From Bacteroidetes bacterium HGW-Bacteroidetes-8 (lineage in GTDB: Bacteria; Bacteroidota; Bacteroidia; Bacteroidales; UBA932), in the NCBI GenBank assembly GCA_002840895.1, contig PHCZ01000001.1:724027-788026 (forward strand): a stretch of 64,000 nucleotides of DNA, written 5' to 3'. Position numbers and translations under genes: made by a program. Of the stretch, positions 1 through 64,000 are shown one piece after another (position 1 is the stretch's first letter; each line of letters opens with the position of its first letter). Below the pieces are notes generated by a model. That model saw only the letters and a program-made list of their open reading frames with translations, made no database searches and was not told the origin of the DNA.

Positions 1-30
1 TTGTAGAAATATCCTGCAAAGTTAAGTCAA

Positions 31-678
31 TTAATTGATATTCCCACTAATTAATGAATAAAGCTTTTTGAATGCTCTCTCAATATAACTTTCTATCAAC
101 TGGTAATCAAACATATAACCCTCATTATGTAGTGATGTAATAAACTCATTATGTGCTCTTCCCTGCCTGTAATTTGGCTCTTTGGAAGGGTGCTTCAGGT
201 ATTTTGATATTAGGGAGACATCCTCACTAAGATTTAAAACAGCGTGATAGAAGAGATAATTGTTTTTTAGATACATAGATGAACCCAATATCTTTTTATC
301 ATTTATTGTCAAATCCGATATCCCTTTTGATGATAGATTTTTAATTCCGGCAGTAGAGAGGGACTCTATCAAATTTGTATTTACCATCTTAAATAGAGCT
401 GCCGGACTACTCTCTTTTTTTAGTAAAAATTTTGATGAAAATACCATCATAGAGGGAGATAGAACAACACTCTCTCCCCCTGAAGGCCTCTTTAATATCC
501 TTACTCCATCTTTTTCGGCTAATTCAATATATACAGCCTTTTCTGCACTATTAGATCTTCCCAGAACTATGTATACAGCATCCGGTTGCCAAGATTTAAA
601 AGCAAAATCATACTCCGAATTCATAACCTGAATATCGGGAAGGTCGTATTCAACTTGGGATGAACTATGATGAGACAT
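31..678 (-). CDS. lplA: Lipoate-protein ligase (LplA-like, short form)
   Basis: A 215-residue protein of the biotin/lipoate ligase fold, expected in the cytoplasm to attach lipoate (or octanoate) to the lipoyl lysine of 2-oxoacid dehydrogenase E2. Visible motifs are RPSGGE at 64-69 (the RRxxGGG-type loop) and DKKILGSS at 127-134, whose lysine matches the catalytic lysine of LplA. It is far shorter than E. coli LplA (about 337 aa) and lacks the C-terminal accessory domain, so a separate partner domain or a transferase-only role is possible. It is the last gene of the PDH-type operon, 8 nt after lpd, and the E2 just upstream is the obvious substrate. Family is confident; ligase versus transferase is not settled. 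Confidence 0.85.
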   Translation of the reverse strand: MSHHSSSQVEYDLPDIQVMNSEYDFAFKSWQPDAVYIVLGRSNSAEKAVYIELAEKDGVRILKRPSGGESVVLSPSMMVFSSKFLLKKESSPAALFKMVNTNLIESLSTAGIKNLSSKGISDLTINDKKILGSSMYLKNNYLFYHAVLNLSEDVSLISKYLKHPSKEPNYRQGRAHNEFITSLHNEGYMFDYQLIESYIERAFKKLYSLISGNIN

Positions 679-686
679 TAAAAAAA

Positions 687-2039
687 TTATTTATGAATTG
701 CCATATCTACAGCTTCAAATCCAGCCTCCATAAACACTTCTGAAACAGTAGGGTGGGTGTGTACTGTTTGTGCTATATCGTAAACAGTAGACTCAAGCTG
801 CATATATGCACTTGCTTCGTTTATCATATCTGTTGCATTTGGTGCTATAATCTGGACACCTAATACCTCGCCATATTTTGTTTCGGAGAGAATCCTTACA
901 AAACCCTCTGCAGAGCCCTCTGTCTGCGCCTTTCCATTTGCAGATAGAGGAAATTCACTTGATTTATAGTCGTATCCGGCATCTTTTATCTGTTGTTCTG
1001 TAAGGCCTATTTGAGCTGCTTCCGGAACTGTATACATATTCATCGGTAGTTTATGAATATCGAGTTTTTTATCAATCCCCTTTATTCTATTAACTACATT
1101 AAGACCCTGTGCAGATCCTACGTGAGCATACATACTTATTCCGTTAACATCTCCCACAGCAAAAATGCCCTTAACTGAGGTTTCAAAATTTTCATCTACA
1201 GATATATATCCATTATCTGTTTCAATTTCAATATCTGAACCAATAATATTCCCCTTTCTGTCACGGGCATTCACAATAAGGTCACAAGCAATCTCCTCAC
1301 CTTCTATGTTCAATTTCCCTTCTGACCACAAACCATCTGTAGAAGTTATCTCTCTGCCAAAGAAAAACTTTATCCTCTCTTTTTTTAGCTTATTAAGAAT
1401 AAAATTGCTTATGTAAGGGTCTGCTTTAGGCATAATTCCATCGCTGTCAGAAACAACTGTTACACCCCTCTCCATCATATTGAAGATTTGAGCAAGCTCT
1501 ACTGCTATTGGTGATTTACCGACGATTACAATGTTTGCAGGAATCTCTCTCTCTGTAAAAAGGGTGGCAGGTTCAACAATAAGTGATGGGTGGCCGGTAG
1601 CAATTTTAGGCGAACCAGAGCCGGTAGCAATTATAATATTTTTTCCCTCTATCAGCCTGTTATCTGCAAGCACAGAGTTTGCAGAGACAATCTTTGCCTG
1701 AGCCGAAATAATCTCCACTCCATTTTTCTTCAAAAGAAATTCAACTCCAGTAGTGAGCTTCTTAATAATTGTGTCAGATCTTTTAACAGCTTTATTCCAG
1801 TTAAATGAGATTGCTTTTTTATCTATGCCGTCAATTCCGAAACGTGAAGCATCCTTGGAGATTCTCTGGTAGAGCTTAACACTCTCCATAATTGATTTTG
1901 ATGGGATACATCCCCAATTGAGACACATACCTCCAATATGGTCCCTTTCGATTATTACTGTTTTGAGACCAACCTGACCGGCTCTTATTGCAGCTACATA
2001 TCCCGCCGGACCGGATCCTATTATAATTAAATCGTACAT
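687..2039 (-). CDS. lpdA: Dihydrolipoyl dehydrogenase (E3)
   Basis: A 450-residue flavoprotein that reoxidises the dihydrolipoyl arm of E2 and passes electrons through FAD to NAD+. The N-terminal FAD motif GSGPAG lies at 8-13, the redox-active disulfide is C39/C44 in CLNWGCIPSK, FAVGDVNG is the second FAD motif, and the C-terminal HPTVSE (H429, E434) is the His-Glu dyad. Oddity: the NAD-binding glycine loop normally reads GxGxxG/AxE but here reads GKSPIAVE, so the second glycine is serine. It is slightly short for the family (460-475). It lies 19 nt after the E2 gene and 8 nt before the lipoate ligase, clearly in one operon. Confidence 0.95.
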   Translation of the reverse strand: MYDLIIIGSGPAGYVAAIRAGQVGLKTVIIERDHIGGMCLNWGCIPSKSIMESVKLYQRISKDASRFGIDGIDKKAISFNWNKAVKRSDTIIKKLTTGVEFLLKKNGVEIISAQAKIVSANSVLADNRLIEGKNIIIATGSGSPKIATGHPSLIVEPATLFTEREIPANIVIVGKSPIAVELAQIFNMMERGVTVVSDSDGIMPKADPYISNFILNKLKKERIKFFFGREITSTDGLWSEGKLNIEGEEIACDLIVNARDRKGNIIGSDIEIETDNGYISVDENFETSVKGIFAVGDVNGISMYAHVGSAQGLNVVNRIKGIDKKLDIHKLPMNMYTVPEAAQIGLTEQQIKDAGYDYKSSEFPLSANGKAQTEGSAEGFVRILSETKYGEVLGVQIIAPNATDMINEASAYMQLESTVYDIAQTVHTHPTVSEVFMEAGFEAVDMAIHK

Positions 2040-2058
2040 AATTTATATCCTCATTTTA

Positions 2059-3369
2059 TTAGTCCATAAGTAATGATACAGGATCTGAAAGATATCCCAT
2101 TATTGCGTTTATAAACCTGGCTGTCTCACCTCCATCTGCAATTCTGTGATCTACACTAAGTGAAAGCGGAAGAACTAACCCCACAACAATAGAGTCATCT
2201 TTAACCACCGGCTTTTTGTTAATTCTTCCAACTCCAAGAATCCCAGCCTGAGGGTAGTTAATAACAGGCACTGCAAAGAGGCCTCCAATACTTCCATAGC
2301 TGGTAATAGTAAATGTTCCATCTTTCATATCCTCCAGAGTTAGCTTGCCATCTCTTGCTTTTTCTGACAGAACAATAATCTCTTTGGCTATCTCCTTAAC
2401 AGATAGTTTATCTGCATCCCGAATTACCGGAACCACCAGACCCTTCTCTGTATCTGCTGCAATACCAATATTGTAATACCTCTTATATATTATATTACCC
2501 CCTTCGGTATCCATTTCGGAGTTAAGTGCTTTGAATTTTTTAAGAGCCATAGCTGTCGCCTTAACAATAAAAGCAAGATAGGTTAGTTTTACCCCCTCTT
2601 TTTGCATAATCTCTTTGTACTTACCTCTGATTCTCTCTAATTCTGATATTTCAACCTCTTCAAATACAGTCATATGAGCAGCATTATGTTTGCTTTGCAA
2701 CATATTCTTTGCAATAGTTTTTCTTATTTGTGAAAGTTGTTCAATCTCTACTCTTTTTTGTGGTGCGCTCTGTTTTGAGAACTCTTCAGAACCGGAGGAG
2801 ATAGGTTTTGCATTCGAACCCTCCTTTGTAAAGTTTAGTATATCCTCTTTAGTAACTCTGCCTCCGGGGCCGGTACCTTTTACACTGTTAATATCAATAG
2901 CCATTCCTTTGGCAACTGCACGTGCGACCGGGGTTGCAAGCACCTTTCTCTCTTTTGATGATGCTGCTTTCTCGGAATTAACGCCCTCTCTGCTTGCAGA
3001 TAGTACCATACTATTACCGGCTATTTCAAGAGTTCCTACCACCCCGGCACCCTCTTCCTCAACTGCCTCAACAAAACTCTTTTCAGATTCTGGTTTTCTT
3101 GCCTCTTCTACAGCTGCATCTCCTTCTACTCCTGCTATATCTATCTCTACCAATGCAGATCCTACGTGAATTATTTCGCCTACTTTACCGAATTTTGCAG
3201 CTATTACACCATCTCTGGGTGAGGGTATACCAGTCACAACCTTATCTGTCTCCATTGTAACAAGGTTATCTCCCATCTTAACAGATTGTCCCTTCTCAAC
3301 GTGCCACTCTACAATAGTTCCCTCTTCAAGACCCTCTCCAATATCCGGAAATTTAAATATATATCTCAT
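2059..3369 (-). CDS. pdhC: 2-oxoacid dehydrogenase E2 (dihydrolipoyl acyltransferase)
   Basis: A 436-residue E2 core subunit that carries acyl groups on a lipoyl lysine and transfers them to CoA. The domains run in the usual order: one lipoyl domain (1-78, modified K43 in METDKV), a long Ala/Glu-rich linker, a peripheral-subunit-binding domain (about 143-178, LATPVAR...GTGPGGRVTKEDI), and a C-terminal catalytic domain with the active-site VDHRIADGG (H408, D412). It starts 4 nt after the E1beta stop. One lipoyl domain is common in Gram-positive and Bacteroidota complexes. Substrate cannot be read from E2 alone; the E1 sequence favours pyruvate, with branched-chain 2-oxoacids as the alternative. 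Confidence 0.93.
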   Translation of the reverse strand: MRYIFKFPDIGEGLEEGTIVEWHVEKGQSVKMGDNLVTMETDKVVTGIPSPRDGVIAAKFGKVGEIIHVGSALVEIDIAGVEGDAAVEEARKPESEKSFVEAVEEEGAGVVGTLEIAGNSMVLSASREGVNSEKAASSKERKVLATPVARAVAKGMAIDINSVKGTGPGGRVTKEDILNFTKEGSNAKPISSGSEEFSKQSAPQKRVEIEQLSQIRKTIAKNMLQSKHNAAHMTVFEEVEISELERIRGKYKEIMQKEGVKLTYLAFIVKATAMALKKFKALNSEMDTEGGNIIYKRYYNIGIAADTEKGLVVPVIRDADKLSVKEIAKEIIVLSEKARDGKLTLEDMKDGTFTITSYGSIGGLFAVPVINYPQAGILGVGRINKKPVVKDDSIVVGLVLPLSLSVDHRIADGGETARFINAIMGYLSDPVSLLMD

Positions 3370-3373
3370 AATT

Positions 3374-4351
3374 TTAATATTTTACAATTCTCTCTATTTC
3401 ATAAAAGATCTTATATGGGTCCTGCATAAAGTGATGCTCTCCTTTTGGAAGAGGGACAATAACATCAAATCCGGACACTCTTGCAGGAGGAGCCTCTAAA
3501 TTGAGGAATGCCTCTTCGATTGCAATCTGACTTATCTCAGATCCTACTCCGTATGTGCGGGGTCCCTCGGTAACTGTTATAATTCTTCCTGTTTTTTTGA
3601 CGGATTTTGAAATAGTCTCTCTGTCAATTGGGTAAATAGATCTTAGATCAATAAGTTCTACGCTAATTCCTGCCTCCTTGGCCATAACCATCGCCTTTTG
3701 TACCTCTCTTATCATTGCACCATAGGCAACAACGGTAACATCTGTACCTTGAGTAAGAACGTTCGCCTTTCCAAGCGGAATTATGAACTTACCCTCCTCT
3801 ACCTCCTGTTTGATAGCCCTGTATATCCTCTTTGGCTCCATAAAAAGAATGGTATCGTTACTCTCAATCGCAGCAATAAGCATACCCTTAGCATCGTGTG
3901 GAGTTGAAGGAACAACAACCTTTAGTCCCGGAATGTGTCCAAAAATCGTCTCCATACTTTCACTATGATGCTCCAAAGCGTTTATTCCTCCACCATAAGG
4001 CATTCTAATAACCATAGGTGTCTCAAATTTTCCTCTGGAGCGATTTCTCATTCTGGATGCGTGACTAATTATCTGATTGAATGCCGGGTATATAAAGCCA
4101 CAAAACTGCATCTCTACGACAGGTCTAAGACCTGCAACCGCCATACCTATTGCAGTACCAACGATACCGGATTCAGCCAGAGGGCTGTCAAACACTCGAC
4201 TTGCACCATACTTTTGCTGAAGTCCCTCAGTAACCCTGAATACTCCCCCCTCTACGCCTACATCCTCTCCATATACAATAACACTTTTATCTTCTGCCAA
4301 CTTAATATCCAATGCATCATTTATTGCATTGACCATATTCATTATTTTCAT
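3374..4351 (-). CDS. pdhB: 2-oxoacid dehydrogenase E1 beta subunit
   Basis: A 325-residue transketolase-like beta subunit of the heterotetrameric E1, which binds the diphosphate and pyrimidine parts of thiamine diphosphate with the alpha subunit. The N-terminus MVNAINDALDIKLAEDKSVI, GEDVGVEGGVFRVTEGL and the loop RMPYGGGINALEHHSESME are typical PdhB/BkdB signatures, and the length is normal. A second Met at codon 4 could also serve as start. It follows E1alpha by 22 nt and precedes E2 by 4 nt. Confidence 0.94.
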   Translation of the reverse strand: MKIMNMVNAINDALDIKLAEDKSVIVYGEDVGVEGGVFRVTEGLQQKYGASRVFDSPLAESGIVGTAIGMAVAGLRPVVEMQFCGFIYPAFNQIISHASRMRNRSRGKFETPMVIRMPYGGGINALEHHSESMETIFGHIPGLKVVVPSTPHDAKGMLIAAIESNDTILFMEPKRIYRAIKQEVEEGKFIIPLGKANVLTQGTDVTVVAYGAMIREVQKAMVMAKEAGISVELIDLRSIYPIDRETISKSVKKTGRIITVTEGPRTYGVGSEISQIAIEEAFLNLEAPPARVSGFDVIVPLPKGEHHFMQDPYKIFYEIERIVKY

Positions 4352-4373
4352 CTTGAATCTCCATTAATGTAAA

Positions 4374-5465
4374 TTACTTAATCTTAGTCGCTTTCCACTG
4401 AAGGAATCTATCGTACTGACGTTCCTGATCGTGAAGATCATCCGGCATCTCAGCGTAGAGATATTTGAAAATATCTTCCTTAGGGTAGGGGCCATAATTC
4501 TCAGCCTCTATAAACTGTCTGTCTACCTCCTCTTTAAACTGAGGAATAATCTTCTCCTCCTCCTTTTCGCTCCACAGCTTATTGGCTATAATATATGACT
4601 TTAACCTTTTCATAGGATCTCTCTCATCCCACTCCTGCTCCTCCTCTTTAGTACGATACTTTGTAGGGTCATCTGATGTTGTGTGTGCCCCTTTACGGTA
4701 GGTTACAGCCTCTATAAGAACAGGACCTTCACCGTTGCGACAAACTTTAACAGATTCTTCTATAGCTTTGTACATTGCAAAAAGGTCGTTACCATCTACC
4801 TGAATCCCTTTTACACCATAGGCCACTGCTTTAATTGCAAGAGAGTCAGAAGCGGTCTGCATCTTTGTTGGTGTAGATATACCATATTGGTTGTTCTGTA
4901 TAATAAATATTACAGGAACCTTCCATACGCCAGCAAAATTTACAGCTTCGTGAAAATCACCCTCAGACGTACCACCGTCACCCACAAAGGCGTATATTAC
5001 TTTATCCTCATTGTTATATTTAACAGCGTAACCTATTCCGGCAGCGTGCAGGAGTTGTGAAGCAATTGGGACACTTATTGGAAGAGTAAACTTTGCATTC
5101 TCAAACTTAGAACCATCTTCGTATCCCATAAAATAGAGAAATAACTCTTTAAGGGTTACGCCTTTGGCAAGCATAGTCCCCATCTCTCTGAATGCCGGCA
5201 CCATCCAGTCGTTGTCCTGAATTAGTGCACCTGCTGCTGCTGCAATAGCCTCTTGCCCGTAGTTAGGAGGATAGGTAAATATTCTACCCTGTCTTTGATA
5301 GGATACTATCTGTAAGTCTGCTACTCTGGCAAAGAGCATATCCTTATATATTTTAAGCAGCCGTGTATCGCTTATTTGGGGCATCCATCTCTTGTTGATA
5401 ACCTTTCCATCGTTATCAATCACCTGAAACATAGCCTTTTTTAACGGATTATATTCATTAAACAT
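4374..5465 (-). CDS. pdhA: 2-oxoacid dehydrogenase E1 alpha subunit (pyruvate type)
   Basis: First gene of the PDH-type operon. The ThDP-binding segment GDGGTSEGDF...QNN (residues about 162-192 from this start) and HTTSDDPTKYR near the C-terminus resemble Bacillus PdhA, as does the opening FQVIDNDGKV, so pyruvate is the likeliest substrate. The frame stays open upstream to an ATG at 5513, but those 16 residues (MLYIVIILLY...) do not look like the family, so I start at MFNEYNPLK (5465); M12 of this product (ATG at 5432) is another option. Fermentative Bacteroidales often rely on pyruvate:ferredoxin oxidoreductase, so a full PDH-type set says something about this organism's redox metabolism. 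Confidence 0.92.
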   Translation of the reverse strand: MFNEYNPLKKAMFQVIDNDGKVINKRWMPQISDTRLLKIYKDMLFARVADLQIVSYQRQGRIFTYPPNYGQEAIAAAAGALIQDNDWMVPAFREMGTMLAKGVTLKELFLYFMGYEDGSKFENAKFTLPISVPIASQLLHAAGIGYAVKYNNEDKVIYAFVGDGGTSEGDFHEAVNFAGVWKVPVIFIIQNNQYGISTPTKMQTASDSLAIKAVAYGVKGIQVDGNDLFAMYKAIEESVKVCRNGEGPVLIEAVTYRKGAHTTSDDPTKYRTKEEEQEWDERDPMKRLKSYIIANKLWSEKEEEKIIPQFKEEVDRQFIEAENYGPYPKEDIFKYLYAEMPDDLHDQERQYDRFLQWKATKIK

Positions 5466-5636
5466 CTTGTACAAAATTGGTTTATATAATAAGATAATTA
5501 CAATATATAACATCCAATTATTGATTTTGTTGAAAGAGATGTTTTTATCTCCTAATCATTTTTAAAAATTACTATATTAGCAGTGCTCTTTACAATGGAT
5601 AAATAAAAAGGGCAATATATAATCACTTTCAAAATA

Positions 5637-6233
5637 ATGCAGTCACAACTCTCAAAAACCGAAATTATAGATCTTCTTTTAATTGACTTCTATGAAGATT
5701 TCGCAAAGAGTATTAGGGATATCTTAATATCCCGGGAGTCTGTATCTGTACTCTTCTCTCTCGTTAATGACATTATAACTGATAAGAGCAGCTCATCATA
5801 TCTAAAAAAATATAAAAAACAAAAGGGTCAGATTGAATTCCGTTCTGCATACGTTCTTGAATATGTTTACTTTTATAACAGTATGTATTTTAATAATTTC
5901 TATCCTCTTTTCTTTAATCTTTTTCCTAAAGTCCAAAACGAAAGTTCAAAGCGCCATTTCGGCAAGATTATGGCAGATATTCTAAAAAACAGAAGATACT
6001 CAGGTAGAAATGAACAATACGAAGCGATAGCCACGGCCTGTATTGAGTGGATTATCAATGATAGAGTAAGAGTTGCTGTTCAGGTATGGTCAATTGAAAC
6101 ACTAATTCTTCTAAAGAGTAAAGTACCATTTGTAAACGAAATATTAGAAGAACTGCTTGATCAATTAACTCTTAATCCTACACCCGGAATGGTGGTAAGG
6201 TTAAAAAAATGGAGAAACAATAACAGAAATTAA
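5637..6233 (+). CDS. Hypothetical alpha-helical protein (HEAT-like)
   Basis: A 198-residue protein I cannot assign to a named family. It has no signal peptide or membrane span and seems entirely helical, with repeating amphipathic pairs such as FRSAYVLEYVYFYN and CIEWIINDRVRVAVQVWSIE that resemble HEAT/armadillo repeats. The middle is rich in Phe and Tyr (about residues 75-105). It stands between the divergent PDH operon and the ilv leader, has its own ATG, and is followed by 70 nt of AT-rich DNA containing the ilv promoter. A scaffold or binding role is only a guess. Regular codon use and good length support a real gene. Confidence 0.7.
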   Translation: MQSQLSKTEIIDLLLIDFYEDFAKSIRDILISRESVSVLFSLVNDIITDKSSSSYLKKYKKQKGQIEFRSAYVLEYVYFYNSMYFNNFYPLFFNLFPKVQNESSKRHFGKIMADILKNRRYSGRNEQYEAIATACIEWIINDRVRVAVQVWSIETLILLKSKVPFVNEILEELLDQLTLNPTPGMVVRLKKWRNNNRN

Positions 6234-6265
6234 TTACACTTTATAGAAAATATTTAAAAAAAACA

Positions 6266-6294
6266 TTGTCAGATATAATTTATTTTTACATTTG
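6266..6294 (+). promoter_or_regulatory. Promoter of the ilv leader and operon
   Basis: A consensus Bacteroidota sigma promoter: TTG at 6266-6268, an 18-nt spacer and TACATTTG at 6287-6294. Transcription would start near 6298-6301, about 33 nt before the leader-peptide ATG at 6333. No other good -7 box is present between the preceding gene and ilvD. Confidence 0.8.
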
Positions 6295-6332
6295 CATAAC
6301 ATTTCAGATTGTATCCAATTACATTTCATTAT

Positions 6333-6512
6333 ATGAGCATAGAGTTTAAAAGTCAAACAGAGGTTGCAGCAGGGGGAGATCTCCCTTCTCATTTTTCTGT
6401 TTACTCATTGCCCATAAATAACGTTATATCACTAAATATCCTGAATTCGGGACTACTTCTACTGGTGGTCTCTTCAATCATTATTTCAGTCATTATTATT
6501 AGATTGATTTAG
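6333..6512 (+). CDS. ilv operon leader peptide (59 aa)
   Basis: A 59-codon reading frame starting at ATG 6333; a TTG at 6309 in the same frame lies only 15 nt after the promoter box. The first 39 residues are ordinary, but 15 of the last 20 codons (6450-6509) are Leu, Val or Ile: a Leu4-Val2 block, then Ile3, Val, Ile3 and a final Leu-Ile. That is the signature of a ribosome-stalling attenuation leader sensing all three branched-chain amino acids, like IlvL/IlvB leaders of enterobacteria, though longer than usual. The stop codon (6510-6512) overlaps the first two bases of the downstream hairpin. A small membrane protein is the alternative, since the same tail is hydrophobic enough to span a membrane. 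Confidence 0.82.
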   Translation: MSIEFKSQTEVAAGGDLPSHFSVYSLPINNVISLNILNSGLLLLVVSSIIISVIIIRLI

Positions 6513-6586
6513 GATCCCGTTTAAGCACTTTTTAACTTATGCTCGCTTTAACAGGATCCTGTAAAAGCGGGCTTGCGAAGCTTTTA
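6511..6586 (+). promoter_or_regulatory. Transcription attenuator of the ilv operon (competing hairpins)
   Basis: Three mutually exclusive helices follow the leader stop. Stem 1:2 pairs 6511-6526 with 6545-6560 (16 positions, two mismatches; AGGATCC with GGATCCT at the base). Stem 2:3 pairs 6541-6554 with 6559-6572 (one mismatch, one G-U; ACAG/CTGT at the tip). Stem 3:4 pairs TAAAAGC 6562-6568 with GCTTTTA 6580-6586. Stalling in the last Ile/Leu codons would cover segment 1 and favour 2:3; completed translation would free segment 1, form 1:2 and release 3:4. The U-run after 3:4 is weak, so termination may be Rho-assisted or the stem may act otherwise. Confidence 0.72.
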
Positions 6587-6615
6587 TCTATTAACAAAAA
6601 ATAATTGACTCAAAA

Positions 6616-8451
6616 ATGAAACCACTCAGAAGCAATCAGACAACAGTTGGAAGAAAAATGGCAGGTGCACGCTCACTGTGGAGAGCAAACGGTATGAAAG
6701 ATAACCAGTTTGGAATGCCGATAATTGCTGTAGTTAATTCTTTCACCCAATTTGTACCCGGACACACTCACCTTCATAATATTGGTCAGTTTATTAAGAG
6801 AGAGATTCAGAAGCAGGGATGTTTTGCTGCCGAGTTTAATACGATAGCCATTGATGACGGAATTGCAATGGGGCACGACGGAATGCTCTACTCTCTTCCA
6901 TCCAGAGATCTAATTGCAGATAGTATTGAATATATGTGTAATGCGCACAAGGTTGATGGTATGATATGTATATCAAACTGCGACAAAATAACTCCAGGAA
7001 TGCTAATGGCAGCGTTGAGGCTTAACATTCCTGCCATTTTTGTATCTGGTGGAGCAATGGAGGCAGGAAGAGTTTCAGGGAGAGATTATGATCTGGTAGA
7101 TGTAATGGTAAAAGCAGCAGATGAGAATACCTGTGATAAAGAGCTTTTGGAACTTGAGAGGGGAGCCTGTCCTACCTGTGGTAGCTGTTCCGGAATGTTT
7201 ACGGCAAACTCAATGAACTGCATAACAGAGGCTCTTGGGTTGGCGCTCCCCGGAAACGGAACACTTGTTGCCACTCACAGAAACAGGAAGTTACTTTTTC
7301 GGGATGCCGCCTCAATCATAGTAAAGAGTTGTAAAGATTGGTATTTTAATGGAAATGAGAATGTACTTCCCAGGTCTATTGCAACGCGTACAGCATTTAT
7401 GAACTCAATGGCTTTAGATATTGCAATGGGAGGATCTACAAACACTGTACTCCATCTGCTAGCTTGTGCAAATGAGGCCGGTGTCTCTTTCGGAATGAAG
7501 GATATTGATGAGTTGTCACGGAGGGTACCTGTCTTGTGTAAGGTCTCTCCAAATTCCAGATACCACATTCAGGATGTAAATAGAGCAGGAGGGGTTATGA
7601 GGATTCTTGGTGAACTATCCAGGTGTGGATTAATTGAGACATCAGTAAAAAGGGTAGATTATAACTCTCTTAATGAAGCTCTCATCTTCAATGATATATA
7701 CAGTAAAAAAGTCACCGGAAAGGCAATAAAGCGATATCTATCTGCCCCCGGGATGAGACCAAGCTCTCTGCTTGGATCTCAAAATAATTACTACGAGTGC
7801 CTTGATACCGATTCTATAAATGGATGTATTCGAGATGCAGATAATTCATACAGCAGAGATGGCGGGTTGGCTGTTCTTTACGGCAATCTGGCACCAGATG
7901 GATCTATCGTAAAGAGTGCAGGAGTAGATTCATCCCTGCTTAAATTTTGCGGGAAAGCTGTAGTATTTGAATCTCAAGAGGAGGCGTCCCTGGGAATACT
8001 AAACGGTGAGATAAAAGAGGGAGATGTATTGGTTATTAGATATGAAGGTCCGAAAGGGGGACCGGGAATGCAGGAGATGCTATACCCGACTTCATACCTA
8101 AAATCTATGAATCTTGATAAAAAATGCGCACTTATTACAGATGGCCGTTTTTCCGGAGGCTCTTCGGGACTCTCTGTTGGCCATATCTCACCCGAAGCAG
8201 CCAGTGGCGGTAATATTGCGCTTATTGAAGATGGAGACTTAATAACCATCAACATAGAAGAGAGAGTAATTGAAGCTAATATCTCCTCAGATGAACTATC
8301 AAAACGAAGAGAACTCTTAAATCTTAAGGGAGAGGAGGCATTCACTCCAAATAACAGGATTAGAAATATTTCAAATGCACTCAAGTTGTATGCAATGAAT
8401 GTTACATCTGCCGACAAGGGTGCAGTTAGGGCAATCTATAAAAGGAGGTAG
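6616..8451 (+). CDS. ilvD: Dihydroxy-acid dehydratase
   Basis: A 611-residue enzyme that dehydrates 2,3-dihydroxy-isovalerate and -3-methylvalerate to the keto acids of valine and isoleucine. C122 ([11 protein letters not shown]) and the cysteine-rich [12 protein letters not shown] (from about 183) are the Fe-S ligand regions. The N-terminal loop reads [10 protein letters not shown] without a cysteine, as in E. coli IlvD, which predicts the oxygen-labile [4Fe-4S] class rather than the [2Fe-2S] plant type and suits an anaerobe. First structural gene of the operon, about 100 nt after the leader stop; ilvB follows after 2 nt. Confidence 0.97.
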
Positions 8452-8453
8452 TT

Positions 8454-10151
8454 ATGCAAAAAAATTATATAAAAGGCTCTGAGGCAGTTTTAAAATCTCT
8501 TATTGAAGAGGGTGTAGATACAATCTTCGGATATCCGGGAGGGACAATTATGCCCCTGTATGACGAACTATTTAACTATAAAGAGAAGATTAACCATATA
8601 CTTGTAAGACACGAACAGGGGGCTGTGCACGCTGCCCAGGGCTACTCCAGAGCCAGCGGAAAGGTAGGGGTTTGTATTGCCACCGCAGGACCCGGAGCTA
8701 CAAACATAGTTACAGGAATTGCAGATGCACTTATTGACTCAACCCCACTGGTTTGTATAACTGCTCAGGTATCTTCAGATAAATTGGGTACAAATTTTTT
8801 TCAGGAGGCAGACACAATAAGCATAACTGTTCCGATTACCAAATGGAGTTATCAGATAACATCTGCAGATGAGGTTGCTGTGATAATTGCAAAGGCATTC
8901 TATATTGCCCGTACAGGCCGTCCCGGGCCAGTTCTGATAAGTCTTACAAAAAACGCACAAATTGAGTTAACTAACTATAAATACAGGAGTGATCTGGTTT
9001 TTAATATCCCGTGTCTTAAAAGAGTACAAATTTCTCAATCTTCGATAAAAGAGGCTATTGACTTAATTAACTCATCAAAGAAGCCTATGATTATTGTAGG
9101 GCAGGGTGTAATAATATCCGAAGCTGGGGGTGATGTTATTGAGCTGGCAGAGAGGGGAAGTATGCCAATTGTATCAACGCTGATGGGGCTCTCTGCTGTT
9201 CCCAGCAATCATCCTCTATTCGCTGGAAATGTAGGTATGCACGGGAATCTTGCACCAAATATGATGACTCAGAGAAGTGACCTTATTATTGCAATCGGAA
9301 TGAGGTTCAGCGATAGGGTTACCGGAGATACATCCAGATATGCACCAATGGCAAAAATTATTCATATAGATATAGATAAAGCAGAGTTCAATAAGACAAT
9401 CAAATCTTATCTGCAGATACAGGGTGATGCAAAAGAGGTTGTTAAATTACTTATTCCCGGAGTAAAGAGAAGTCTTGATAGTGAATGGGATAGCTTTATT
9501 AAAGAGTGTTGGAAAAAAGAGAGGGATTTAATAATAGATAAACTTCTCTCAGATAGTGTAAATGATACAGTAAGTATGGCACAAGCGGTTGATTCAATTG
9601 CCCGTATAGGTAAAGGGAGTGTTGTGATTGTAACCGATGTCGGTCAACATCAAATGTTTTGTGCCAGATACTCAAAATTTAACTACGGAAGAAGTATGAT
9701 CACCTCTGGGGGGTTGGGAACGATGGGGTTCGGACTTCCTGCTGCAATAGGGGCAAAGGTGGGTGCCCCCCAAAGAGATGTGGTGGCAATACTTGGTGAT
9801 GGAGGTTTCCAGATGACACTACAGGAACTTGGGACAATTATGCAGTCAAATATTGATCTTAAGGTGGTTATACTAAATAACTCTTTTCTTGGAATGGTAA
9901 GGCAGTGGCAGGAGCTCTTCTTTGAGGGGCGGTACTCTTTTACTGAGATGATCAACCCAAATTTCATTCAAATCAGTAATGCCTATAATATTGTTTCTAA
10001 AAGAGTTGAAATAAGAGAGGAGCTTGATTATGCAGTAAAGGAGATGTTAGAATTTAGAGGCTCCTACCTACTTGAGGTTGTTGTCCGGAACGAAGAGAAT
10101 GTTTTTCCGATGGTCCCGTCGGGCTCTTCACTTGATGAAATATTGTATTAA
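8454..10151 (+). CDS. ilvB: Acetolactate synthase, large (catalytic) subunit
   Basis: A 565-residue ThDP enzyme that condenses pyruvate with pyruvate or 2-oxobutyrate, the first common step to Val, Leu and Ile. The catalytic Glu is E54 in RHEQGAVHAAQGYSRA and the ThDP/Mg motif runs from GDGG (448-451) to NN (475-476). Length and domain order (Pyr, FAD-like middle, PP) are standard for AHAS. The start is an ATG 2 nt after ilvD; the GGAGG just before it is the end of the ilvD coding sequence. The regulatory subunit ilvN is next, 12 nt downstream. Confidence 0.97.
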   Translation: MQKNYIKGSEAVLKSLIEEGVDTIFGYPGGTIMPLYDELFNYKEKINHILVRHEQGAVHAAQGYSRASGKVGVCIATAGPGATNIVTGIADALIDSTPLVCITAQVSSDKLGTNFFQEADTISITVPITKWSYQITSADEVAVIIAKAFYIARTGRPGPVLISLTKNAQIELTNYKYRSDLVFNIPCLKRVQISQSSIKEAIDLINSSKKPMIIVGQGVIISEAGGDVIELAERGSMPIVSTLMGLSAVPSNHPLFAGNVGMHGNLAPNMMTQRSDLIIAIGMRFSDRVTGDTSRYAPMAKIIHIDIDKAEFNKTIKSYLQIQGDAKEVVKLLIPGVKRSLDSEWDSFIKECWKKERDLIIDKLLSDSVNDTVSMAQAVDSIARIGKGSVVIVTDVGQHQMFCARYSKFNYGRSMITSGGLGTMGFGLPAAIGAKVGAPQRDVVAILGDGGFQMTLQELGTIMQSNIDLKVVILNNSFLGMVRQWQELFFEGRYSFTEMINPNFIQISNAYNIVSKRVEIREELDYAVKEMLEFRGSYLLEVVVRNEENVFPMVPSGSSLDEILY

Positions 10152-10163
10152 AAAATAGAAATT

Positions 10164-10679
10164 ATGAACAGAGAGTACATTGTTGTAGCATTTGTAAATA
10201 ATCAGATATCTGTCCTAAACAGGATAACATCTGCATATCTTAAAAGAGAGATCAATATTGAGAGTCTAAATGTCTCAGAATCATTTGTAAAGGGAATAAG
10301 TACAATTGTGATATCTGCTATCACATCTGCAGATACAATAGAGAGAATTGTAAATCAACTTGGTAATGTCATAGATGTCCTTCAAGTGGATTACTATCAT
10401 CAAGAGGATTTAATATATAAAGAGATGGCCCTGTATAAGATATCTGCAGATATTCTCTCAGATAAGAGTGACTCTGACTACATTCTGAATAGATCTAACA
10501 GCAGAATAATAGAGATGGGTAAGGAGTTCCTTATTATTGAAAAATCGGGCTCCAGATACGAACTTGAAAAGATGAAGGAGAAGTTGGAGAGTAAGAAATT
10601 TTTGGCAGGATACTCAAGATCCGGAAACGCAATACTTCATAGAGAACAGGATAAGAGTATACTGCTAAAAGTCTCATAA
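10164..10679 (+). CDS. ilvN: Acetolactate synthase, small (regulatory) subunit
   Basis: A 171-residue regulatory subunit that activates IlvB and confers feedback inhibition by valine or other branched-chain amino acids. It opens with an ACT domain (REYIVVAFVNNQISVLNRITSAYL, then INIESLNVSES), followed by a second ACT-like half ending in GYSRSGNAIL. A 97-nt gap, the longest within the operon, separates it from ilvC; it holds a small inverted repeat, CTAATT...AATTAG, but no recognisable promoter box. Confidence 0.92.
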   Translation: MNREYIVVAFVNNQISVLNRITSAYLKREINIESLNVSESFVKGISTIVISAITSADTIERIVNQLGNVIDVLQVDYYHQEDLIYKEMALYKISADILSDKSDSDYILNRSNSRIIEMGKEFLIIEKSGSRYELEKMKEKLESKKFLAGYSRSGNAILHREQDKSILLKVS

Positions 10680-10776
10680 AATTATTCAATATATAAATGC
10701 ACCTGCAAAATAGTCCTAATTAGTACACAATTAGAAGAGTTAATCAAAAATATAAAATTTTAAAATCATTAAAAAA

Positions 10777-11835
10777 ATGGCAAAAATGAATTTTGGAGGG
10801 GTAATGGAAAATGTTGTTACCCGCAGTGAGTTTCCTTTAAAAAAGGCTTTGGAAACATTGAAGAACGAAACAATAGCAGTTGTTGGATATGGAATTCAGG
10901 GTCCTGGTCAGGCATTGAACCTAAAAGATAATGGATTCAATGTTATTATCGGACAAAGAAAAGGTTCAAAAACCTGGGAAAAAGCAGTTAAAGAGGGATG
11001 GGTTCCCGGTGACTCTCTTTTTGAAATCGAAGATGCGTGCAAAAAAGGTAGTATAATCCTCTATCTTTTATCTGATGCAGGTCAGATACAGCTTTGGCCA
11101 ACAGTTAAAAAGCATCTTAACAGTGGAAAAACTCTTTGTTTTTCTCACGGGTTTGCAATAACGTACAAAGAGAGAACAGGAGTTGTGCCACCGACAGATG
11201 TAGATGTTATTCTGGTTGCACCCAAAGGTTCCGGCACATCTCTTAGGCGTATGTTTCTTGAAAACAGGGGTCTTAATTCAAGTTATGCAATACATCAGGA
11301 CTATACAGGAAAAGCATTTGAAAAAGTTATCTCATTGGGTGTTGGAGTTGGCTCCGGTTATCTGTTTGAAACTACTTTTAAAAAAGAGGTCTACTCAGAT
11401 TTAACCGGAGAGAGAGGGACACTTATGGGAGCAATACAAGGAATATTTGCGGCACAGTATCAAGTTTTAAGAGATAACGGTCACTCGCCATCTGAAGCTT
11501 TTAATGAGACTGTTGAAGAGCTAACCCAGAGCCTTATGCCACTGGTAGCAGAGAATGGAATGGACTGGATGTATGCCAACTGTTCAACCACAGCACAAAG
11601 AGGTGCCCTTGACTGGTGGAAAAGATTCAGAGATGCTTCCCTTCCTGTATTTAAGTCTCTCTATGAGGAGGTCGCAAAAGGAAATGAGGCACAACTCTCT
11701 ATTGATTCAAATGGTAAAGAAGATTATAGAGTTAAATTGGATTGTGAGCTGAAAGAGCTGAGAGATAGTGAAATGTGGAAAACGGGGGAGAGTGTCAGGT
11801 CATTGAGACCTGAGAGAGAGAATAAAAACTGCTAA
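10777..11835 (+). CDS. ilvC: Ketol-acid reductoisomerase (class I)
   Basis: A 352-residue enzyme that isomerises and reduces acetolactate and acetohydroxybutyrate. The N-terminal Rossmann domain shows VVGYGIQGPGQALNLKDNG and a cofactor loop IGQRKGSKTW, whose basic residues suggest NADPH. The C-terminal knotted domain has LTGERGTLMGAIQG with the metal-binding acid, and AFNETVEELTQ. At this length it is class I; the roughly 490-residue class II form of E. coli is excluded. Two close ATGs (codons 1 and 4) are possible starts. It is 2 nt from ilvA. Confidence 0.96.
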   Translation: MAKMNFGGVMENVVTRSEFPLKKALETLKNETIAVVGYGIQGPGQALNLKDNGFNVIIGQRKGSKTWEKAVKEGWVPGDSLFEIEDACKKGSIILYLLSDAGQIQLWPTVKKHLNSGKTLCFSHGFAITYKERTGVVPPTDVDVILVAPKGSGTSLRRMFLENRGLNSSYAIHQDYTGKAFEKVISLGVGVGSGYLFETTFKKEVYSDLTGERGTLMGAIQGIFAAQYQVLRDNGHSPSEAFNETVEELTQSLMPLVAENGMDWMYANCSTTAQRGALDWWKRFRDASLPVFKSLYEEVAKGNEAQLSIDSNGKEDYRVKLDCELKELRDSEMWKTGESVRSLRPERENKNC

Positions 11836-11837
11836 TT

Positions 11838-13088
11838 ATGTCATACTATCCCAAAATAGAAGATATTACCAGGGCATCTGAAGTTATTGGAGAGCTCTTT
11901 TGCTCTACACCACTACAGAAAAACTTGGGACTCTCAGACAAGTACAGTGCCAATATTATGCTCAAACGAGAAGACCTTCAAATAGTAAGGTCATATAAAA
12001 TAAGGGGGGCCTTCAATAAAATAAACTCCCTTGATAGTAAAAATTTAGAAAAAGGTGTTGTATGTGCTAGCGCAGGGAATCACGCACAAGGTGTAGCCTA
12101 CTCCTGCAATTTACTCAAAATTAAAGGTATAATCTTTATGCCAGAGACTACTCCCAAACAAAAGATAGAACAGGTAAAGATGTTCGGCAAAGATTATGTT
12201 GAGGTAGTTTTAATAGGAGATTCATTTGATGACGCTAATAGTGAGGCAAAAAAATACTCTATTGAAAACAATATTAGCTTTATTCATCCATTTGACGATC
12301 CTAAAATAATTGAGGGACAGGCAACTGTAGGTTTAGAGATACTCAAAGAGTGTAAAGAGCAGATTGATTTTCTCTTTATTCCTGTTGGAGGAGGAGGACT
12401 TGCTTCGGGAGTTGGTTCGGTTTTTAAAAGGTTAAGTCCAAATACAAAAATTGTGGGAGTTGAGCCTATGGGAGCACTAAGTATGAAGCTCTCTCTAGAG
12501 AAGGGATTCATATACGAATTGAGTGATATTGATAGATTTGTAGATGGAGCAGCTGTAAAAAGAGTCGGAGAACTTACATTTAATATCTGCAAATATGTGC
12601 TTGACGATGTAGTTGCAGTTCCTGAAGGAGCTGTCTGCAGCTCAATTCTTGAACTCTACAACAGAAATGCTATAGTAGTGGAACCTGCCGGAGCCCTTTC
12701 AATAACTGCTTTACCCTTTTATGCCAATCAGATTGTAGGTAAAAATGTGGTTTGTATTGTTAGCGGAAGCAACAACGACATTGGTAGAACTGAAGAGATA
12801 AGAGAGAGATCGCTACTATATGAGGGGTTAAAACACTACTTTATTATTAGATTTCCGCAACGATCAGGAGCACTGCTCTCCTTTGTGAAAGATATTTTAG
12901 GACCAAAAGACGATATTACTCACTTCTGCTATTCAAAAAAAACAAATAGGGAGCAAGGCCCTGCCGTAATTGGAGTAGAGCTCTCCAACTCCTCAGATTT
13001 TAACTCTCTTATTAAAAGAATGGATGAACACAATGTTGTCTATGAATATATTAACAATAAACAAGACCTTTTTGGTTTTCTTATCTAA
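11838..13088 (+). CDS. ilvA: Threonine ammonia-lyase (biosynthetic, ACT-like tail)
   Basis: A 416-residue PLP enzyme that deaminates threonine to 2-oxobutyrate, the isoleucine-specific entry reaction. The PLP lysine is K54 in RSYKIRGAFNK, the phosphate-binding glycine loop is VGGGGLASG, and SGSNND is near the end of the catalytic domain. A single ACT-like regulatory domain follows (about 330-416: HYFIIRFPQRSGALLSFV...). It is shorter than E. coli IlvA (514 aa, two ACT-like units) and matches the short class. Its place in the ilv operon supports biosynthesis over catabolism. Confidence 0.95.
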   Translation: MSYYPKIEDITRASEVIGELFCSTPLQKNLGLSDKYSANIMLKREDLQIVRSYKIRGAFNKINSLDSKNLEKGVVCASAGNHAQGVAYSCNLLKIKGIIFMPETTPKQKIEQVKMFGKDYVEVVLIGDSFDDANSEAKKYSIENNISFIHPFDDPKIIEGQATVGLEILKECKEQIDFLFIPVGGGGLASGVGSVFKRLSPNTKIVGVEPMGALSMKLSLEKGFIYELSDIDRFVDGAAVKRVGELTFNICKYVLDDVVAVPEGAVCSSILELYNRNAIVVEPAGALSITALPFYANQIVGKNVVCIVSGSNNDIGRTEEIRERSLLYEGLKHYFIIRFPQRSGALLSFVKDILGPKDDITHFCYSKKTNREQGPAVIGVELSNSSDFNSLIKRMDEHNVVYEYINNKQDLFGFLI

Positions 13089-13094
13089 AAAAAT

Positions 13095-14108
13095 ATGAAT
13101 TGGGAAAAACTTACATTTAGTTACACTAAAACAAACACAATTATTTGCTCTCATTACAAAGATGGTGAGTGGAGCCCTCTGGAGAGCAGATGTGACGATA
13201 GCATCTCAATAAGTGCACTTTCGGCCTCATTACACTATGGAATACAGGCGTTTGAAGGGCTAAAGGCATACAGGGGTAAAGATGGGAAAATCCGTCTTTT
13301 TCGTCCATTTGAAAATGCAAAAAGGCTTAGAAGATCTGCAGATTATCTTGGGATAGCATCTCCCAATCAAGAGATGTTTGTTGAGGCCTGTAAAAGAGTG
13401 ATTCTTGAAAATATTGAATATCTTCCCCCTTATGAATACAGGGCTTCTATGTACATAAGACCTTTAGTTATTGGTGTTGGGGCACAAATTGACCTTGTTT
13501 GCCCTCAGGAGGCACTCTTTATAGTTGCGGCGATGCCAATCGGCTCTTTCGCCGGCTCCATTAACAGGCCAGCTAAAGTTCTACTGGCTCAGGATCACGA
13601 CAGAGCAGCTCCTTTGGGGAGCGGGTCCTACAAAATTGGAGGGAACTATGCTGCAGCTATTTATGCAGGAGTAAAAGCAAAAAAAGAGGGTTACTCCTCT
13701 GTTCTCTATCTAGACTCTGCCAAACACGAATATATTGATGAGTTCTCCTCTTCAAATTTCTTCGCTATTAGGGGAGATAGCTATATTACTCCCGATTCCG
13801 AGTCTGTATTACCCTCTATAACTAACAGTTCATTAATGCAATTAGCAAAAGATTCCGGAATGTCTATTGAAAGAAGGCGAGTTAAGCTAGATGAACTTGA
13901 AACATTTGAAGAGGTTGGAGCTTGTGGAACTGCGATTGTTATTCTACCGGTATCAAGAGTAGATGACAAGATGAACAAAAAGAGTTATATAATAGGGGAT
14001 CCCGATATAACAGGGGAGAGGTGCCTCTATCTTTATAAGAGACTCACCGGTATTCAATTCGGAGAGGTTAGGGATTTTCACAATTGGTGTTTGATAGTTG
14101 AAAAGTGA
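13095..14108 (+). CDS. ilvE: Branched-chain amino acid aminotransferase
   Basis: A 337-residue fold-type IV PLP transaminase that makes Val, Leu and Ile from their keto acids with glutamate. SLHYGIQAFEGLKAYRG near the N-terminus, SYKIGGNYAA with the PLP lysine (about 183), and IDEFSSSNFFAI, which replaces the usual E-x-G-x-x-N-x-F phosphate-binding stretch, place it with the eukaryote-like BCAT2 branch. It is the last gene of the operon, 6 nt after ilvA. No leuABCD genes are in the window, so leucine synthesis must be completed from another locus. Confidence 0.95.
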   Translation: MNWEKLTFSYTKTNTIICSHYKDGEWSPLESRCDDSISISALSASLHYGIQAFEGLKAYRGKDGKIRLFRPFENAKRLRRSADYLGIASPNQEMFVEACKRVILENIEYLPPYEYRASMYIRPLVIGVGAQIDLVCPQEALFIVAAMPIGSFAGSINRPAKVLLAQDHDRAAPLGSGSYKIGGNYAAAIYAGVKAKKEGYSSVLYLDSAKHEYIDEFSSSNFFAIRGDSYITPDSESVLPSITNSSLMQLAKDSGMSIERRRVKLDELETFEEVGACGTAIVILPVSRVDDKMNKKSYIIGDPDITGERCLYLYKRLTGIQFGEVRDFHNWCLIVEK

Positions 14109-14126
14109 AAATCAGCCTAAATTCTG

Positions 14127-14134
14127 TACATTTG
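14127..14134 (+). promoter_or_regulatory. -7 box for the acyltransferase gene
   Basis: TACATTTG, identical to the box in the ilv promoter and also followed by CATAA, lies 19 nt before the ATG at 14154. No TTG occurs at the ideal spacing (the nearest ends 26 nt upstream), so strength is uncertain. Confidence 0.5.
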
Positions 14135-14153
14135 CATAAAATTTGAAAGCAAA

Positions 14154-15008
14154 ATGGCAGAATCAAGTAATAAAGAGCATAAATACATTGATATAGAAAA
14201 AATTATCAGCGAAAGAAATGCAGGACTTCTCAATAAGCTCCCTAAGTTTGTTATCCGGATTATATCAAAAATAGTATATCAAAAGGAGACCAACCAACTA
14301 TTAAATAAATATTCAAATTCAATTGGTGCTGAGTTTCTTGAGAATGTGATCAAGGAGTTCAATATTAAACTTGAGGTTGAGGGGTTAGAGAATCTACCTG
14401 AGAATAGAAAGTGTTTTTTTACTGCTAACCACCCTTTTGGTTTTGCAGATGGGCTAATTATTACCTATCTGGTGAGCAAGAGGTATGGAGCACTTAAAGC
14501 AATTGCCAATGATGCATTTATGTTTGTACCTCAACTACATCCATTCATTGTTGCTGTTAATGTATTTGAAGGCTCATCTAAGGATTATCTAAGGGCTCTT
14601 GAGCAAACTTACCGTGAAGATATTGCAATTACCCATTTCCCTGCCGGAATAGTATCCAGAAAAAGGAATGGTAAAATCCAGGATCTTCCCTGGCAGAAGA
14701 GCTTTATTACTAAGGCAATATCAAATCAAAGAGATGTTGTGCCAATATTTTTTCACGGCACAAACTCAAAACTATTCTATAGAATAAACACCATTAGGGA
14801 GTTTTTGGGAATAAAGGCTAATATTGAGCTTATGTTATTGCCAAGAGAGATGTTTCTTAAGAAAAACAAAACTATAAAAGTTACAATAGGGAAACCTATA
14901 TCTTACGATTATTTTGACAAAACACACTCCCATTTTGATTGGGCACAAATAGTGAGATCTAAGGTTTATAAAATGGGAGAGAGTCAAAATATATATTCTA
15001 AAAAATAA
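14154..15008 (+). CDS. Lysophospholipid/glycerol acyltransferase family protein
   Basis: A 284-residue PlsC-superfamily acyltransferase, probably peripheral to the inner membrane. The catalytic motif is H93-PFGFA-D99, the HPFGGLDG type found in hemolysin-like (OlsA-like) acyltransferases rather than the strict NHx4D of PlsC, and the acceptor-site FPAGIVSRKRNGK follows about 60 residues later. There is no strong transmembrane span. Bacteroidota homologs are implicated in ornithine/glycine lipid or phospholipid acylation, but this substrate cannot be fixed from sequence. It stands alone after the ilv operon with its own -7 box. Confidence 0.85.
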   Translation: MAESSNKEHKYIDIEKIISERNAGLLNKLPKFVIRIISKIVYQKETNQLLNKYSNSIGAEFLENVIKEFNIKLEVEGLENLPENRKCFFTANHPFGFADGLIITYLVSKRYGALKAIANDAFMFVPQLHPFIVAVNVFEGSSKDYLRALEQTYREDIAITHFPAGIVSRKRNGKIQDLPWQKSFITKAISNQRDVVPIFFHGTNSKLFYRINTIREFLGIKANIELMLLPREMFLKKNKTIKVTIGKPISYDYFDKTHSHFDWAQIVRSKVYKMGESQNIYSKK

Positions 15009-15092
15009 CGAGAAATGTTTTCTCAATTGCTCCTAAATGCACCCTATTTTATATCCAAATCGTAAAATAATACCTTTTAAATAAAAAAAATA

Positions 15093-15180
15093 GCGCAACA
15101 AACCGCTGCACTAAAAGTTGTAATTAATTTACTACTAAAGGATTTCCTTTAAATAAACCGCAACTTTTAGCAACACGGCA
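15093..15180 (+). repeat. Nested inverted repeats downstream of the acyltransferase
   Basis: A perfect 10-bp arm pair, CTAAAAGTTG (15111-15120) and CAACTTTTAG (15161-15170), encloses a second perfect hairpin AAAGGA-TT-TCCTTT (15137-15150). Outside the large arms CTGC (15106-15109) and GCAG (15177-15180) can also pair. The 5' edge carries GCGCAAC-AAAC-CGCTGC (15093-15109), which shares its flanks with the palindromes at 17837 and 17902. No coding potential is seen. It could be a terminator or processing structure for the acyltransferase mRNA, or part of the regulatory module upstream of leader RNA copy 1. Confidence 0.55.
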
Positions 15181-15211
15181 GTTATCTCTGAAAATCTTCT
15201 CTCAACTTGAC

Positions 15212-15219
15212 TAAATTTG
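15212..15219 (+). promoter_or_regulatory. -7 box upstream of leader RNA copy 1
   Basis: TAAATTTG matches the Bacteroidota -7 consensus exactly. It lies 21 nt before the closing stem at 15241, so the predicted transcript begins just ahead of the structured leader. No clear TTG at -33. The box-to-stem distance is nearly the same (22 nt) in copy 2. Confidence 0.55.
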
Positions 15220-15234
15220 CACCTATGATAATGA

Positions 15235-15337
15235 ATAGATAGAAATCATTATAACATTGGTGTTAATAAATATTCATTCTGCTGTTTTAAAGGTTAGTCG
15301 CCACAGGCCACCAAATGTTATAATGATTTCTGTTTAT
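15235..15337 (+). promoter_or_regulatory. Structured 5' leader RNA, copy 1 (core GTTTTAAAGGTTAGTC)
   Basis: The arms 15241-15262 and 15309-15331 are complementary over 22 bp with one bulged A, extended outward to 15235/15337 through A-U and G-U pairs. They close a 46-nt internal segment containing the core GTTTTAAAGGTTAGTCGCCA at 15284-15303. The same core sits inside an unrelated but also self-complementary stem at 17987-18079. The element lies in the 5' leader of a 45-aa membrane peptide (ATG 15371). A cis-regulatory RNA is the simplest reading. I do not recognise it as a known riboswitch class. Confidence 0.6.
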
Positions 15338-15370
15338 AAACTCTTTCATTATTAATAAATTTTCACATAA

Positions 15371-15508
15371 ATGATAAAAGTAAAATTAAACACCCGGCTC
15401 TTGTTGCTGATTTTAGGTCTGGTTGCAGTTATCTTTTTTATCACATATAGAATGAATCTCTATATTACGAAAGGTCAATCTGATACCATTACCAGCGAAT
15501 CCAAGTAA
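15371..15508 (+). CDS. Small membrane peptide (45 aa)
   Basis: A short frame of 45 codons: a basic N-terminus (MIKVKLNTR), one hydrophobic span of about 17 residues (LLLLILGLVAVIFFITY), then a polar tail ending TITSESK. This is a plausible single-pass membrane peptide, N-terminus inside. It begins 40 nt after leader RNA copy 1 and is the only reasonable frame between 15.0 and 15.6 kb. A small hydrophobic peptide behind a stable 5' hairpin recalls type I toxins, but no antisense RNA is evident. Function unknown. Confidence 0.5.
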   Translation: MIKVKLNTRLLLLILGLVAVIFFITYRMNLYITKGQSDTITSESK

Positions 15509-15588
15509 AAATATTCTCTTTTTAAAAAAATAGTCTGCCACAATTTATCTTTGCCGGTTAACTTGAGCACTCTCAATGAATAAATCTT

Positions 15589-15596
15589 TATATTTG
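15589..15596 (+). promoter_or_regulatory. -7 box for the TPR sensor kinase gene
   Basis: TATATTTG, a perfect -7 match, followed by CATAT. A TTG at 15563-15565 is 23 nt upstream, a little wide. It would give a leader of about 65 nt before the ATG at 15667, including the weak inverted repeat GGGCC/GGCCC-like segment around 15605-15640. Confidence 0.5.
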
Positions 15597-15666
15597 CATA
15601 TAAGGCCCTTTTATCTGATAAATATTCTTTAATAGGGCCAAAGCAAGCTAAAATCAAAGATTTATA

Positions 15667-17829
15667 ATGATTAGAAAAATATCATTCACAATACTACTGC
15701 TTTTTGCTAATTTATTACTAAACGGGCAGAACAAAAAAGCAGACTCTCTGATATCAATACTTCAAGCACACTCAACTATTGACACCGTTAGAGTAAATTT
15801 AATGAACAGAGTCGCCTTAGAGCTGGTTCTTACAAATCCGGAAGCTGCACTTAATTACTCTTTGGAGTCATCAGAGTTAAGTGACAGTCTAGGCTACCAA
15901 AAAGGAAAAGCTAACAGCATTAAAATAACTGGAAGATATTTTCGTGAGAAATTCGACTACAACCTTGCTCTGGATTACTACAAGAGAGCTCTAAATATAT
16001 ACCAAAACATTGGCGACAAAAAGGGAATCTGTTTTTGCAGAAGCGATATGGCCTATGTCTATTTACAAATGGGCAACTACCCAAAAGCTATTGAGTTTTT
16101 TTATGACAGCAGGAATATAGCATTGGAATTCAATGATAAGAGACACGTAATTGAGTGTTTGCAGATGATGGGAGTTATATATCAAATGCAGGGTAACTAT
16201 CCAAAATCTACCGAAGATCTGCAAAATGCTCTTCTTATAGCAGAAGAGATTAATGACAGGAATTTTATGGCAGACATATACACTAACCTTGGGATAGTAT
16301 ATATGAAACAAAATAACAATTTGCTTGCAATAGAGTCCTATCAAAAAGCTCAGACAATTTATGAAGAGCGAAAGAATAACAAAAAGCTTGGCTCACTTTA
16401 TAATAATCTGGGAAAAATCTATGAGGATGAGAATAATCATTCAAAAGCAGAAGAGCTCTATTCAAGGGCATTAAAAATAGAGGAGCTGGAGGAGAATAAA
16501 TTCGGGAAGATGCTCTCTTTGAACAATTTTGGTTCTCTATTAAAAAAACAGAACAAATATACTGCTGCTCTGGATTATTATGATCAATCTCTACTTCTAT
16601 CAAAAGAGACCGGCAGCAAAAATATTATGAGTGAGACCTACTTGAAAATGGCTGAAATCTATTTTGATATGGGCAAGTTAGACAATGCTCTTGAGTTTAC
16701 TGAAAAAAGTCTATCAATTGCAAATGTTATGGGTATTCTTGAGCATCAGAAGATTGGTTACGGACAACTCTCAAAAATACACTCTGCAAAAAACAATTTC
16801 AAAAAAGCTTACGAAAGTCATATTCTGTTTAAGAAATTGAATGATAGTATTTTTAATGAGCAGAACATAAAAGAGGCTGTAAGTCTTGAATACAGGTACA
16901 AATATGAGAAAGAGAAACAGAAACAGGAGTTGGAAAGGTATGAAGAGGATATTATCAAAGCAGAGCAACAGAAGCGGATAAAGCTTATATTATACTCTAC
17001 CATTGCTGGTCTTATTTTACTGGCTATATTACTTTTAGGCGCTCTCTACTCATATTTTGATAAACGTAAAACCAATATAGAACTTATCAAGCAAAAAAAA
17101 GAGATTGAAAAAAAATCCAATGAACTTATCACCTCAAATGCGACAAAAGATAAGTTGTTTTCTATAATTGTGAACGATCTTCAAGATCCCTTCAACAATA
17201 TTACAAATTTATCCAGCTTAATGGCAAGAGAGACAGCAGAGCTTGATCCCGATGTTCTTTCCGATTTCCTTAAATCAATTCATAAATCAGCAAACTTTGC
17301 AAATGAGTTGCTGGGAAACTTAACAGAGTGGGCAAAATCCCAAACAAATAAGCTAGAGGCCGAGAGTGACAGAACCACAATCAAAAATATTTTTATTCTT
17401 GCCAACGACTCAATTGAGCGTATAGCTAATAACAAGGAGATAACACTTAATTTCTCTTTTGATAAAAACATAGATCTATATGTTGATAAAAATATGATTA
17501 ATACTGTATTAAGAAATTTAATAACTAACGCTGTTAAATATAGCTACAGAGGGGGGAGTGTAAATGTAAATGCAGTATTCAATGATAATGAAGTTATAAT
17601 TTCTGTTACAGATTATGGAGTGGGTATTGATAAAGAAAGAGTCTCTAAGTTGTTTCAAATAACAGAAAAGATAGCATCACCCGGAACCGAGAATGAGCAA
17701 GGTGCAGGACTAGGTCTGCTTTTATGCAGGGAGTTTATTGAGAGATTGGGAGGAAAAATATCTGCACAAAGTGAAATTGGAAAGGGGAGTAAATTTTGTT
17801 TTACACTACCCGAGAGATATCTTTCCTAA
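15667..17829 (+). CDS. TPR-containing membrane histidine kinase homolog lacking the H-box His
   Basis: A 720-residue sensor: signal peptide (1-20), a periplasmic array of about eight tetratricopeptide repeats (roughly 80-395, seen as repeats like GNYPKAIEFFYDS and GKLDNALEFTEKS), a Lys/Glu-rich coiled coil (405-437), one transmembrane helix (439-463), a second coiled coil, and a HisKA-HATPase core. The H-box reads LFSIIVNDLQDPF where the family has LFSIIAHDLRSPF, so the phospho-acceptor His is Asn at 503 (codon AAC at 17173). The N-box NLITNAVKYS, G1 DYGVGID and G2 GAGLGLLLC look intact. It may bind ATP without autophosphorylating, acting as a pseudokinase or in a heterodimer. No response regulator gene adjoins it. 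Confidence 0.88.
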   Translation: MIRKISFTILLLFANLLLNGQNKKADSLISILQAHSTIDTVRVNLMNRVALELVLTNPEAALNYSLESSELSDSLGYQKGKANSIKITGRYFREKFDYNLALDYYKRALNIYQNIGDKKGICFCRSDMAYVYLQMGNYPKAIEFFYDSRNIALEFNDKRHVIECLQMMGVIYQMQGNYPKSTEDLQNALLIAEEINDRNFMADIYTNLGIVYMKQNNNLLAIESYQKAQTIYEERKNNKKLGSLYNNLGKIYEDENNHSKAEELYSRALKIEELEENKFGKMLSLNNFGSLLKKQNKYTAALDYYDQSLLLSKETGSKNIMSETYLKMAEIYFDMGKLDNALEFTEKSLSIANVMGILEHQKIGYGQLSKIHSAKNNFKKAYESHILFKKLNDSIFNEQNIKEAVSLEYRYKYEKEKQKQELERYEEDIIKAEQQKRIKLILYSTIAGLILLAILLLGALYSYFDKRKTNIELIKQKKEIEKKSNELITSNATKDKLFSIIVNDLQDPFNNITNLSSLMARETAELDPDVLSDFLKSIHKSANFANELLGNLTEWAKSQTNKLEAESDRTTIKNIFILANDSIERIANNKEITLNFSFDKNIDLYVDKNMINTVLRNLITNAVKYSYRGGSVNVNAVFNDNEVIISVTDYGVGIDKERVSKLFQITEKIASPGTENEQGAGLGLLLCREFIERLGGKISAQSEIGKGSKFCFTLPERYLS

Positions 17830-17836
17830 TCATTCG

Positions 17837-17919
17837 TGCGCAACTTTGCGCTGCATAAAATGTTTTATATTTTTAAATATCAGGTATATATATACGTAAA
17901 ATGCGCAACTTTGCGCTGC
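17837..17919 (+). repeat. Two direct copies of a GCGCAA/TTGCGC palindrome
   Basis: TGCGCAACTTTGCGCTGC occurs identically at 17837-17854 and 17902-17919, 65 bp apart. Each contains the dyad GCGCAA-CT-TTGCGC, which can be a hairpin in RNA or an operator in DNA. The first lies 8 bp after the kinase stop; the second is 38 bp before the -7 box of leader RNA copy 2. A variant, GCGCAAC-AAAC-CGCTGC, lies at 15093-15109 upstream of leader RNA copy 1. Confidence 0.65.
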
Positions 17920-17940
17920 CAATAAAAAATTGCTTTTTTT
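17915..17940 (+). terminator. Possible weak intrinsic terminator after the TPR kinase gene
   Basis: A short stem (GC-AAT with ATT-GC, loop of A residues) just after the second GCGCAA palindrome is followed directly by seven T residues (17934-17940). The stem is short, so it may work only together with the preceding palindromic hairpin. Confidence 0.35.
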
Positions 17941-17956
17941 CTTCAAATCCCAACAT

Positions 17957-17964
17957 TACATTTG
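17957..17964 (+). promoter_or_regulatory. -7 box upstream of leader RNA copy 2
   Basis: TACATTTG matches the -7 consensus. A TTG at 17930-17932 is 24 nt upstream, wider than ideal. The leader stem starts 22 nt downstream, mirroring the layout at 15212/15241. Confidence 0.55.
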
Positions 17965-17986
17965 CAGTAACATCGTTTCCGGCATC

Positions 17987-18079
17987 GTGGAGATCAATAC
18001 AATTACTGTTGATAATATTTATTTGCAAATTGTTTTAAAGGTTAGTCACCATTAAATAAGGTTAAGTATCGATCTCCAC
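17987..18079 (+). promoter_or_regulatory. Structured 5' leader RNA, copy 2 (core GTTTTAAAGGTTAGTC)
   Basis: The arms GTGGAGATCAATAC (17987-18000) and GTATCGATCTCCAC (18066-18079) pair at 13 of 14 positions and enclose 65 nt containing GTTTTAAAGGTTAGTCACCA at 18032-18051. The core matches copy 1 except for one purine change. A second loosely shared stretch, GTTRATAA followed by an AT-rich run ending in TGC, lies upstream of the core in both. The closing stems have no sequence in common, as expected when structure rather than sequence is selected. It ends 18 nt before the ATG at 18098. Confidence 0.6.
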
Positions 18080-18097
18080 TATTTCCAAGTTTATTGT

Positions 18098-18475
18098 ATG
18101 AACAGGCAATTAGCAAATAGATTGATAAGTTCAAAAATCCAGGAAAAAATTGGGTTTAGTTATGTTATCTTTTCAATTATAATAACAATCTCAATGGTGC
18201 TTAGTACTCAAAAAGCAGAGGCCTCGTCTACAACCTCAACTTTCTATAAAATTGATGTAACAAACTGCATTAAATGCTATCATTGTGAAGAAGTTGCCAG
18301 TCACTCTATTGCTATTGGCAACGATGAGTATCCCTACTGGATAAACGGTTCAATTTCCGGAAATTACAGAATTTATGTAAATCCACCACAAGAGTACCTG
18401 GAAGATTTAGATGAAGCAATAGCAGATTGCCCGATGGAGTGTATATCTAAAAGCACCCACCAAAAGAGAAAGTGA
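18098..18475 (+). CDS. Exported or membrane-anchored ferredoxin-like 4Fe-4S protein
   Basis: A 125-residue protein with an N-terminal hydrophobic span (about 20-36) and a possible cleavage site after AEA (about 43), followed by a single ferredoxin-like module. CIKCYHC supplies a CxxCxxC triplet near residue 60 and DCPMECI near the C-terminus supplies the fourth Cys followed by Pro, the usual [4Fe-4S] pattern. The second half of a 2x[4Fe-4S] ferredoxin is absent. Export of a labile cluster is unusual because clusters are normally built in the cytoplasm. A Tat route would need a twin-arginine motif, which I do not see, so N-in membrane anchoring is an alternative. The gene lies behind leader RNA copy 2. 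Confidence 0.7.
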   Translation: MNRQLANRLISSKIQEKIGFSYVIFSIIITISMVLSTQKAEASSTTSTFYKIDVTNCIKCYHCEEVASHSIAIGNDEYPYWINGSISGNYRIYVNPPQEYLEDLDEAIADCPMECISKSTHQKRK

Positions 18476-18543
18476 AGTTGAAAATGGAATAATTTTTTTT
18501 AGCTCTCAAATAGTGCACATTCAATATTTCTCTATATTTGTGA

Positions 18544-20190
18544 ATGTGTAAATTTTTTTCTGTTATTTTTTCATTCTTGCTTTTTTCCTGTACATCAAGC
18601 TACAGCGAACAAGATTCTCATTTTGACAGATTGAAAAGGTGGGACTCCCTAATGTTTATGAATCCGGCTTCTGTGATGGATTCACTTCAGAATTTCAAAC
18701 CGGAAAAACTCTCTGAATCAAATTTTGCCTACTTCACTTTACTCTCAACTATTGGGAGCTGTATGAACGATATTGATATTACAGATGACTCAACTATAAC
18801 CAAAACAGTTGAGTGGTACAGGTCAAAATCTGACTATTTTAATTTATGTCGCTCTCTAATTTTTTGCTCTGCAGCTAATTTTAATAAGCAAATCTTTTTG
18901 AACGACTCAATAAAACATATTAATTTAACTGAGGCAGAAGATCTGTTTGCTCGAAACAAAGTCAAAGACCCTGTTACAGAGGCATTTTTAAATAAATATC
19001 TCGCAAAAAAATCGATACACTTGTTCTATTCTAATAGATCTGACCTCTTGCCATCAACTCTTAAAGCAGAGGAGTATATCAAGAGAGCAGAGACTCTTTT
19101 TATGAAATTGGGAAACAAACGAGAGATGCAACTCACCAATTTATACCTCTCGGAAATTGTAATAGGTGTATATGAATATGATAAAGAGTTGGAAATTCTA
19201 AATAAAATAGCAGGATTCCCGGATTTAGAACAGGATATTAGACCGTTACTTAACAAAAAATTTGCACATTTATTTCAAAAAAAAGGCGAATACGACAAAT
19301 CAATTCACTATTTAAAATCTGTGATAAGAGACTCTCTTTTTGGCATCAGTTCAAAAATTAAAAAATCTGATATAGTAAATGATATTGCGGTTATATATGA
19401 CATAAAAAATCAACCTGACAGCGCAATTAAATATGCAATTTTATACAAGGATTTAATGTTGAAAGATCTCCAAAAATCCCATATTGGTTATCAATTTCTT
19501 TCAAAAATTTATGAAAAAAACGGAGATTATACTAAGGCTCTGGATTTATATAAAAAATACTCCAATTATACAGCAAAACTATACACAATTGAGCTTAAGA
19601 ATAGAACATTACAGAATAAATCAGAGAACAATCTGCTTATTAATAAGATCCGTCAAAAAGAATCTCTGTCAAAAAGTATAATCTTTGCATTAATTTCCTC
19701 ATTGGTAGGTCTAATCGTTACTATCTTATATCTTAAATCTGGCCAAAGAAAAGATAACACCAAATTAGATAGAGAGTTGGATGAGCTTAAAAAACATATT
19801 GATAGCCAAGAGAAGTCATTAAAAAAAATGTGGATTACAAACGAGGTATTAAAAACAACAGCAGGAAAATACCCCGATCTTATCAGGGATGTTCACAGAG
19901 AGGCAGCAAAGTGCAGGAGAGAGGCAAAAGGTACATATGACAACCTTAACACAATTATAGATGATTCCAGGCAAATTTCCAGAGAGATGATCTCAGAAAT
20001 AGCTAAAAACAAATCTTTTGCTAAAAACTTTCCTGAAATTTTCAATAAAGTTGAGCTCTCTCATTACGAAAAAATTATATACGCCCTCTTTAGCCTGGGA
20101 TACGATGCCAAAGAGATTGCAAATTTCTTTTCGGTCTCACCCTCAACCATAAGAGCGGTTAAGACCAGACTTAAAGATAAGCACGAATAA
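18544..20190 (+). CDS. TPR lipoprotein/membrane regulator with LuxR-like HTH
   Basis: A 548-residue one-component transmembrane regulator of a type common in Bacteroidota. It has a lipoprotein signal (MCKFFSVIFSFLLFSC, C16), a periplasmic helical/TPR region (about 170-345, e.g. KKGEYDKSIHYLKS and KNGDYTKALDLYKK), a membrane helix (376-398), a coiled coil (400-430), and a C-terminal HTH (505-546: LSHYEKIIYALFSLGYDAKEIANFF then VSPSTIRAVKTRL). The HTH has the LuxR/sigma-region-4 pattern and should bind DNA from the inner face of the membrane. If the lipobox is processed the protein would be tethered at both ends, so the signal may instead stay as a second anchor. Target genes unknown; the local palindromes are candidates. 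Confidence 0.85.
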   Translation: MCKFFSVIFSFLLFSCTSSYSEQDSHFDRLKRWDSLMFMNPASVMDSLQNFKPEKLSESNFAYFTLLSTIGSCMNDIDITDDSTITKTVEWYRSKSDYFNLCRSLIFCSAANFNKQIFLNDSIKHINLTEAEDLFARNKVKDPVTEAFLNKYLAKKSIHLFYSNRSDLLPSTLKAEEYIKRAETLFMKLGNKREMQLTNLYLSEIVIGVYEYDKELEILNKIAGFPDLEQDIRPLLNKKFAHLFQKKGEYDKSIHYLKSVIRDSLFGISSKIKKSDIVNDIAVIYDIKNQPDSAIKYAILYKDLMLKDLQKSHIGYQFLSKIYEKNGDYTKALDLYKKYSNYTAKLYTIELKNRTLQNKSENNLLINKIRQKESLSKSIIFALISSLVGLIVTILYLKSGQRKDNTKLDRELDELKKHIDSQEKSLKKMWITNEVLKTTAGKYPDLIRDVHREAAKCRREAKGTYDNLNTIIDDSRQISREMISEIAKNKSFAKNFPEIFNKVELSHYEKIIYALFSLGYDAKEIANFFSVSPSTIRAVKTRLKDKHE

Positions 20191-20213
20191 TAATAGGTGT
20201 ACTTCGCTTAGTT

Positions 20214-20238
20214 CTGAATATAGTTAGGAAATATTCAG
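20214..20238 (+). terminator. Hairpin after the TPR-LuxR gene
   Basis: CTGAATAT (20214-20221) and ATATTCAG (20231-20238) form a perfect 8-bp stem with a 9-nt loop, 24 nt after the stop. No T-run follows, so intrinsic termination is doubtful; a 3'-end processing or stabilising hairpin is equally likely. Confidence 0.35.
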
Positions 20239-20293
20239 TAAATTGCATACAAATAATTTGAGGTTTTGTTAATCAAACTAGAAAAAAATTCTC

Positions 20294-21181
20294 ATGTCTA
20301 ATCTAAAAGAATTTATTGAATGGTTAAAAATAACCTGGAATTTTGAATTGTTCCATTTAGGGAAGAACCCTTTTACAACCAAGACTTTTCTCTTATTGTT
20401 TATTTCATTTTTCCTGTTGTTTTACATATCTTCCAAAATCAAGAAGATTTTGGTAAGTAAGGTTTTTCCACGATATGATCTTGATATCGGTGTCAGTCAG
20501 TCAATAGCAACTATTGTACGTTATTTATTAATTATCATAGGTTTGATTATTATATTCCAGACTACAGGTATTGATTTGAGCGCTTTAGGATTGTTGGTTG
20601 GAGCACTCGGAGTTGGTATCGGGTTTGGGTTACAGAATATCACTAATAATTTTATAAGTGGAATAATCATTTTGTTCGAAAGGCCAATTAAAGTTGGAGA
20701 TAGAATCGAGATAGATAACCTTGCTGGAAATATTGTAGAAATTTCGGCCAGGGCAACCACTATTATCACTAACGATAATATCGCTGTTATTGTACCCAAC
20801 TCAGATTTCATTAATTCGAGAGTTATAAATTGGAGCCATAACAACAAAGATGTGAGGTTAAATTTCCCGGTGGGGGTTTCATATAAAGAAGATCCCGCAA
20901 GAATTAGCAAATTGCTCTTAGAAGTGGCTGATAATAACTCCGGTGTACTTGATTCTCCTGAGCCTTATGTTCTATTTGAAGCTTTTGGTGACAGTAGTCT
21001 TAATTTTGTACTTCAGGTCTGGACTTCAGGATACATCGACCGACCTAATATTTTGAAGAGTGAGTTGTATTATGAAATATTTGCAAAATTTAAAGAAAAT
21101 AATGTTGAGATTCCTTTTCCACAACGCGACATTCATTTAAAGTCGGGATTTGAAAAAAAAATAAGTAATATAGAAAATTAA
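20294..21181 (+). CDS. MscS-family mechanosensitive channel
   Basis: A 295-residue small-conductance mechanosensitive channel that relieves turgor at the inner membrane. Three N-terminal membrane helices are visible (about 30-52, 68-92, 95-120). The third is the pore-lining helix, with the Gly/Ala-rich LLVGALGVGIGFGLQNITNNFISG that defines MscS. The beta domain follows (RPIKVGDRIEI...GNIVEISARATTI), then IIVPNSDFI-like VIVPNSDFINSRVINWS and the C-terminal alpha/beta domain ending FPQRDIHL. Length is close to E. coli MscS (286). Single gene, convergent with mnmE. Confidence 0.95.
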   Translation: MSNLKEFIEWLKITWNFELFHLGKNPFTTKTFLLLFISFFLLFYISSKIKKILVSKVFPRYDLDIGVSQSIATIVRYLLIIIGLIIIFQTTGIDLSALGLLVGALGVGIGFGLQNITNNFISGIIILFERPIKVGDRIEIDNLAGNIVEISARATTIITNDNIAVIVPNSDFINSRVINWSHNNKDVRLNFPVGVSYKEDPARISKLLLEVADNNSGVLDSPEPYVLFEAFGDSSLNFVLQVWTSGYIDRPNILKSELYYEIFAKFKENNVEIPFPQRDIHLKSGFEKKISNIEN

Positions 21182-21206
21182 GATACTTAAATTTCTCGCT
21201 TTCCTA

Positions 21207-22649
21207 TTATTTACCGATGCAGAATTTTCCGAAGATGTTACCCAGAATCTCATCTGTGCTGATTTCTCCAACAATCTCTCCGATGTGGAAAAGCGCCTCC
21301 CGAATATCCTGAGCAACCAAGTCTGTAGGAAATGAGTTATCCATACCTGATGATGCCCTTAAAAGTGCCTCTTTTGTCTCTTTAAGTGCCTCAAAGTGCC
21401 TTACATTAGTTACAAGAGTAGAGTAGGAGTTGCTTGCGTCTTTATACCGGCATTTTAAAAGGGCTGCTTTTAGATTTTCGATCCCTATCTGCACTTTTGC
21501 AGAGAGTGGAAGTATATCAACGGGCTTCAAATTATATTCTAAACAGAGTGCAGAGATCTCTTTTAAATAGTTTTCGATGCAATTTTTGTAGCTTTTACCA
21601 CTGCTGAGCTCAATTATATCGGTTTTGTTAAGCAGAATTATGATTTTTTGATTATCTGCATCAATAACTGATGAGAGTTGTTTAATGCCTAAGCCGAAAT
21701 ACTCCTCGCGCTCTGCATCCAGCATAAGTAGAACCACTGATGCACCTCGTATTTTATCGTAACTTCTCTCAATGCCTATGATCTCAATCTTCTCTTCGGT
21801 CTCTCTTATTCCCGCAGTGTCAATAAAACGAAATCCAATACCCTCTATATTCAGAAAACCTTCTATGAAATCTCGCGTAGTGCCGTGTATCTCAGATACA
21901 ATAGCACGATCCTCATCAAGGAGAGAGTTAAGGAGAGTGCTTTTTCCGGTATTTGTTGCACCTGCAATTGCCACCGGAATACCGTTTTTTATGACATTGC
22001 CTAGCCGGAAGGAGTCTATAAGCATTGATATATGATCATTTACCTTCTCAATAAGAGTTTTAAGCTTTACTCTGTCGGCAAACTCTACATCCTCTTCGCT
22101 AAAATCCAATTCAAGCTCCATCAGAGAAACTATCTCAAGTAGTGAGAGACGCATCCCGGAGAGCTCTTTAGAAAACCCGCCCTTCATCTGTTTAAGTGCT
22201 ACCCTGTGTGAAGCCTCTGTTTCGGATATTATAAGATCTGCAACTGCTTCTGCTTGTGCTAAATCCATTTTACCATTAAGAAAAGATCTTTGAGAGAACT
22301 CTCCGGGTTTCGCAAGTTTTGCCCCTTTGGATATGAGCAGTATTAATATCTCCTGTTGAATATAATTTGAACCGTGGCAGGATATCTCAACCATATCTTC
22401 ACCGGTGTACGAATGGGGAGATTTAAAAACAGATATGAGAACCTCATCCAGTATCCTCTCATCTGAATCTATTGTTCCGTATCTAAGTCTCTGTCCTGGT
22501 GTTAGAGAAAGAGGGCCTCCTTTTGCCGGGGTAAAAATTTGGTCTGCAATTTTAATCGAATTTGGACCACTCATCCTTATCACAGCAATTGCACTCTTTC
22601 CCTGTACAGTAGAGAGTGCGCAGATTGTGTTTATGTTTTGACCCTCCAT
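21207..22649 (-). CDS. mnmE: tRNA modification GTPase MnmE
   Basis: A 480-residue GTPase that with MnmG modifies the wobble uridine (cmnm5U) of certain tRNAs. An N-terminal tetrahydrofolate-binding domain (1-120) is followed by helical segments and a G domain: P-loop GATNTGKST (230-238), GTTRD switch, DTAGIRETEE, and NKTD. The C-terminal FCIGK carries the essential catalytic Cys. The P-loop has Thr where most MnmE have Pro (GxPNAGKS). It sits 28 nt after rlmD, probably in one transcript. MnmG is not in the window. Confidence 0.96.
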   Translation of the reverse strand: MEGQNINTICALSTVQGKSAIAVIRMSGPNSIKIADQIFTPAKGGPLSLTPGQRLRYGTIDSDERILDEVLISVFKSPHSYTGEDMVEISCHGSNYIQQEILILLISKGAKLAKPGEFSQRSFLNGKMDLAQAEAVADLIISETEASHRVALKQMKGGFSKELSGMRLSLLEIVSLMELELDFSEEDVEFADRVKLKTLIEKVNDHISMLIDSFRLGNVIKNGIPVAIAGATNTGKSTLLNSLLDEDRAIVSEIHGTTRDFIEGFLNIEGIGFRFIDTAGIRETEEKIEIIGIERSYDKIRGASVVLLMLDAEREEYFGLGIKQLSSVIDADNQKIIILLNKTDIIELSSGKSYKNCIENYLKEISALCLEYNLKPVDILPLSAKVQIGIENLKAALLKCRYKDASNSYSTLVTNVRHFEALKETKEALLRASSGMDNSFPTDLVAQDIREALFHIGEIVGEISTDEILGNIFGKFCIGK

Positions 22650-22677
22650 AACGAAATAACGATTAGTATATCCAAAT

Positions 22678-24084
22678 TTAATCTTTTTTAACCATCAAAA
22701 CAACATTTTCCAGATGATGGGTGTGGGGGAACATATCTACAGGTTGAACCTTTGTAATTTCATAGTTATCACCGATAAGCGCTATATCTCTTGCCTGAGT
22801 TGCAGGGTTACAACTAACATAAACAATTTTTTCCGGAGCCGCCTCAGAGATGACCTTCGCAACATCGGGATGAATTCCTGCTCTTGGAGGGTCAAGAATA
22901 ATAACATCAGCGTAGCCGTGGAGCTCAAAAAAGGAGGAAGTCAGCATATCTCTCATATCTCCTGCAAAAAAGCTGCAGTTCTTAATGTTGTTATTAATTG
23001 AGTTTGCTTTGGCATCTTCTATCGCTTCATCTACATATTCAATTCCAATAACCTTAGATGCGCTCTTTGCCAAAAAAAGGGCAATTGTACCGGTCCCTGT
23101 ATAAAGATCATAAACTGTCTCATCTCCTTTAAGCGCTGCAAAATCTCTGACTACACAATATAACTTGTATGCCTGCTCAGAATTTGTCTGGTAGAAAGAT
23201 TTGGGACCAATTCTAAAGCTAAGCTCCTCCATCTTTTCACTTATATACTCCGACCCACTGTAAAGGAAACACTCAACATCAGAAATTGAGTCATTCTTTT
23301 TGTCATTTATCATCCAATTGAGAGAGGTAATTTCTGGAAATTGATTTTTTACTGCCTCCAGAAGCTTAATTATCAAATCCCTATCTTCATATGCAAAGAC
23401 TATTATTACCATACTCTCTCCTGTCGATGTGGTTCTTACTACCAAAGTTCTCATAAGACCGGTTTGCTTTCGAAGATCAAAAAAAGTGTAGCCGTTTTTA
23501 ATGGTAAACTCTTTGATAAACATGCGTATTTCATTTGATGGAGATGGTTGAAGATAACATCTCTCTACATCCAGTACCTTATCAAACATACCGGCAATAT
23601 GAAAACCAAGGCCGGCTTTGTCATTATCTGTGAGGTTATCTGCCTCTAAAGCACTTTCAACCCATCTTTTCGCCGAAAATGTGAATTCCAGCTTATTTCT
23701 GTATTCCGTGACCTTATCTGATCCAAGTATTGGGGAGATTGCAGGAAGTTTCAGGTGACCGATTCTTGTCAATTGATCTATTACCTGTTGCTGCTTGTTT
23801 TGAAGTTGAACAGGGTAGGGGAGTGACTGCCATTTACACCCTCCACATAGCCCATAGTGGCTGCAAAAAGGATCAATTCTGGAAGGGGAGGGCTTTACCA
23901 TTCTGGTAACATATCCCTCCATATAATCCTTTCTTTTATTTTTCACCTGCACATCAACAATATCTCCTGGCACAGTAAAAGGGATAAAAATAACCTTGCC
24001 GTTTATATGTGCAAGAGATTTGCCTTCTGCAGCAATTGCCTCAATTTCAATATTTTCTAATAGCTCTTTGTCTCTTCTTCCCAT
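22678..24084 (-). CDS. rlmD: 23S rRNA (uracil-5-)-methyltransferase RlmD/RumA type
   Basis: A 468-residue SAM-dependent methyltransferase making 5-methyluridine in 23S rRNA. An N-terminal TRAM RNA-binding domain (1-65) is followed by the [4Fe-4S] cysteine cluster FCSHYGLCGGCKWQ plus a later Cys (ERCYLQ), a SAM-binding motif VYDLYTGTGTIALFLA, DPPRAGIHPDV, and the catalytic VSCNPATQARD. Several Bacteroidota have more than one RumA paralog, so the exact site (U1939 or U747) is inferred. First gene of the pair with mnmE; its promoter region is shared with the divergent gene at 24201. Confidence 0.92.
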   Translation of the reverse strand: MGRRDKELLENIEIEAIAAEGKSLAHINGKVIFIPFTVPGDIVDVQVKNKRKDYMEGYVTRMVKPSPSRIDPFCSHYGLCGGCKWQSLPYPVQLQNKQQQVIDQLTRIGHLKLPAISPILGSDKVTEYRNKLEFTFSAKRWVESALEADNLTDNDKAGLGFHIAGMFDKVLDVERCYLQPSPSNEIRMFIKEFTIKNGYTFFDLRKQTGLMRTLVVRTTSTGESMVIIVFAYEDRDLIIKLLEAVKNQFPEITSLNWMINDKKNDSISDVECFLYSGSEYISEKMEELSFRIGPKSFYQTNSEQAYKLYCVVRDFAALKGDETVYDLYTGTGTIALFLAKSASKVIGIEYVDEAIEDAKANSINNNIKNCSFFAGDMRDMLTSSFFELHGYADVIILDPPRAGIHPDVAKVISEAAPEKIVYVSCNPATQARDIALIGDNYEITKVQPVDMFPHTHHLENVVLMVKKD

Positions 24085-24094
24085 CTTGTATGTT

Positions 24095-24202
24095 ATTGGA
24101 GTGCGAAATTAACTTTTTTTATACTTAAACGTTAATATTATGTTTAAAAATAGTAAATTCGCACTATAGGCGGAATATTTATTTAATAAATTACACTCCA
24201 AT
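24095..24202. promoter_or_regulatory. Divergent promoter region with mirrored half-sites
   Basis: Between rlmD (minus) and the CarboxypepD gene (plus) the -7-like boxes are mirror images: AGTGCGAAATTA (24100-24111) reads TAATTTCGCACT on the minus strand, and TAAATTCGCACT (24154-24165) faces the other way with one mismatch. A second pair, ATTGGAGTG (24095-24103) and CACTCCAAT (24194-24202), lies over the two start regions. Both boxes have TTCG rather than TTTG. This may be a shared operator or simply two related promoters. Confidence 0.45.
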
Positions 24203-25433
24203 GAAAAGGTATTTAACTATATTTTCTTTGATGCTTATGACAATAATGTCATCGGCTCAGGATTTCATCTCTATATCGGGTAAGGTTCAGGACGCCTCAA
24301 CAAAAAAAGCGCTAAATTTTGCATCTATACAGCTTTTATCCACAAATATCAGCAATGTTACGAACTCAGACGGAGTATTTACACTTAAGGTACCTTCAGG
24401 ATCAAAAGCAGACTCTGTAATTATTTCATATCTGGGATACAAATCGCAGAAATTCGGACTAAGTGATTTCAGGCAAGGGGAGCTTGTAATTCGTCTCGAA
24501 CAGTCTGATATTGCTCTTAATCCAATCACTATCAGGCCTCAGGATGCTCCATCTATGGTAAAAATGGCTCTGGCCAGAATTGAGAAGAACTATAGCCAGA
24601 AACCGGTACAGATGACTGCATTCTACAGGGAGATGATAAAAAAGGGCAATAATTATGTCTCAATAAATGAGGCTGTTTTAGATATCAACAAGGCATCTTA
24701 TCTTGGGTACAGGCTAGATCAGATAGGCATTTATAAAGCCCGGGGTAGTTACGATATAACCAGAGTGGACACTCTTATTGTCAAGTTTCAGGGAGGTGCC
24801 AACTCTGCACTAAATCTGGATATTGTTAAAGACCCTTTTTTAGGAGCAGATGTTCTTCTGCTGGAACAGATTTACACATTCAGGTTTACTGAGCCCACAA
24901 CAATCGATAACAGGTTTTTCTATGTAATAGAGTTTGATGAGAGAGTAAAACTGGATGAGATATATTTCCGGGGAAAGCTTTATATAGATTCAGAATCTAT
25001 GGCTATCGGAAGAGTTGAGTTCGCAATGAATGTTGAGGGTCGTGAGTATGCCAACTCATATTTTGTAAGAAAAAAACCTGCATCACTAAAAATGGATGTC
25101 CTTACAGCAAATTATGTGGTAAACTATAAACCTATTGAAGGATTATGGTATTTTGACTATTCCAGAACAGAGGTGAAATTTAATGCCAAGTGGGATCGCA
25201 AATGGTTTAAAAATATCTACACAATACAGTCAGAAATTGCAGTTACCGATATTTCCGAAAAAGAGCGAAAGATTGAGGAGCAAAGCCGGGTTCGTCCAAG
25301 AGATATAATGTCGGCTAAGGTTAGTGATTACACAGATGATAACTTCTGGGAGGAGTATAACATAATTGAACCAGACGAATCTATTGAAAATGTTATAGCT
25401 AGAATTATACGACAACTCAGAAGACGAGAATAA
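24201..25433 (+). CDS. Exported CarboxypepD_reg-like domain protein
   Basis: A 410-residue secreted or envelope protein. A signal peptide (1-19, ...MTIMSSAQ) is followed by a carboxypeptidase regulatory-like Ig fold (about 23-110: ISGKVQDASTKKALNFASIQL, VPSGSKADSVIISYLGYKSQ, VIRLEQ), the N-terminal module common in TonB-dependent proteins of Bacteroidota. The rest (115-410) is beta-rich and aromatic, resembling carboxypeptidase-regulatory proteins of the DUF5686 kind, but it is much shorter and ends in a basic tail (IIRQLRRRE). There is no plug or barrel, so it is not a SusC-like receptor. Role unknown, probably periplasmic or outer-membrane associated. Confidence 0.75.
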   Translation: MKRYLTIFSLMLMTIMSSAQDFISISGKVQDASTKKALNFASIQLLSTNISNVTNSDGVFTLKVPSGSKADSVIISYLGYKSQKFGLSDFRQGELVIRLEQSDIALNPITIRPQDAPSMVKMALARIEKNYSQKPVQMTAFYREMIKKGNNYVSINEAVLDINKASYLGYRLDQIGIYKARGSYDITRVDTLIVKFQGGANSALNLDIVKDPFLGADVLLLEQIYTFRFTEPTTIDNRFFYVIEFDERVKLDEIYFRGKLYIDSESMAIGRVEFAMNVEGREYANSYFVRKKPASLKMDVLTANYVVNYKPIEGLWYFDYSRTEVKFNAKWDRKWFKNIYTIQSEIAVTDISEKERKIEEQSRVRPRDIMSAKVSDYTDDNFWEEYNIIEPDESIENVIARIIRQLRRRE

Positions 25434-25462
25434 TAATACAATTTATATTATGTTAAATAGAA

Positions 25463-26752
25463 ATGTTGAACTCTCCTGAATCAACTCCACTTCCCGAGAG
25501 AATGCGTCCCAAGAGTCTTGAGGATTTTGTCGGGCAGGAACACTTGATTGGTGAGGGCTCTGTTCTTCGAAAGATGATTGAATCCGGTGCACTAACCTCA
25601 TTTATTCTTTGGGGACCTCCCGGTGTAGGAAAAACTACTTTAGCAAGAATAATTGCCAATCGACTGGATAGACAATTCTATGCTCTCTCTGCTATTAATT
25701 CCGGTGTTAAAGATCTTAGGGAAATTATTGAAAAATCCAGATCTAACTCTATCTTTCACTCAAAACGTCCGATTCTATTTATAGATGAGATACACCGCTT
25801 TAGTAAGTCTCAGCAAGATGCTCTTCTAGGTGCTGTAGAGGATGGAACAATTACACTTATTGGCGCAACTACAGAGAACCCCTCTTTTGAAGTGATCACT
25901 CCCCTGCTCTCCAGATGTCAGATTTATGTTTTACGGCACCTGGAAACACCACATATGGACTCTCTGATGGAGAGAGTCTTAGAGAGAGACCCTCTTTTAA
26001 GTAAACGAGAAATAAAGATTGAAGAGCGGGAAGCTCTCTATCGATTTTCCGGTGGTGATGCTCGTAAATTACTTAATATCATAGAAATAATCACATCAAG
26101 TTTTAGTTTAAACGAGAAAATAGTAATAAATAACAATATTGTTACGGATAGGCTTCAGGAGAATATTGCACTCTATGACAAAAGTGGAGAGCAACATTAC
26201 GACATCATATCTGCCTTCATAAAAAGCATAAGAGGGTCAGACCCGGATGCTGCTGTTTACTGGATGGCAAGAATGCTCTCCGGAGGGGAAGATCCCCTCT
26301 TCATTGCCCGAAGAATGATAGTCCTCTCCTGCGAAGATATTGGACTTGCAAATCCGAACGCTCTTTTGATTGCTCAGGCCTGCTTTGAATCAGTCCATAA
26401 AATCGGTATGCCAGAAGCAAGAATTGTCCTCTCACAAGCTGCAATATACCTGGCTACCTCTCCAAAAAGTAACTCTTCTTACCTTGCAATTGATTCAGCT
26501 ATGGAGGAGGTCCTCAAAAGCGGCGACCTACCTGTGCCCCTTCATTTGAGAAATGCCCCGACAAAGCTTATGAAGGAGCTCAATTACGGAAAAGATTACA
26601 AATATGCTCACTCCTACCCCGGAAACTTCACAGAACAGCAGTTTATGCCGGACGGATTGTCAAATTGTAAGTTTTACGAGCCTGGATCAAATAGCAAAGA
26701 GGAGGAGATTAAAAAAAGATTGAAGACGCTTTGGAAAAAATATAATAATTAA
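25463..26752 (+). CDS. rarA: Replication-associated AAA+ ATPase RarA (MgsA)
   Basis: A 429-residue clamp-loader-like ATPase acting at stalled replication forks. Walker A GPPGVGKTTLA is near residues 51-61, Walker B LFIDEIHRF follows (sensor region GATTENPSFE), and the C-terminal MgsA domain (YHNA-type segment, here LRNAPTKLMKELNYGKDYKYAH) is intact. Length matches bacterial RarA. The ATG at 25463 is used because an upstream ATG at 25450 runs into a stop at once. kdsA follows after 27 nt. Confidence 0.96.
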   Translation: MLNSPESTPLPERMRPKSLEDFVGQEHLIGEGSVLRKMIESGALTSFILWGPPGVGKTTLARIIANRLDRQFYALSAINSGVKDLREIIEKSRSNSIFHSKRPILFIDEIHRFSKSQQDALLGAVEDGTITLIGATTENPSFEVITPLLSRCQIYVLRHLETPHMDSLMERVLERDPLLSKREIKIEEREALYRFSGGDARKLLNIIEIITSSFSLNEKIVINNNIVTDRLQENIALYDKSGEQHYDIISAFIKSIRGSDPDAAVYWMARMLSGGEDPLFIARRMIVLSCEDIGLANPNALLIAQACFESVHKIGMPEARIVLSQAAIYLATSPKSNSSYLAIDSAMEEVLKSGDLPVPLHLRNAPTKLMKELNYGKDYKYAHSYPGNFTEQQFMPDGLSNCKFYEPGSNSKEEEIKKRLKTLWKKYNN

Positions 26753-26764
26753 TTGATTTTTGTC

Positions 26765-26772
26765 TAATTTTG
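26765..26772 (+). promoter_or_regulatory. -7 box for kdsA, very close to the start codon
   Basis: TAATTTTG fits TAnnTTTG and lies only 7 nt before the kdsA ATG (26780). If used it gives an almost leaderless mRNA. Transcription from rarA is the alternative. Confidence 0.35.
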
Positions 26773-26779
26773 TCCTATT

Positions 26780-27607
26780 ATGATAATAGACAAAATTGAG
26801 TACATAAAAGATATTGATAAAGGCCTTTTCTTTCTTATTTCAGGACCTTGTGTTGTTGAAAATGAAGAGATTACTTATAGGATTGCCTCAGAAATAAAAT
26901 CTACAACTCAAAAACTATCCATCCCATTCATTTTTAAAGCATCTTACAGAAAGGCTAACAGATCTAAAGCAGATTCCTTCACCGGTCTGGGTGATGAAAA
27001 AGCTCTTGAAATTCTGCAAAAGATTCGATATAAGTTACAGATTCCGGTTATAACCGATATACACAACGCAAACGAAGCAATTCTTGCAGCTTCATTTGAT
27101 GTTGATGTGCTGCAGATTCCTGCCTTTCTATGCAGACAGACAGATCTTCTGGAGGCTGCTGCATTAACCGGGAAGTTTGTTAATATTAAAAAAGGGCAGT
27201 TTCTCTCCCCTGAGTCTATGAAATTTGCAGCAGAAAAGGTTGCCGGAGCTGGAAACAACAATATAATGCTCACCGAAAGAGGCTCTCAATTCGGTTATAC
27301 AGACCTTATTGTAGATTTTAGATCTTTCCCATTAATGAAAGCATATGGATATCCTGTTATTCTGGATGTTACACATAGTCTTCAACAACCCAACCAAAGC
27401 AGTGGAGTATCTGGAGGGAGACCGGAAATGATCTCAACTTTAGCCAAAGCAGGCATTGCAGTAGGTGCTGATGGGCTTTTTATTGAAACTCATCCAGACC
27501 CTTCAAAAGCACTCTCAGATGGAGCAAATATGCTTAAACTCGATTTGCTGGATTCATTGATGAAATCCCTTATTCCAATACGGAAGGCAATAAATATTGA
27601 GAAATAA
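26780..27607 (+). CDS. kdsA: 3-deoxy-8-phosphooctulonate synthase
   Basis: A 275-residue TIM-barrel enzyme condensing phosphoenolpyruvate with arabinose 5-phosphate to KDO 8-phosphate for the LPS inner core. Family signatures: SGPCVVENEE, FKASYRKANRSK, DIHNANEA, QIPAFLCRQTDLL, KKGQFLSPE, LTERGSQFGY, VTHSLQQPN. The missing metal-site cysteine (DIHNANEA; FKASYRKANRS without the Cys of metal-dependent forms) fits the metal-independent class. The phosphatase for the next step, kdsC, is at 51.4 kb in the same window but a different operon. Confidence 0.96.
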   Translation: MIIDKIEYIKDIDKGLFFLISGPCVVENEEITYRIASEIKSTTQKLSIPFIFKASYRKANRSKADSFTGLGDEKALEILQKIRYKLQIPVITDIHNANEAILAASFDVDVLQIPAFLCRQTDLLEAAALTGKFVNIKKGQFLSPESMKFAAEKVAGAGNNNIMLTERGSQFGYTDLIVDFRSFPLMKAYGYPVILDVTHSLQQPNQSSGVSGGRPEMISTLAKAGIAVGADGLFIETHPDPSKALSDGANMLKLDLLDSLMKSLIPIRKAINIEK

Positions 27608-27646
27608 AACAGAAAACTGACTTACAAATTATTAAATAGAATTGTT

Positions 27647-29545
27647 ATGATATTAAATACAGATTTTACAAAAAGGTATGAGAAGATTCCGGTAAATATC
27701 TTTGAGGAGTCTGACATAGCCTGCAGAGGAGTAGCCGAGAACATTTCAGAATCTATTAAGCAAAAAGCTGCGAAAGGTTTACCTTGTGTTCTTGGACTCA
27801 GTGCATCCTCTGTGGCAATAAAGGTGTACGAAGAGCTTGTATCAATGTATAACAACAAGAGTATAAGTTTTAAAAATGTACACATATTTACTGTCGACGA
27901 GTATTGGGCATTGAATAAAAACGAACTCCAGTCTCACTACCGTTTTATGAAGGAGTACCTTCTGGATTTCATTGACATTCCTTCCGAAAATATTCACTGT
28001 CTTGACGGAGATATCCCTAAAAGTAAAATTCACAGCTATTGCGATGAATATGAGCAGACAATAGCCGCTCTTGGCGGAATTGACATAATGGTAATAGGAA
28101 ATATGGGTTTTAATGAGCCTGGTTCTTATTATAACTCCAGAACCCGTTTGATTACCCTCAACTTCAACACAAGAGTCTCCGCTGCATCCGAGTTCTTTGG
28201 AGTAGAGTATGTCCCATTTCACGCCCTTACAATGGGTATTGAGACAATTCTCAAATCAAAAAAAATCTATTTTCTCTCCTGGGGCGAGGGAAAAGCACAA
28301 TCTATAGCAAAGCTGGTAGAGGGTAATATTAACGAACAAAACCCTACATCGTATCTCCAAAGACACGAAAACCTTGAAGTTTTGCTGGATTATGCCGCAG
28401 CAGCTGAACTTACCAGAATTAAAACACCTTGGTTAACAGGGCCTTGCGAATGGACAGATCAGTTAACCAGAAAATCTGTCTTCTGGTTATGTAAAAAACT
28501 GGACAAACCTATTCTAAAACTAACAGACAGAGACTACAACGACAATGGTATGAGTGACCTTATCACAGAACAGGGTCCGGCCAGCAAAATCAATATTAAG
28601 GTATTCAATGATCTTCAACACACAATAACAGGATGGCCGGGAGGAAAACCAAACGCAGATGACTCAACCAGACCGGAGAGGGCAACACCGTTTCCAAAAA
28701 GAGTCATTATCTTCTCCCCTCACCCTGACGATGATGTGATCTCAATGGGTGGTACTCTTGCAAGACTATCGGAGCACGGTCACGAAGTGCATCTGGCATA
28801 TCAGGTTTCCGGAAATATTGCAGTTTTTGACCACGACGCCATAAGGTTTCTGGATTTTTTAAGAGATAGTGCGAAGATATACAACTCAGAACTCAAATCT
28901 GCAGACTCCATATATAGAAATGCACTTTTAGAACTTAGCACAAAACACCCTGGAGAGCCAGATTCTCAAAGCATTCGGGAAGTTAAAGGAGCAATTCGCA
29001 GAGGGGAAGCAAAGGCGGCTTGCCGTTATCTAAAAATTCCGGAAGAGAGGGTTCATTTTTTGGATATGCCATTCTACGAGACAGGTGGGGTTAAAAAGAG
29101 ACCTATAGGAGAGGCAGATATAACAATTGTTAAGGAGTTACTCAAGAAGGTTAAACCACATCAGGTGTATGCTGCAGGAGATCTGAGCGACCCTCACGGA
29201 ACTCACAGGGTTTGTCTGCAGGCGATTCTTACTGCATTGAATGAGTTAAAAAATGAAGATTGGATAAAGGATTGCAGAGTTTGGTTATACAGAGGGGCCT
29301 GGCAGGAGTGGGATGTTGCAGATGCAGATATGGCAGTTCCATTGAGTCCTGAGGAGGTTAATATCAAAAGGGAGGCTATTTTTAAACACCAGTCACAAAA
29401 GGATAGGCCGCTTTTCCCGGGGTCAGACAAAAGAGAGTTCTGGCAGAGGGCAGAGGAGCGTAATCATAATACCGCACTTTTGTTTGACAAGCTTGGAATG
29501 GCAGAGTATCAGGCAATTGAATTATTCGTAAGATACTATATTTAA
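27647..29545 (+). CDS. Fusion of NagB-like deaminase domain and PIG-L (LmbE) deacetylase domain
   Basis: A 632-residue two-domain protein. Residues 1-300 match glucosamine-6-phosphate deaminase (DEYWAL at 84-89 with the D72-equivalent Asp; FNEPGS and SRTRLITL at 155-173). Residues 353-620 are a PIG-L zinc deacetylase with FSPHPDDDVISMGG (H359, D361, D362) and a later zinc His in DPHGTHR. The coupling fits sequential de-N-acetylation and deamination of GlcNAc-6-P-like sugars. Oddity: the catalytic loop reads IGNMGFNEPG where NagB has a GxDGHIAFNEP segment, so the active-site Asp and His (E. coli D141, H143) are missing and the deaminase may be altered. Related fusions exist in Bacteroides. The next gene is a sugar transporter. 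Confidence 0.88.
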   Translation: MILNTDFTKRYEKIPVNIFEESDIACRGVAENISESIKQKAAKGLPCVLGLSASSVAIKVYEELVSMYNNKSISFKNVHIFTVDEYWALNKNELQSHYRFMKEYLLDFIDIPSENIHCLDGDIPKSKIHSYCDEYEQTIAALGGIDIMVIGNMGFNEPGSYYNSRTRLITLNFNTRVSAASEFFGVEYVPFHALTMGIETILKSKKIYFLSWGEGKAQSIAKLVEGNINEQNPTSYLQRHENLEVLLDYAAAAELTRIKTPWLTGPCEWTDQLTRKSVFWLCKKLDKPILKLTDRDYNDNGMSDLITEQGPASKINIKVFNDLQHTITGWPGGKPNADDSTRPERATPFPKRVIIFSPHPDDDVISMGGTLARLSEHGHEVHLAYQVSGNIAVFDHDAIRFLDFLRDSAKIYNSELKSADSIYRNALLELSTKHPGEPDSQSIREVKGAIRRGEAKAACRYLKIPEERVHFLDMPFYETGGVKKRPIGEADITIVKELLKKVKPHQVYAAGDLSDPHGTHRVCLQAILTALNELKNEDWIKDCRVWLYRGAWQEWDVADADMAVPLSPEEVNIKREAIFKHQSQKDRPLFPGSDKREFWQRAEERNHNTALLFDKLGMAEYQAIELFVRYYI

Positions 29546-29574
29546 AATTATAAATAACTTAACCAGCTTGAAAA

Positions 29575-30786
29575 ATGAATAACAAAAGTAATTTTATCAT
29601 CCCGATAGCCTTTATTGGAATGATGTTCTTTGCAATCGGTTTTGCTTTGGGAATTAACTCATTTCTTATACCGGTTCTTAAAGGAACACTGGATATATCC
29701 TCCGGAGCGTCGTACCTGATTCTTGCAGCTACATTCTCTACATTTATAATTTTTGGCTATCCGGCAGCACTTACTATTGCAAAAATTGGTTATAAAAGGA
29801 CAATGTCACTCTCCTTTCTTCTCTTTGCAATTGCATTTGCACTATTCATACCCTCTGCAAGCAGCGGAAACTTTATCTACTTTTTGATTGCTTCATTTGT
29901 AAGTGGTATCGCAAACACATTCCTCCAGGCTTCCGTTAACCCCTATATTACAATTCTTGGCCCAATTGAGAGTGCTGCAAAAAGGATGTCAATAATGGGT
30001 ATTTGCAATAAACTTGCCTGGCCGGTAGCTCCTGTTTTTCTGGCGTTTGTTATCGGTAAAAACACCACTGATACCCTTATTTCAGACCTTTATCTCCCAT
30101 TCTATATAATAATAGGGGTCTTTATTCTTCTTGGTCTTCTATCAATGCTTGCTCCTCTTCCTGAGGTAAAGGCAGTTGGAGAAGATGCCGAAAATGCAGA
30201 TGATTGCCCTTATGCCGCTAATAAGACCTCTATCTGGCAGTTTCCGCACCTCCTGCTTGGTGCGCTCACTCTATTCTTCTATGTCGGAGTTGAGACTGTT
30301 GCACTGGGTACTCTTGTAGATTATGCAACCTCGTTAAATCTGCCTAACGCCTCTTCGTACGCCTGGATCTCTCCTGTAGGGATGGTTATAGGTTACATCT
30401 GCGGAATTGTATTTATCCCGAAATACCTTAGCCAATCTAATGCATTGATTATATGCTCATTGCTTGGAATAGCAGGCGCATTGCTCGTTGTTCTTACTCC
30501 CGCTGTAATCTCAATCTGGTTTATTGCTCTTATGGCTCTAGGTTGTTCACTTATGTGGCCGGCACTTTGGCCTTTGGCAATTGCAGATCTTGGAAAATTC
30601 ACCAAAGTAGGTTCCTCATTTTTGGTTATGGCTATTGCAGGAGGTGCAGTTATTCCAACTATCTACGGATTCCTGAAAGACTCTGTTGGTGCTCAAAACT
30701 CATACTGGATAGCACTACCTATCTATATTTTTATACTCTATTATGGAGTATCCGGTTATAAGATACGTAAAAACGCTGTGAAGTAA
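29575..30786 (+). CDS. Sugar MFS transporter (FucP/NagP-like)
   Basis: A 403-residue inner-membrane major facilitator with about 12 hydrophobic helices. Family features of the FucP/GluP/NagP group are visible: FFAIGFALGINSFLIPVLKG near the start, ASVNPYITILGP in helix 4-5, and FFYVGVETVALGTLVDY in helix 7 (the GVE..IG-type motif of this family). Together with the NagB/PIG-L fusion 29 nt upstream this suggests uptake of N-acetylglucosamine or another amino sugar; the exact sugar is inferred from context. Confidence 0.9.
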   Translation: MNNKSNFIIPIAFIGMMFFAIGFALGINSFLIPVLKGTLDISSGASYLILAATFSTFIIFGYPAALTIAKIGYKRTMSLSFLLFAIAFALFIPSASSGNFIYFLIASFVSGIANTFLQASVNPYITILGPIESAAKRMSIMGICNKLAWPVAPVFLAFVIGKNTTDTLISDLYLPFYIIIGVFILLGLLSMLAPLPEVKAVGEDAENADDCPYAANKTSIWQFPHLLLGALTLFFYVGVETVALGTLVDYATSLNLPNASSYAWISPVGMVIGYICGIVFIPKYLSQSNALIICSLLGIAGALLVVLTPAVISIWFIALMALGCSLMWPALWPLAIADLGKFTKVGSSFLVMAIAGGAVIPTIYGFLKDSVGAQNSYWIALPIYIFILYYGVSGYKIRKNAVK

Positions 30787-30794
30787 TTACCTGA

Positions 30795-31538
30795 ATGGTT
30801 CTAATACTATATTTATTGCTCCTCCTGAATACCGGCTCAAAAGAGATTAAGGCTCAGGAGGAGACTTTAATTAAAGAACAAATGATAACAGTTAAGAAAA
30901 TTTCCTTTCCCTGTCAACTTCCTCCGATGATACTGGTTCAAAAGATGATGGACAGTACGGATGTTCCTTATCATAAGATAGATAAACACAATTGGGATGA
31001 ATACCCCTATGCTCCTCTTGTAAGCTTTAGAATAGCATACTCAAAGGATGAGATTTTTCTACAGTACAATGTCAGAGAGAGATATATAAGGGCATACTAC
31101 ACTGTAGATGAAGGTTCTGCACCTTATAAGGACTCTTGTGTAGAGTTTTTCATAATCCCTTCCCAAGACTCTATTTACTATAATCTGGAACTTAACTGTA
31201 TAGGTGTAGGAACCTTTGCCTACGGTAACCAAAGGAGAGAGAGAACCCGGTTTGATAAAAGGGTAACCTCAAAGATAAGGCGAGTTTCAACTTTGGGTAA
31301 AGAGGGATTTGAGACAAAAGAGGGAGATTTTAACTGGAGTATCACAATTGCAATTCCAGTCGAACTGTTCTACTCTGGCAAAAAAGAGTCACTTGCAGGT
31401 AGAGAGTTAAAGGCAAATTTCTACAAGTGTGGTGATGAGCTTCCAGAAAAGCACTATCTGTCTTGGAGTCCAATAGAAACAGAAAAGCCTGATTTTCATA
31501 GGCCTGAATTTTTTGGAACTCTTCTGTTTGAGAGGTAA
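30795..31538 (+). CDS. Exported carbohydrate-binding family 9-like protein
   Basis: A 247-residue protein with a short signal peptide (MVLILYLLLLLNTGSKEIKA) and a CBM9-like/DOMON-type beta sandwich: PLVSFRIAYSKDEIFLQYNVRE, APYKDSCVEFFI, YYNLELNCIGVGTFAYG, FNWSITIAIPVELF and the C-terminal HRPEFFGTLLFE. These are hallmarks of the carbohydrate-binding family 9-like proteins of Bacteroidota. It follows the MFS gene by 8 nt, so a periplasmic role in sugar capture for this operon is plausible. Convergent with tamL (17 nt gap). Confidence 0.82.
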   Translation: MVLILYLLLLLNTGSKEIKAQEETLIKEQMITVKKISFPCQLPPMILVQKMMDSTDVPYHKIDKHNWDEYPYAPLVSFRIAYSKDEIFLQYNVRERYIRAYYTVDEGSAPYKDSCVEFFIIPSQDSIYYNLELNCIGVGTFAYGNQRRERTRFDKRVTSKIRRVSTLGKEGFETKEGDFNWSITIAIPVELFYSGKKESLAGRELKANFYKCGDELPEKHYLSWSPIETEKPDFHRPEFFGTLLFER

Positions 31539-31554
31539 CCTAAGAAAAGTATAG

Positions 31555-33831
31555 TTAAAAAGGATAGCCCACCCCAAACTGAATGGCGTAGTTGTCAGTT
31601 TTGAACCAGTCACCCGGCCCTATCCACATTTTTCTAGAGGGGTCGTGTGCTTTGATTCCCAGATCGAGACGTAATATTACAAAATCGAGATCTAGTCTTG
31701 CTCCAAATCCCCAGTTTACTGCAACGCTCTTATAAAAATCTTTTAGTCGGAACTGACCGTTCTCCTGTCCGGACTCACTTCTGAATGTCCAAATATTCCC
31801 TGCATCTGCAAAAATAGCTCCCTCAATATTCCAGAACATATTGAACCTATACTCTGCGTTTAACTCCAATTTAATATCGCCTGTCTGGTTAGGTATTGAA
31901 AATGTAGTATCAATTGCAGCAAATCCGGGGCCGACAGATCTTGCCTGCCATCCTCTTAAGCTATTTGCTCCTCCAGCATAAAAGAGCTTTTCAAACGGAA
32001 GAATTCTGGAGTTGCCATAAGCGTGTCCTGTTCCAATATTGAATCTGGTTGCAATGGATTGATCTTTATCTACCCTCCAGGTATAACCAACTGTAAGATC
32101 ACTACGGAAATACTGGGCATAAGGTGTGTTCCAGATTGTTTTTGCACCAGTTGAATCACTTGAAAGAGTTGATCTAAAAAGGCTTACAAGGTTCCCTGCA
32201 ATATCATTAGTCCATCTTACGTAGAAATAAGATTTTTTTGGGTTTGTTGAGGCGTCGGTGGTATAAAAAATAGTTCCACCCATTCCAAGGTCAAAGTGAT
32301 TCTTATATGAATTTTTCAGGAAGGGATCCTGTAATGACTCATAGAATTGTGGATTCATATTGGTTAGCTTTACAATATTGAGTTGAACAGGGTTAACAAT
32401 GTAAAAGAGCCTCTCTCCCACCCTCCAGTTATATCCGTAATTGAATGATATAAGGTTTCTGGTGAATTCCGGCCGACTTTGGTAATTGTATCCAATATTC
32501 ATATCTGTTCTGGGAATATTGGTGCGAAAAAGAGAGTCCGGCAGTAATAAAAAACTTGGAAATGAGATACCCGCCGAAATACCTAACTCTGTAGATTTTA
32601 TAGGATCATCAAGTTTGAATTGAAAGTTCCCCATAAAGCCAAGAGTAAACCACTCTCCTCCGCGAAAGAGGTTTTTATGATAGTAAGATGCTGCAGGTGA
32701 AACTCCTAAAAGATTGTTGGAGTTACTTGATGCCTCCAGATTGAGCTTGTATCCCTGACTTTTGGATGGAGTAAGCCTAATAATGCAATCTACTTCGCGA
32801 TACTTTCCGGATGAGTCTGCAGGGACTTCGTCGTATTGGAGGTTAACTCCTGAAAAAAATCTGAGAGAGACAAATCTGTTATATGTTGTAGATGCAACTC
32901 TTTCACTGTATATATCCCCCGGCTTTAAAATATTCATCCTCTCCAGTACCGCAGGCCTTATTGTTCTCTCCCCTCTATGGTAAATGGTCATATTTTTCAT
33001 CTTATGAACACTAAATAGACTCAATGAGTCGTCTCTCCTCATAGGGTCGTAATCCGGGAAGAGTGAAATTTTTCTGATTCTGAATTTTTCGTGAGGACGG
33101 GAATCTTTCTGTGTTTCGTTTCTGGTATAGTTGTCGATTCTAACATAAAGATCTGCAACATCTTCCTCGCCAAGTGTATCAGCCTCAAAAAAGAAAAAAT
33201 TCTTAGTAAAGTTATAGTATCCGCTCTCTCTTAGAATATTTGTGATTCTTTCGCTCTCCATATCCAAGCTCTTCTCAGAGAGCCTAACTCCCTGTTTTAG
33301 TAATGATTGTGAATTATTATTCATTACAACACGCTCTATTGCAGTATCTTTAATGTTATAGTGAATCTCCCTTACCTCAAAACTTTTACCCACATTAACG
33401 AAGTAACTTACTTTTGCTCTCTTCTTTTTAATAACTATTGTGTCGTTAACCTTAGAGTTATAATAACCAATTGATGTTAAATGGTTAACAAGGTTTTCGC
33501 TGCTTCTTTTAACAAGTGATGAGTCAAGGATAACAGGAGGCTGACCCACTCTTTTTACAAATCTGTCCCATCCGTCACCTTTTCCGTTACTCCAGTTGTA
33601 GATCATAAGAAAAGGGTTCCAGCCATATACCAGAGATCTGTTAGGTTGTTGCCTGATGTACTGATTAAGATCCCCCGGTTCAATTACGTCACTGTTTAGC
33701 ACCACTATTCTATTCTCTTTGAGAAGGCTCTCTCCCTGAGGTACAACTCTGACAGTGCTGCAAGAGAACAGAACAGAAGAGAGAATAAGAGTTAGAATAC
33801 AAGTTAATTTTGTGATTGGGAGTCTATTCAT
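31555..33831 (-). CDS. tamL: BamA/TamA-family outer-membrane lipoprotein (TamL-like)
   Basis: A 758-residue Omp85-family protein. I start at MNRLPITKL (33831): the open frame runs 32 codons further, but this Met begins a clear lipoprotein signal with lipobox FSC (about residue 24), and the -7 box at 33849-33856 lies inside that extension. POTRA-like repeats occupy about 30-330 (LKQGVRLSEKSLD, LKPGDIYSERVASTTYNRF) and a 16-stranded barrel the rest, with the RGWQARSVGPG element of the L6 loop and a C-terminal aromatic (GVGYPF). A lipidated TamA homolog is the Bacteroidota TamL type, thought to act with TamB in envelope assembly. tamB is not adjacent. Confidence 0.88.
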   Translation of the reverse strand: MNRLPITKLTCILTLILSSVLFSCSTVRVVPQGESLLKENRIVVLNSDVIEPGDLNQYIRQQPNRSLVYGWNPFLMIYNWSNGKGDGWDRFVKRVGQPPVILDSSLVKRSSENLVNHLTSIGYYNSKVNDTIVIKKKRAKVSYFVNVGKSFEVREIHYNIKDTAIERVVMNNNSQSLLKQGVRLSEKSLDMESERITNILRESGYYNFTKNFFFFEADTLGEEDVADLYVRIDNYTRNETQKDSRPHEKFRIRKISLFPDYDPMRRDDSLSLFSVHKMKNMTIYHRGERTIRPAVLERMNILKPGDIYSERVASTTYNRFVSLRFFSGVNLQYDEVPADSSGKYREVDCIIRLTPSKSQGYKLNLEASSNSNNLLGVSPAASYYHKNLFRGGEWFTLGFMGNFQFKLDDPIKSTELGISAGISFPSFLLLPDSLFRTNIPRTDMNIGYNYQSRPEFTRNLISFNYGYNWRVGERLFYIVNPVQLNIVKLTNMNPQFYESLQDPFLKNSYKNHFDLGMGGTIFYTTDASTNPKKSYFYVRWTNDIAGNLVSLFRSTLSSDSTGAKTIWNTPYAQYFRSDLTVGYTWRVDKDQSIATRFNIGTGHAYGNSRILPFEKLFYAGGANSLRGWQARSVGPGFAAIDTTFSIPNQTGDIKLELNAEYRFNMFWNIEGAIFADAGNIWTFRSESGQENGQFRLKDFYKSVAVNWGFGARLDLDFVILRLDLGIKAHDPSRKMWIGPGDWFKTDNYAIQFGVGYPF

Positions 33832-33848
33832 TAAGCTATTATTTTGCA

Positions 33849-33856
33849 CAAAAATA
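33849..33856 (-). promoter_or_regulatory. -7 box for tamL
   Basis: On the minus strand this reads TATTTTTG, a -7 match 17 nt before the chosen tamL start. It supports the shorter start. Confidence 0.5.
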
Positions 33857-33897
33857 GTAATTATAATGATTTGTTTTTTTCGAAAAATAAAAAAAGA

Positions 33898-33905
33898 TAT
33901 ATTTG
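33898..33905 (+). promoter_or_regulatory. -7 box for the arginine decarboxylase-like gene
   Basis: TATATTTG, a perfect -7 match, 70 nt before the ATG at 33976. A TTG at 33871-33873 is 24 nt upstream, wider than ideal. Confidence 0.5.
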
Positions 33906-33975
33906 TACCCTGAAATAAATGTAACACGTTTACTTTACCTTTTTTTTAAAATTCTAACTCACTTACATTCCAAAA

Positions 33976-35367
33976 ATGAAGAATAAGTACATAGATCTGG
34001 TAGAACAGTCATTTGACTTTCCACAGGATGAATTCACAGTAGAAGACGGAGAGCTCTACTTTCACGAAATCCCGATGATGGATATAATTGAACAGTATGG
34101 AACTCCTTTAAAAATAACTTATCTGCCCAAAATATCTTCACAGATTCAGAGAGCTAAGCGAATGTTCAATGTAGCAATGGCTAAAGTTGACTATAAAGGA
34201 GATTATCACTACTGCTACTGCACAAAAAGCTCGCACTTTTCATTTGTAATAGAGGAGGCTCTTAAAAACGACATTCACCTAGAGACCTCCAGTGCATTTG
34301 ATCTCAATCTTATAGAATCTCTTCACGAGCAGGGCACTGTGACCAAAGAGCTCTACATTATTTGCAACGGGTTTAAAAAAGATATCTATATAGAGAATAT
34401 TGCCAATCTCATCAATAATGGTTGGAAAAACACTATTCCTGTAATGGATAATATGCAGGAGTTTGATGAACTTGATCTCTGCATTAAGGAACCCTGTACA
34501 ATAGGGTTGCGAATAGCAGCAGAGGAGGAGCCAAAATTTGAATTCTATACATCCAGGCTTGGAATAAGATATAGTGATGTAATTCCTTTTTATGAGAACA
34601 AGGTCAAGCACAACAAAAAGTTTTCGTTAAAGATGCTCCATTTTTTCATCAATACAGGCATTAGAGATAACGCATATTACTGGAATGAATTATCCAAATG
34701 TGTATCTGTTTATTGTGATCTAAAAACTATCTGTCCGGAGCTGGAGAGCCTTAACATAGGCGGAGGTTTCCCGATTAAAAACTCACTGGCATTTGATTAT
34801 GATTATGAGTATATGGCAGAAGAGGTTATTGCTCAGGTTAAGAGCATCTGTTCTCAAAGAGGGATCCCTGAACCTAATATCTTTACAGAATTTGGTAGTT
34901 TCACAGTTGGAGAGAGCGGAGCTGTTATATATCAGGTTTTAGACCAGAAACAGCAGAATGACCGTGAGAGATGGTATATGGTGGATAGCTCGTTTATGAC
35001 CACACTTCCGGACACTTGGGGGATTAAACAGCGCTTTATTCTGCTCCCGATTAACAAATGGAACAGCGAATACCAGAGAGTTTTCCTCGGAGGGCTCACT
35101 TGTGATAGTCAGGATTACTACAATGCTGAGGCCCACGCAAATGCAATATTCCTACCTACAATAAATGGTGAAGAGCCTCTCTATTTAGGGTTTTTCCACA
35201 CAGGAGCATATCAGGAGTCTATTGCAGGTTTTGGCGGGATACAACACTGTCTGCAACCTGCTCCAAAACATATAACAATAGACCTTGATGAGAATGGTGA
35301 GTATTTTACCAAACTATTTAGTAAGGAGCAGACATATAAGTCAATGCTCAAAATTTTGGGATATTGA
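33976..35367 (+). CDS. Fold-type III PLP decarboxylase (arginine decarboxylase-like)
   Basis: A 463-residue alanine-racemase-fold decarboxylase. The PLP lysine is K84 in YCTKSSHFSF, the phosphate loop is NIGGGFPI, TEFGS replaces the EPGR of most family members, and GGLTCDSQDYY contains the C-terminal cysteine/Asp of the second active-site strand. In Bacteroidota this roughly 460-residue family is usually called arginine decarboxylase and starts polyamine synthesis, but it is distinct from the 630-residue SpeA. Diaminopimelate or carboxynorspermidine activity cannot be ruled out by sequence alone. The downstream RNA methyltransferase overlaps its stop codon by 1 nt. Confidence 0.75.
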   Translation: MKNKYIDLVEQSFDFPQDEFTVEDGELYFHEIPMMDIIEQYGTPLKITYLPKISSQIQRAKRMFNVAMAKVDYKGDYHYCYCTKSSHFSFVIEEALKNDIHLETSSAFDLNLIESLHEQGTVTKELYIICNGFKKDIYIENIANLINNGWKNTIPVMDNMQEFDELDLCIKEPCTIGLRIAAEEEPKFEFYTSRLGIRYSDVIPFYENKVKHNKKFSLKMLHFFINTGIRDNAYYWNELSKCVSVYCDLKTICPELESLNIGGGFPIKNSLAFDYDYEYMAEEVIAQVKSICSQRGIPEPNIFTEFGSFTVGESGAVIYQVLDQKQQNDRERWYMVDSSFMTTLPDTWGIKQRFILLPINKWNSEYQRVFLGGLTCDSQDYYNAEAHANAIFLPTINGEEPLYLGFFHTGAYQESIAGFGGIQHCLQPAPKHITIDLDENGEYFTKLFSKEQTYKSMLKILGY

Positions 35368-36101
35368 TGACTCCATCTAAGGCAGATATTAAATTAATAC
35401 GCTCTCTTGATAAAAAGAGAGCAAGGGAGAGTACAGGACTCTTTGTGGTAGAGGGAGAGAAACTCTATGGAGAGCTATTAAAATCTGATTTAGTAATTTA
35501 TAAAGTATTTTCAAGAGAGGAGATATCTGAGGAGATGATGTCAAAGATAAGCCACCTCTCAACCCCCTCTCCCATTTTAGCAGTAGTAAAAAAACCTTCG
35601 GTAAAAAATGATCCCAAACCTCAGAGAGGTAAGCTTTATCTGGCCCTGGACACAGTAAAGGACCCCGGAAATATGGGAACAATTATCCGTTTAGCTGAGT
35701 GGTTTGGAGTTGATACAATTTTTTGCTCACTCGAGTGTGTAGATATTTATAACCCGAAAGTTGTTCAAAGTGCAATGGGGTCACTTTTTAGAATGAATAT
35801 TCAATATAAAGATTTAAAGGAAGTTATCCGACAATGCACCCCAGACATTCCTGTTTATGGCACCTTTCTCACCGGAGAGAATATCTATTATGAGAGTTTG
35901 CCGGAAGGTGCAATGGTAGTTTTAGGAAGCGAGTCGTTCGGTATATGCAATGAGTTGTCACAGATGGTAGATAAAAGAGTACATATCCCCTCTTTCTCTA
36001 TTGAGGCAAAAGGTGGAGAGTCTCTCAATGTGGCTATTGCAGCTGCAGTGATATGCTCTGAATTTAGACGGTCCTCTGTCTTAAAGCCTCAAATAGGATA
36101 A
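35367..36101 (+). CDS. SpoU/TrmH-family RNA 2'-O-methyltransferase
   Basis: A 244-residue SPOUT methyltransferase; the ATG at 35367 overlaps the previous stop (TGATG). The N-terminal part (LDKKRARESTGLFVVEGEKLYGELL) is the substrate-binding subdomain and the knotted domain has LDTVKDPGNMGTIIRLAEWFG, VVLGSESFGI, and IPSFSIEAKGGESLNVAIAAAV, motifs 1-3 of the family. The target RNA cannot be predicted. Its last 38 bp overlap, in opposite orientation, the end of rlmB, a gene of the same superfamily. Confidence 0.88.
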   Translation: MTPSKADIKLIRSLDKKRARESTGLFVVEGEKLYGELLKSDLVIYKVFSREEISEEMMSKISHLSTPSPILAVVKKPSVKNDPKPQRGKLYLALDTVKDPGNMGTIIRLAEWFGVDTIFCSLECVDIYNPKVVQSAMGSLFRMNIQYKDLKEVIRQCTPDIPVYGTFLTGENIYYESLPEGAMVVLGSESFGICNELSQMVDKRVHIPSFSIEAKGGESLNVAIAAAVICSEFRRSSVLKPQIG

Positions 36102-36804
36102 CAGAGGCGGCAGCAGAGACATTAAGCGAGCCAATAGAACCGGCCATTGGAATCTTTACCTGAATGTCCGATAGTGCAAGTGAAGATCCGGAAACTCCCT
36201 TCTCTTCTGAACCTAAAATTATAGCGGTTGCTCCTGTCAAAGAACTCTGGTAAATTGTTTTTTCTGCTCTCTCTGTAGTGGCAACAATCTGATATCCGCT
36301 CTCTTTTAGAAAATATATGGCCTCTCTTATGTTGGTGACCTTAGCAACAGGTATTCTAAGAAGTGCTCCTGCAGATGTTTTAACGGAGTCTGCATTTACA
36401 GTGGCACTACCTTTAGCAGGGACAATTATACCGTGTGCACCGGCACACTCAGCGGACCTTGCTATTGCCCCAAAATTACGGACATCACTAATACCATCAA
36501 GAATAAGAAGCAGAGGTTTTAATCCACTCTTATCTGCCACAGAGGTCATCTCTTCCAGAGTAACATAATCTACATTTGCAAGAAATGCTATAACGCCCTG
36601 GTGGTTACTGCGGGTAAGGTAGTTGAGTTTTTCGACAGGTGCAAATTGAACCTGGATACCCCTATCTCTCAATTTATCCAGTAGAATCCGAAACTGAGGC
36701 CCTTCAAGACCTTGTCTGAAAAGCACTTTTTCAATCTTTTTCTTACTGTCCAGTGCCTCAAGAACAGGGTGTATTCCAAAAATAAAATTATCTGTTTGCT
36801 CCAT
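36064..36804 (-). CDS. rlmB: 23S rRNA 2'-O-ribose methyltransferase RlmB (TrmH family)
   Basis: A 246-residue SpoU methyltransferase starting at MEQTDNFIFGIHPVLEAL (36804). The open frame extends 13 codons further, but that would run into the upstream ABC-F gene and lacks homology-like sequence. FGIHPVLEAL is the typical RlmB opening; the knot motifs are LLILDGISDVRNFGAIARSAE, AIILGSEEKGVS and IPMAGSIGSLNVSAAASV. RlmB methylates G2251 of 23S rRNA in E. coli. Last gene of the valS-tat-ABC-F cluster. Confidence 0.9.
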   Translation of the reverse strand: MEQTDNFIFGIHPVLEALDSKKKIEKVLFRQGLEGPQFRILLDKLRDRGIQVQFAPVEKLNYLTRSNHQGVIAFLANVDYVTLEEMTSVADKSGLKPLLLILDGISDVRNFGAIARSAECAGAHGIIVPAKGSATVNADSVKTSAGALLRIPVAKVTNIREAIYFLKESGYQIVATTERAEKTIYQSSLTGATAIILGSEEKGVSGSSLALSDIQVKIPMAGSIGSLNVSAAASVILFEALRQRTV

Positions 36805-36818
36805 TTTCTTTTGTTTAG

Positions 36819-38738
36819 TTAATCTGTATGAAGGCTCTCCCACTCCTTAAATTTTAAATCCAGAGAAGATTTAACCAGTTCATACTCATTTATCATCTCC
36901 GGCAAAGATACACTATTATGGCTCTCAGACAATATAAGCTCCAATTCGGATATCCGTTTTTCCAGTTGAGCGATGCTCTCTTCGCACCTCTCAATCTGGG
37001 TTCTCTTTCTTTTTACCTCTCTGTCAATCTCTTTCTGTTGCAGATAGGTTAATACGGGAGTGGTTACTCTGTTATTACTTTTTACAATTTGAGAATCCTG
37101 CTTTAGAGTCTGAAGCTCATCCAGACTCTCTATCTGTTTTCTCTGCAAAAACTCCTCTAATCCACCCAGATGCTCCCTTACATATCCATCTTTGAATTCA
37201 TATATCTTATCTACAAGACCATCCAGAAAATCTCTGTCGTGGGAGACCAGTACCATTGTGCCGTCATATCTTAGCAGTGCCTGTTTAAGAATATCTTTTG
37301 ACTTGATGTCCATATGGTTTGTAGGTTCATCCAGAATAAGAAGGTTGTGTGGTTTAAGTATTAGTTTTGCCATTGCAAGCCTGGACCTCTCACCTCCGCT
37401 AAGGACAGCAACTTTTTTATCAATATCCTCACCTCTGAAAAGAAATGCACCAAGAATATCTCTTAATTTGCTCCTGATATCCCCGGTTGCAGCTTTATCA
37501 AGTGTGTCAAATACAGTGTCATCCTTCGAAAGAAGCTCATCCTGATTCTGAGCATAATAACCGGCTGCAACGTTGTATCCGGTCTCGACCTCCCCTTCGG
37601 TTGGTTTTAAGTCACCCGTTATTAGCCTCATAAATGTGGTCTTTCCCTCTCCGTTTTTTCCCAACAGAGCGACCTTCTCTCCTCTCTCAATTGTAATATC
37701 AACATTTGAGAAAATTATCTTTGGGCCGAATGCCATTTTTAGGTTGCGTGCCTTTATAACAACCTGTCCCGATCTCGGAGATGGTGGGAATTTGACGAAA
37801 AGCCTGGATTTATCCTCTTCATCCACCTCAATTCTCTCTATCTTCTCCAGTTGCTTTATTCTTGACTGTACCTGATTGGATTTGGTTGCCTTGTAGCGGA
37901 ATCTCTCAATAAACTCCTCTGTCTTATCTATAACTCTCTGTTGATTATCATAGGCAGCTCTCTGCTGCTCCATCCGCTCCTTTCTAAGTATTATATATTT
38001 AGAATATGGCACCTTATAATCGTTTATCTTGCCAAGCATAATCTCAACTGTTCTTTTGGTGATACTGTCCAAAAAACGCCTGTCGTGAGAGATAAGTACT
38101 ATTGCGCCCCTGAAGCTTTGCAAATACTGCTCAAGCCATCTTATTGACTCTATATCCAGATGATTGGTAGGCTCATCCAATAGTAGTACATCCGGTTTGC
38201 GCAACAGCACTTTTGCTAGTTCGATGCGCATATTCCACCCTTGACTAAGCTCAGATCTCTTTCTGCCAAACTCTTTTCTGTTAAAACCAAGTCCTGTCAA
38301 AATTCTCTCAGCTTCAGATAGAGGATTCCCATTTTCAAGAATGTGAAACTTATCTGTAAGGTCATTGAGTTTAATCAGTAATTTATGGTATTCATCACTC
38401 TCGTAATCACTCCTGTTTGCAATAGAGTTGTTTACAATCTCTATCTCTTTCTCAATATCTGTCAGATACGAAAATGCCAGCATTGCCTCTTCAATTACTG
38501 AGGTAGTTTTAGAAAACTCCATCTCCTGAGGAAGGTAGCCAATTGTAAGTTCACCGGGCAATTGAACCTGGCCCGATGAAGGTTGTGTAACACCTGAAAT
38601 AATTTTTAATATTGTTGTTTTTCCGGCACCATTTCTCCCGACGAGACCAATACGGTCATCGTCATTGATATGAAAATTGACCTGGTCGAAAAGCAAAAAA
38701 CCTCCGAAAGAGACAGTTAGGTTATTTATCGATATCAC
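36819..38738 (-). CDS. ABC-F family ATPase (ribosome-associated, Uup/YdiF-like)
   Basis: A 639-residue soluble protein with two ABC domains and no membrane spans. Domain 1: Walker A GRNGAGKTT (35-43), signature LSQGW, Walker B LLLDEPTNHLD. Domain 2: GKNGEGKTT, signature LSGGE, LLILDEPTNHMD. The linker between them holds the P-site tRNA interaction motif region (RYKATKSNQVQSRIKQLEKIERIE), and a C-terminal coiled coil (about 555-639, KRTQIERCEESIAQLEKRI) follows. This is the Uup-like ABC-F layout; such proteins act on the ribosome. It starts with GTG and overlaps the 3' end of tatC by 17 nt. Confidence 0.93.
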   Translation of the reverse strand: MISINNLTVSFGGFLLFDQVNFHINDDDRIGLVGRNGAGKTTILKIISGVTQPSSGQVQLPGELTIGYLPQEMEFSKTTSVIEEAMLAFSYLTDIEKEIEIVNNSIANRSDYESDEYHKLLIKLNDLTDKFHILENGNPLSEAERILTGLGFNRKEFGRKRSELSQGWNMRIELAKVLLRKPDVLLLDEPTNHLDIESIRWLEQYLQSFRGAIVLISHDRRFLDSITKRTVEIMLGKINDYKVPYSKYIILRKERMEQQRAAYDNQQRVIDKTEEFIERFRYKATKSNQVQSRIKQLEKIERIEVDEEDKSRLFVKFPPSPRSGQVVIKARNLKMAFGPKIIFSNVDITIERGEKVALLGKNGEGKTTFMRLITGDLKPTEGEVETGYNVAAGYYAQNQDELLSKDDTVFDTLDKAATGDIRSKLRDILGAFLFRGEDIDKKVAVLSGGERSRLAMAKLILKPHNLLILDEPTNHMDIKSKDILKQALLRYDGTMVLVSHDRDFLDGLVDKIYEFKDGYVREHLGGLEEFLQRKQIESLDELQTLKQDSQIVKSNNRVTTPVLTYLQQKEIDREVKRKRTQIERCEESIAQLEKRISELELILSESHNSVSLPEMINEYELVKSSLDLKFKEWESLHTD

Positions 38739-39504
38739 GGCAGATTAGTATGCTAAATTCATACAGCAGGTAAAGGGGCGCTCCCACAATAAAGAGGGTA
38801 AATGCGTCTGCACTGGGAGTAATTACAGCTGCAACAATTATAAGTATTGTAAATGCGTGTTTTCTGTACTTTTTGAGCATACTTTTAGTGATAATTCCCA
38901 TTCTGGATAGGATGGCAGCAAGTGCCGGCATCTCAAACACTACGCCCATTATAAGTATAAGCCAGGTGAACATAGATATATAAGATTTTAGGGAGATCTG
39001 GTTTACGACCCAATCACTAACCTGATAGGTTCCTAAAAATCTTACTGTTAAAGGAAATACAAAAAAGTATCCTACTAAAACACCTATAAAAAAAAGAAGT
39101 GAGGCAAAGGCAAAGGCCCGCTTAACTGCTGCCTTCTCTTTTTCATAAAGGCCGGGACTAACAAATGACCAGAGCTGATACAATATATACGGAACAGCAA
39201 GTATAAAAGCAAGTGTCATAGAGACGCTCATATGTGTAAAAAACTGGGCAGAGAGCTCTATATTTATGAGGGTTACCGCGAAAGGAGCGGGTGAGGAGAT
39301 CCCAAGAAGAGAGGACAATGATTCAAACCATTTGTAAAGTATAAAATTTGAATCTACCGGAGCAAATATAATCTCGTCAAAAACTAGTCGCTTGTTAAGG
39401 AAAACCACCCCCATAAGCACAAATACAACAATAGCCGAGCGAAAAAGTACTCCCCTCAGTTCATCCAGATGGTCCCAGAATGTCATCTCTTTACTCACAG
39501 ACAC
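38722..39504 (-). CDS. tatC: Sec-independent protein translocase TatC
   Basis: A 260-residue polytopic inner-membrane protein, the twin-arginine signal receptor. MTFWDHLDELRGVLFRSA is the conserved N-terminal TatC motif; six membrane helices are visible, with FVSPGLYEKEKAA in the first periplasmic loop and the conserved F..E pair. The frame opens at GTG 39504; an ATG six codons in (39486) is an alternative. It lies 8 nt after tatA. No tatB is present, consistent with a minimal TatAC system. Confidence 0.94.
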   Translation of the reverse strand: MSVSKEMTFWDHLDELRGVLFRSAIVVFVLMGVVFLNKRLVFDEIIFAPVDSNFILYKWFESLSSLLGISSPAPFAVTLINIELSAQFFTHMSVSMTLAFILAVPYILYQLWSFVSPGLYEKEKAAVKRAFAFASLLFFIGVLVGYFFVFPLTVRFLGTYQVSDWVVNQISLKSYISMFTWLILIMGVVFEMPALAAILSRMGIITKSMLKKYRKHAFTILIIVAAVITPSADAFTLFIVGAPLYLLYEFSILICRDIDK

Positions 39505-39512
39505 GTCTCTCT

Positions 39513-39716
39513 CTATTTTAAGGATGAGCCGTTGTCGCTATCCTGTTTAATATCCTCTTCAACACCTTTCATTCCGTCCTTGAAGCTTTTTACACCCTTT
39601 CCTATACCTTTCATAAGTTCCGGAATCTTCTTTCCACCAAAGAGCAGCAACACAATTAACGCTATAATTATAATCTCCGGAGCTCCTATTGTTCCAAATA
39701 GTAAAAAATGGTTCAT
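39513..39716 (-). CDS. tatA: Sec-independent protein translocase TatA
   Basis: A 67-residue single-span protein that forms the Tat translocation channel. MNHFLLFGTIGAPEIIIIALIV is the short N-terminus plus transmembrane helix, followed by the FGGKKIPELMKGIGKGVKSFKDG hinge and amphipathic helix, and an acidic tail. I start at MNHFLLFG (39716); upstream codons in the open frame do not fit the family. Confidence 0.93.
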   Translation of the reverse strand: MNHFLLFGTIGAPEIIIIALIVLLLFGGKKIPELMKGIGKGVKSFKDGMKGVEEDIKQDSDNGSSLK

Positions 39717-39735
39717 CTTATTATTTTTTAAATTG

Positions 39736-40146
39736 TTAATTATTAAAATATGGCTCAAATAACTCTGCAATATAATTCGGAACCCTTGTAGGTTTTCTTG
39801 TTATTGAATTTATGAACCCAAGGGTTACTGTCCCTGTACATACTATCTCGCCGAGTTCGTTATAGATCTCTGTCTCAATAAAAAATCTTGCCTTTGGCAT
39901 CTCTCTTACCGATGTAACTATTTTTAGTTTATCTCCCTGTTTTGCAGGTGTTTTATAATTACAGGTGACATTAACGACCGGCATCATTATACCCCTCTTC
40001 TCAATCTCCTGAGTGGGCAAACCTAACTCTACTAGTGCTATATGCCTCCCCCACTCAAAGTAACGAATATAATTTGAGTGGTGTACTATCCCCATAAGAT
40101 CTGTCTCGTAGTACCTGACCTCCAGTATTGTTTCGGACTTATACAT
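39736..40146 (-). CDS. 4-hydroxybenzoyl-CoA-thioesterase-like acyl-CoA thioesterase (YbgC/FadM)
   Basis: A 136-residue hotdog-fold protein. VRYYETDLMGIVHHSNYIRYFEWGR is the classic YbgC/4HBT active-site segment with the catalytic Asp and HHSNY; VTCNYKTPAKQGD and RFFIETEIYN follow. It should hydrolyse acyl-CoA (or acyl-ACP) thioesters, substrate length unknown. It starts directly where the valS stop ends. Confidence 0.9.
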   Translation of the reverse strand: MYKSETILEVRYYETDLMGIVHHSNYIRYFEWGRHIALVELGLPTQEIEKRGIMMPVVNVTCNYKTPAKQGDKLKIVTSVREMPKARFFIETEIYNELGEIVCTGTVTLGFINSITRKPTRVPNYIAELFEPYFNN

Positions 40147-42795
40147 CTATCTGCTCAGCTCCTCTTTCAATTTTTTAAGTTTCTCAATTTTTATACCCGC
40201 ATCGGATCTCTTTTTCAACTCAATCTCAACTACCTGCTCGGGTGCACTAGCCATAAATTTTTCATTTGAGAGCTTGGCATTGACAGATTTAAGAAATCCA
40301 TCAAGATGTTTAAGCTCTGCCTCTATCTTGTTTATCTCCTCCTGAACATTTACCATTCCCTCCAAAGGAACGAAAAATTCTGTTGTTTCAACCATAAAAG
40401 ATGATCCTGTAACAGCCTCTCCCTTTTTTGACATATCCATAACAGAGGTAATATTTGCCATTTTACATACTATTGAGTGCATATCTTCGTGAAGACTTCC
40501 CTTCATATAGAGTGTAAGAGGCTCCTTGGGTGAGATTCCTTTAGCCTGACGGATACTTCTTATGTTAACAATAGCAGATTTTGCCATATTGAAATGTGAG
40601 ATAAAATCACTGCTGTATAGCTGAGCTATTGGCATTTGGGCTATCATTATACTCTCGTTTTCCTCCCTTATACTAAGCCCTTGCCATAACTCCTCAGTAA
40701 TAAATGGGATAAAAGGGTGTAACAATCTTGTAAGTTGATCAAAGAAGTTAATAGTCTGGTTGTGGGTGGTACTATCAACTCCTTTTCCGAATGCCGGTTT
40801 TATTATCTCCAGATACCAGGCGCAAAAATCGTCCCAAAAGAGTTTATAGAGTAGCATCAGTGCATCTGATAGACGGAATTTATCAAAATGGTCGTTGATA
40901 AGCTCAATAGATTGAGAGAGATGATTTTCAAACCATTTAACGGCAATAGCCGACTGTTTGGGTTGGGTAGCTTCAGGGTCAATATTCCATCCCTTAACCA
41001 ACCTGTATGCATTCCACACTTTATTTGAGAAGTTTCTACCCTGCTCTACCTGACTCTCATCGAATAGTATATCATTACCGGCACTACTGCACAGAAGCAT
41101 CCCTAGCCGAACACCGTCGGCGCCATACTCCTCCATCAGCCTTATTGGGTCAGGAGAGTTACCCAGAGATTTGGACATCTTTCTTCCCTGCTTATCTCTT
41201 ACTGTACCTGTTAAGTAGACATTTCTAAACGGAATATCACCGCAAAATTCGTGGCCAGCCATTACCATTCTTGCAACCCAAAAGAATAGTATTTCTGGTG
41301 CAGTAACGAGATCGTTGGTTGGATAGTAGTAAGAGAGCTCTCTGTTAGGCTCTCTGTCGGGAAACCCCGGTTTCTCAGGATCAAACACAGAGATTGGCCA
41401 GAGCCAGGACGAGAACCAAGTATCAAGCACATCATTATCCTGAATGAGTTGATCTTTTGTGATTGATGGATCAATTTTAACAGCCTCTATAAGAGCATCA
41501 TCCGAATTTGGGGCAACTACATACTTCCCGTCGGGCAGATACCAGGCAGGAATCTGCTGACCCCACCATAGCTGTCTGGAGATACACCAATCTTTTACGT
41601 TCTCCATCCAGTGCCTGTAAGTGTTTCTGTATTTATCCGGGATGAGCTTTATCTTATCCTCCATTACATATGCAAGAGCAGGTTTAGCAGCTTGGTCCAT
41701 CTTTAAAAACCACTGCATAGAGAGTCTGGGCTCAATTACGGCATTTGTCCTCTCTGAGTATCCTATCTGAGAGTTATACGGCTCCTCTTTAACCAGGTTG
41801 CCCGACTCTGAAAGCATTTTAACTATCTTTTTTCTTGCAACAAACCTATCTTCACCCACAAGTATGGTTGCCTTTTCGTTAAGACGGGCAAAATTATCCA
41901 GGATGTCTACAACAGGGAGGTTATGTCTGATTCCAATCTCATAGTCATTTATATCGTGAGCAGGTGTTATTTTCAAACATCCTGTACCAAAATCCATCGA
42001 AACATAGTCATCTTCAATAACCGGAATCTCCTTATTTATTAAAGGAATTAATACGCTTTTACCCTTTAGCCAGTGGAATCGCTCATCCAACGGATGGACA
42101 CAAACTGCTGTATCTGCCATAATAGTCTCAGGGCGGGTTGTAGCAATCTCTACATATTTATCTGAAGCGACACCATTCACAGAGATATGGTATCTCAAAT
42201 AGTATAGCTTTGATGGGGTATCCCTATGTATAACCTCCTCATCACTGACTGCTGTCTCTCCTGCCGGATCCCAGTTTACCATCCTTACTCCCCTGTATAT
42301 CAATCCTTTTCTATAATAGTGTACAAAAGTATTAACAACAGCTCTGCTCAAATCAGGATCCATTGTGAATCTGGTTCTCTCCCAGTCACATGATGCTCCA
42401 AGTTTTTTAAGCTGCTCCAGAATTATCCCTCCGTGCCTCTCTTTCCACTCCCACGCGTGAGAGAGAAACTCCTCCCTTGAAATATCGCTTTTCTCGATAC
42501 CATCTGCTTTAAGTTTTGAAACGACCTTTGCTTCGGTTGCAATTGAAGCGTGGTCAGTGCCGGGAACCCAGCATGCATTTTTCCCCGACATTCTGGCCCT
42601 TCTCACTAACACATCCTGAATGGTATTATTGAGCATATGCCCCATATGGAGCACTCCTGTTACGTTAGGAGGTGGTATAACGATTGTGTATGGCTCTTTA
42701 TCATTCGGTTCTGAGTGAAACAAGCCTCTATCCAGCCAGTATTGATACCATTTACTCTCGGTTTGAGAGGGGTCATATTTTGCGGAAATTTCCAT
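40147..42795 (-). CDS. valS: Valyl-tRNA synthetase
   Basis: An 882-residue class I aminoacyl-tRNA synthetase. The HIGH motif is GVLHMGHMLNN in PPPNVTGVLHMGHML, the KMSKS motif is GRKMSKSLGNSPDP, the editing domain (CP1) covers about 190-340 (TTRPETIMADTAV, DYVSMDFGTGCLKITPAHD), and the C-terminal coiled coil typical of ValRS (VNVQEEINKIEAELKHLDG) is present. First gene of the cluster that continues with the thioesterase, tatA, tatC, ABC-F and rlmB, behind a consensus promoter. Confidence 0.97.
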   Translation of the reverse strand: MEISAKYDPSQTESKWYQYWLDRGLFHSEPNDKEPYTIVIPPPNVTGVLHMGHMLNNTIQDVLVRRARMSGKNACWVPGTDHASIATEAKVVSKLKADGIEKSDISREEFLSHAWEWKERHGGIILEQLKKLGASCDWERTRFTMDPDLSRAVVNTFVHYYRKGLIYRGVRMVNWDPAGETAVSDEEVIHRDTPSKLYYLRYHISVNGVASDKYVEIATTRPETIMADTAVCVHPLDERFHWLKGKSVLIPLINKEIPVIEDDYVSMDFGTGCLKITPAHDINDYEIGIRHNLPVVDILDNFARLNEKATILVGEDRFVARKKIVKMLSESGNLVKEEPYNSQIGYSERTNAVIEPRLSMQWFLKMDQAAKPALAYVMEDKIKLIPDKYRNTYRHWMENVKDWCISRQLWWGQQIPAWYLPDGKYVVAPNSDDALIEAVKIDPSITKDQLIQDNDVLDTWFSSWLWPISVFDPEKPGFPDREPNRELSYYYPTNDLVTAPEILFFWVARMVMAGHEFCGDIPFRNVYLTGTVRDKQGRKMSKSLGNSPDPIRLMEEYGADGVRLGMLLCSSAGNDILFDESQVEQGRNFSNKVWNAYRLVKGWNIDPEATQPKQSAIAVKWFENHLSQSIELINDHFDKFRLSDALMLLYKLFWDDFCAWYLEIIKPAFGKGVDSTTHNQTINFFDQLTRLLHPFIPFITEELWQGLSIREENESIMIAQMPIAQLYSSDFISHFNMAKSAIVNIRSIRQAKGISPKEPLTLYMKGSLHEDMHSIVCKMANITSVMDMSKKGEAVTGSSFMVETTEFFVPLEGMVNVQEEINKIEAELKHLDGFLKSVNAKLSNEKFMASAPEQVVEIELKKRSDAGIKIEKLKKLKEELSR

Positions 42796-42826
42796 TTTTA
42801 ATGAAGTGGTTATTAAAACTAAACTA

Positions 42827-42857
42827 CAAAGCTAATCAATTTAAAAAAAGTGAACAA
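42827..42857 (-). promoter_or_regulatory. Promoter of the valS operon
   Basis: On the minus strand: TTG (42857-42855), a 20-nt spacer and TAGCTTTG (42834-42827), a good match to the Bacteroidota consensus, 31 nt before the valS ATG. No T-box or other leader structure is seen. Confidence 0.7.
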
Positions 42858-42880
42858 AATTAGCTATTAAGAAAAAATCT

Positions 42881-42888
42881 TATCTTTG
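42881..42888 (+). promoter_or_regulatory. -7 box for the DUF3467-etf transcript
   Basis: TATCTTTG followed by CGGG, 26 nt before the ATG at 42915. It is a perfect -7 match and the only one in the gap on this strand. Confidence 0.6.
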
Positions 42889-42914
42889 CGGGAATTATAA
42901 AAACCTTCAATTAT

Positions 42915-43223
42915 ATGAGTGCTGAGAATGAATTGAATATAGAATTAAACAGCGATGTGGCTCAGGGATCTTATTCCAACCTTGCAATTATCACCCACTC
43001 AAGCAGTGAATTTATTATCGACTTTATTAGAATGCTTCCCGGGGTTCCGAAAGCTCAGGTAAACAACAGAATAATAATGACTGCAGAACACGCCAAGAGA
43101 CTCTACCTGGCACTTCAGGATAATATTGCAAAATTCGAGAGTCAGTACGGCGAGATAGTACTTCACAATGAACCTATAAACAGAGTACCTATAAACTTTG
43201 GCAACAGTTCTGCCGAAGCCTAA
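42915..43223 (+). CDS. DUF3467 protein
   Basis: A 102-residue cytoplasmic protein matching the conserved DUF3467 family: SNLAIITHSSSEFIIDFIRMLPGVPKAQVNNRIIMTAEHAKRLYLALQDNI. The family is widespread in Bacteroidota and has no established function. It shares a promoter region with etfB (19 nt downstream) but co-occurrence may be coincidental. Confidence 0.85.
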   Translation: MSAENELNIELNSDVAQGSYSNLAIITHSSSEFIIDFIRMLPGVPKAQVNNRIIMTAEHAKRLYLALQDNIAKFESQYGEIVLHNEPINRVPINFGNSSAEA

Positions 43224-43242
43224 ACTTCCATTTAAATACAAT

Positions 43243-44118
43243 ATGACAAAAAAACTTAAGATTGTTGTTCTGGCCAAACAGGTGCCGGATACCCGAAATG
43301 TAGGTAAAAACGCAATGAAAGAAGATGGTACGGTAAACCGTGCAGCTCTTCCCGCAATCTTTAATCCGGAGGATATGAATGCTCTGGAGCAGGCGTTAAG
43401 ATTAAAAGATAGTCACCCCGGTAGCGTAGTTTTACTGCTTACAATGGGTCCTGCCAGAGCTGCCGAAATTATCCGCGAAGGATATTACAGAGGAGCTGAC
43501 GGAGGCGTATTGCTTACAGATAGAAAATTTGCAGGTGCAGATACACTGGCAACCTCATATGCCCTGGCAATGGCATTAAAAAAGATGCAACCGGACATAA
43601 TTATTGCCGGCAGACAAGCAATTGACGGAGATACCGCACAGGTAGGTCCACAGGTGGCCGAAAAGCTAAGTTTACCACAGGTAACATATGCCGAAGATAT
43701 TGTCGGATTTGAAAAAAACAGACTGGTTGTTAAAAGGCGTCTTGAGAGAGGCGTAGAGAGTGTAAGGACACCGCTTCCTGTTGTAATTACGGTGCACGCA
43801 ACAGCTCCGGAGTGCCGTCCAAGAAACGCAAAACAACTAATGAGATTCAAACACGCCAGAACACTTACCGAGGAGCAGGATAATGAGCACAACTCATATC
43901 TTCCCCTTGTTAGCCCTGAATCGTTAAGGATTCCGGAGTGGAGCGTTGCAGATGTAGGAGGAGAGGAGAGCCACTACGGACTCTCAGGATCACCTACCAA
44001 AGTAAAGAAAATTGAGAATATCGTTTTTCAGGCCAAAGAGTCTAAAAGACTTACATCATCTTTTGAAGAGATCGATATGCTGATGTCAGAACTAATATCT
44101 TCTCATACAATCGGATAA
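43243..44118 (+). CDS. etfB: Electron transfer flavoprotein beta subunit
   Basis: A 291-residue EtfB starting at MTKKLKIVVLAKQVPD (43243); 15 upstream codons in frame overlap the DUF3467 gene and are excluded. AMP/FAD-binding features: GADGGVLLTD, ADTLATSYALA, DIIIAGRQAIDGDTAQVGPQVAE and VKRRLERGVES. With EtfA it carries electrons between an acyl-CoA dehydrogenase and a further acceptor. Longer than the roughly 250-residue E. coli/human form, as in several anaerobes, so a bifurcating role should be kept open. Confidence 0.94.
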   Translation: MTKKLKIVVLAKQVPDTRNVGKNAMKEDGTVNRAALPAIFNPEDMNALEQALRLKDSHPGSVVLLLTMGPARAAEIIREGYYRGADGGVLLTDRKFAGADTLATSYALAMALKKMQPDIIIAGRQAIDGDTAQVGPQVAEKLSLPQVTYAEDIVGFEKNRLVVKRRLERGVESVRTPLPVVITVHATAPECRPRNAKQLMRFKHARTLTEEQDNEHNSYLPLVSPESLRIPEWSVADVGGEESHYGLSGSPTKVKKIENIVFQAKESKRLTSSFEEIDMLMSELISSHTIG

Positions 44119-44133
44119 CAAACAATATCAAAA

Positions 44134-45153
44134 ATGGACAACATAATAATCTATATAGAGACTGAAGGTGGAAAAATTTCAGATGTAAGTCTGGAGTTAC
44201 TAACAAAAGGGCGCACTCTTGCCGGGGAGTTGTCGTGTAAACTGGAGGCACTAATAATCGGCAGTAGTGTTGAGCAGCATACTCAGGAGCTGTTCAGTTA
44301 TGGAGCAGAGACTGTATATATAGCTCAGGATAAAAGACTTGAGCACTATTTAACTCTTCCATACTCTGCAATTACTATAGATCTTTTCAAAAAAGAGAGA
44401 CCTCAAATTGCACTTTTCGGTGCAACTAGTATTGGAAGAGATTTGGCACCAAGAGTATCAAGTGCACTGGTAAGCGGACTCACAGCAGACTGCACCTCAC
44501 TTGAAATTGGAGATCACAAAGAGGTTAAGAGCGGAAAGGAGTATCGCAACCTGCTCTATCAGATAAGACCAGCTTTTGGAGGTAACATCATTGCAACAAT
44601 TATCAATCCAGACTGCCGCCCACAGATGGCTACTGTTCGCGAGGGTGTAATGAAAAAAGAGCCTTTAAAAACCCCTGTCAAAGGTGTAGTTAAAGTAATT
44701 GAGACTAAAGATATAATCAAGCCGGAAGACTTTGTTGTTGAGATTATTGAGCGGCACATAGAGGAGAGGAAAATTGACATCAAAGGGTCGCCGATAATTA
44801 TTGCCGGTGGTTTTGGAGTTGGCTCAAAAGAGAATTTCAACCTTCTCTATGAACTTGCATCTGTATTGGGTGCAGAAGTAGGTGCATCCAGAGCTGCAGT
44901 AGATGCCGGCTTTGCCGAAGGTGCCAGGCAGATTGGACAAACAGGAATTACTGTGAGACCTAAGCTATATATCGCAGCAGGAATCTCCGGACAGATACAG
45001 CATACCGCAGGAATGGACCAGTCTGCTATGATTATTTCAATCAACAGCGATCCGAATGCTCCTATCCATCAGATTGCAGATTACGCAATTATCGGAGATA
45101 TGAACGAAATCATTCCAAGGATGATTAAATCTTATAAACTAAACAGTAAATAG
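44134..45153 (+). CDS. etfA: Electron transfer flavoprotein alpha subunit
   Basis: A 339-residue EtfA. The C-terminal FAD domain is canonical: IIAGGFGVGSKENF, GASRAAVDAGFAEGARQIGQTG, RPKLYIAAGISGQIQHTAGM, INSDPNAPIHQIADYAIIGD. The N-terminal domain pairs with EtfB. It lies 15 nt after etfB and 2 nt before the acyl-CoA dehydrogenase. Confidence 0.95.
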   Translation: MDNIIIYIETEGGKISDVSLELLTKGRTLAGELSCKLEALIIGSSVEQHTQELFSYGAETVYIAQDKRLEHYLTLPYSAITIDLFKKERPQIALFGATSIGRDLAPRVSSALVSGLTADCTSLEIGDHKEVKSGKEYRNLLYQIRPAFGGNIIATIINPDCRPQMATVREGVMKKEPLKTPVKGVVKVIETKDIIKPEDFVVEIIERHIEERKIDIKGSPIIIAGGFGVGSKENFNLLYELASVLGAEVGASRAAVDAGFAEGARQIGQTGITVRPKLYIAAGISGQIQHTAGMDQSAMIISINSDPNAPIHQIADYAIIGDMNEIIPRMIKSYKLNSK

Positions 45154-45155
45154 TT

Positions 45156-46883
45156 ATGGCAAACTTCTATAAAGATAATAGAGACCTTAAATTTCAATTT
45201 AATCACCCTTTGATGTCAAAAATTGTAAGACTAAAGGAGCAGGATTTTAAAGATTCCGGAAATTTTGACTATGCACCCTGTAATTTCGAAGATACAGTTG
45301 ACTCTTATGATAAAGTGATGGAGATACTAGGGGAGATTTGCGGTGAAACTATAGCCTCAAATGCAGAAGAGGTAGATAAACACGGCCCTCACCACGAAAA
45401 CGGGAGAGTTACATATGCTCCGGGTACTCAGAAAAACCAAGATACACTCACACAGGCAGGGCTTTACGGAATGTCCCTTCCAAGGGAGTTTGGCGGACTA
45501 AACTTCTCTATGGTTCCATACGTAATGGCTGCAGAGATAGTAGCAAGGGCAGATGCAGGATTTGCCAACATCTGGGGTCTTCAGGATTGTGCCGAAACTA
45601 TTCACGAATTTGGCTCAGATGAGATTAAACAGGAGTTCCTGCCCAGAATAAACCTGGGTGAGACCTGTTCAATGGATCTGACAGAGCCTGATGCAGGGAG
45701 TGATCTTCAGGCAGTAATGCTAAGAGCATCCTATAATGAAACTGCCGGAATGTGGTATCTCAACGGAGTAAAGCGCTTTATAACCAATGGAGATGCACAG
45801 ATAAAACTGGTTCTGGCTCGTTCAGAAGAGAATACAACAGATGGAAGAGGTCTCTCCTACTTTGTTCACGACCAGGCGTGGGGCGGAGTTACTGTAAGAA
45901 GAATAGAAAATAAGCTTGGTATTAAGGGATCTCCAACCTGCGAACTTGTTTTCAACAATGCTCCTGCTAAAATAGTTGGTGAGAGAAGAATGGGATTGAT
46001 AAAATATGTTATGTCTCTGATGAATGGAGCTCGTCTTGGAGTTGGTGCCCAGTCAGTAGGAATTTCTGAAGCAGCATACAGAGAGGCGCTCAAATATGCT
46101 CACGAAAGAGCTCAGTTTGGGAAACCTATTATTCAATTTCCTGCAGTTTATGAGATGTTGGCAGTTATTAAAGCCAAACTACAGGCATCGCGTGCTCTGT
46201 TGTATGAGACCACACGATTTGTAGATCTGTACAAAGCCTATGGCTTTGTTGGAGAGAGTCGTAAACTGACTCCGGAAGAGAGAACTGAGTCAAAACTCTA
46301 TCAGAAGCAGGCAGATATGCTTACCCCAATGTTGAAACTGATGGCTTCTGAATACTCCAATCAAAATGCCTACGACTCTCTTCAGATACACGGAGGATCG
46401 GGCTTTATGAAGGACTACCCTATTGAGAGACTTTTCCGCGATGCCCGTATAACAACAATATATGAAGGAACATCACAACTGCAGGTTGTTGCTGCTCAAA
46501 GATATGTAACAAATGGTGGATATCTGGCTCTGATGCGCGAATATGAAAAGATTCCACTCAAAGCCGAACACGAATTACTTAAAAAGATATTGATAGAGAT
46601 GACTCTCCAATACGAAAAGAGTGTTGAGCTGCTTGCAGGAAAAGATAATGATTACATTGATTTTCACGCAAGAAGATTGGTTGAGATGGCCTCTCACATC
46701 ATAATGTCTTACCTACTTATCATTGACTCACAGACAGATGACAGTTTTGAAAACTCTGCCCAGATTTTCATCAATAAATCAAGAGCCTGGAATAACGAAA
46801 GGTATACATATCTCAAAGATTTTTCTCCTTTTCAGCTAAGCTCGTTTCTAGCTGTCAAAGAGGAGAGAGTACCTGAAGCATAA
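45156..46883 (+). CDS. Acyl-CoA dehydrogenase with C-terminal extension
   Basis: A 575-residue flavoprotein. The ACAD core is in residues 60-450: SMDLTEPDAGSDLQ (FAD/substrate loop), YLNGVKRFITNGDA, GARLGVGAQSVGI, HERAQFGKPI, QIHGGSGFMKDYPIERLFRDARI and TTIYEGTSQLQ, whose Glu is the usual catalytic base. About 120 extra C-terminal residues separate it from 380-residue ACADs and resemble the larger family of Bacteroidota and some long-chain enzymes. It is the third gene of etfB-etfA-acd, so EtfAB is its likely electron partner. Acyl chain length is not predictable. Confidence 0.9.
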   Translation: MANFYKDNRDLKFQFNHPLMSKIVRLKEQDFKDSGNFDYAPCNFEDTVDSYDKVMEILGEICGETIASNAEEVDKHGPHHENGRVTYAPGTQKNQDTLTQAGLYGMSLPREFGGLNFSMVPYVMAAEIVARADAGFANIWGLQDCAETIHEFGSDEIKQEFLPRINLGETCSMDLTEPDAGSDLQAVMLRASYNETAGMWYLNGVKRFITNGDAQIKLVLARSEENTTDGRGLSYFVHDQAWGGVTVRRIENKLGIKGSPTCELVFNNAPAKIVGERRMGLIKYVMSLMNGARLGVGAQSVGISEAAYREALKYAHERAQFGKPIIQFPAVYEMLAVIKAKLQASRALLYETTRFVDLYKAYGFVGESRKLTPEERTESKLYQKQADMLTPMLKLMASEYSNQNAYDSLQIHGGSGFMKDYPIERLFRDARITTIYEGTSQLQVVAAQRYVTNGGYLALMREYEKIPLKAEHELLKKILIEMTLQYEKSVELLAGKDNDYIDFHARRLVEMASHIIMSYLLIIDSQTDDSFENSAQIFINKSRAWNNERYTYLKDFSPFQLSSFLAVKEERVPEA

Positions 46884-46901
46884 TTTTAAGCCGATAAAAG
46901 A

Positions 46902-46933
46902 GGATGGCCAAGAGATTTTGGTCATCCTTTTTA
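46902..46933 (+). terminator. Rho-independent terminator after the acyl-CoA dehydrogenase gene
   Basis: AGGATGGCCAA (46902-46912) pairs with TTGGTCATCCT (46919-46929), 11 bp with one G-U, 6-nt loop, followed by TTTT. It abuts the 3' end of the convergent CDF gene and may serve both strands. Confidence 0.85.
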
Positions 46934-47836
46934 TTAACAAGGATAGTTGCTGTAGAGGCACTCTGCGCACTCATCACTACCCTCGGTTTCAATTGTAACG
47001 TGCCCAATGTTGTAATTCATAGCAATATCTCTAAGGCTGTTTTTCAGCTCCATCAGAGTTCTCCTCCCTACCCCGTCTTTAACTACAATATGAAGAGTAA
47101 GGATATGGTTCTCACCATCCATTGTCCACAGATGTACATCGTGAATTGATTCTATACCTACTAATTTTAGTATCTCATCCTTGAGCTTATCCTGATTAAT
47201 TCCTCTGGGAACCTCCTGCAACATTATGCTTATTGTCTCTTTAAGATTTTTATAGACATTGAAAAGAACCCATAGAGTAATAGCTATAGATAATATTGGA
47301 TCCAAAACAGGTACATCTGCAAAAATCATAACAATACTGGCCACAAGCACAGCTACCCAGCCTAGAACATCCTCCATCATATGTATTAAAACAGCCCTCT
47401 CGTTGTGACTTGCCCCCCCTCTTAGCTTTAAAACAGCAGCGCCATTAACAATTATCCCCAGAATTGCCAGTAGTAACATCCCTTTGGCATCTGACTCCTC
47501 AGGCTGAATAATCCTTAAAATTCCCTCTCTTATTATAAAAACTGCTCCAATTACAAGAATTACAGAGATAAAAACTGATCCAAGCAATGAGAATCTTTTA
47601 TATCCGTATGAGAAACGATTATCACCTTTTTTGGATGAAACTCTCTGTAGATAATATGCAACTCCCAAAGAGAGAGAGTCTCCGAAATCGTGTATTGCAT
47701 CAGATAGAATTGCAACCGAATTGGTCAGCAGCCCTCCGATAAGTTCGATAATTGCAAAAAAAAGATTCAAAAAAAAGGCAATTGCAATATTGCGCCCTGA
47801 GTTTTCATTACTTTTATGATGATGGTCTGTTCCCAT
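46934..47836 (-). CDS. Cation diffusion facilitator (Zn/Co/Cd exporter)
   Basis: A 300-residue CDF transporter. I start at MGTDHHHKSNENS (47836), since the longer frame begins at GTG with no homology-like sequence. Six membrane helices include the metal-site motifs SVAILSDAIHDFGDSL (helix 2, HxxxD) and HMMEDVLGWVAVL (helix 5). A C-terminal cytoplasmic domain (VHLWTMDGENHILTLHIVV) and Cys-rich tail (DECAECLYSNYPC) follow. The N-terminal His run could bind metal. The tail of CxxC type is uncommon and might contribute to metal sensing. Confidence 0.93.
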   Translation of the reverse strand: MGTDHHHKSNENSGRNIAIAFFLNLFFAIIELIGGLLTNSVAILSDAIHDFGDSLSLGVAYYLQRVSSKKGDNRFSYGYKRFSLLGSVFISVILVIGAVFIIREGILRIIQPEESDAKGMLLLAILGIIVNGAAVLKLRGGASHNERAVLIHMMEDVLGWVAVLVASIVMIFADVPVLDPILSIAITLWVLFNVYKNLKETISIMLQEVPRGINQDKLKDEILKLVGIESIHDVHLWTMDGENHILTLHIVVKDGVGRRTLMELKNSLRDIAMNYNIGHVTIETEGSDECAECLYSNYPC

Positions 47837-47853
47837 ATGTAGCACATTTTTTT

Positions 47854-47861
47854 TAACTTTG
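47854..47861 (+). promoter_or_regulatory. -7 box for the FucI-like gene cluster
   Basis: TAACTTTG, a -7 match 21 nt before the ATG at 47883. It overlaps an in-frame TTG at 47859, which argues for the downstream ATG. Confidence 0.55.
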
Positions 47862-47882
47862 TTTGTTTATAAAACATTTGAA

Positions 47883-49142
47883 ATGGAAAGGAGACTTAAT
47901 CTCATCACTCTCTACTCATCCCTTAACAATCAAGAATCTCTGGATTTAGACAACAGAGAGTCGATGAAATTCATTAATTCGGTTTTCAATACAAAGATTA
48001 TTAATCCTGAGGATATTTCAAAGGATATAACCGACAATGATTTCACTATGGTATTTATTGCATCCGGAGGTTGTGAAGAGATTTTTATGAAGATATCAGA
48101 TCTTCTCCCTAAACCCATTGTTATGCTCAGTGACTCATACCGTAACTCTCTGGCTGCTTCAATTGAGATCTCCTCTTGGCTTAACAATATGAGTGTTATG
48201 CATAAGCACATCAATATCCCGGCAGAGCCCTCCAGGAGATATATTGAGGAAATTATGGATGAACTTGAGAACTATGAAAAGATACAAAAAGGGCTTAAAA
48301 CAATCTCAAATCTCAGAATCGGATTAATTGGCGGAGAGTCTGCCTGGCTTATCTCCTCAAAAATAGATAAGAAGAGTATTGAGTCACTTTATGGCGTTAA
48401 ATTTATAGATATCTCCACCGATGATGTTATTGAACAGTATAGGCTTGAAAAGGCAGATGATGCCGACTCCTGGCAGCTTATAGAGGAGCTTGTTAAAAAC
48501 AGGGAGATAACTACTGCCGCAGAGGCAGTCATAGATGCTGTTAAAATGTATAACTCTCTTAATCACATATGTATCCGCGAAAATCTAGACGCTTTTACCA
48601 TAAAGTGTTTTGATATACTCTCTCCTTGTAATACTACTGCCTGCCTTGCCCTCTCTCTTATGAACGATAATGGAATAGTTGCAGGATGTGAAGGGGACAT
48701 TCCATCTCTGTGGAGTATGATATTAGCACGGGAGCTCTGCTCAAGCAGCTCTTTTATGGCCAACCCCTCCTCTATTGAAAGGGTTGATAACAGTATCGAT
48801 TTTGCTCACTGCACTGCTCCCCTATCACTTGGTAAAAGCTACAAGCTCACTTCCCATTATGAGTCAAAAAAAGGGATCGGAGTTGCTTCAAAAGTCAACC
48901 TGGGAAAGTTCACCCTCTTTAAATGTGGTGGCGAACATCTTGATAAATTCTCTCTTTTTGAAGGAGAAGTTATTCAAAACACCTCTATTATAGAGAGATG
49001 CCGGACTCAAATCAAATTTATTTTTAAATCTGACGAGGATCTTGACTCCTATCTAAAATCATACCTTGGAAACCACTCAATATTGATACCTGGTAAACAT
49101 AAGAAAACTCTTAAAAGATTCGTTCAACTTATCGGCAAATAG
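47883..49142 (+). CDS. FucI/AraA-like sugar isomerase homolog
   Basis: A 419-residue protein of the L-fucose/L-arabinose isomerase fold. Upstream codons from a TTG are excluded because the -7 box lies there. The C-terminal half has NTTACLALSLMNDNGIVAGCEGDIPSLWSMI, FMANPSS and FAHCTAPLS, where the acidic pair and the His correspond to the metal ligands of FucI. It is shorter than FucI (about 590) and lacks an obvious N-terminal substrate domain of that size. No fucose or arabinose genes adjoin it; its neighbours are a peptidase and KDO and housekeeping genes, so the substrate is unknown. Confidence 0.72.
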   Translation: MERRLNLITLYSSLNNQESLDLDNRESMKFINSVFNTKIINPEDISKDITDNDFTMVFIASGGCEEIFMKISDLLPKPIVMLSDSYRNSLAASIEISSWLNNMSVMHKHINIPAEPSRRYIEEIMDELENYEKIQKGLKTISNLRIGLIGGESAWLISSKIDKKSIESLYGVKFIDISTDDVIEQYRLEKADDADSWQLIEELVKNREITTAAEAVIDAVKMYNSLNHICIRENLDAFTIKCFDILSPCNTTACLALSLMNDNGIVAGCEGDIPSLWSMILARELCSSSSFMANPSSIERVDNSIDFAHCTAPLSLGKSYKLTSHYESKKGIGVASKVNLGKFTLFKCGGEHLDKFSLFEGEVIQNTSIIERCRTQIKFIFKSDEDLDSYLKSYLGNHSILIPGKHKKTLKRFVQLIGK

Positions 49143-49172
49143 TATTACTGTCAGTAATTAACACCACCAAAT

Positions 49173-50552
49173 ATGAAAAAAACTTTTCACATAAGAACAA
49201 TAGCAGCACTCTCCTTTGCAGCTTTCTCAATCTTTTCGCCTCAAGTCACCTCTGCACAGGTTGTTTGCAACTGTGACCCAATAATTCAAAATGCTATAGA
49301 TGCTATCTCTTCGGATAGTATGAGAGTCTATATATCGGATCTTCTAGGTTTTCACACCAGACATAACCTTAGCAGTAAGAATTCAGGCACTGTGGGTATT
49401 GGAGCTGCAGCAAAATATATTGAGAGGAGGGTTAGAGGTTTTGCCAATGGCAAAGAGAGCTTTATGAATACAGAGGTGATAGAGTATCGTGCTGGAGGTC
49501 GGGAGAGCCGCCTTGGAAGAGAGATAACACTCTCAAATATTATCACAACCATTAAAGGGAGTTGCGCCGAAGATTCAAGAGTTATTGCGCTTCTGGCTCA
49601 CTACGACAACAGAGTTGATGACAACAATGACTCGACAACCTTTGCTCCGGGTGCTAATGATAATGGCAGCGGAGTTGCCGCATTGATGGAGATTGCCAGG
49701 GTGCTATCCTCTGTAAGAGTTCCTGTTACAATCAAACTTATGTTTCTCTCAGGCGAGGAGCACGGACTGCTTGGAGCGACTCATATGGCAGAGATGGCAA
49801 AAAAAGAGGGTTGGAACCTTATTGCTGTTCTAAACAATGATATGATTGGAAACACTCATTCAAGCGATACAGACATTAAAAACAACACTCTTCTGAGAGT
49901 CTTTTCCGAAAACATACCCTTTACAGAGAGCGACCAGGAGTCGAAAGAGAGGGTGTTCAACTCCTCTGAAAACGATAGCCCATCGAGGCAGCTTGCCAGA
50001 TATATCAAAGAGAGTGGTGAGCGGTATGTTCACAACCATAAAATCAAACTTATATACAGAAATGATCGTTTCGGTCGTGGTGGAGACCACACTCCATTCA
50101 GTCGTAAAGGTTTTACAGCAATAAGGTTATGTGAATATTACGAAAACTACGACAGAACTCACCAGAAAGTTGGTATCAGAGAGGGGAAATCATATGGAGA
50201 TATACTTGAAGGTGTTGATTTTGAATATTTAAGAAAAAATAGTGCAGTTAATCTGGCCGCAATTATGAATCTTGCTCTAGCTCCAATGCCTCCGGAAAAG
50301 GTAATAACTGATATCTCCACTCTCTCTAACAAGACAACAATCTCCTGGAGTGCTCCCCTAAAAGGAGAGAGACCTTATGGATATTATCTTCTTATAAGGG
50401 AGACAGATAAATCTGAATGGGAGAGAAAAATTTTCGTAAAAGGGGAGTCGGTTGAGGTGCCTTTGAGTAAAGATAACTATTTTTTTGGGGTCCAGTCTGT
50501 GAATAAAAACGGGAATGAGTCTCTGGCACAATTTTCTAGCGGGAGAAGATAA
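49173..50552 (+). CDS. Exported M28-family metallopeptidase
   Basis: A 459-residue zinc aminopeptidase-like protein with a signal peptide (1-28, ...SPQVTSAQ). Zinc and catalytic residues of M28 are visible: LLAHYDNRVDD (His), GANDNGSGVAALMEIARVL (Asp), SGEEHGLLGA (Glu pair), NNDMIGN (Asp) and RGGDHTPFSRKG (His). A fibronectin-III-like domain (about 370-459) ends the protein. Probably degrades peptides in the periplasm. It is followed at 1 nt by the DUF2520 gene. Confidence 0.92.
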   Translation: MKKTFHIRTIAALSFAAFSIFSPQVTSAQVVCNCDPIIQNAIDAISSDSMRVYISDLLGFHTRHNLSSKNSGTVGIGAAAKYIERRVRGFANGKESFMNTEVIEYRAGGRESRLGREITLSNIITTIKGSCAEDSRVIALLAHYDNRVDDNNDSTTFAPGANDNGSGVAALMEIARVLSSVRVPVTIKLMFLSGEEHGLLGATHMAEMAKKEGWNLIAVLNNDMIGNTHSSDTDIKNNTLLRVFSENIPFTESDQESKERVFNSSENDSPSRQLARYIKESGERYVHNHKIKLIYRNDRFGRGGDHTPFSRKGFTAIRLCEYYENYDRTHQKVGIREGKSYGDILEGVDFEYLRKNSAVNLAAIMNLALAPMPPEKVITDISTLSNKTTISWSAPLKGERPYGYYLLIRETDKSEWERKIFVKGESVEVPLSKDNYFFGVQSVNKNGNESLAQFSSGRR

Positions 50553-50553
50553 G

Positions 50554-51381
50554 ATGGATAAAAAGAGTTACAGAATCTCCTTTGTCGGGTATGGAAATCT
50601 TGCCTATAGGCTATCGATGGCCTTGAAATACTCGGGTATGGAGATTGAGTATATATTCGGGAGAGATCTTCAGGAGACATCCAAGCTTGCCTATATTCTG
50701 AACAAACCCGAAAACAGACTTCACTCCAATCAAGTAGAGACAACTGCTACTCATAATCTTGCAACACTTGCAGGAAGTGATATTGTTATTCTAGCCGTAT
50801 CTGACAGATCTATCGGGGAGGTTGCTGATGCACTTTTCAGTTTATCCGAGTTCAAGAGCAGTTCTACAACTATCCTCCACTGCAGCGGTGCATCTGAAGC
50901 ATCTCTGCTCAACAACTTTAAGAATAGCGGAGTACTTTATCCCTTGATGACACTCTCAAAAACCAAACCTGTAGATTTTTCAGTTGTCCCCTTTTTCCTG
51001 GAATACTCAAACGAACAGGTAAAAAGAGAGTTGACCAATATCTGTTTTGTTCTTAAGTCTGAATACAGGGTTACGGATTCACAAGAGAGGCTAAGGCTTC
51101 ATCTTGCAGCAGTATATGTGAGTAATTTCGTTAACTATCTCACCGGGCTTGCTTTTGATTTGGCAAAACCTAACCAGATGTTTCTAATGTCATTGGCAAT
51201 AGAGACAATCAGAAAAGCTTTTCTATATCAACACCCCTCTTTGGTACAAACCGGGCCTGCCAAAAGAGGAGATATTGAGACGTTGGAAAAACATCTCAAT
51301 CTTCTTAAAGAGTACCCGGAACATAAAGCTGTTTACGAAATACTATCGGGATTTATCTCCCAAAACCGAAAACTTCTCTAA
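50554..51381 (+). CDS. Rossmann-fold DUF2520 family protein
   Basis: A 275-residue NAD(P)-binding protein starting at MDKKSYRISFVGYGN (50554). FVGYGNLAYRLSMAL is the nucleotide-binding glycine motif, SDIVILAVSDRSI and ILHCSGASEASLL follow, and the C-terminal DUF2520 helical part (HLAAVYVSNFVNYLTGLAF, GPAKRGDIETLEKH) resembles ketopantoate reductase-like enzymes. Function unknown. One-nt spacing on both sides ties it to the M28 and kdsC genes. Confidence 0.85.
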   Translation: MDKKSYRISFVGYGNLAYRLSMALKYSGMEIEYIFGRDLQETSKLAYILNKPENRLHSNQVETTATHNLATLAGSDIVILAVSDRSIGEVADALFSLSEFKSSSTTILHCSGASEASLLNNFKNSGVLYPLMTLSKTKPVDFSVVPFFLEYSNEQVKRELTNICFVLKSEYRVTDSQERLRLHLAAVYVSNFVNYLTGLAFDLAKPNQMFLMSLAIETIRKAFLYQHPSLVQTGPAKRGDIETLEKHLNLLKEYPEHKAVYEILSGFISQNRKLL

Positions 51382-51382
51382 T

Positions 51383-51907
51383 ATGTCAAACTATAAGATC
51401 AAACTTTCTAAAATACGAGCATTCGCATTCGATGTAGACGGAGTATTCACTGACGGAACTGTATTGGCTACAGATTCAGGAGATCTGCTTCGTTCTCACA
51501 ATGCAAAAGATGGTTACGCCGTGAGGATGGCAATCTTGAGTGGATATCCTGTCGCAATAATCACCGGAGGCTCCTCCGAGAGCATTATAAAAAGATTTGC
51601 CCCGATCGGAGTAGAGTATATCTATCTTAAATCTATAAATAAGATGCCGGATTTTCTTGATTTCTGCTCAAAAAACAGGGTCAGTCCCGATGAAGTTTTG
51701 TTTATGGGTGACGATATTCCCGACCTTGATATTCTTAAAAACTGCGGACTGGCTACCTGTCCATCGGATGCAGTGAATGAGGTAAAAGAGGTCAGTGAAT
51801 ACATCTCAATTCACCCGGGTGGCAAGGGTTGTGTCAGAGATGTAATTGAACAGACTCTCAAGATTCAGGGCAAATGGTATCCAAATACAGGAGCCTTTTC
51901 AGGATGA
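51383..51907 (+). CDS. kdsC: 3-deoxy-D-manno-octulosonate 8-phosphate phosphatase (KdsC)
   Basis: A 174-residue C0-type HAD phosphatase that converts KDO 8-phosphate to KDO. I start at MSNYKIKLSKIRAFAFD (51383), 1 nt after the previous stop; the longer frame overlaps that gene by 100 nt. FAFDVDGVFTDG contains the nucleophile and acid Asp pair, ITGGSSESIIKRF is motif II/III and FMGDDIPDL is motif IV. It completes the reaction begun by KdsA at 26.8 kb. Confidence 0.92.
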   Translation: MSNYKIKLSKIRAFAFDVDGVFTDGTVLATDSGDLLRSHNAKDGYAVRMAILSGYPVAIITGGSSESIIKRFAPIGVEYIYLKSINKMPDFLDFCSKNRVSPDEVLFMGDDIPDLDILKNCGLATCPSDAVNEVKEVSEYISIHPGGKGCVRDVIEQTLKIQGKWYPNTGAFSG

Positions 51908-51928
51908 TTATTTCACTCATCAAGAGAT

Positions 51929-52531
51929 ATGAAATTACTAATTGATTTAGTTAAGGATTACAGAGTTACGCTTGCATCTGCCTCTCCAAGAAGGAGCGAG
52001 TTGATTTCGGGTCTGAGAATCCCTTTTACTGTTGAAATAAACTCCGAAACCGGCGAAGAGTACAGTGACAGTAGCCACTCTTTTGATGTTCCTCTAATAC
52101 TCTCATTGAGAAAATCTCTCTCTTTTGGAAGAGAGCTGGATCCTAAAGAGATTCTTATAACTGCGGACACTCTTGTTATTTGTGATAATCTTATATTAGG
52201 TAAACCTATAAACCGAGAAGAGGCCTGTTCAATGTTGAGGTTGCTCTCTTCTAAGGCACATAAGGTAGTTACCGGAGTAACTCTTAGAAGCAGAGAGAAA
52301 ACGGAGAGCTTCAGCTGTGAGACAACTGTCTATTTCAGGGAGATTTCAGATAGAGAGATAGAATTCTATGTAGATAACTTCTCTCCATACGATAAAGCCG
52401 GCGCATATGGAGTACAGGAGTGGATTGGATTTACAGCTATTTCCAAAATTGAGGGATCATATTATAATGTTATGGGGCTACCTGTACAAAAGCTGAGCGA
52501 CTCTCTATGTGCATTTATTTTATCCCTTTGA
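51929..52531 (+). CDS. maf: Maf-like nucleoside triphosphate pyrophosphatase
   Basis: A 200-residue Maf protein that hydrolyses noncanonical or excess nucleoside triphosphates (dTTP/UTP type). LASASPRRSELI at the N-terminus, ILITADTLVICDNLILGKP (acidic catalytic motif), and the segment DKAGAYGVQEWIGFTAISKIEGSYYNVMGLPV are diagnostic, and the EWIG form fits the YhdE/dTTPase subgroup. Its last 17 bp overlap the 3' end of recQ on the other strand. Confidence 0.93.
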   Translation: MKLLIDLVKDYRVTLASASPRRSELISGLRIPFTVEINSETGEEYSDSSHSFDVPLILSLRKSLSFGRELDPKEILITADTLVICDNLILGKPINREEACSMLRLLSSKAHKVVTGVTLRSREKTESFSCETTVYFREISDREIEFYVDNFSPYDKAGAYGVQEWIGFTAISKIEGSYYNVMGLPVQKLSDSLCAFILSL

Positions 52532-54425
52532 CCAGAATAATCTTCTCACCATCTACCTTTACCCCTCCCATATCTGCCATCTCCCTTAGTATATCCAGAT
52601 AACAACCACTCTCGTCTTCAACCATAGAGGATATCTCTTCCATTGTTCTTGGTGACTCCATCAAAATCTCAATCAGCCTTCTCTCAATCTCCTGTAGGTA
52701 ATATTTTCCCTCCCTCAATCTTCTTTTTCCTATGCAAATATCGCATATACCACAATCATAACCCTCTCTCTGACCAAAATATGATGTTAGATATCGAGAA
52801 CGACACATACTCTCCTCATTTACATATTCAATAACTGCCTCCGTTCTGTTGACAAATGAATCTTTTCTTTTTTGGTACTCACTTTCAGATATATATAGCC
52901 CTTTCTCCTCAAGTCTCTCCTCCAGAAAAATAAGCAGAGGCGATCTGGCTCCAGGGATATATCCAATCACACCCATTCTTGATAATCTAATTAGCATTGA
53001 GACCACGGCTGCTCTGCTGTTTCTGGTCACACGTGCAATATACTCCTCATCAATGGAGAGATATCCCGAAAAGAGACCCTCATATAGTCTTAAAAGCGAT
53101 TTTATAAATGAGTCGAGAGATTCGTTTTTTAGTTGAATGGCATAGAGTTCGTCTCTGTTTACAATAAACATTATTCGAGAAGGGTTATCTATCTCTTCTG
53201 TAAGCTTAACATATCCACAACTTTCAAGATACTTTATTGCGTAATAGACCGTTGAAGTGTGCAATTTGTATTTGGATGAGAACTCCAGCAGATTGAATCT
53301 TGCTGACTCCCCTTTTCCAGAACCGTACGAATAGTCAAAATAACGATAAAGCTTCTGGTAGATCTCCTTAAGAAAATCAATCTCAGGGAAGGTTATTGAG
53401 GCAATCTGCCTAAGTCGTCTAATGTCATTGCTGTTCCACAAAAGAACTGCATATGACCTATTTCCATCTCTTCCAGCTCTGCCTGCCTCCTGAAAATATG
53501 CCTCAATCGATTCCGGAATATCAAAGTGACAAACAAATCTTACATCCCCTTTATCAATTCCCATTCCAAAGGCGTTAGTAGAGACAATGACAGACGTAAT
53601 ACCATTATACCACTCATCTTGTTTGCTTGTTCTCATTTTTGAAGAGAAGCCTGCGTGATAGGAATCTGCAGAGATACCCTGTGACCTGAGAAATGCTGAT
53701 ACCTCCTCTGCACGTCTTCTCTCTCTTACATAAACAATTGAAGATCCCTTTACAGAACGTATTATTTTTAACAATTGGCCGTTTTTGTCTTCGCTGTGCC
53801 TAACAACATATGAGAGATTCTCTCTTTCAAATCTTCCTTTGATGAGGTTCGGCTCTCTAAAAGCGAGCTTATCCATTATATCTTTAGCAACTTCAGGGGT
53901 AGCAGTTGCTGTAAGGGCAATAATGGGAAGTGGACCGGTTACCTCAAGTATCTCCTTTATAAGAAGATACTCAGGTCTGAAATCGTAACCCCATTGGGAT
54001 ATACAGTGAGCCTCGTCAACCACAATGAAGGAGATGTTCATCTTTGAGGCCCTCACTCTGAATATCTCCGTTCTCGCTCTTTCAGGTGAGAGATATAGAA
54101 ATTTATAATTACCGAAAATTGCGTTATCCAATGCTGCATCTACCTCATTTGCAGTCATACCTGAGTGAACCGAGAGTGCCCTTATTCCCCTGGATCTTAA
54201 ATTCTCCACCTGATCTTTCATCAGTGCTATAAGCGGTGAGATAACGATACAAATCCCATCTTTGATAAGTGCGGGGATCTGAAAACAGAGAGATTTTCCT
54301 CCTCCCGTGGGGAGAAGAGCAAGTGTATCTCTGTCTTCAAGAACAGAATTTATGATCTCCTCCTGAAGTGGTCTAAAATTTTCAAAAGACCAATATTTTT
54401 TCAAAACATCCAGCGGGGAATCCAT
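52515..54425 (-). CDS. recQ: RecQ-family ATP-dependent DNA helicase
   Basis: A 636-residue 3'-5' superfamily 2 helicase. Motif I LLPTGGGKSLCFQIPA, motif II VVDEAHCISQWGYDFRPEY, motif III ALTATATPEV, motif VI QEAGRAGRDGN. The zinc-binding domain is CRSRYLTSYFG...DCGICDIC (four Cys), followed by a winged helix. The HRDC domain is not recognisable, and the C-terminus is a short helical region. This pattern is common for the second RecQ paralog of Bacteroidota, so a full-length RecQ may exist elsewhere. Confidence 0.93.
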   Translation of the reverse strand: MDSPLDVLKKYWSFENFRPLQEEIINSVLEDRDTLALLPTGGGKSLCFQIPALIKDGICIVISPLIALMKDQVENLRSRGIRALSVHSGMTANEVDAALDNAIFGNYKFLYLSPERARTEIFRVRASKMNISFIVVDEAHCISQWGYDFRPEYLLIKEILEVTGPLPIIALTATATPEVAKDIMDKLAFREPNLIKGRFERENLSYVVRHSEDKNGQLLKIIRSVKGSSIVYVRERRRAEEVSAFLRSQGISADSYHAGFSSKMRTSKQDEWYNGITSVIVSTNAFGMGIDKGDVRFVCHFDIPESIEAYFQEAGRAGRDGNRSYAVLLWNSNDIRRLRQIASITFPEIDFLKEIYQKLYRYFDYSYGSGKGESARFNLLEFSSKYKLHTSTVYYAIKYLESCGYVKLTEEIDNPSRIMFIVNRDELYAIQLKNESLDSFIKSLLRLYEGLFSGYLSIDEEYIARVTRNSRAAVVSMLIRLSRMGVIGYIPGARSPLLIFLEERLEEKGLYISESEYQKRKDSFVNRTEAVIEYVNEESMCRSRYLTSYFGQREGYDCGICDICIGKRRLREGKYYLQEIERRLIEILMESPRTMEEISSMVEDESGCYLDILREMADMGGVKVDGEKIILVKGIK

Positions 54426-54441
54426 AAAAATACATTTTAAA

Positions 54442-54449
54442 CAAAAATA
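54442..54449 (-). promoter_or_regulatory. -7 box for recQ
   Basis: Reads TATTTTTG on the minus strand, identical to the tamL box, 16 nt before the recQ ATG. Confidence 0.5.
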
Positions 54450-54485
54450 GTCATAAATTAAATGTTTTGAATAAAGATTTTTGAC

Positions 54486-54493
54486 TATATTCG
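54486..54493 (+). promoter_or_regulatory. Probable -7 box for pckA
   Basis: TATATTCG, one base off TAnnTTTG, 51 nt before the ATG at 54545; no better box on this strand in the gap. Confidence 0.35.
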
Positions 54494-54544
54494 TATTAAC
54501 GCTTTCAAAAAGAAATAATCCGCTTTATTTTTAATTAATATTTT

Positions 54545-56137
54545 ATGTCATTTTTAGATTTATCCAGGTATGGTATCCAAAACGTGGGGAAGATAGTCCA
54601 TAACCCCTCTTACGAAGAGCTTTTCAAAGCAGAGACATCAGAAAAAAACGAAGGTTTTGAAAAAGGTATTGTAACAGATACAGGAGCAGTTGCTGTTATG
54701 ACCGGTGTGTTCACCGGACGTTCTCCCAAAGATCGTTACATTCTTAAAGACAAAACAACAGAAAATACAATCTGGTGGGACGGTAATATAAACAAACCTG
54801 TAACCGAAAGTGTGTGGAAAGATTGTCTGGGGTTGGTTCAAAACCAACTTTCAAATAAAGATACACTCTATGTTGTAGACACATTTTGTGGAACAAATGA
54901 GAGTACACGCCTCAAGGTACGTTTTATTATGGAGGTTGCCTGGCAGGCTCACTTCGTAACAAATATGTTTATTCGTCCATCAAAGTGGGAGCTGGAAAAT
55001 TTCGGGGAACCGGATTTTGTCTCAATAAACGGCTCTAAAACAACAAATCCAAAATGGAAAGAGCATAATTTGCACTCAGAGATATTTGTTCTCTTCAACC
55101 TTACAGATAGGATTCAGATTGTCGGAGGATCCTGGTACGGAGGTGAGATGAAAAAGGGAATATTTTCAATGATGAACTACTATCTTCCTCTTAAAGGTGT
55201 CGCATCGATGCACTGCTCTGCAAACGTGGGAAAAGAGGGAGATGTTGCAATATTCTTCGGTCTCTCAGGTACAGGAAAGACAACCCTTTCGGCAGATCCT
55301 AAAAGATATCTTATAGGTGATGATGAGCACGGATGGGATGATGAGGGTGTGTTTAATCACGAAGGTGGGTGTTATGCAAAAACAATAAACCTTAGCGAAG
55401 AGAACGAACCAGATATATGGAGAGCCATAAAGAGAGATGCTCTGTTGGAAAATGTTACTGTAAAAGAGGATGGTTCAATAGATTTTACAGACATATCTGT
55501 CACAGAGAATACCAGAGTTTCATACCCTATTTATCACATAAACAAAATAGTGCTCCCATCAAAGGCCGGTCACGCAAAAAAGGTTATATACCTCTCTGCA
55601 GATGCCTTTGGAGTACTTCCTCCGGTATCAATTCTTGACCAAAAGCAAGCTCAGTATCACTTCTTGTGCGGTTATACCTCTAAACTTGCTGGTACAGAGA
55701 GAGGAATAACAGAACCGATTCCATCTTTCTCACCGGCTTTTGGAGAGGCCTTTCTCTCACTTCACCCAACAGTTTATGCCAAACAATTAGCAAAAAAAAT
55801 GGCAGTGCACGGTGCATCTGCATACCTTGTCAATACTGGGTGGAATGGCACAGGGAAAAGAATCTCAATAAAAGATACCAGGGCTATTATTGACTCAATA
55901 ATTGACGGATCTATTGAGGCAACTCCAAGACATACAATCCCTATCTTGAACCTTACAGTACCTGAGAAGTTACAAAATGTTACCGAGGGAATTCTGGATC
56001 CTAGAGATACATATAAGAGCAGAGGCGAATGGGAGGAGAAGGCAAAATCCCTTGCCCTTAAATATATTAAAAACTTTGAACAGTACTGCGATAACGAAGA
56101 TGCTCTGGCTCTTGTATCCAGTGGACCACAGCTTTAA
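54545..56137 (+). CDS. pckA: ATP-dependent phosphoenolpyruvate carboxykinase
   Basis: A 530-residue ATP-type PEPCK interconverting oxaloacetate and phosphoenolpyruvate. [18 protein letters not shown] is the kinase-1a P-loop, [22 protein letters not shown] carries metal ligands, and [10 protein letters not shown] binds the substrate. In fermentative Bacteroidota this enzyme usually runs in the carboxylating, ATP-forming direction toward succinate. Single gene, closed by a strong terminator. Confidence 0.97.
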
Positions 56138-56160
56138 ATGAGATCAGCTTTAAAATATTA

Positions 56161-56200
56161 AAAAAAGGGGTGACCAAAATTTATTGGTCACCCACTTTTT
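56161..56200 (+). terminator. Rho-independent terminator of pckA
   Basis: GGGTGACCA (56168-56176) and TGGTCACCC (56185-56193) form a perfect 9-bp stem with an 8-nt loop, followed by ACTTTTTT and preceded by six A residues, so it could work in both directions. Confidence 0.9.
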
Positions 56201-56213
56201 TATTATAAATTTG
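56184..56213 (+). promoter_or_regulatory. Promoter of the cyclophilin-peptidase cluster
   Basis: TTG (56184-56186), a 19-nt spacer and TAAATTTG (56206-56213), a near-perfect consensus 19 nt before the ATG at 56233. The TTG lies in the 3' arm of the pckA terminator. Confidence 0.7.
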
Positions 56214-56232
56214 TTTACTAAATATCGGTAAT

Positions 56233-57006
56233 ATGAAAAATACAAAACCTTTTAATCTCAATAATTCTAAATTGATTTTTTTCTCATTTTTTGTGACACT
56301 GTTTTTCTCCTCTCTCTTTTTTGTCAATGATCTGCAGGCAAAAAGAGAGAGATATTTCTACGTTACTTTGAATACCACAGCCGGAGATATTACACTGCGT
56401 CTCTATAATGAGACCCCTCTACACAGGGATAACTTTGTGAAACTTGTAAAGAGTGGCTTTTACAGCGGAGTTCTCTTTCACAGGGTAATTGATAATTTTA
56501 TGATTCAGAGCGGAGATCCGGACTCAAAAACCAGAGAGAAGGGTAAGCTTTATGGAGATGGTGGACCCGGATATACTATCCCTGCCGAGATAATTCCGGG
56601 AATCTATCATAAAAAAGGTGTGCTTGCAGCAGCCAGAGAGAGTGACAACACAAACCCAAAAAGAGAATCCAGCGGGTCACAATTCTACATTGTTAAAGGC
56701 AAAATATTTGATGAACAAGCACTTCAGACTGCACAGGATAGAATAAACAGCAGAAATGCAGCAAATAAAATTACCGAAATCCATACAATTCCCCCAAAAT
56801 GGAGAGAGATATATAAAACAAAAGGGGGCACCCCACACCTGGATACTCAGTACACTGTATTTGGAGAGCTTGTAAAAGGGGCAGATGTTGTTGAGAAGAT
56901 ATCAGTCACTAAGACTGACTCCAATGACCGCCCACTGGAGGATATCTACATTATCTCCACAAAAATTTCTAAATCACGGAAATTAAAAACAGAAGAGTTA
57001 TATTAA
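56233..57006 (+). CDS. Exported cyclophilin-type peptidyl-prolyl isomerase
   Basis: A 257-residue cyclophilin with an N-terminal hydrophobic signal/anchor (about 12-33, IFFSFFVTLFFSSLFFVNDLQA). The catalytic core shows FHRVIDNFMIQSGDPDS, VLAAARESDNTNPKRESSGSQFYI and YTVFGELVKGADVVEKI. An insert (about 155-195, EQALQTAQDRINSRNAANKI) between core strands is typical of Bacteroidota homologs. Expected to assist folding of exported proteins in the periplasm. First gene of a three-gene exported protein cluster. Confidence 0.92.
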   Translation: MKNTKPFNLNNSKLIFFSFFVTLFFSSLFFVNDLQAKRERYFYVTLNTTAGDITLRLYNETPLHRDNFVKLVKSGFYSGVLFHRVIDNFMIQSGDPDSKTREKGKLYGDGGPGYTIPAEIIPGIYHKKGVLAAARESDNTNPKRESSGSQFYIVKGKIFDEQALQTAQDRINSRNAANKITEIHTIPPKWREIYKTKGGTPHLDTQYTVFGELVKGADVVEKISVTKTDSNDRPLEDIYIISTKISKSRKLKTEELY

Positions 57007-57024
57007 AAATTCAAAACTAAATCT

Positions 57025-58695
57025 ATGAGAAAAATAATCTTTGCAACTGCAGCTATTTTTATAATTGCAGCTTGCTCAAAAAGTGACGATATGAAGCTAA
57101 AGGAGATAGTTGATAATATTGAGAATGCAATTAAGCCTCTTAGTAAGGAGGCAGCAATAGCTTACTGGAATGGTACAATAACCGGTGAATCCGGTTATTT
57201 TGAAAGCTACTCTCAAAATAGTATGAAGATCACTTCAATCTACTCAGATCCTACAACTTTTGCTACTCTAAAATCAATTAAAGAGAGAGACAAAGTTGAG
57301 GATCCTCTACTAAAAAGAGAGCTAGAGATTCTTTATAATAACTTTCTAAGCAATCAGGCAGATACCTCAGTTCTTAATGATATTATTAAAAGATCTGCCC
57401 TGTTGGAGCAAAAGTATGCCTCCTTTAGAGCACTCTACAAAGAGCGTGAAGTATCTGATAATGAAATAGAGCAAATATTGAAAAGTTCACAAAACAATAA
57501 GGATCTTGAAGAGGCCTGGAGAGCCCATAAAAAAATTGGTCCTTTTGTAGCAGAGGATGTTATTGAACTGATTAAACTAAGAAATTTCATTGCAAAATCT
57601 CTGGGATTTGATAATTTTCACACAATGAGTCTGGAGCTCTCAGGCCAGAATCCTGCCGATATATCCGCCCTGTTTGACGAGTTGGACTCGCTTACAAGAG
57701 ATTCATTTGCAGCACTTAAAAAAGAGATGAACTCTCTTTTTTCAAAACTCTACAAAGTTGATGAGGATATGCTGATGCCGTGGCACTTTCAGGGGAGATT
57801 CTTTCAGGAATCACCACAGTTGTATACTGTTGATTTAGACAAATACTATAAAGGTCAGAATCTTGAAACTCTCACCTCAACATTTTATAAAGGTATAGGG
57901 CTAAATGTAGATATTATTATGGCTAATAGCGATCTTTACGAAAAGCCAAAGAAGAACCAACACGCATACTGTACAGACATTGACTCAGATGGAGATATCC
58001 GGGTTCTTGGCAATATCAGCGACAATGAGCAGTGGATGGGAACAATGCTGCACGAGTTTGGCCACGCTGTCTACTCTCAGGGACACGATATACCCGGGAA
58101 TCCCTATTTTTTAAGGAACGCAGCTCACTCCTTCACAACCGAGGCTGTAGCTATGATTTTTGGACGACTCTCAAGAAATCCTCAGTGGATGAAACAGATG
58201 CTTAACATCTCAGATGAGGAGACAGAAAAAATTGCAGAAGATTGCCGTAAATCACTAAGACTTCAACAGCTGGTATTTAGTCGCTGGGTTCAGGTTGTAT
58301 ATCGTTTTGAAAAATCTATGTATGCAAATCCGGATCAGGACCTGAATAAACTTTGGTGGGATCTGGTTCAGGAGTACCAAATGCTCAATAAACCACAGGG
58401 AAGAGATGAACCGGACTGGGCAACTAAGATTCATATTGCTCTCTACCCTTGTTACTACCACAATTACCAACTGGGTGAACTTCTGGCATCTCAAATGCAC
58501 TACTATATTGTTGATAACATAACAAAATCTGGCAACTATAAAGATGAGTGTTATATTGGCAATCATTTGGTGGGCAGCTGGATGAGCAAAAATGTCTTTG
58601 CTCCAGGAATGAGATATCATTGGAATGATATGATTGAGAGAGCAACCGGAGAGAAGCTGACTGCAAAGTATTACGCTTTACAATTTGTCGAATAA
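57025..58695 (+). CDS. Exported M2/M3-like zinc metallopeptidase (lipoprotein)
   Basis: A 556-residue gluzincin. A lipoprotein signal (MRKIIFATAAIFIIAACSKS, Cys at about 17) precedes a helical catalytic body with H343-EFG-H347 and a downstream Glu ligand in FTTEAVAMIFG. The all-helical fold and NxxxGNPYFLRNAAHSFTTE pattern resemble peptidase M2 (ACE-like) and M3 oligopeptidases; I cannot choose firmly between them. It lies 18 nt after the cyclophilin gene, and an M14 peptidase follows, so the cluster likely degrades extracytoplasmic peptides. Confidence 0.85.
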   Translation: MRKIIFATAAIFIIAACSKSDDMKLKEIVDNIENAIKPLSKEAAIAYWNGTITGESGYFESYSQNSMKITSIYSDPTTFATLKSIKERDKVEDPLLKRELEILYNNFLSNQADTSVLNDIIKRSALLEQKYASFRALYKEREVSDNEIEQILKSSQNNKDLEEAWRAHKKIGPFVAEDVIELIKLRNFIAKSLGFDNFHTMSLELSGQNPADISALFDELDSLTRDSFAALKKEMNSLFSKLYKVDEDMLMPWHFQGRFFQESPQLYTVDLDKYYKGQNLETLTSTFYKGIGLNVDIIMANSDLYEKPKKNQHAYCTDIDSDGDIRVLGNISDNEQWMGTMLHEFGHAVYSQGHDIPGNPYFLRNAAHSFTTEAVAMIFGRLSRNPQWMKQMLNISDEETEKIAEDCRKSLRLQQLVFSRWVQVVYRFEKSMYANPDQDLNKLWWDLVQEYQMLNKPQGRDEPDWATKIHIALYPCYYHNYQLGELLASQMHYYIVDNITKSGNYKDECYIGNHLVGSWMSKNVFAPGMRYHWNDMIERATGEKLTAKYYALQFVE

Positions 58696-58722
58696 AAATA
58701 TATTATCTCTAAAATCAAACTT

Positions 58723-61227
58723 ATGACAGTTAAAAAATACTTTCTGATAGCTTTTCTTTCCCTTTTTATTACGACTATAAACGCTCAGGGAATTAAACAT
58801 TATATTCCTCAGGGGGACTATACACTTAACCCTCAGGTTCCATCTCCAAAAGAGTTTCTGGGTTTTGAAGTTGGAGAACACCATATCAGTCACGATCTGC
58901 TGATTTCATATATGAGAGCACTATCAAAAAGTTCAGATCGGGTAATTGCTAAGGAGATTGGAACAACATATGAAGGAAGGCCGCTTATATTTATGATTAT
59001 TACCTCAGCTGAAAACCAAAAAAATCTGGATAAAATCAAGGAGAGGCAACTAATGTTAACCGATCCATCAAAATCCTCTTCTCTCCCTATTAAAGAGATG
59101 CCTTTAGTTATGTGGTTTGGCTATAGTGTACACGGAAATGAGGCAAGTGGAGTGAATGCATCAATGGCGGTTGCATACTATCTTGCTGCAGCACAAGGGG
59201 CAGAAGTTGATAAGATATTGAAAAATTCTGTTATAATAATCCAGCCGGCCCAAAACCCGGACGGTATTAACAGGTTTGCAGACTGGGTTAACTCCTCCCG
59301 AAGCTACTCATATGTTCTGGATCAATTCTCAAGGGAGTTTCGTGAGCCTGCACCAAGCGGCAGGAGTAACCACTACTGGTTTGATCTCAACAGAGACTGG
59401 CTTCCGGTACAGCATCCAGAAACAAGACACAGGCTTAAGATCTTTATGGATTGGCACCCTACTCTTGTAAATGACTATCACGAGCAAGGGAGCACCAATG
59501 GCACATACTTCTCTCCAGGCATTAAAAACAGCACAAACCCACTTGCACCCGAATTGAATCGCAAACTTACCGAAGATATTTCCCTTTATCACGCAAAAGC
59601 AATGAACGAAGATGGGGTTCTATTTTTCACAAAAGAGGGATACGATAACTTCTATACCGGGAAAGGAGCATCATACCCCGATATGCTTGGTGCAATTGGA
59701 ATTCTTTATGAGCAACCAAGCTCAAGAGGGCATATTCAGTCAAGAAACGGTGTGTTGTTAAAATTCACCGACATTATAAGATATCAGGCGCTCTGCACAT
59801 ACTCTGCTATAAATGCGGGTATTGACAAGAGAGAGGAGCTCAATAGATTCAAAGCCGATTCATACAGAGAGTCACAAGATATGGCAAGAAAAGGTGCAGT
59901 AAAAGGGTATGTTATATCTGCCGGTTCAAATATTTCACTTATCAAAGAGTTGAATAATATTCTTAGTGCCCATTCTATCAATCTTTATGAACTACAGAGA
60001 GATATAACAATTAATGGCAAGAGCTTCAATTCTAAAAACAGCTATGTACTACCTCTTGCTCAGAGAGAGTACAGATTGATTAGAACACTCTTTGATAAGA
60101 CTACAAGTTATATTGACACAACTTTTTATGATGTATCAGCCTGGACACTCCCATTGGCTATGAATATCATTTACCAAGAGCTTTTATCTACAGAGGGATT
60201 AGTCGGCGAAAAGGTTGTGAAGGTTAGAGAAAGGATAAGAACAGAGCTCCCGCTTAGTAAACTAGCGTACCTTTTTGAATTAAGCGATCTTTACTCATAT
60301 AAGATTCTTTATGATCTTCTTAACCGTGGAGTTGCAGTAAGAGTTGGAGATAAGCCATTAAGAATATCTATAGGAGATAGAGAGCTATCACTCTCGGCAG
60401 GAGCCATTATGGTTCCGGTAAGGGGGCAACAGTTAAGTGAAGCAGAGCTTCACAAAGTTATTCTGCAACACTCTCAAGATAGCGAAACAGATATCTACTC
60501 TGCAACAAGCAGTTTCGGGGTGGAGTTTGACTTGGGAAGTGCTCATTTTAAAAGAGTATCTATTCCGAAAATCGCCCTGATAGTTGGAAGAGGGGTATCA
60601 TACGGATCTATGGGTGAGTTATGGCACCTTCTGGACCAAAAATACTCAATTCCTGCTTCAATAATTGACGCCTCACTACTATCTGAAATTGACCTTAATC
60701 AATATAACACAATTGTTTTAAGTGGTAATTACAGACTTCCTAAAGAGGTTAATGATAAGTTAAAAAACTGGAGTTTAATGTCATCAAATGCAATTATTGC
60801 AATAGATCAATCATTCAACACTCTCAACGAAATTGGGATAACAGATATTAAAGAGAGATCTCCTGGAGTTGAAAATATAAGCGGAGTAATTTTAAAGGCA
60901 ACTTTTTCAAATGAATCCCCTATTTTCTACGGAGTATCATCAAATGAACTTTTTCTTTTTAAAAGAGGCAGAACAATAATCTCCGAGAGTGTAACACCTG
61001 GCTCTACAGTTGCAAAATACGCCGACAAACCTTTAAAGAGCGGATATCTGCCGAATTTAACCAATGAAACAATAAAAGGGATGCCGGCCATACTCGCCGG
61101 AAACGGAGTAATCTACTTTTGCGATGCTCCAAATTTCCGTGGCTACTGGTATGGAGCTTCACGTCTTTTTATTAACTCTCTGTTTTTTAGAGAACTAATA
61201 CCATCTACAAAGATTCAGACTAAGTAG
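58723..61227 (+). CDS. Exported M14-family zinc carboxypeptidase
   Basis: An 834-residue secreted peptidase with a signal peptide (1-22, ...TTINA). The M14 catalytic domain (about 45-370) has H137-GN-E140 and H253 (NDYHEQGS) as zinc ligands and a Glu in LYEQPSSRGH as the likely general base. A long C-terminal region (370-834) has a Rossmann/class I GATase-like stretch (IPKIALIVGRGVSYGSMGELWHLLDQ). This architecture is common among Bacteroidota M14 proteins. Its end overlaps the convergent MBL gene by 13 bp. Confidence 0.9.
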   Translation: MTVKKYFLIAFLSLFITTINAQGIKHYIPQGDYTLNPQVPSPKEFLGFEVGEHHISHDLLISYMRALSKSSDRVIAKEIGTTYEGRPLIFMIITSAENQKNLDKIKERQLMLTDPSKSSSLPIKEMPLVMWFGYSVHGNEASGVNASMAVAYYLAAAQGAEVDKILKNSVIIIQPAQNPDGINRFADWVNSSRSYSYVLDQFSREFREPAPSGRSNHYWFDLNRDWLPVQHPETRHRLKIFMDWHPTLVNDYHEQGSTNGTYFSPGIKNSTNPLAPELNRKLTEDISLYHAKAMNEDGVLFFTKEGYDNFYTGKGASYPDMLGAIGILYEQPSSRGHIQSRNGVLLKFTDIIRYQALCTYSAINAGIDKREELNRFKADSYRESQDMARKGAVKGYVISAGSNISLIKELNNILSAHSINLYELQRDITINGKSFNSKNSYVLPLAQREYRLIRTLFDKTTSYIDTTFYDVSAWTLPLAMNIIYQELLSTEGLVGEKVVKVRERIRTELPLSKLAYLFELSDLYSYKILYDLLNRGVAVRVGDKPLRISIGDRELSLSAGAIMVPVRGQQLSEAELHKVILQHSQDSETDIYSATSSFGVEFDLGSAHFKRVSIPKIALIVGRGVSYGSMGELWHLLDQKYSIPASIIDASLLSEIDLNQYNTIVLSGNYRLPKEVNDKLKNWSLMSSNAIIAIDQSFNTLNEIGITDIKERSPGVENISGVILKATFSNESPIFYGVSSNELFLFKRGRTIISESVTPGSTVAKYADKPLKSGYLPNLTNETIKGMPAILAGNGVIYFCDAPNFRGYWYGASRLFINSLFFRELIPSTKIQTK

Positions 61228-62030
61228 CATTTATGCTCCTTTCTGGGCAGACAAAAAAGTTCTACATCGGTTCCGACAATCACCCCGATTTCGCTAAGCG
61301 ACCTTAAAGAGGTCTCATATGCAAGTTCCGGGGTGTTATTGTTATCACTTAAATGGCAAAGGAAAATATTCTTTATCCCGGGGTGATAAAACTCTTTAAT
61401 TGCCTCAGAGGTCTCGTCATTGCTAAGGTGACCTCTTCCTCCTCTAATTCTGTCAATTAAACTTTTTGAATAACCACCTCCCTCCAGCATAGTTCTGTCG
61501 TAATTGGACTCTATGATTATATTATGAGATATCTTACAATACTCTACCACTCTCTTTGTCACTCTCCCCAAATCTGTAATGAGTGTAAATCGCTCTCCAA
61601 GAAAGTCAATATGGTAGCCAAGGCTATCGGATGCATCGTGAGGAACATCAAAAGCTGTAATTGATACACCTTTATAAACAAACGGAATTTCCTTCTCTAG
61701 CATCTTCTTATACCCTGATAGCTTATCTTTGGTATGATAGTGATTTTCAAGCGAGTGCAAAAGCATCTCTGTACCATAAACAGGTTTATTATACCTAAGA
61801 GTGAGTGTTGTCAAATGCTTTATATGGTCGTAATGGTCGTGTGTCAATAGAACTAGATCCAGTGATTCAATATTAACAAAGTGCTCAGATAGCCTCTTTC
61901 TTATGTTTTTTGTACTGATACCTGCGTCTATTAATATTGCTACTTCACTGTTTCCTATATAGTAACTGTTACCGCTGCTTCCGCTGGAAAGACTTATAAA
62001 TTTTATACTCTCTTCTCTTTTTGCACTCAT
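61215..62030 (-). CDS. Metallo-beta-lactamase fold hydrolase (YycJ/WalJ-like)
   Basis: A 271-residue MBL-fold protein starting at MSAKREESIKF (62030), where it forms a TAATG overlap with the upstream stop; a Met two codons earlier is an alternative. SLSSGSSGNSYYIG and the metal motif LLTHDHYDHIKHL are the WalJ/YycJ signatures, together with VPHDASDSLGYHI, ESNYD and GHLSNDE. WalJ proteins are thought to be 5'-exonucleases; function here is inferred. Confidence 0.87.
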   Translation of the reverse strand: MSAKREESIKFISLSSGSSGNSYYIGNSEVAILIDAGISTKNIRKRLSEHFVNIESLDLVLLTHDHYDHIKHLTTLTLRYNKPVYGTEMLLHSLENHYHTKDKLSGYKKMLEKEIPFVYKGVSITAFDVPHDASDSLGYHIDFLGERFTLITDLGRVTKRVVEYCKISHNIIIESNYDRTMLEGGGYSKSLIDRIRGGRGHLSNDETSEAIKEFYHPGIKNIFLCHLSDNNNTPELAYETSLRSLSEIGVIVGTDVELFCLPRKEHKCYLV

Positions 62031-62656
62031 TAACATAGTATTCTGTTGACCTCATCTGTTAAGTTGTCTAAAGGGCTATAGAGCAAAGTCTTGAACCCCA
62101 ATCTCTTTGCAGTTTCAATATTAAGAGGAGAGTCATCTACAAAGAGGGTCTGAGATGCATCTAACCCGGCACTTTTAATTACATTTTCAAATATCACATC
62201 GTCAGGTTTTGCCATTTTCATCTGATAGGATAAAAAAAGTTCTTCAAAATAGCTCTCAATGGGAATACCTCTCGTTAAAAAGAGTGGGCGAACAATCTCA
62301 ATTGCAATGGGATTGGTATTGCTCAGCATAAATAGTCTATATCTTTTATTAAGCTCAATGAGATAATCGAGCTTATAACCGGGAATATCTTCCAGAAAAG
62401 CACCCATAGCATCCACAATCTGAGTATTGGTTACACTCTCTCTCATCTGAGGATCTATATAACTTCTGATGATATCGATAAACTCTTCTGTTGATATCTC
62501 GCCCTTCTCATACTCAAGAAAGAATCCTCCCTGAACGTACTCGTTAAGTATCTTTCCAAAGTCATTGAAACCAATTTGTCGGAAAGCCTCTTCGCACGCA
62601 CCTCTGTTGAGCCCTACAAGAACTCCCCCTAGGTCAAATACTATATTTTTAATCAT
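62030..62656 (-). CDS. HAD-family phosphatase (YihX-like)
   Basis: A 208-residue HAD hydrolase: FDLGGVLVGL (nucleophile D9; second Asp replaced by Gly as in YihX-type enzymes), LFMLSNTNP (motif II), and the Lys plus TLFVDDSPLNIETAKRLG (motifs III/IV). YihX is a sugar-1-phosphate phosphatase. Next to mtnA and a class II aldolase, a role in sugar-phosphate salvage is possible. 4 nt after mtnA. Confidence 0.88.
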   Translation of the reverse strand: MIKNIVFDLGGVLVGLNRGACEEAFRQIGFNDFGKILNEYVQGGFFLEYEKGEISTEEFIDIIRSYIDPQMRESVTNTQIVDAMGAFLEDIPGYKLDYLIELNKRYRLFMLSNTNPIAIEIVRPLFLTRGIPIESYFEELFLSYQMKMAKPDDVIFENVIKSAGLDASQTLFVDDSPLNIETAKRLGFKTLLYSPLDNLTDEVNRILC

Positions 62657-62660
62657 TATT

Positions 62661-63713
62661 CTATTTAAAATTATATGGGTAGCGGAAGATACCCTTCTCA
62701 GTTATTATTGCAGATAGCAGCTTAGCAGGAGTAATATCAAATGCAGGGTTGTAAACTTTAACCCCTTCGGGAGCCATTTGGTTTTTAAACCATTTACCTG
62801 TAACCTCAGAGCAAGGTCTCTCCTCTATTACAATATCTTCTCCACTTTTACATCTGGAGTCGATTGTGGTTGATGGTCCTATAATGTAGTGAGGAATTTT
62901 ATAGTGTGATGCCAGTACGGCAACCATTGAGGTTCCTATCTTATTTGCTACATCGCCATTTGCAGCGATTCTGTCACACCCTGTAATAACTGCATCTATT
63001 AATCCCTTGGACATAATGCTGCTCACCATATTATCACAAATAAGAGTTGTATCTACACCCGCTTTAAGCAACTCATAGGCTGTAAGCCGAGCTCCCTGCA
63101 TTAACGGCCTTGTTTCGCAGGCAAATACTTTAATTGTGACTCCTCTGCTTCTGGCAAGGTATACAGGTGAGAGGGCAGACCCAAATCTTGAAACAGCCAG
63201 ATGACCTGCATTACAATAGGTTAGAATAGTAGAGCCGGGCTTTAACAACGAGAGTCCAAGCTCTCCCATTTTAATATTGTGTTCAATATCCTCACTCTTG
63301 ATTAGCTTTGCCTCCTCCAGCACTCTCTCCTGAATCTCCTCAACAGAGGTGCAGCCATCCTGAATAATTTTATTCAGGGTGGATTTTAACCTCTCCAGAC
63401 AGTTTCTTAAGTTTACTGCTGTTGGCCTTGTTTTTAGAAGGATGTCATATACTCTGTTAAACTCAGACAGGTAGGCTGTAAAATCTTTAGTTTTCAGATT
63501 TTTAATAGTTACACAAATTCCAAATGAGGCTGCTATTCCGATAGCGGGGGCTCCTCTAACCCGGAGTGAAGTGATTGCTTCAGCTACATCCTCTTCATTT
63601 TTGAGATAGAGAAAGAGCTCCTTTGATGGTAACTCTGTCTGGTCTATGATTATTACTGAGGTACCATCATCTGAAATATCAACAGAGTCATATCCAAAAA
63701 AATTATCAATCAT
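62661..63713 (-). CDS. mtnA: S-methyl-5-thioribose-1-phosphate isomerase
   Basis: A 350-residue MtnA/eIF2B-like isomerase that converts 5-methylthioribose 1-phosphate (or 5-deoxyribose 1-phosphate) to the ribulose form. Active-site features: RVRGAPAIGIAA, TYCNAGHLAVSRFG (catalytic Cys), ETRPLMQGARLTAYEL and TGCDRIAANGDVANKIGT (catalytic Asp). Its neighbours are a class II aldolase upstream and a HAD phosphatase downstream, fitting methionine salvage or the dihydroxyacetone-phosphate shunt. Confidence 0.93.
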   Translation of the reverse strand: MIDNFFGYDSVDISDDGTSVIIIDQTELPSKELFLYLKNEEDVAEAITSLRVRGAPAIGIAASFGICVTIKNLKTKDFTAYLSEFNRVYDILLKTRPTAVNLRNCLERLKSTLNKIIQDGCTSVEEIQERVLEEAKLIKSEDIEHNIKMGELGLSLLKPGSTILTYCNAGHLAVSRFGSALSPVYLARSRGVTIKVFACETRPLMQGARLTAYELLKAGVDTTLICDNMVSSIMSKGLIDAVITGCDRIAANGDVANKIGTSMVAVLASHYKIPHYIIGPSTTIDSRCKSGEDIVIEERPCSEVTGKWFKNQMAPEGVKVYNPAFDITPAKLLSAIITEKGIFRYPYNFK

Positions 63714-63717
63714 ATCA

Positions 63718-64000
63718 TTAAGGCCTGTTAAAATATGAATTTCTGAGATTTTCCAATGAGAGCCTCTCTCTCTCTGATAAATTTACCGGAGTATCGCCTC
63801 TCTCTTTAATAATATGAGAAATCTTGCAATTGCTCTCCATAGCCTCTGTCCTCCACCAGGCCTCTTTAATACTCTCTCCCCAAGTTATCAGACCGTGGTT
63901 TCGAAGTAAAATAACTGAATTTCCTTTACAATGGTGCTCTATTTCAAGTGACAACTCAACTGACCCGGGCATAATAAATGGCACAATGCACATTTTATCA
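63718..64000 (-). CDS. Class II aldolase (FucA/Ald2/MtnB-like), partial at window edge
   Basis: The frame stays open to the window's right end, so only the C-terminal part (about 93 residues) is visible and the start is outside. ILLRNHGLITWGESIKEAWWRTEAMESNCKI is the zinc-binding C-terminal motif of class II aldolases (RNHG with its metal His). It is 4 nt upstream of mtnA, so the two are co-transcribed. It could be the Ald2 aldolase of the DHAP shunt or the MtnB dehydratase of methionine salvage; the RNHGLITWG form looks more like the aldolases. Confidence 0.85.
   Translation of the reverse strand, partial: DKMCIVPFIMPGSVELSLEIEHHCKGNSVILLRNHGLITWGESIKEAWWRTEAMESNCKISHIIKERGDTPVNLSERERLSLENLRNSYFNRP

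Follow-up and report, generated by a model that had tools for sequence, protein, structure and literature searches.

The window, that is, the whole stretch of 64,000 nt that was analysed, contains a pair of putative RNAs and a regulator-like gene. Both RNA copies show a common layout, in which a TAnnTTTG promoter box is followed by a long closing stem (P1) and the core GTTTTAAAGGTTAGTC(G/A)CCA. The features of the locus are the following.

15093-15109, + strand: copy 1 upstream box 1 (GCGCAACAAACCGCTGC), 65 bp before box 2
15158-15174, + strand: copy 1 upstream box 2 (CCGCAACTTTTAGCAAC), with its start 54 bp ahead of the -7 box; a poorer match, missing from the whole-genome box scan
15212-15219, + strand: copy 1 -7 promoter box TAAATTTG, assigned by sequence and by its fixed distance to box 2
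15241-15258, + strand: copy 1 P1 5' arm (fold, covariation)
15284-15303, + strand: copy 1 conserved core, with GGTTAGTC at 15292-15299
15314-15331, + strand: copy 1 P1 3' arm (fold, covariation)
15371-15508, + strand: 45-aa ORF with one hydrophobic stretch (Ka 0.08-0.17, Ks 0.40-0.72)
15667-17829, + strand: TPR histidine kinase separating the two copies; the single-copy locus of G009 lacks it
17838-17854, + strand: copy 2 upstream box 1 (GCGCAACTTTGCGCTGC) (box scan, spacing table)
17903-17919, + strand: copy 2 upstream box 2 (GCGCAACTTTGCGCTGC) (box scan, spacing table)
17957-17964, + strand: copy 2 -7 promoter box TACATTTG (sequence, spacing table)
17987-18000, + strand: copy 2 P1 5' arm (fold, covariation)
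18032-18051, + strand: copy 2 conserved core, with GGTTAGTC at 18040-18047
18066-18079, + strand: copy 2 P1 3' arm (fold, covariation)
18098-18475, + strand: ferredoxin-like [4Fe-4S] protein whose N-terminus has a hydrophobic stretch (Fer4_15 23.3 bits, cut-off 22.4)
18544-20190, + strand: lipoprotein-like TPR protein in which a long helix includes a hydrophobic stretch and the C-terminus has a LuxR-type HTH; candidate box regulator

An earlier sequence-only reading of this DNA had proposed twin RNAs of shared layout, and this layout proved to be real, box, P1 and core being present in both copies. At up to 3 mismatches the core matched the window only twice (15284-15303 and 18032-18051), with a mean of 0.00 matches in 100 dinucleotide shuffles of the window, and a search of the own genome returned no further core copy below 3 mismatches. 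Folding returned -33.8 kcal/mol for copy 1 (z -6.8) and -22.8 kcal/mol for copy 2 (z -3.8), none of 200 shuffles being equally stable in either case. P1 starts 29 nt (copy 1) or 30 nt (copy 2) past the start of the -7 box, i.e., 21-22 nt past the box. The pairing of 13 of 14 stem positions read in copy 2 was borne out, as was the ORF expected 18-40 nt beyond the stem, which starts 39 nt (copy 1) and 18 nt (copy 2) after the end of P1. The statement that the stems share no sequence was overstated, since the aligned P1 arms of the two copies are identical at 10/18 and 9/18 positions; the copies thus look like diverged duplicates.

The genes following the two copies both encode a predicted membrane span. 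The 45-aa ORF has equal length in G008 and G016, and its amino-acid changes are rarer than silent ones. The G009 locus has a single copy, with the order acyltransferase, RNA, anchored ferredoxin and TPR-HTH gene, and the d-type ferredoxins begin almost directly at the cluster motif. Because of these two observations, the span common to both downstream genes is probably a by-product of local duplication.

Neither copy matches a known Rfam family, in agreement with the earlier failure to recognise the core. The Rfam covariance models gave no match at the gathering threshold on the window and only tRNAs on 13 related loci, while the four matches at E<=5 within 15000-18600 did not cover the RNAs. 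Further homologs were recovered in genomes of the genus. The alignment of type A RNAs (core GGUUAG) comprised 11 copies, found in 8 of the 25 genus genomes; with three further, divergent copies the set reached 14 copies in 11 genomes. Among 295 genomes of the order, the model R1 had no match at E<=0.01 beyond the own genome under strict filters, with 14 candidates scored per genome; among 149 family genomes it gave two weak matches outside the genus (G151, E 0.05; G110, E 0.08). Pattern matches with 2 mismatches in G050 and G054 were dropped, the stem being absent by eye. The RNA set is restricted to one genus of Bacteroidales and so far undescribed, the literature searched, in the portions available, giving no account of this RNA, of the box pair, or of their coupling to a TPR-HTH regulator.

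The covariation of P1 was evaluated on the 11-row alignment, since the 14-row version misplaces the G020 and G007 copies, which score 16.9 and 17.9 bits with R1 (E 2 and 1.3), below another hairpin in L154 (19.4 bits). In these 11 rows, which come from few lineages and include four near-identical ones, 15 of 20 P1 pairs showed changes on both sides, a number reached in 0/500 shuffles, and 93.4% of the P1 cells were paired compared with 38-54% in slid controls. Four of the five covariation measures were above all 500 shuffles, while the fifth, further pair types, was equalled or exceeded in 281/500. RNAalifold recovered P1 unaided, with compensatory changes in 13 of 17 pairs. A second group, type B, behaved similarly, with double changes in 12/19 P1 pairs and the same four measures at 0/500 shuffles, further pair types again not rising above the shuffles (342/500). 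The compensatory changes, which keep the helix, point to P1 as part of a structured RNA, and the earlier suggestion of selection for RNA structure is supported, the evidence being strong for P1. Types A, B and C and the G017_C32 RNA have a common position and a P1 but differ in loop sequence, and their common descent is unproven.

These data bear on two simpler explanations. Two similar inverted-repeat structures less than 3 kb apart might be duplicated ends of a mobile element or repeats. This is hardly credible given a position fixed relative to the promoter and to syntenic genes in several genomes, the compensatory changes and the lack of additional core copies in the own genome; the earlier reading had likewise disfavoured a duplicated transposon end. 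Alternatively, P1 might act as a mere terminator or insulator and the core have no function of its own. Several loci are T-rich in the 10 nt after P1 (7 T in G020, 7 in G000_b and 9 in G002, counted without a background control), as this explanation would expect. However, GGTTAG is retained where the stem sequence is replaced, the loops of 40-90 nt far exceed those of intrinsic terminators, and copies 1 and 2 have no T-run, with 4 T in that interval as compared with 5-9 in the other 15 tabulated RNAs (again without background control). We therefore regard a pure terminator as quite improbable.

Upstream of the RNAs a rigid promoter geometry was observed. All 14 type A copies are preceded by two direct-repeat boxes 64-65 bp apart, with a motif that in most loci reads roughly YGMAAC-N4-YGMAAC, and box 2 starts 54 bp ahead of the -7 box at 17 of the 18 loci tabulated; the remaining value, 53 for G009, stems from the use of a 9-letter anchor. 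Box pairs other than those of the whole-genome box scan came mostly from inspecting the flanks of TPR-HTH genes. As the motif was drawn from the same loci, its count of 16/26 is descriptive, and a motif-free repeat scan of the 26 regions downstream of TPR-HTH genes served as the test. It returned strong repeats at spacings of 64 bp (5 regions), 65 bp (3) and 73 bp (1), and none at the other 93 spacings. A scan of the 25 whole genus genomes gave 20 mismatch-free boxes, all at these loci, of which 18 adjoin a TPR-HTH gene and two lie at copy 1. The paired boxes of the window (15093/15158 and 17838/17903), like the regulator-like gene at 18544-20190, were not part of the sequence-only reading.

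The association of boxes, RNA and regulator gene has exceptions. No convincing RNA accompanies five of the box pairs (G016_C4, G017_C4, G010_a, G006_C14 and G023_C15), G005 has a hairpin and no clear box pair, three TPR-HTH genes have neither (G004_C13, G006_C4 and G010_b), and no TPR-HTH gene adjoins copy 1 or the G004 leader. The box-pair pattern retrieved 46 stretches in all, also from Pasteurellaceae, Capnocytophaga and others, which we guess to be repeat arrays. A CRISPR-like array was considered for the 65-bp boxes on account of these matches and set aside, the shared part being 17 bp long, paired and at a fixed distance from the promoter.

The genes adjoining most box pairs form a family of lipoproteins with TPR, a membrane span and a LuxR-type HTH. 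At E<=0.01, 8 of the 28 members showed a GerE domain; the window protein gave E 0.085, below the Pfam cut-off. Columns 488-539 of the family profile match VraR-type DNA-binding chains (E 0.0008-0.006), and the structure model of the window protein ends in three C-terminal helices. The family to which 18544-20190 belongs therefore carries a C-terminal GerE HTH. Relatives of the window protein (E<=1e-10) occur in 18/25 genus genomes and in 1/35 others. Long hairpins (score >=30) follow 14 of 24 TPR-HTH genes and 2 of 105 control genes, in a test that was made once the hairpins were already known and that has orthologs among its loci. At TPR-HTH loci outside the genus (14 fetched, 11 examined, one without downstream sequence) no 64/65-bp repeat pair was found, and hairpin scores reached at most 25.5.

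A different protein might bind the boxes, for instance a response regulator of the OmpR/PhoB type that partners the kinase at 15667-17829, the TPR-HTH gene being a mere neighbour. A histidine kinase does sit between the copies, and OmpR/PhoB-type sites usually consist of direct repeats that recur every 10-11 bp. We consider this improbable, as the kinase is present in 2/10 annotated loci, those with both copies (L035 and L036), whereas the TPR-HTH gene is present in 10/10.

The arrangement in the window could also indicate a cis-acting leader, such as a riboswitch, a protein-binding leader or an attenuator serving the downstream gene only (ferredoxin or small membrane protein). An ORF lies within about 75 nt of 13/27 RNAs (12/14 for type A), some of the following genes are redox-related (ferredoxin, peroxiredoxin), and the sequence after P1 is T-rich in d_G014, d_G001 and G004 (6, 6 and 8 T in 10 nt, without background control). 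Copies 1 and 2, which do lie in 5' leaders, with 4 T among the 10 nt that follow P1 and with close ORFs, would fit this explanation equally. On the other side, no gene follows 14/27 RNAs, the same promoter architecture is found both ahead of RNAs that precede unlike genes and ahead of genes without a convincing RNA, among them the ferredoxin of G010 and G006, and the 11-row alignment has few invariant loop positions. We consider an exclusively cis-acting leader unlikely, and the earlier view of the copies as simply 5' leaders of membrane-protein genes is not supported in that form. The gene-free RNAs lie behind the same promoter architecture at 13 loci (14 with G005, which lacks a clear box pair). 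None of the 14 hairpins following TPR-HTH genes has a co-directional ORF of at least 30 aa starting within 99 nt past P1; twelve of these stand-alone RNAs meet a convergent gene and two a contig end. As 14 RNAs stand alone, leader is not their general role, and they are probably independent regulatory RNAs.

Possible targets were then considered. For the core as an antisense seed, no 10-nt complement common to the three closest genomes (G000, G008 and G016) was found. Only in G020 and G007 do codons 3-5 of the regulator gene contain a complement of GGUUAGU (7 pairs, or 9 with G-U, by manual count). Pairing of the RNA loop with the start region of its own regulator averaged -18.2 kcal/mol across 22 loci, compared with -19.9 kcal/mol with those of others; cognate pairs are not favoured, and feedback on the regulator's own mRNA is not claimed.

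On balance, we favour with moderate confidence a set of genus-restricted structured regulatory RNAs under a membrane-tethered one-component TPR-HTH regulator. Copies 1 and 2 would be diverged duplicates of one type A RNA within a group of hairpin RNAs some 85-140 nt long. The neighbouring TPR-HTH lipoprotein, judging by association, most likely binds the paired boxes; its periplasmic TPR part, by the predicted topology, would sense an envelope signal, and its cytoplasmic HTH would then act on transcription. The regulatory product is most likely the RNA itself, a small RNA closed by its stem that would expose a short conserved core and presumably act in trans; P1 would protect the RNA ends and, at T-rich loci, might double as a terminator. 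The two window copies would also form the 5' ends of the mRNAs for the 45-aa membrane protein and the anchored ferredoxin as co-outputs. A more specific scheme is offered tentatively, in which each TPR-HTH paralog might drive its own structured RNA from a rigid promoter, with sites 64-65 bp apart and the proximal site 54 bp from the -7 box. The output would be exchangeable (RNA alone, RNA and protein, or protein alone) and the RNA trans-acting, its stem sequence free to vary while pairing and the type A six-base core are kept.

RybB and MicA are stand-alone enterobacterial envelope-stress small RNAs with a short conserved stretch. The present RNAs would resemble them as short stand-alone RNAs with a short conserved stretch under a regulator of envelope signals, but belong to another phylum, are closed end to end by P1 and have a candidate membrane-tethered regulator adjoining the RNA. 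LuxR-type membrane-bound one-component regulators with TPR sensors share with the window protein the TPR, the hydrophobic stretch in a long helix and the C-terminal GerE-like HTH; the window regulator differs in that its relatives fall mostly within the genus. In Bacteroides thetaiotaomicron, MasB is described, in the part of the account available, as a narrowly conserved small RNA of about 100 nt linked to a TPR protein, with the mRNA of the TPR protein BT_1675 as target and Cur as activator (PMC10994844). By that description the present RNAs are set apart, the TPR-HTH protein being here the proposed activator and pairing with its mRNA not being favoured. HMP2_4205 is, from the available part of its description, a candidate RNA of 132 bp, mostly from Bacteroidetes, near TPR genes and predicted to be terminator-like; compared by description alone, it is similar in phylum, in size and in its TPR neighbours and differs in being described as palindromic (PMC8040213).

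Beyond model organisms, it is rare for a regulatory RNA to be linked with its signal or regulator. In the present case, the fold of the RNA, a probable operator geometry and regulator, and natural variants with RNA alone, RNA and gene, or gene alone were obtained from comparative evidence alone, which makes direct tests possible. If borne out, the system would represent a case in Bacteroidota of a membrane sensor acting via a small RNA.

The layout proposed in the sequence-only reading for the two structured RNAs, consisting of a -7 box, 21-22 nt, a long closing stem (P1), a conserved core and a close ORF, proved accurate when cores, P1 folds and spacings were re-measured. The positions are as follows.

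15284-15303: core of copy 1, 20 nt, GTTTTAAAGGTTAGTC(G/A)CCA
18032-18051: core of copy 2, 20 nt, GTTTTAAAGGTTAGTC(G/A)CCA
15241-15258 paired with 15314-15331: P1 of copy 1
17987-18000 paired with 18066-18079: P1 of copy 2

Each core is located in the loop of P1, which begins 21-22 nt past a -7 box of the Bacteroidota type. Both RNAs folded far more stably than their shuffles (z -6.8 for copy 1 and -3.8 for copy 2), and the ORF begins 39 nt and 18 nt after the end of P1 respectively. No further core match with up to 3 mismatches occurred in the window or in shuffled sequences, and within the own genome the two copies were the only matches below 3 mismatches. The statement that the stems share no sequence had to be abandoned, as aligned arm positions are identical at 10/18 and 9/18.

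An exact pattern search returned relatives of copy 1 in genomes G016 and G008, while the regions upstream of ferredoxin relatives yielded copy-2 relatives in the same two genomes, a single copy in G009 and one RNA each in G001, G014, G015 and G023 (d-type), the latter with a different, GC-rich P1 and GGTTAGTC still present. Together with copies 1 and 2, these RNAs formed the 11-row alignment of type A, the class with the GGUUAG core, and its model R1. When 25 genomes of the genus were scanned, R1 necessarily recovered its 11 input rows and added one place in G004 (30 bits, E 0.05), with P1, GGTTAG and a box pair of its own, i.e., two same-orientation direct-repeat boxes upstream of the promoter. 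Two copies in G020 and G007 were located as hairpins adjoining regulator genes; their R1 scores were low, at 16.9 and 17.9 bits (E 2 and 1.3), and box pair, promoter, P1 and GGTTAG are present in the order of the other type A RNAs, which number 14 in 11 genomes.

The covariation sought in P1 was found along with these homologs: over the 11 rows, both sides have changed in 15 of the 20 pairs, and 93.4% of P1 cells are paired. The whole structure, P1 plus a 3-pair core hairpin, was 94.1% paired versus 77.6% in shuffles and 38-54% in slid controls, and RNAalifold returned the same P1 helix without guidance. Further pair types in this alignment gave no excess over shuffles (281/500), and the candidate GGU/RCC core hairpin can form in 7/11 rows with almost no variation. 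Rfam returned no match, in line with the earlier failure to recognise a known family, and none of the papers listed by literature searches was a description of these RNAs or of the box pair. Two published RNAs deserve comparison: MasB, whose target in Bacteroides is a TPR-protein mRNA that it represses (PMC10994844), and HMP2_4205, a candidate RNA described as palindromic and located near TPR genes, compared here by that description (PMC8040213).

Altogether, 27 hairpin RNAs occur in 16 of the 25 genomes: 14 of type A, 8 of type B, 4 of type C and one before a peroxiredoxin in G017. The own genome provides an example of type B.

L139:4436-4572: type B RNA

The types have position and P1 in common; since their loop sequences differ, a common origin is only something we infer. 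In type B, 12/19 P1 pairs covary, with 0/500 shuffles for four of five measures; the member in G005 lacks a clear box pair. Loci of types B and C are orthologous, with a convergent gene that is 67-95% identical to that of the own genome at the 9 other loci having it; the G014 locus shares the upstream gene, and G009_C56 is cut by the contig end.

The type A RNAs of G020 and G007 and those of types B and C, fourteen in all, are gene-free, with no co-directional ORF of at least 30 aa starting within 99 nt after P1. In 12 of them a convergent gene ends 15-63 nt beyond P1, and the other two reach a contig end after 450 nt (G009_C56) and 152 nt (G014_C99). The remaining 13 precede a ferredoxin (8), a 45-aa ORF (3), a lipoprotein-like protein with no match in Pfam (1) or the peroxiredoxin (1). 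In G020 and G007 only (L135, L138), the GGUUAGU core of the gene-free RNA complements codons 3-5 of the neighbouring regulator.

That regulator belongs to the family of the gene at 18544-20190 (TPR-HTH), in which a lipobox-like N-terminus is combined with TPR repeats, a long helix containing a hydrophobic stretch, and an HTH of LuxR type; lipobox and membrane span are predictions, and the topology a putative one. Among 28 members, TPR_12 was detected in 22 and GerE in 8. A single-sequence search gave 35 places in 19/60 relatives, 18 of these 19 in the genus, and a profile search matched in 10/25 genera of the taxonomic family. A hairpin score of at least 30 was reached after 14/24 TPR-HTH genes of the genus versus 2/105 other genes of the same loci (Mann-Whitney p 1.7e-4, with orthologs not independent and the test devised after the hairpins had been seen).

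Box geometry was tabulated for 18 loci, the 14 type A and four of type B or C. All have two same-orientation boxes, at a spacing of 65 bp in 11 loci and 64 bp in the other 7, and box 2 starts 54 bp upstream of the -7 box in 17/18 (53 in G009, through a longer anchor). The consensus in most loci is about YGMAAC-N4-YGMAAC, a direct repeat with a 10-bp period, from which G004, G010 and G006 deviate. All 20 mismatch-free boxes in the whole-genome scan of the 25 genomes fell at the loci treated here, 18 adjoining a TPR-HTH gene and 2 at copy 1. A motif-free test over 300 nt after 26 TPR-HTH genes (at least 14/17 letters, spacings 25 to 120) detected repeats only at 64 (5 regions), 65 (3) and 73 (1); with the motif, the best pair was spaced 64 or 65 in 16/26. 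G023_C15 scored as a miss in both tests, its 65-bp repeat being about 290 nt away from the gene; by hand count, its TAATTTTG box is 53-54 nt from the second repeat. This repeat pair and box (L154, about 1600-2000) lie about 290-410 nt past the TPR-HTH gene and precede a small ORF reading like a double-glycine leader peptide.

Five box pairs lack a convincing RNA: G016_C4, with an outer-membrane protein; G010_a and G006_C14, with ferredoxins; G017_C4, whose hairpin has z -0.4; and G023_C15. G004_C13, G006_C4 and G010_b have neither box pair nor RNA. At L136 and L137 (G010, G006), a second pair of repeats spaced 64 bp (GCAACTTTTGTGTAACT / GCAACTTGAGTGCAACT at L136) sits upstream of the TPR-HTH gene itself, at a distance of about 245 bp, as if the regulator were self-regulated there.

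A scan of genome contigs for the CGCAAC-type pair, from which own-genome records were possibly left out, gave 46 stretches; Bacteroidota by name were nine of this genus, three Capnocytophaga canis contigs and one Cytophagia record. The pattern also matches Pasteurellaceae, Capnocytophaga and others (L083-L128), where non-genus stretches may be repeat arrays whose period is near 65 bp. Of 14 TPR-HTH loci retrieved from outside the genus, 11 were examined, one of them lacking downstream sequence, and none showed a 64/65-bp pair; nor was such a pair seen after the two TPR-HTH genes in G035. At L159 and L160, in related genera, the TPR-HTH genes are immediately followed by small ORFs resembling those of secreted proteins and no hairpin intervenes, as though the RNA had been added in this genus.

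The order in G009 is acyltransferase, RNA, anchored ferredoxin and TPR-HTH, and in the window acyltransferase, copy 1, 45-aa ORF, histidine kinase, copy 2, ferredoxin and TPR-HTH; a duplication and the arrival of the kinase would account for the twin RNAs. The 45-aa ORF behaves, by its substitution pattern, as a gene, with Ka 0.08-0.17 against Ks 0.40-0.72 in three comparisons. The kinase leader (15590-15665) has a TATATTTG box of its own, after which comes a GGCCCT...AGGGCC stem-loop; here Rfam gave only a below-threshold, implausible Histone3 match. The acyltransferase (14154-15008) matches NCBIfam GlsA, lyso-glycine lipid O-acyltransferase (300.8 bits, cut-off 260), and closes a gene run resembling branched-chain amino acid synthesis.

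The comparisons establish the conserved structure, the box geometry, the association with TPR-HTH genes and the gene-free loci. We read the RNA as what a membrane-tethered one-component system produces for regulation, with action in trans through the GGUUAG core as its most likely mode. Counted against this reading are the ORFs that begin shortly after copies 1 and 2, the lack of a 10-nt core complement common to G000, G008 and G016, and the lack of a pairing preference between RNA loops and the start region of their own regulator. P1 would serve as a protective clamp, perhaps as a terminator where T-rich sequence comes next. In this scheme the candidate regulator would bind the boxes, and the RNA would be transcribed from the adjoining promoter.
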